Shown piece after piece: positions 1-11,894 of a stretch of 11,894 nt of DNA. The stretch spans positions 1 to 11,894 of the forward strand of contig JAUVXR010000045.1 in assembly GCA_030603495.1 (NCBI GenBank). Direction: 5' to 3'. A model generated the notes under the pieces. The model was not told the DNA's origin and searched no databases. It saw nothing but the letters and a program-made list of their open reading frames with translations. How positions within the stretch are numbered: position 1 is the stretch's first letter; every line of letters starts with the position of its first letter. The stretch is from a bacterium. GTDB lineage: Bacteria > Armatimonadota > Zipacnadia > Zipacnadales > Zipacnadaceae. Made by a program: the position numbers and the translations under genes.

Positions 1-22
1 GATTGCTGTGTTCGCCTTGCAT
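1..22 (-). CDS. IS1182-like transposase, N-terminal start only (partial)
   Basis: On the minus strand an ATG at 22-20 opens MQGEHSN and runs off the window. It aligns with MQGEDSS at the start of the broken transposase at 11428. An in-frame ATG at 37-35 is an alternative start. The downstream ATG is preferred because it is the position conserved between the two copies, and GGTGA lies about 8 bases before it. Too little is visible to say whether the gene is intact. Confidence 0.55.
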
Positions 23-70
23 AAGCTCAATCACCATTGCTACAGAATAATGGTTCAATTACTACCGATG

Positions 71-99
71 ATTCTAGCACATCGCCCACTTGACAGCAA
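71..99 (-). promoter_or_regulatory. Putative transposase promoter in the left IS end
   Basis: On the minus strand TTGCTG (99-94) is followed, after a 17-base spacer, by TAGAAT (76-71). The same pair with the same spacing occurs in the second IS copy (11504-11476), although the flanking bases have diverged. Its position about 35-50 bases upstream of the transposase start fits a sigma-70 type promoter for the transposase. Confidence 0.6.
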
Positions 100-117
100 G
101 CCCCCCTCTGCTATAAT
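90..117 (+). promoter_or_regulatory. Outward-facing sigma-70 consensus promoter in IS end
   Basis: TTGACA (90-95) and TATAAT (112-117), both perfect consensus hexamers, are separated by 16 bases and point out of the IS across its inverted repeat into the gene fragment at 144-456. Its -35 box overlaps that of the divergent transposase promoter. The equivalent site at 11495-11524 keeps TTGACA and has TACAAT with an 18-base spacer. Conservation of both hexamers supports function. Activity is inferred from sequence only. Confidence 0.65.
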
Positions 118-143
118 GAGAATGTAACTTTCGCAACAGTCTC

Positions 144-456
144 GACTCATAAGATTGAACAGGTCTTGCGCTTGCCAAACCTGCGTGTCTTCGTCTGCTC
201 GTTCTGGACTGACTTGGCGAAAGTTGTAGAAGCGTGCCAGGACAATTACTGCATAATGTGGCGCGAAGGCGCGGCACTAGCAACATTGAGCGAAGACCTC
301 CAGCCGATACGCGAGCATATGGAAGAGGGTATGAGGATTCTGCAGGGCCACCCCTACCAGTTTGTCCTGCGCGAGATAGAGACATTGGCCGGACGCCCCC
401 AGCGCTTGCACGAATGGGCGCGGATGGGCATCGAACTGGCCGAGAAGTATGCGTGA
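144..456 (+). pseudogene. 5'-truncated gene fragment, URO-D-like C-terminus
   Basis: An open frame runs without a stop from the IS inverted repeat to TGA at 454-456, giving about 100 residues with no good start (only a TTG at 166 without a clear ribosome binding site). The sequence (FVCSFWTDLAKVVEACQDNYCIMWREG..., then an ILQG...LREIETLAGRPQRLHEW section) resembles from memory the C-terminal end of uroporphyrinogen-decarboxylase-superfamily proteins. Their last helices carry a similar 'SPWAD...YVxSWKxNP...ERLxxW' pattern. The missing 5' part presumably lies left of the IS, so the IS appears to have landed inside this gene. The family assignment is tentative. The outward IS promoter could still transcribe the fragment. 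Confidence 0.5.
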
Positions 457-495
457 GCTCTGTGGGGATGGCCGGGGCTTCTATCGTTTCCTCAT

Positions 496-542
496 TGTAG
501 GGGCGCATGTTGAGCGCTCCGCGCGAAACATCCGCCCGCGGC
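496..542 (+). repeat. 47-base palindromic repeat, copy 1
   Basis: The unit can fold as a hairpin: GGGCGCATGTT pairs with AACATCCGCCC with one mismatch around a 15-base loop. The second copy (7436-7482) is in inverse orientation and matches at about 39 of 47 positions. The stem is more conserved than the loop. This is the pattern expected of a REP-like extragenic palindrome. Confidence 0.6.
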
Positions 543-629
543 AAGTGGGCTGTGCAATCTCGCATGGCAGTAGTGGCGTGTTCAGTATGTAAGCGGGCCA
601 ATGTAGCTGACGCAATATTTGCCCCTACA
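496..629. repeat. MITE-like segment with terminal inverted repeats
   Basis: The segment begins TGTAGGGGC (496-504) and ends GCCCCTACA (621-629), a perfect 9-base terminal inverted repeat. It is 134 bases long and has no credible coding frame. Its first 47 bases are a palindromic repeat that occurs again at 7436-7482. No clear target duplication flanks it. It may be a small non-autonomous element or two separate palindromes that happen to pair. Confidence 0.4.
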
Positions 630-645
630 GACAACAACAGCATGT

Positions 646-690
646 GCGAGGGGGGCGACACTACTATCGCGACAAGAATGTCGCTCCTAC
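646..690. repeat. Palindromic repeat downstream of the methyltransferase, possible terminator
   Basis: A nested palindrome: GCGACA (669-674) and TGTCGC (679-684) form a 6-bp stem with a 4-base loop. Alternatively GGGGCGACA near 653-661 pairs with TGTCGCTCC at 679-687. It lies 14 bases past the stop codon of the last gene of the minus-strand operon, so it could end that transcript or protect its 3' end. There is no strong U-tract. The GTAGGAGCGACA edge looks like a common extragenic repeat type. Confidence 0.45.
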
Positions 691-703
691 CAGCTGGTCA
701 TTG

Positions 704-1450
704 TTACTGCTTCGTCGCCACAATCAGGAAATACGGCACATGCAGGAAGAATGACCATTTGCCCGAGCCTTCCTCGATAGCTTGGGCGACGTTCTCCGCG
801 ATCTGGTGCTGTTGCGCAGTCAGCGGCAGGCCCTCGAGTAGCTTCAGCGCTGCGGCTTCGGCCGGCTGAGGAATGTGGGCGAGTTCGACCCAGGTGCGCA
901 GCCCGGCGGCCTCGCAGGCGGCGGGGAGTTTGCGACCGATGAACGGGTCAGCACCCGCCGCGGTCAGTCCGTGGATCCACAGTTGGCGGATGCCCCAGTC
1001 AGGATGCTCCATCATGCCCCCATAATCGGGTTCTATCGCGACCAGCGCGCCGCCTTGCTCCAGTGCGCGAGCAGCCTGTGCAACTGCTGATTCGGTTTCC
1101 GGGATCCACAGCAGCGTATTCTGGAAGAAGACTAAGTCAAAACTGTTGGCGCGGAAGGGGAGGCTGAGTGCATCGCCGGCTATGCGGTTTGCCTCTGAAA
1201 TCTCGGCATCTCGCAGCCCAGTAAAATTGTGATCAAGCGCGGTGACGGTGCCCCGCGTGCGGCGCTGCAGTTCGTCGGTCACCACACAGTGGCCCGCGCC
1301 GACTTCGAGTATGCGTTCGCGCCGACCGATGCCAGCTCGACGCAGCGCCCGGGAGCGCGGCCCGGCCAGCCACTCCGCAAGCTCTCGTGCCTCAGCCTTC
1401 GATGGTAGCTCAGGTCGTGGTGGTCTAGCTGGGTCGAATTCCTCACTCAT
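704..1450 (-). CDS. Class I SAM-dependent methyltransferase
   Basis: The product is 248 residues. Motif I is ILEVGAGHC (residues 47-55). The acidic ribose-binding position is D73 in ALDHN. AGDALSLPF (91-99) and FDLVFFQNTLLWIP (104-117) are the usual motif II/III region of UbiE/Methyltransf_11-type enzymes, and LVAIEPDYGG follows. The substrate is not indicated: the C-terminal third, which sets substrate choice, shows nothing recognisable. The ATG at 1450-1448 is chosen because it gives an ATGA overlap with the stop of the Cys-tail gene and has GGTGGAGG just upstream. A longer reading from 1474 would overlap more and lacks that signal. It is the last gene of the operon, coupled to the rSAM/Cys-tail genes, so it may act in the same pathway, but a housekeeping role is equally possible. 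Confidence 0.9.
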   Translation of the reverse strand: MSEEFDPARPPRPELPSKAEARELAEWLAGPRSRALRRAGIGRRERILEVGAGHCVVTDELQRRTRGTVTALDHNFTGLRDAEISEANRIAGDALSLPFRANSFDLVFFQNTLLWIPETESAVAQAARALEQGGALVAIEPDYGGMMEHPDWGIRQLWIHGLTAAGADPFIGRKLPAACEAAGLRTWVELAHIPQPAEAAALKLLEGLPLTAQQHQIAENVAQAIEEGSGKWSFFLHVPYFLIVATKQ

Positions 1451-3240
1451 CGGCCTCCACCTGCGCAGGCACAAGCACAGGCACAGCCGGCGCAGGCACA
1501 GCCTCCGCCACCCCCGCCTCCGTTGCCCGAGCTTTCCGCCATTGATTCGAGGACGTCCAGCGTCACCTTATCTACACCGGACAGGTTGAGACCGCCGCGA
1601 TCTGCGAGCCCCAAGGATACCGGGTCGAGGGTGCTGGCCAGCTTGCCGGTGGTGTTCTCTGCCCAGCCGGCAAACGAGGCAGCCACGTCGCCGGTGGTAG
1701 TCCGCCCTCCGGTCGTTACCGTGGCCGGTACCGGCAGTCCCACGCCGCCACTGGGCTGTGACCAGGTCGGGCGATAGTGGTAGCCGCCCCGGTGCCAGGT
1801 GACGAAGCTTTCGTGGTAGTCGGGGGCGAGCATCAGCAACAGCAAGTTGTCGTCCACGAATTCGGTGCGCGCCTCTATTTCGCCTATCGCTTTGGCCTTG
1901 GTCCACGCGCCGTAGACAATTGACTCGTAGTACTCGCGAGTCTGTTTGAGATTGAAGCCACTCATCCGCTCGGCAGCCTTCTCGATCAGCCCCTTCATCG
2001 CCTCCTGCAGGTTTAGCTCGGCAATGGACGTGCCGGGATTCTCTTCAAAGGCGTCCAGGAAGGGCTGCTCGTAGGCGTGGATGACCGTGCCATTTTCGCG
2101 GGCGGCCTTCTGACGCTCAGAACGGCTTCCATGGTATTCCTCGGGCATCTCCACAGCCAGTGGATCTTCCTGAGTCTGCCGCACGAGGCCCTTCTTCATC
2201 AGGCCGAACACCACCAGTGTGAGCACCTTGCCCAGCGGCAGCTCCATTATTACTGCGGCCTCGGGCACGGTCAGGCCCCGCTTGATGCCGCCGGCCTCCA
2301 CCGAGGCAATCGGTGGCAGGTAGCTGCGCCGGGCGGCAGCTTGGCTACGTTCGGCCAGCAGCCACAGTACAATGAGGACCGGCAGGGCAATCGCCTCCAA
2401 GAAGGGGCTAATAGCAAAGGCGATGGCCGAGAAGCCCAACATGAATATGAAGACGCTGATGCCGGTGCCATTGGTCAGCCGGAAGAAGAAGATGCCTAGC
2501 AGCACGAACAAAACCAGAGCCCAGAAGACGCGGATCGTGGGGTTCTCCTTCCACCACTTCCACAGCAGCATCAGCCTGGTCATGCGCACCACGCGGTAGT
2601 CATGCTTGGGGAACGAGACGCCCACCAGGTGCGGGCCGTCAACGCGCGCATCGTCCCAATACCAGACGACCGCCTTGCTCCCGTCGGCGAGTGTTACCTT
2701 CTCAGCAAAGGCCTCCTTCTGGTAGACTGCTTCGCCGAGTTCGACCGACTCGGGTAGATCAATGACGATGCCCAATTCCGTGGTTCCGGTGACGTATTGA
2801 CTGCCCCACCAGGTGGGCGTTATCTGGAGCGAGGCATAGTCTTTGCGGGTCGTATCCTGGAAGATGAGGTTGGGCATGGTGCACGTGAATATGAAGGTGC
2901 CGCTCTCGCCGGGCTGGATAGCATAATCGCCCAGGTGGACTTCGACTCCAATGTCAACCTCCGTAGAGGTGCGGATGTCGTAGACCTGCTGGTCATTGAC
3001 GCTGGCCATCATATTGCCGATGTCGTAATCGCTGTGGGGCAAGCCGACATCCACAATATCAATGGCATGAGCACCCTGGTTGCAGCTAAACTCCACCGTG
3101 TATCTGAGGTCTACCGAGGCGTCCTGGTTGGGCGTAACCCCGAGCATCATCCGTGGCACGCTGAACGAGTAGCTCTGGGCCAGGGCCACGGGACTGGCAA
3201 TGAGCGCCAGGATTATGACCGCGACAAACCGATGTTTCAT
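1447..3240 (-). CDS. DUF2207-like membrane protein with a six-cysteine C-terminal tail
   Basis: The product is 597 residues. A signal peptide (1-22, ending VALAQ) leads into a beta-rich extracytoplasmic region (about 23-215) that resembles the N-terminal domain of DUF2207 proteins. Three membrane segments follow (about 236-255, 261-278 and 280-296). A cytoplasmic part contains a small winged-helix-like section (about 318-360, LTVPEAAVIMELPLGKVLTLVVFGLMKKGL in two pieces). The C-terminus has a run of seven glycines (574-580) followed by CACAGCACACACAGGGR, with Cys at 581, 583, 586, 588, 590 and 592. The rest of the protein is nearly free of Cys, so the tail stands out. The ATG overlaps the previous stop by one base (TGATG). 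Position directly after two SPASM-type proteins makes it the candidate substrate. Alternatively the tail binds metal. Biochemical function is unknown. Confidence 0.85.
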   Translation of the reverse strand: MKHRFVAVIILALIASPVALAQSYSFSVPRMMLGVTPNQDASVDLRYTVEFSCNQGAHAIDIVDVGLPHSDYDIGNMMASVNDQQVYDIRTSTEVDIGVEVHLGDYAIQPGESGTFIFTCTMPNLIFQDTTRKDYASLQITPTWWGSQYVTGTTELGIVIDLPESVELGEAVYQKEAFAEKVTLADGSKAVVWYWDDARVDGPHLVGVSFPKHDYRVVRMTRLMLLWKWWKENPTIRVFWALVLFVLLGIFFFRLTNGTGISVFIFMLGFSAIAFAISPFLEAIALPVLIVLWLLAERSQAAARRSYLPPIASVEAGGIKRGLTVPEAAVIMELPLGKVLTLVVFGLMKKGLVRQTQEDPLAVEMPEEYHGSRSERQKAARENGTVIHAYEQPFLDAFEENPGTSIAELNLQEAMKGLIEKAAERMSGFNLKQTREYYESIVYGAWTKAKAIGEIEARTEFVDDNLLLLMLAPDYHESFVTWHRGGYHYRPTWSQPSGGVGLPVPATVTTGGRTTTGDVAASFAGWAENTTGKLASTLDPVSLGLADRGGLNLSGVDKVTLDVLESMAESSGNGGGGGGGCACAGCACACACAGGGR

Positions 3241-4559
3241 CAGCCTTCACCGCCTTGGGTATCGTCGCTCCAGCCGCGGGGATCGCGGGGGCAGTCTGCC
3301 GCACAGATAGGCAGATCGGGGCAATCGGCGCAACGCGTTGGTGCGGCCAGTCGTTCGCGATAGCGGGTAAAGCATGGACTTGCCCAGATCTGTTCCCAGG
3401 TATCGCCCAGAATGTTTCCGGCACTGCTCCGGGGGCCTCGGGCCGGGTAGACCGTCCCATCCTGGTCTACCCTTATCGCTACATCCCCGGCCGCCCGGGG
3501 GCCGGCCATTACCTGCTCGGCCAGTGAGCGGCTGTTATCGAAGCGCACAGGCACTTCCCATAGATAGCGCACATTCGCCGTCTCGGAAGCTTCGTTGATG
3601 ACCGTAGCCACCTGGGGCAGAGCCGATCCCGGCAGCGCCCCTGCCTCTTGGGCTATCTCGTCATTATCCGGGCAAGCCAGCGCGAAGAATGAGATATTGG
3701 TTGCGCCTTGATTCTTGAGCTGCTCAATAGTAACTTCCAGCTCATCTACATTGCTCTCAATCAAGGGCACCTGCGCGACAGCGCACAGCTCCAGCTCCTC
3801 GCAGCGCGTGAAGTAACGCCAGACCAGATCGTGGTCGCCTGCCCCGACCAGGTCATCGTGCTCCGTGCCCGAGGCGGATACATATAGCAATGTCAGGTGA
3901 TCCAGACCCGCGTTGGCTGCCTCATCCAGGATTTCTCCCGCCAGCCAACTGGCTATCGTGCGCAGGCCAGTGATCATGCCGATGTCCTCGGCGGTCTCCA
4001 CCAGACGAGGAAGGTCCTCTGCGCGAAGTTCCGGACGGACTAGAAAGGTCACGTGCGGGATGCCCGCGTCCCAGAGCTTGCGGATGATCTCCTCAGTAAG
4101 CTCAAGCTGTCCGGGCACGAGGTCGGCACGCAATGGCGCAGCAAGGGCCCGGCGGTGCATGGCAGCGTAGGGGTCGTCGAGGTCGGAAATCGGGTAGTTG
4201 TCACCGGGGTGAGAAAGATTGTCGATGAGCGTGCGGACCTGCGCCAGATCCGCTTGCATTTCATCACCCGTGACATCGGGAAAAGTATCGGCTACCTCCC
4301 GGAAGATCTCGTGGTCTTCACGGCCTTCCAGTATCCTCTGCGTCATCAGCACGCCGCTTTCTGACAGGACCGCCGCCTGTGCGGCATTAGCCAGCAGCAG
4401 GCCCTGCCCGTCGAGGTCAACGCGCAGATGAAAACGTGTCGGCCAGTCTGCTTCCAGGCGCTGGTAGTGATAGATACCTGGCTCCGGTCCGGTAGCACGG
4501 GGCTGGGGACGAATCTTAAAAGAATCAAGGAATCTCTGGCCCAAAGAAGGCTCCGTCAA
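3240..4559 (-). CDS. Catalytically degenerate radical SAM/SPASM paralogue with PqqD-like domain
   Basis: The product is 439 residues and co-linear with the next gene upstream (4556-5983). A PqqD-like region lies at about 43-115 (FHLRVDLDGQGLLLAN...). The position of the CxxxCxxC loop reads LRADLVPGQL, with no Cys before residue 253. The FTGGEP strand has become FLVRPE. In the SPASM region both first cysteines are lost (GPRAAG..., TVYPARG), but CX2CX5CX3C (C410, C413, C419, C423) and the AGNIL-DTWEQIW segment remain. It therefore cannot bind the SAM-cleaving cluster and is probably a partner or substrate-binding pseudoenzyme. The start is TTG at 4559-4557. It is supported by GGAGGTGA seven bases upstream (4574-4567) and by overlap with the preceding stop. 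The frame is long and intact, so this is not decay. Confidence 0.85.
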   Translation of the reverse strand: MTEPSLGQRFLDSFKIRPQPRATGPEPGIYHYQRLEADWPTRFHLRVDLDGQGLLLANAAQAAVLSESGVLMTQRILEGREDHEIFREVADTFPDVTGDEMQADLAQVRTLIDNLSHPGDNYPISDLDDPYAAMHRRALAAPLRADLVPGQLELTEEIIRKLWDAGIPHVTFLVRPELRAEDLPRLVETAEDIGMITGLRTIASWLAGEILDEAANAGLDHLTLLYVSASGTEHDDLVGAGDHDLVWRYFTRCEELELCAVAQVPLIESNVDELEVTIEQLKNQGATNISFFALACPDNDEIAQEAGALPGSALPQVATVINEASETANVRYLWEVPVRFDNSRSLAEQVMAGPRAAGDVAIRVDQDGTVYPARGPRSSAGNILGDTWEQIWASPCFTRYRERLAAPTRCADCPDLPICAADCPRDPRGWSDDTQGGEG

Positions 4560-5983
4560 GGTCTATTCACCTCCGCAGGTCTGGCCTGGCGCTCCAGCGG
4601 GCAGCCCCCGCCGCAGACCGCCAACTGCTCGCACTCCCAGCACTCCTCGGGTAGTCCGGCGGCCGCGGGATTCTCCCGACGATAGCGGAACCGGCACAGC
4701 AAGTCGCTGTGCCAGATATTCTCCCACGGATCGCGCAGGATATTCCCCGCCGGCTCGTAGTAGGATTGGCAGGGCAACACATCACCGTTCGGCTCAATGC
4801 AGATCGAATACTCGCCGGCGTTGCAACTGCGCGGCCCCAGTCCCAAGTCGAGAGGGGAGAGGCGGCAGTACTGCGTCGGAGTGTACCACAGGAACCGCAT
4901 CCCGTACTCTTGGGCCCGCTCTCTGACAGCCTCTAGTACCGGCCGCAGCTCGTCTTCAGTGAGGGAGCCGGGATAGCACGCACCGCAGCCAGAGTATATC
5001 ATCCCGTTCATCGTAAAAGTCCGCACGCCCAGCCCACACACGAAATCAACAATCTCCAGCGCCTCATCCGCGTTGGCCTCGATGAGTGTGGTATTGGTGA
5101 TCGTGTGCAGGCCCGCGTCGAGGGCGAGCTGGATACCGCGAATGGTCTGGTCAAAAGCCCGGGCGCCCACAATCTCGTTGTGCAGGTCAGCGTGGTGAGA
5201 GTTCAGCGTAATCTGGACGTGGTCCAGCCCCGCAGCTTTCAGTCGGACGGCAAAATCCGGTTCGGCCAACCGCCGCCCGTTGCTGTTGATTCCGGTGATC
5301 TGCCCGAGATTGTCCGCATACTCAACCAGCTCGAATATCGCCGGATGCAGCGTCGGCTCGCCGCCAGTGAAGATCACGTAGGGCACACCGATGTCCAGCA
5401 GCTTGCGCAGAACCGACTTCCACTTGTTGGCAGGCAGCGAGGGCATGGTCCGGCGGCCCGGCTCGTTGTAGCAGTGCGCACAGTTGTTGTTGCAGGCGTA
5501 ATGCAAAGCCAGGTCTGCTTTATACGGTGCCTGGGCGCGTACTGAGAATAGCGGTGCTTGCTCCGCGCTTATCTGGCCGACGGGACAGCCTGTTGTCGGT
5601 TCGCGAAGCGTCGTGATCATCTCGCTAACATGGCGGAAGTCGCCAGCTAGGCGCTGAGAGGATGCCCTCGGGTAGGTGCGCCGCAGAACCGCCCCGGCTT
5701 GCTCCTCCGTGACTTCGTCGAGGGCGAGCTTGGCCATATAGGCTGCCGTCGGGGTCAGGTGGACGGCCTCCTGGGTGTTGACCAGCAGCAGCCCGGTTTG
5801 GTCAGCGTGGATGCGTAGGTGTAGCCGGAGACTGCCCTCGGGGCTATTGATACGGTAAGTGAACAGGCCGGGTTGGGACTTGCGGCCAGCCCGCAGCGCG
5901 TACATCTGTGCCGAGAAGCGGCTCAGGTCGCGGCCAACTGCACTGGCTACGCGCCGGAGCAGACCGGCGAGGCGCTTCACCAT
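4556..5983 (-). CDS. Radical SAM/SPASM protein with N-terminal PqqD-like domain
   Basis: The product is 475 residues. A basic N-terminal helix (1-35) precedes a PqqD-like region (about 52-125; LHLRIHADQTGLLLVNTQEA). The radical SAM core begins near 155, with C164-C168-C171 (CNNNCAHC) to ligate the SAM-cleaving 4Fe-4S cluster, and FTGGEP (205-210) follows. The SPASM domain has C387-x12-G-x4-C405 and C448-x2-C451-x5-C457-x3-C461. The usual last Cys after this group is absent. PqqD-like domains are known peptide-binding (RRE) modules and SPASM enzymes usually modify peptides or proteins, so a protein substrate is likely. The ATG at 5983-5981 is preferred to one at 6028: it overlaps the previous stop by 7 bases and has GAGGAAGAG upstream. 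Confidence 0.92.
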   Translation of the reverse strand: MVKRLAGLLRRVASAVGRDLSRFSAQMYALRAGRKSQPGLFTYRINSPEGSLRLHLRIHADQTGLLLVNTQEAVHLTPTAAYMAKLALDEVTEEQAGAVLRRTYPRASSQRLAGDFRHVSEMITTLREPTTGCPVGQISAEQAPLFSVRAQAPYKADLALHYACNNNCAHCYNEPGRRTMPSLPANKWKSVLRKLLDIGVPYVIFTGGEPTLHPAIFELVEYADNLGQITGINSNGRRLAEPDFAVRLKAAGLDHVQITLNSHHADLHNEIVGARAFDQTIRGIQLALDAGLHTITNTTLIEANADEALEIVDFVCGLGVRTFTMNGMIYSGCGACYPGSLTEDELRPVLEAVRERAQEYGMRFLWYTPTQYCRLSPLDLGLGPRSCNAGEYSICIEPNGDVLPCQSYYEPAGNILRDPWENIWHSDLLCRFRYRRENPAAAGLPEECWECEQLAVCGGGCPLERQARPAEVNRP

Positions 5984-6366
5984 TTCGGCTCTTCCTCTAT
6001 CTGATAGGAGGTCCCGCAGTAGGGGCAATCCACGAAGACGCCTCCGGCCCTGACCGAAACGCTATCCCTATCCAGCGCCGCCCCACAGGAATCACACTTC
6101 ATCTCTTCGGGGTGCACATCGCCGGACAGGTCAATCTCCTGGATAATGCGCTGGTCGGGCACCTTGGTGCGCGCTAGGTAAGTCACAAAGAAAGCCACGA
6201 GGAGAAGGACGGGCCCGATGATTATCCATTGCCCACGTACGTAGCTGACGCCCGCGATCAGGAAAGCAACTCCGAAGAATCCCAATATGCCACTTATCAG
6301 GTATGCCAACGTTTTCAATCGCTTGGTGGCCCGCCCTGCCGTGGCGGGCGTCTCCTTTCCACCCAT
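5977..6366 (-). CDS. Small two-TM membrane protein with C-terminal zinc ribbon
   Basis: The product is 129 residues. A basic N-terminus (ATKRLK) is followed by two membrane segments (about 20-41 and 47-65) and a soluble part with CDSCG (91-95) and CPYCG (114-118). This CxxC-x19-CxxC spacing is typical of a zinc-ribbon or rubredoxin-like knuckle. With the basic loop inside, the ribbon should face the cytoplasm, where the rSAM proteins act. It overlaps the rSAM gene start by 7 bases and follows the dehydrogenase gene by 36 bases. No clear Shine-Dalgarno sequence precedes the ATG. I do not recognise a named family. A role as a membrane dock for the rSAM pair is inference. Confidence 0.8.
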   Translation of the reverse strand: MGGKETPATAGRATKRLKTLAYLISGILGFFGVAFLIAGVSYVRGQWIIIGPVLLLVAFFVTYLARTKVPDQRIIQEIDLSGDVHPEEMKCDSCGAALDRDSVSVRAGGVFVDCPYCGTSYQIEEEPKW

Positions 6367-6402
6367 ACGTTGTTGACGAGTGCCGAAGGTCTTGCTCTGT
6401 CC

Positions 6403-7401
6403 TTAGTTCGATGCAGGAGCGGACAGTCCTTTTGCCTCTGCCAGCAATCCCAGCAGGCGCTCCAGGTTGCTCACGCCGTCGGCGAAGGTTGCCAGGGGCT
6501 TGCCTGCGCCGCGGACTGCTTCCACAAAGCGGGTTAGCGACACCTGCATGAAGTCGGTGTACTCGCGCTCTACCCCGCACAGCGTCATAAAGCTGGCGTA
6601 GATGCCCTCAGCGTTATTGCGGCCCTCGTAGTCGGCTATCAGGTCATTAAGCCCCAGCCGGCGGGTCAGCGGCCCCTCGGGGACGTTGCGTACGAGGATA
6701 TGCGCGCGCACCGGTGCGCCGTTGGTGGGCCGGAAGTCGAAATGGGCGTCCACCCGCTTGTGCGCGACGCGGACCTCCTGGCTCCCAAGGTCAACCTCTC
6801 CCGGCCCGACCAGCGCCTCCAGTACACTAAGCGGATGCGGGGCTAGGTCAATCCAGGTCTGCTTGTAGTCGGCGCCCTCTTTACCCCCGTGCGACTCCAT
6901 CTGCATAAAGAAGCTCTTCGGCTGACTGATCAGCTCGGCAAGGCCAACCTGCTCGGCCATATCTTGATACGCTTGCGCGGCCGCGACATACTGCGTATTG
7001 ACGGCAGTGACCACGCCGACCTCTTCAGCGGCTTGCGCCAGCTCCTTGGCTTGGGCGAGAAGCTGCTCCCGGCTCTTATCCCAGTCGTGGACCAGCGGCT
7101 TCTCGCAGATGACGTGCGCGCCGTGCTGGAGAGCAAGCGTAACGTGTTCGTAGTGCCATTCGTTCGGGGAAGCCACCGCCACTATGTCCGGCTGCTCGGT
7201 CTCGAGCATGTGCGTGACATCGGCGTAGCCCGTACCCTCAAAGGGAAAGATACCACGCAGGACGTGAGCGGTGCGCTCGACGGATGCTGCGGAAGTGCCT
7301 GCTAACCCGACCACCTCGCAGCCGAGCTGGTACAGCCACTTAGCGTGGTGCTTCCCGATCCCGGCAGCACCAATAACCACCGCGCGCAAAGGTTCGCTCA
7401 T
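6403..7401 (-). CDS. Gfo/Idh/MocA family NAD(P)-dependent oxidoreductase
   Basis: The product is 332 residues, the usual length for the family. The N-terminal Rossmann fold shows GAAGIGKHH (11-19). CEKPL (99-103) carries the conserved EKP that contacts nicotinamide and substrate. WIDLAPHPLSVL (183-194) is the C-terminal domain motif with the conserved His189. Members oxidise or reduce sugars, inositols or related hydroxy compounds; the substrate is not readable here. It is the first gene before the zinc-ribbon/rSAM run and is separated from it by 36 bases, so it may share the transcript without sharing the function. The start ATG has a weak AGGA upstream. The FucI-like isomerase lies upstream beyond a terminator hairpin, so a sugar-related role is plausible. 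Confidence 0.93.
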   Translation of the reverse strand: MSEPLRAVVIGAAGIGKHHAKWLYQLGCEVVGLAGTSAASVERTAHVLRGIFPFEGTGYADVTHMLETEQPDIVAVASPNEWHYEHVTLALQHGAHVICEKPLVHDWDKSREQLLAQAKELAQAAEEVGVVTAVNTQYVAAAQAYQDMAEQVGLAELISQPKSFFMQMESHGGKEGADYKQTWIDLAPHPLSVLEALVGPGEVDLGSQEVRVAHKRVDAHFDFRPTNGAPVRAHILVRNVPEGPLTRRLGLNDLIADYEGRNNAEGIYASFMTLCGVEREYTDFMQVSLTRFVEAVRGAGKPLATFADGVSNLERLLGLLAEAKGLSAPASN

Positions 7402-7435
7402 GTAGTCTGATCCTGTTCGTGACGCCTGGTTTTCC

Positions 7436-7482
7436 GCCGTGGGCGGATGTTTCGCAAAGGACGCTCAACATTCGCCCCCACA
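7436..7482 (-). repeat. 47-base palindromic repeat, copy 2
   Basis: This is the inverse-orientation copy of 496-542. GGGCGGATGTT and AACATTCGCCC form an 11-bp stem with one mismatch. It lies in the 5' leader region of the dehydrogenase gene, 35 bases upstream of its ATG, and may affect its promoter or leader RNA. Confidence 0.6.
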
Positions 7483-7569
7483 GACAGCCTCCTGATATTG
7501 CAGTCCACCCTCTCGCTCCGAGGGGGAGTGTGGCTTCTTCTCCACGTTTAAAGTTTTTGCCGGAGAGGT

Positions 7570-7607
7570 GTGGAGAACCGGCTTTTTTCAAAAAGCGGGT
7601 TCTCCAC
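7570..7607 (-). terminator. Strong hairpin terminator after the FucI-like gene
   Basis: A near-perfect 38-base inverted repeat: GTGGAGAACC pairs with GGTTCTCCAC, then one G-G mismatch, then GCTTTTT pairs with AAAAAGC around a two-base loop. It lies 31 bases past the minus-strand stop of the isomerase gene. It should end that transcript and separate it from the dehydrogenase/rSAM operon. The T run is in the stem rather than after it, so a processing or mRNA-stabilising role is also possible. The remaining bases of 7402-7638 show only a weak CCAC/GTGG palindrome near 7505-7533 and no gene. Confidence 0.65.
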
Positions 7608-7638
7608 AAAGGCCGTCAATAAATCATATAGGACCGCC

Positions 7639-9357
7639 TCAGCGCTTCGCCCGGGCCAGCTTGGCTATGGTCTCGCCACCGTTCTGGATGTAGAGCAGCG
7701 GCGTGGGCCGGTCGGTCCCCTCGACGTATTCCGGCCGCGCCTGCCACGGGGTGCATGACAGAATGTTGGCCAGGTCCATCCAGTATTCGAGCCGCGAGAC
7801 CTGCAGGTCCCAGGTCATATGGAAGTGGTTGGCCGGCGCGAACTGCTTGTACTCGCCCATGGTGGCGTACTTGGGCACGACGAAGGTATGCGGCCAGGTC
7901 GCCGTCGAGGTTTCGCAGACGGCCTTCGTCATTGCCTCCGGCAGGCTGGTGGTCGTGGCTTCGTCCCAGATCAGCGAGAAGATGTTCTGGGTGGCGCTGT
8001 AGGCCAGCCGACCGGCGACGCCGTCAATGCCGGCTGGCGAGACGAAGAAGACCGAGTTCCCGCCGCCCGGGAAATAGAACTCGTCGGCCAGCGGGAAGCT
8101 GACCCGCGACATGATATCCTCGACGCTGGCGCCGGGCTCGGCTGCCCAGTCGAACGAAGCGCTGCCCGAGTTGTCGCCGTCCACCAGGCCCTTCTTGCGC
8201 CACAGGCCGTCAGGTTCGACGTCGCCCAGGCCCAGGTTATTCGCGAGCCGCTCGAGCTCCCACGGCTCCCAAACCTTGCGGAAGTCCATGAACAGGGGCG
8301 GGTTGCCGCCGCTGAGCCAGGTGAAGTAGAGCTGGGTCAGCAGGCCCTGGACGTCGGCTTCGGTGGCGTAGGGAACGGCCGGCTTGCGGCCGGTGTGGTC
8401 GAATGTGGAGTTGAACAGCGACTCCATGACGTCGGCCACCGGGAGCGGAATGCCCAGCGGCTGCGAGCCCCACTCGAGCTGGCTCATAAATCCGCCGCCG
8501 ACGGCATTGAGATCCGCCATAATGTCGCGGATGACCAGGTACAGCGCCAGGCTCTGGCGGAAGCGCTGCTCGTCGGCGTCATCACGGAGTTCCACGCGCT
8601 CGCCGACCATCTGATCAATCCAGCCACGCAGGTCATCCAGTTCGCTGGGATCGTAGGCTTGCTTGTTGAGCATGTCGGCCAGCAGTTTCATGTCTAGTCG
8701 GGTGATCTCCAGGCCCAGGATATTGCGTGTGGGGATGACGTGAGCCAGCGCCGTTTCCATGCCCATCGAGTCGTGGCCGAAGATCACCACGCGACGGCCC
8801 TTCAGCGCAGCATAGGTCATCGCCCCGTAGCACCAATCCACCAGGGCTTCGGCGGTACCCTCGGTCATCTGCGGATTGGGGCCGGTATCGGGCCAGGTGC
8901 CCACGTTGATGTGCACGAGCTTGCCATACTGGGAGATTGCCCCACTGGCGGCGTGGACGAAGACTACGCCGGGTTTAGGGCCGGAGTTGCCGCAGGTGAG
9001 GTTGAGGGGCATGTCCTGGGGAAACTGCTGGATCAACGAGATCAAGCTGGGCTGCGGGAATGCCCAGGTGTCAGGGACGCAGACGATAGCATCGACACCC
9101 TCGTCCTTGAACTGCCGCGCCACCATGTCCGCCTGGGGTTCGCCGTCCACCAGGATCGGCGAGTAGACCACGTTCACCGGCGTGCCCTCGGGCGTGTGGA
9201 CTCCGTCAGCGATTACGTTAGCTGTCATCTCGACGATGTTGACACAGCGCTGGCGAGACTCTTTGTCAACTCGCGGGTCGCTGGTGGCGCAGACCCCGAA
9301 AGTTGGTACCTTACCAGTTGCTTCAACTTCTGAGGCAAGGCGTGTGATCTTGCTCAT
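7639..9357 (-). CDS. L-fucose isomerase-family protein
   Basis: The product is 572 residues, close to the roughly 590 of E. coli FucI. It shows the FucI/AraA pattern: an N-terminal Rossmann-like part (VCVPDTWAF near 92-100), FGHDSMGMETAL (193-204; compare the GGRSMGMYTA region of FucI), then E333 in ATEADVQGLLTQ and D358 in LFMDFR. These two are 25 apart and likely match the metal-binding Glu and Asp of FucI. NHFHMTW (510-516) supplies the candidate third, histidine ligand. Family members interconvert aldoses and ketoses such as L-fucose and L-fuculose in the cytoplasm, using Mn2+. The exact sugar cannot be fixed, as homologues act on several. The ATG at 9357-9355 has GGGAG eight bases upstream; an in-frame start at 9396 lacks this. 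A hairpin follows the stop codon. No fuculokinase or aldolase is in view. Confidence 0.85.
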   Translation of the reverse strand: MSKITRLASEVEATGKVPTFGVCATSDPRVDKESRQRCVNIVEMTANVIADGVHTPEGTPVNVVYSPILVDGEPQADMVARQFKDEGVDAIVCVPDTWAFPQPSLISLIQQFPQDMPLNLTCGNSGPKPGVVFVHAASGAISQYGKLVHINVGTWPDTGPNPQMTEGTAEALVDWCYGAMTYAALKGRRVVIFGHDSMGMETALAHVIPTRNILGLEITRLDMKLLADMLNKQAYDPSELDDLRGWIDQMVGERVELRDDADEQRFRQSLALYLVIRDIMADLNAVGGGFMSQLEWGSQPLGIPLPVADVMESLFNSTFDHTGRKPAVPYATEADVQGLLTQLYFTWLSGGNPPLFMDFRKVWEPWELERLANNLGLGDVEPDGLWRKKGLVDGDNSGSASFDWAAEPGASVEDIMSRVSFPLADEFYFPGGGNSVFFVSPAGIDGVAGRLAYSATQNIFSLIWDEATTTSLPEAMTKAVCETSTATWPHTFVVPKYATMGEYKQFAPANHFHMTWDLQVSRLEYWMDLANILSCTPWQARPEYVEGTDRPTPLLYIQNGGETIAKLARAKR

Positions 9358-9648
9358 TTTGCTACTCCCTTCAAATCGGCTAAATCTGCTCAGCAAATCG
9401 GCCCCATGCCCTGCACCAGTAGGGCAAGCTGCACCCTTGGGAATCCGGAACAGACACTGGACTGATAATTCGTGGTCAGAGCGCGATTATCCTCTATCCT
9501 CTCGCCGGATTTCAACAGATGAGGCTCTGCCCGACCGGGCCGTTACTAACTCTGATTTGTAGTAGGAAGGAATTATCGGCGCGGCGTAGAAGCTACATAC
9601 AGTGTGTGCTAATATAGAGGTCTTCGGACCCAACAGGAGGGAACACGT
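9358..9648. other. Divergent intergenic region between isomerase and lipoprotein genes
   Basis: About 290 bases hold the control regions of two divergently transcribed genes. I see no convincing coding frame. GATTT occurs three times in the 30 bases before the isomerase ribosome binding site (minus strand), but no clear -35/-10 pair or operator was found for that side. The plus-strand promoter candidate is listed separately. Confidence 0.6.
9587..9615 (+). promoter_or_regulatory. Candidate extended -10 promoter for the lipoprotein gene
   Basis: TGCTAATAT (9607-9615) is an extended -10 element. A weak -35 (TAGAAG, 9587-9592) lies 17 bases before the hexamer. The transcript would start about 25-30 bases upstream of the strong AGGAGG ribosome binding site (9635-9640), which is 8 bases from the ATG. 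Confidence 0.45.
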
Positions 9649-10401
9649 ATGAAAGTCTCTGTCAATATCGTGGGAGTAGTCGTAGTAGCAATGGTGTTGG
9701 TAATAGCATTGAGCGGTTGTCCTAGGAAGGCTCCTGAGCCTACCGGTGCGCCGCCGGTAGTCGGCGGGCCTCCGGTTGGGTCTCCGACTCCCGAGGTGCC
9801 GGCCGGCGAGCTTAACACCCTGGCGGATGTGTGGGACAAGCTGAATGCAAACAGCAGCTATGAGCTGACTATGACTATGCCAGGAGGGGAGGTCGCCACC
9901 CAGCTCATGAAGCTGGAAGATGGCAAGCCGGTGAAAATGAGGATGAACAACCCGGATGGCAGCAGCTTTGTTTTGATGGATATGAAAGAACATCTCATAT
10001 ATATGTGTGCGCCGGAAGAGAACATGGCTATAAAGATGGAGATGAGTGCCTCGGGCGGTGAAGGTGGCGCCACTTCGGACGCAGCCAAGATGATCTTTGG
10101 CCCAGACTCGGTCGAGAGCAATGTGGAACTGAAGACCTCCGAGACGCTGGGTGGAGTGGAGTGCTGGACAGTTAATACAACAACCAAGGGCGAGGATGAG
10201 GACATGGTCGCCAAGCTCTGGGTGAACAAGGCCACGGGCTTGGTGGTGCAGATGGAGGTGGCGGGGGAGACTCTCAAGATGGAGTACAGCCGCCTCAACG
10301 GCATTGCCGACGGCGAATTCGAGCTGCCCGAGGGGCTGGAAGTCATGGACATGGCCGAGGAGATGGGACGGGCGATGTCGGAGGGATTGGCAGAGGAGTA
10401 G
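9649..10401 (+). CDS. Secreted lipoprotein with LolA-like fold
   Basis: The product is 250 residues. The signal peptide ends in a good lipobox, LSGC, with the acylated Cys at residue 24. A Pro/Gly-rich linker (25-53) tethers a soluble domain of alternating short strands. ELTMTMPGGEVATQ, GKPVKMRM, HLIYMCAPEENMAIKM and AKLWVNKATGLVVQMEV are the strand pattern seen in LolA/LolB-like and related 'outer membrane lipoprotein-sorting' proteins. It is Met- and acid-rich at the C-terminus. Known relatives bind lipids or lipoproteins in the periplasm; function here is unproven. A strong AGGAGG supports the start. It is monocistronic in this window, with the dead IS downstream. Confidence 0.85.
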   Translation: MKVSVNIVGVVVVAMVLVIALSGCPRKAPEPTGAPPVVGGPPVGSPTPEVPAGELNTLADVWDKLNANSSYELTMTMPGGEVATQLMKLEDGKPVKMRMNNPDGSSFVLMDMKEHLIYMCAPEENMAIKMEMSASGGEGGATSDAAKMIFGPDSVESNVELKTSETLGGVECWTVNTTTKGEDEDMVAKLWVNKATGLVVQMEVAGETLKMEYSRLNGIADGEFELPEGLEVMDMAEEMGRAMSEGLAEE

Positions 10402-10452
10402 CTGGCCGGTCGCACCTGGCGCAGATGACAAGCGGCAACTGGCTTAGACACG

Positions 10453-10511
10453 GGGCTGCTGTTGGGGGCGACCCGGTTTCGTGTTCAGCCAGTAGTGCTC
10501 TTCCTACTACT
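10453..10511. repeat. Palindrome-rich spacer between lipoprotein gene and IS
   Basis: AGTAGT (10491-10496) and ACTACT (10506-10511) form a 6-bp stem that ends one base before the IS inverted repeat. A weaker GGCTG/CAGCC pairing brackets GGGGGCGACCCGG upstream. The spacer may serve as the lipoprotein transcription terminator or be the palindromic target the IS entered. No U-tract follows. Nothing else is seen in 10402-10512. Confidence 0.3.
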
Positions 10512-10708
10512 AGAGACTGTTGAGAAAGTCTTCAATGATTACCAGCAGACGGTTGCGTCGCAGAGACGGAGTTAAGAGACTTAGGATTTCAGGTTCAGAT
10601 TAGTTCAGATATCGCGTCCTTATCTGCTGGTGACCACCTATCAGGGCACTCAAAGCGGGGCCGGTAGCTATGACCGAGACTTCGTGTATTGAGTTGTCAA
10701 GTGTAGGC

Positions 10709-11428
10709 TCAGGCGAGCTTGGCTGGTAGCTTTGATAAGCAGTTGCTGACCAGTTTCGCCATCTTCTTACAATTAACCACCAGGCAGGTCATCAGCACCT
10801 GGATGGTAACCTTCACCAGGCTCCGGTAGCGCGCCGTCCCTAGACCGTAGAAGTTCTTCTTCTTACTCTTGCGCCCGAAGCGCGCGTCGGGATCAGACGA
10901 GCCCGGCACCTGGGCACGTAGAGTATCCGGTGGCGACTCAGGCAACCGAAACAGGTCTACTTTCGCCTGGAGATGAGTAGCATCAATGATCTGTAGACGC
11001 TCACTCACCAGCCCTGCCTGCCGGGCCTGGGTAATGATCCGGTTGAAAATCTGCTAAAACTTCTCGGGACCCAGCCCGGCAAACCATTTACAGGCCAGGT
11101 GCAAATTGACCTGTTCTTCAATCTCCCGGTCAGACAGACCGCAGAGAAATTGTGGTTCGATGTTGCTCACCACTCTGAGCTTGTCGAAGAGCAGGAAGAC
11201 GACCTTGAACAGCACCAACCGGTCCCATGAAGGCCGCCCATCCGCTTCCGCGAGAGGGACGAAGCTTCAGCGGAGTCCCTTGTCCGAGCAGTAACAGTCA
11301 CTGACTAAGTCGGAGACGAAGCTGAAATCCACAGTTGCGGCGCTCCTGCGCAGCAAATGATCGGACGGGACAAGCTCGTCGTAAATCATGCCGAAGAAGC
11401 TGCTTTGGCTACTGTCTTCGCCTTGCAT
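10709..11428 (-). pseudogene. Broken IS1182-family transposase
   Basis: The reading frame starts MQGEDSSQ with the family N-terminus (MIYDELVPSDHLLRR). It continues through GRPSWDRLVLFKVVF, LSDREIEEQVNLHLACKWFAGLGP and SERLQIIDATHLQAK to SDPDARFGRKSKKKNFYG. It then jumps directly to the C-terminal LGTARYRSLVKVTIQ...CLVVN section, so most of the DDE catalytic domain is missing (junction about 10845). In-frame stops occur at 11267-11269 (TGA) and 11054-11056 (TAG). Two extra in-frame stretches of about 40 bases interrupt otherwise conserved sequence. It cannot make a working transposase. An intact relative might still move it through its inverted repeats. Confidence 0.85.
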
Positions 11429-11475
11429 AGCTCCCATCACTCCCGTGAATAGTCCTGCTGGCACTACAGATTCCA

Positions 11476-11504
11476 ATTCTAGCACGCATCCCCCTTGACA
11501 GCAA
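11476..11504 (-). promoter_or_regulatory. Putative transposase promoter, right IS copy
   Basis: On the minus strand TTGCTG (11504-11499) and TAGAAT (11481-11476) are separated by 17 bases, identical in hexamers and spacing to 99-71 in the other IS end. Confidence 0.6.
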
Positions 11505-11524
11505 GCTCCCCCCCCGGCTACAAT
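11495..11524 (+). promoter_or_regulatory. Outward-facing promoter in right IS end, upstream of secreted-protein gene
   Basis: TTGACA (11495-11500) and TACAAT (11519-11524) with an 18-base spacer point out of the IS toward the gene starting at 11588, about 57 bases beyond the expected transcription start. No other promoter is evident in the 38 bases between the IS end and that gene. Confidence 0.6.
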
Positions 11525-11587
11525 ATAAGACGACTTTCGCAACAGTCTCCGGCGACACAACATACCGCTCAGAAGGGGAGAGCAACG

Positions 11588-11894
11588 ATGTCCAACTTGC
11601 AGCTGACTACTGCTGTATGGGGGGTGCTGGTGTTGTTGGCCTTTGCCACAATCTGCCAGGCTCAGTATCCGGTTCCTGACGATGCTTTGGTCATTGCCAG
11701 CTTTGATGACCGGTATACCCAGGAAATATCCTATGAACAGGCGGGAGTTGAAGAGACAGAGGGGTTACCCGAGGGGCACTGGGCAATCTATCGTCTGCCC
11801 GGCTACTGGATCTCACATTTTGACATCGAGAAGGGCCCCATGGTCGCCTCTGAGGGATATGAGCTACCTCCGTTGAAGACCGAAGTAGCAGTGG
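11588..11894 (+). CDS. Secreted protein of unknown function, N-terminal part
   Basis: The frame is open from ATG 11588 to the window end (102 codons), so it continues outside. AAGGGGAG lies seven bases before the ATG. Residues 1-25 form a signal peptide with a hydrophobic core (VWGVLVLLAFATI) and a likely cleavage after CQA. The mature part starts QYPVPDDALVIASFDD and includes EGHWAIYRLPGYWISHFDIEKG; I recognise no family in it. The IS end lies 38 bases upstream, so the native promoter may have been displaced and the gene may now use the outward IS promoter. Confidence 0.7.
   Translation, partial: MSNLQLTTAVWGVLVLLAFATICQAQYPVPDDALVIASFDDRYTQEISYEQAGVEETEGLPEGHWAIYRLPGYWISHFDIEKGPMVASEGYELPPLKTEVAV

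Follow-up and report, generated by a model that had tools for sequence, protein, structure and literature searches.

A candidate radical SAM/SPASM maturation system for the cysteine tail of a bacterial membrane protein

The radical SAM maturases of sactipeptides and ranthipeptides (SkfB, AlbA, StsB, RumMC2, CteB and PapB) share with the locus described here the combination of a putative RRE-like region with radical SAM and SPASM or Twitch domains, as well as a Cys-containing target, which for this locus is a candidate one. The GeoRSP and TIGR04347 systems also include a SPASM protein whose SAM site is not functional. From another direction, a 2025 survey proposed that some TIGR04222 proteins, those in which the tail is rich in Cys, are substrates of MNIO (DUF692) enzymes (PMC12452194).

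Here, we report a computational analysis of an 11,894-nucleotide stretch of bacterial DNA (hereinafter, the window) that encodes a radical SAM/SPASM enzyme, a dead paralogue of this enzyme and a membrane protein ending in a Cys tail. The first-pass annotation had put forward a candidate undescribed system in which radical SAM genes act on this tail, and our results support it as a candidate, the tail being almost never found without the enzyme or its paralogue. The system does not feature in Pfam, in NCBIfam, in PADLOC or in the literature searched, where no paper contains the string CACACAGGGR and none combines radical SAM, SPASM and DUF2207.

The gene set and its radical SAM proteins

Five genes on the minus strand of the window (704-6366) form an operon in the order Z-A-B-C-M, in which all four junctions overlap (Z/A by 7 nt, A/B by 4 nt, B/C by 1 nt and C/M by 4 nt). 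The first-pass annotation had listed three genes, with the overlaps of 4 and 1 bases seen here on either side of B, as a SPASM radical SAM protein, a paralogue lacking CxxxCxxC and a membrane protein with six terminal cysteines. All of these were found, but a set limited to A-B-C is too short: Z and M also belong to it, recurring beside A-B-C in other phyla. The complete Z-A-B-C-M set, or as much of it as the contigs cover, is present in Zipacnadia, Anaerolineae/Thermoflexales and Planctomycetes, and this spread over three phyla rules out an assembly artefact or an oddity of one genome. All members with an origin on record come from metagenome-assembled genomes, and none is known as cultured.

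The first gene, Z (5977..6366, minus strand), is an open reading frame for a small membrane protein of 129 aa, the C-terminal part of which is a zinc ribbon (CDSCGAAL...DCPYCGTSYQIEEEPKW); it also immediately precedes A in L007, L009, L011, L016 and L121, and in some of the loci with type II tails described below. At the other end, M (704..1450, minus strand) encodes a class I SAM-dependent methyltransferase of 248 aa (Methyltransf_11, E 3.1e-15), which is located after C or A in most loci, across all tail types. Immediately upstream of Z, the minus strand carries genes for a Gfo/Idh-type oxidoreductase (6403-7401) and a divergent L-fucose isomerase-like protein (7639-9396), both outside the gene set conserved elsewhere. 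The remainder of the window includes a gene for a lipoprotein-like protein on the plus strand (9649-10401), with a weak LolA-like match below the cut-off (E 0.0023), and a short open reading frame on the minus strand (11267-11563), which we take to resemble the N-terminus of an IS transposase.

A (4556..5983, minus strand) is a radical SAM/SPASM enzyme of 475 aa whose N-terminal region is putatively PqqD/RRE-like; its two main domains scored above the Pfam cut-offs (Radical_SAM PF04055, E 6.6e-26; SPASM PF13186, E 2e-10). The Cys positions of the SAM-cluster motif CNNNCAHC (residues 164-171; 5471..5494, minus strand) are invariant in the A2 alignment, as are the auxiliary-cluster cysteines of its two-cluster SPASM domain (373, 387, 395, 405, 448, 451, 457 and 461), and CxxxCxxC is kept in 48 of 48 non-redundant A proteins of the CACA type. 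Comparison with A of L007 gave a dN/dS of 0.16. The Pfam PqqD family matched neither A nor B, and the RRE reading rests on the structural model of B (pLDDT 67-91 in this region) together with homology. By sequence, the closest solved structure to A is SkfB (E 1.1e-21), and there is a partial match to PqqE; the family scores of A are similar for NirJ2, AhbD, StsB and GeoRSP, so that the SPASM scores are uninformative on chemistry. Matches of A to the PADLOC viperin models, and of M to the mads_2 model, were taken as resemblance at the superfamily level. Some A proteins (L016:4632-6527, L108:1136-2668 and L111:4885-6228) possess a low-complexity Cys-rich C-terminal extension of their own past the SPASM domain, for example SGGCSSGGCATGGCATGG.

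B (3240..4559, minus strand), a pseudo-radical-SAM/SPASM protein of 439 aa, is a paralogue of A (27% identity; hhalign E 1.2e-53) that keeps the putative RRE-like region and one C-terminal set of SPASM cysteines (CX2CX5CX3C), the SAM-cluster loop being deleted relative to A. CxxxCxxC is absent from every non-redundant B examined, as it is from every non-redundant D, a second dead homologue discussed below. B is dead but selected: its dN/dS against B of L007 is 0.13, indicative of purifying selection, and this value, along with conservation across phyla, rules out a decaying pseudogene. Neither B nor C had a significant sequence match among solved structures. The predicted structure of B (mean pLDDT 78) found its best full-length fold matches in the RiPP maturases SkfB (Z 19.4; 41..433) and SuiB (Z 18.3; 30..430), with the alignment running through the RRE of both. 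The phrases that we tried in the literature returned nothing on pseudo-radical-SAM partners.

Membrane protein C, its tail and their distribution

C (1447..3240, minus strand), the putative substrate, is a membrane protein of ~597 aa that consists of a signal peptide, a beta ectodomain (26-211), three TM helices (234-306), a winged-helix region (325-364), a helical part, a disordered Gly linker and the Cys tail. The AlphaFold2 model (mean pLDDT 72) places the helices at 234-256, 261-277 and 279-306, followed by a part resembling a winged helix and by a tail that is disordered. If the ectodomain is exported and three TM helices follow it, the tail is predicted to lie in the cytoplasm, alongside A, although the residues just before the first of these helices, being basic as well, speak against this topology. 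No Pfam or NCBIfam family matched C above its cut-off, no homologues were found in viral contigs, and a fold search, in which only the ectodomain matched beta-sandwich domains at low TM-scores, was set aside. The homologues of C come from Zipacnadia, Anaerolineae/Thermoflexales and Planctomycetes; across genera and phyla, their bodies are 40-62% identical to that of the window, the nearest being L007 (92%; dN/dS 0.10).

Ahead of the tail, type I C proteins share the segment FAGWAENT (1651..1674, minus strand), near-invariant in the A1 alignment and a candidate recognition element, the place of which is taken in type II by a VERFTxxVTxxTNPPP-like segment. Four loci (L010, L012, L113 and L114) contain a tandem pair of C genes, both tailed, the first copy being shorter and without DLSGVDKVTGDxFEAL before the linker.

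The tail itself, CACAGCACACACAGGGR, comprises the last 17 aa of C (1450..1500, minus strand), with the stop codon directly after; the end of the protein reads ...GGGGGGGCACAGCACACACAGGGR and includes six cysteines. In a collection of 66 non-redundant tail proteins from the three phyla, the tail is C-terminal and adjacent to the stop in all 66, with a GGGR end wherever the end is readable. The two main forms are type I, (CA)2-3-G-(CA)4-GGGR, found with B, and type II, (CA)4-5-G-(CA)3-GGGR, found without B. In type III, known from two proteins, Ser replaces the hinge Gly; the two loci, L079 and L080, have the tail CACACACASCACACAGGGR, with A present, B absent and, in L079, M adjoining. Past the hinge, the type I tail of L105 has 3 units; that of L109 has one additional leading Cys-Val unit, and among 17 C proteins compared the tail is alike in all, save for the gain or loss of one leading Cys-Ala unit.

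Within each of the two main types (including 47 type I tails), the aligned residues are invariant and synonymous codons vary at every position. Since the residues are fixed while the codons drift synonymously, conservation of the tail, judging by this comparison, reflects selection on the peptide. A search for the tail pattern in 251 genomes of the window's own phylum, with two mismatches allowed, returned 38 exact matches in 37 genomes, and the reversed control returned 0; this control and the synonymous drift rule out that the tail arose by chance or from base composition.

The near-invariant tail co-varies with the enzyme. In the tree of A, type I forms a clade apart from types II and III, which group together with moderate support (0.60), and the tail type tracks the clades of A, the exception being the shortened tail in L105. 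An A protein that has B beside it goes with four Cys-Ala units past the hinge, and one without B goes with three. In types II and III, A is present without B, in some cases with the other dead homologue: D, distinct from B and found in type II loci (L100:6702-7844 and L101-L104), is a radical SAM homologue without SAM-cluster or SPASM cysteines, and beside it lies a gene for a protein of ~335 aa that belongs to no known family. The first-pass annotation had cast the pair of A and B as the machine that modifies the tail. The involvement of radical SAM is supported, but B is not universal and the pair is not the minimal machine, types II and III having A without it. Nature provides a test of what dead radical SAM paralogues do, with B present in type I and absent from types II and III, and with the tail layout shifting accordingly.

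One protein carries a type II tail on a different body. In L087 (L087:3-3410), a Ser/Thr kinase-AAA-TPR protein encoded next to A has for its end the C-terminal portion of a C protein of type II, with the tail CACACACAGCACACAGGGR; this portion is only 44% identical to the other C of the same genome. It is either a natural fusion or an assembly chimera, possibly the latter, and as a single case of this kind it was dropped as proof of a portable tag.

To assess co-occurrence, the tail DNA pattern and the profile of B or A were searched in identical genome sets. In the 251 genomes of the window's phylum, 36 contained both, 1 the tail only (G033), 1 the enzyme only (G059, in which the contig end falls inside C) and 213 neither; G065, in which B is just a fragment, was counted under both. 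In 199 genomes of Anaerolineae (Chloroflexota), searched with a generic tail and the A/B profile, the counts were 22, 0, 4 and 173, and in 178 genomes of Planctomycetia (Planctomycetota) they were 2, 0, 0 and 176. The Fisher p-values (3e-41 for the window's phylum and 2e-25 for Anaerolineae) ignore shared ancestry, and presence is sporadic in Anaerolineae and Planctomycetia. Full C bodies occur in Anaerolineae exactly in the tail genomes (22/22), and 13 other genomes of this class hold distant relatives of C, with A, B and the CACA tail all absent.

The first-pass annotation had made its reading depend on how commonly homologues with the Cys tail occur without a radical SAM gene. Such cases amount to 1 of the 37 tail genomes of the window's phylum and to none of the 22 in Anaerolineae or of the 2 in Planctomycetes, along with G262, the genome of L018, where C and M are present and A and B had no match. 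The two genomes with a tail and no detected A or B, G033 and G262, are both drafts. Three Thermoguttaceae loci (L014, L015 and L017) have C apart from the enzymes, beside a MacB/HlyD-type exporter, with A and B elsewhere in the same genome.

Proposed maturation of the tail and its alternatives

From these sequence comparisons, we consider it likely that A modifies the tail of C. A second system is consistent with such a reading. Loci L204-L216 (for example L208:6886-11921), from the 13 Anaerolineae genomes with distant relatives of C, encode a DUF2207/TIGR04222-like membrane protein with an (A-C-H-S)n repeat tail containing 11-13 Cys, and an (ACHS)n-type repeat is present at nearly all loci in which the protein end is readable. 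Where the sequence extends past that end, the neighboring gene in most cases encodes a radical SAM/SPASM protein, followed by a ~400-aa protein and then by a TM-zinc-ribbon protein resembling Z. In L208, the representative scanned, the enzyme scored above the cut-offs for PqqD, Radical_SAM and SPASM, and the membrane protein passed the DUF2207 cut-off and matched TIGR04222 below the cut-off. Because a different tail lies here beside a different radical SAM gene, in disjoint genomes, the (ACHS)n system would be an independent replicate that supports the tail as the substrate of the enzyme.

The operon would then be a system dedicated to maturing the C-terminal tail of C, for which we infer the cytoplasmic site, recognition by the pre-tail segments and the roles of B, M and Z as follows. 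A would bind C in the cytoplasm, probably through contact between the RRE-like region at the N-terminus of A and the conserved segment ahead of the tail in C, and would modify the Cys-Ala repeat carried on the flexible Gly/Ser linker. In type I, B may be a non-catalytic partner that offers a second substrate-binding platform and/or an electron relay via its remaining SPASM cysteines; work on PapB indicates that auxiliary clusters can join intermolecular electron transfer (PMC10470005). M probably methylates the tail or an intermediate, Z may anchor or assist at the membrane, and the modified product would be retained on C and not cut off as a free peptide.

As for the reaction, thioether chemistry on the Cys tail is the likeliest candidate, albeit a speculative one to which we give somewhat less than an even chance. 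Cross-links from Cys sulfur to Ala or Gly carbons might form a hairpin around the conserved Gly hinge, and Ala is accepted as a thioether acceptor by sactisynthases (RumMC2, PMC8188230). The outcome, again speculatively, might be a compact tag, redox-active or able to bind metal, for an envelope sensor. A role of C in envelope stress or redox response is at most thinkable, given that a Streptococcus mutans DUF2207 mutant is sensitive to acid and peroxide (PMC10457818).

Alternatively, the tail could stay covalently unmodified and serve as a metal or Fe-S cluster site, the cofactor of which is built or loaded by A and B, as with other radical SAM maturases; we regard this as unlikely. CxC repeats are classic soft-metal ligands, able to bind metal unmodified. 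The SPASM scores of A include the heme and cofactor enzymes NirJ2 and AhbD, four C-terminal cysteines are kept in B, and Z is a zinc-ribbon protein. However, the Cys-Ala alternation, the Gly hinge, the invariant GGGR and a unit count linked to the enzyme clade make the tail stricter than most metal-binding repeats, and peptides are the typical targets of SPASM enzymes with RRE-like domains.

It is still less probable, and in our view quite improbable, that the tail is a precursor from which a small cofactor or peptide is later cut, as PQQ is derived from PqqA, with C as a membrane-bound carrier. The leader-core-like layout with a C-terminal core, the Gly linker ahead of this core and the partial PqqE match of A could all be read in this way, but the conserved Z-A-B-C-M set includes no protease or exporter, strict conservation to the last residue suits a retained tag, and the kinase-type protein of L087, one case and possibly a chimera, suggests a tag by carrying the same tail. 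That the target of A and B is a lipid, RNA or small molecule elsewhere, with the tailed C merely a sensor or regulator of the operon, would accord with the winged-helix-like region in C and the diversity of radical SAM substrates, but this is very improbable in view of the matching of A clades by tail variants, the two distinct tail motifs that each lie beside their own radical SAM gene, and the orphan C genes that retain the tail while A and B are elsewhere in the genome.

If the tail is modified by A, as we favor, radical SAM peptide chemistry would reach permanent tags on large membrane proteins, beyond short released peptides, and would do so in no fewer than three bacterial phyla that are largely uncultured. 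At only 17-19 residues, the tail is easy to fuse, co-express and weigh.

Relation to known systems

In kind, the system would be one of SPASM radical SAM peptide modification on an unusual substrate, for which we found no earlier description. The substrates of sactipeptide and ranthipeptide maturases are short and released, whereas the candidate target here lies at the C-terminus of a membrane protein of ~600 aa, and in type I the enzyme has a dead paralogue for a partner. RiPPs are defined by a short precursor and a released core, and C, with ~597 aa and TM helices, does not conform to this definition. Scores against the GeoRSP and TIGR04347 systems fell far below the respective cut-offs: for GeoRSP, A reached 99.6 of 400 bits (TIGR04303) and B 15.3 of 300 (TIGR04304), and for the haloarchaeal pseudo-SAM/SPASM family TIGR04347, with a cut-off of 525, B reached 40.6 bits and A 107.2.

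On the side of the membrane protein, C distantly resembles DUF2207 (PF09972) in its signal peptide, ectodomain, TM region, winged helix and Gly-rich tail (hhalign 92%), with no match of the window's C to PF09972 at the Pfam gathering cut-off. Ordinary DUF2207 proteins in the relatives of the window differ in having a poly-Gly-W end and no Cys tail. The likewise distant likeness to TIGR04222 (hhalign 91% in profile comparison) extends to a membrane protein with a winged-helix-like domain, a low-complexity Cys C-tail and a genetic link to a RiPP-type enzyme; against the NCBIfam cut-off of 43 bits, the window's C gave no match and its relative in L088 scored 26.6 bits. TIGR04222 tails (in Planctomycetes) are of the CGG type, variable and often GD-ending, whereas the tail of C is near-invariant, with Cys-Ala repeats and a GGGR end; moreover, the former are predicted to be periplasmic and the enzyme is an MNIO (PMC12452194), whereas the partner enzyme of C is a radical SAM protein. 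The first-pass annotation had called a large membrane-protein substrate unusual, which holds in comparison with short released peptides, although TIGR04222 proteins, as proposed MNIO substrates, show that it is not unprecedented (PMC12452194).

Taken together, these comparisons raise the prospect, which we hold to be evenly balanced, that DUF2207/TIGR04222-like membrane proteins constitute a class of never-released RiPPs, whose permanent C-terminal Cys-repeat tails would be matured in place by interchangeable pairs of tail motif and enzyme: Cys-Ala repeats with a radical SAM enzyme, with or without a dead partner, (ACHS)n with a PqqD-radical SAM enzyme, and CGG with an MNIO.
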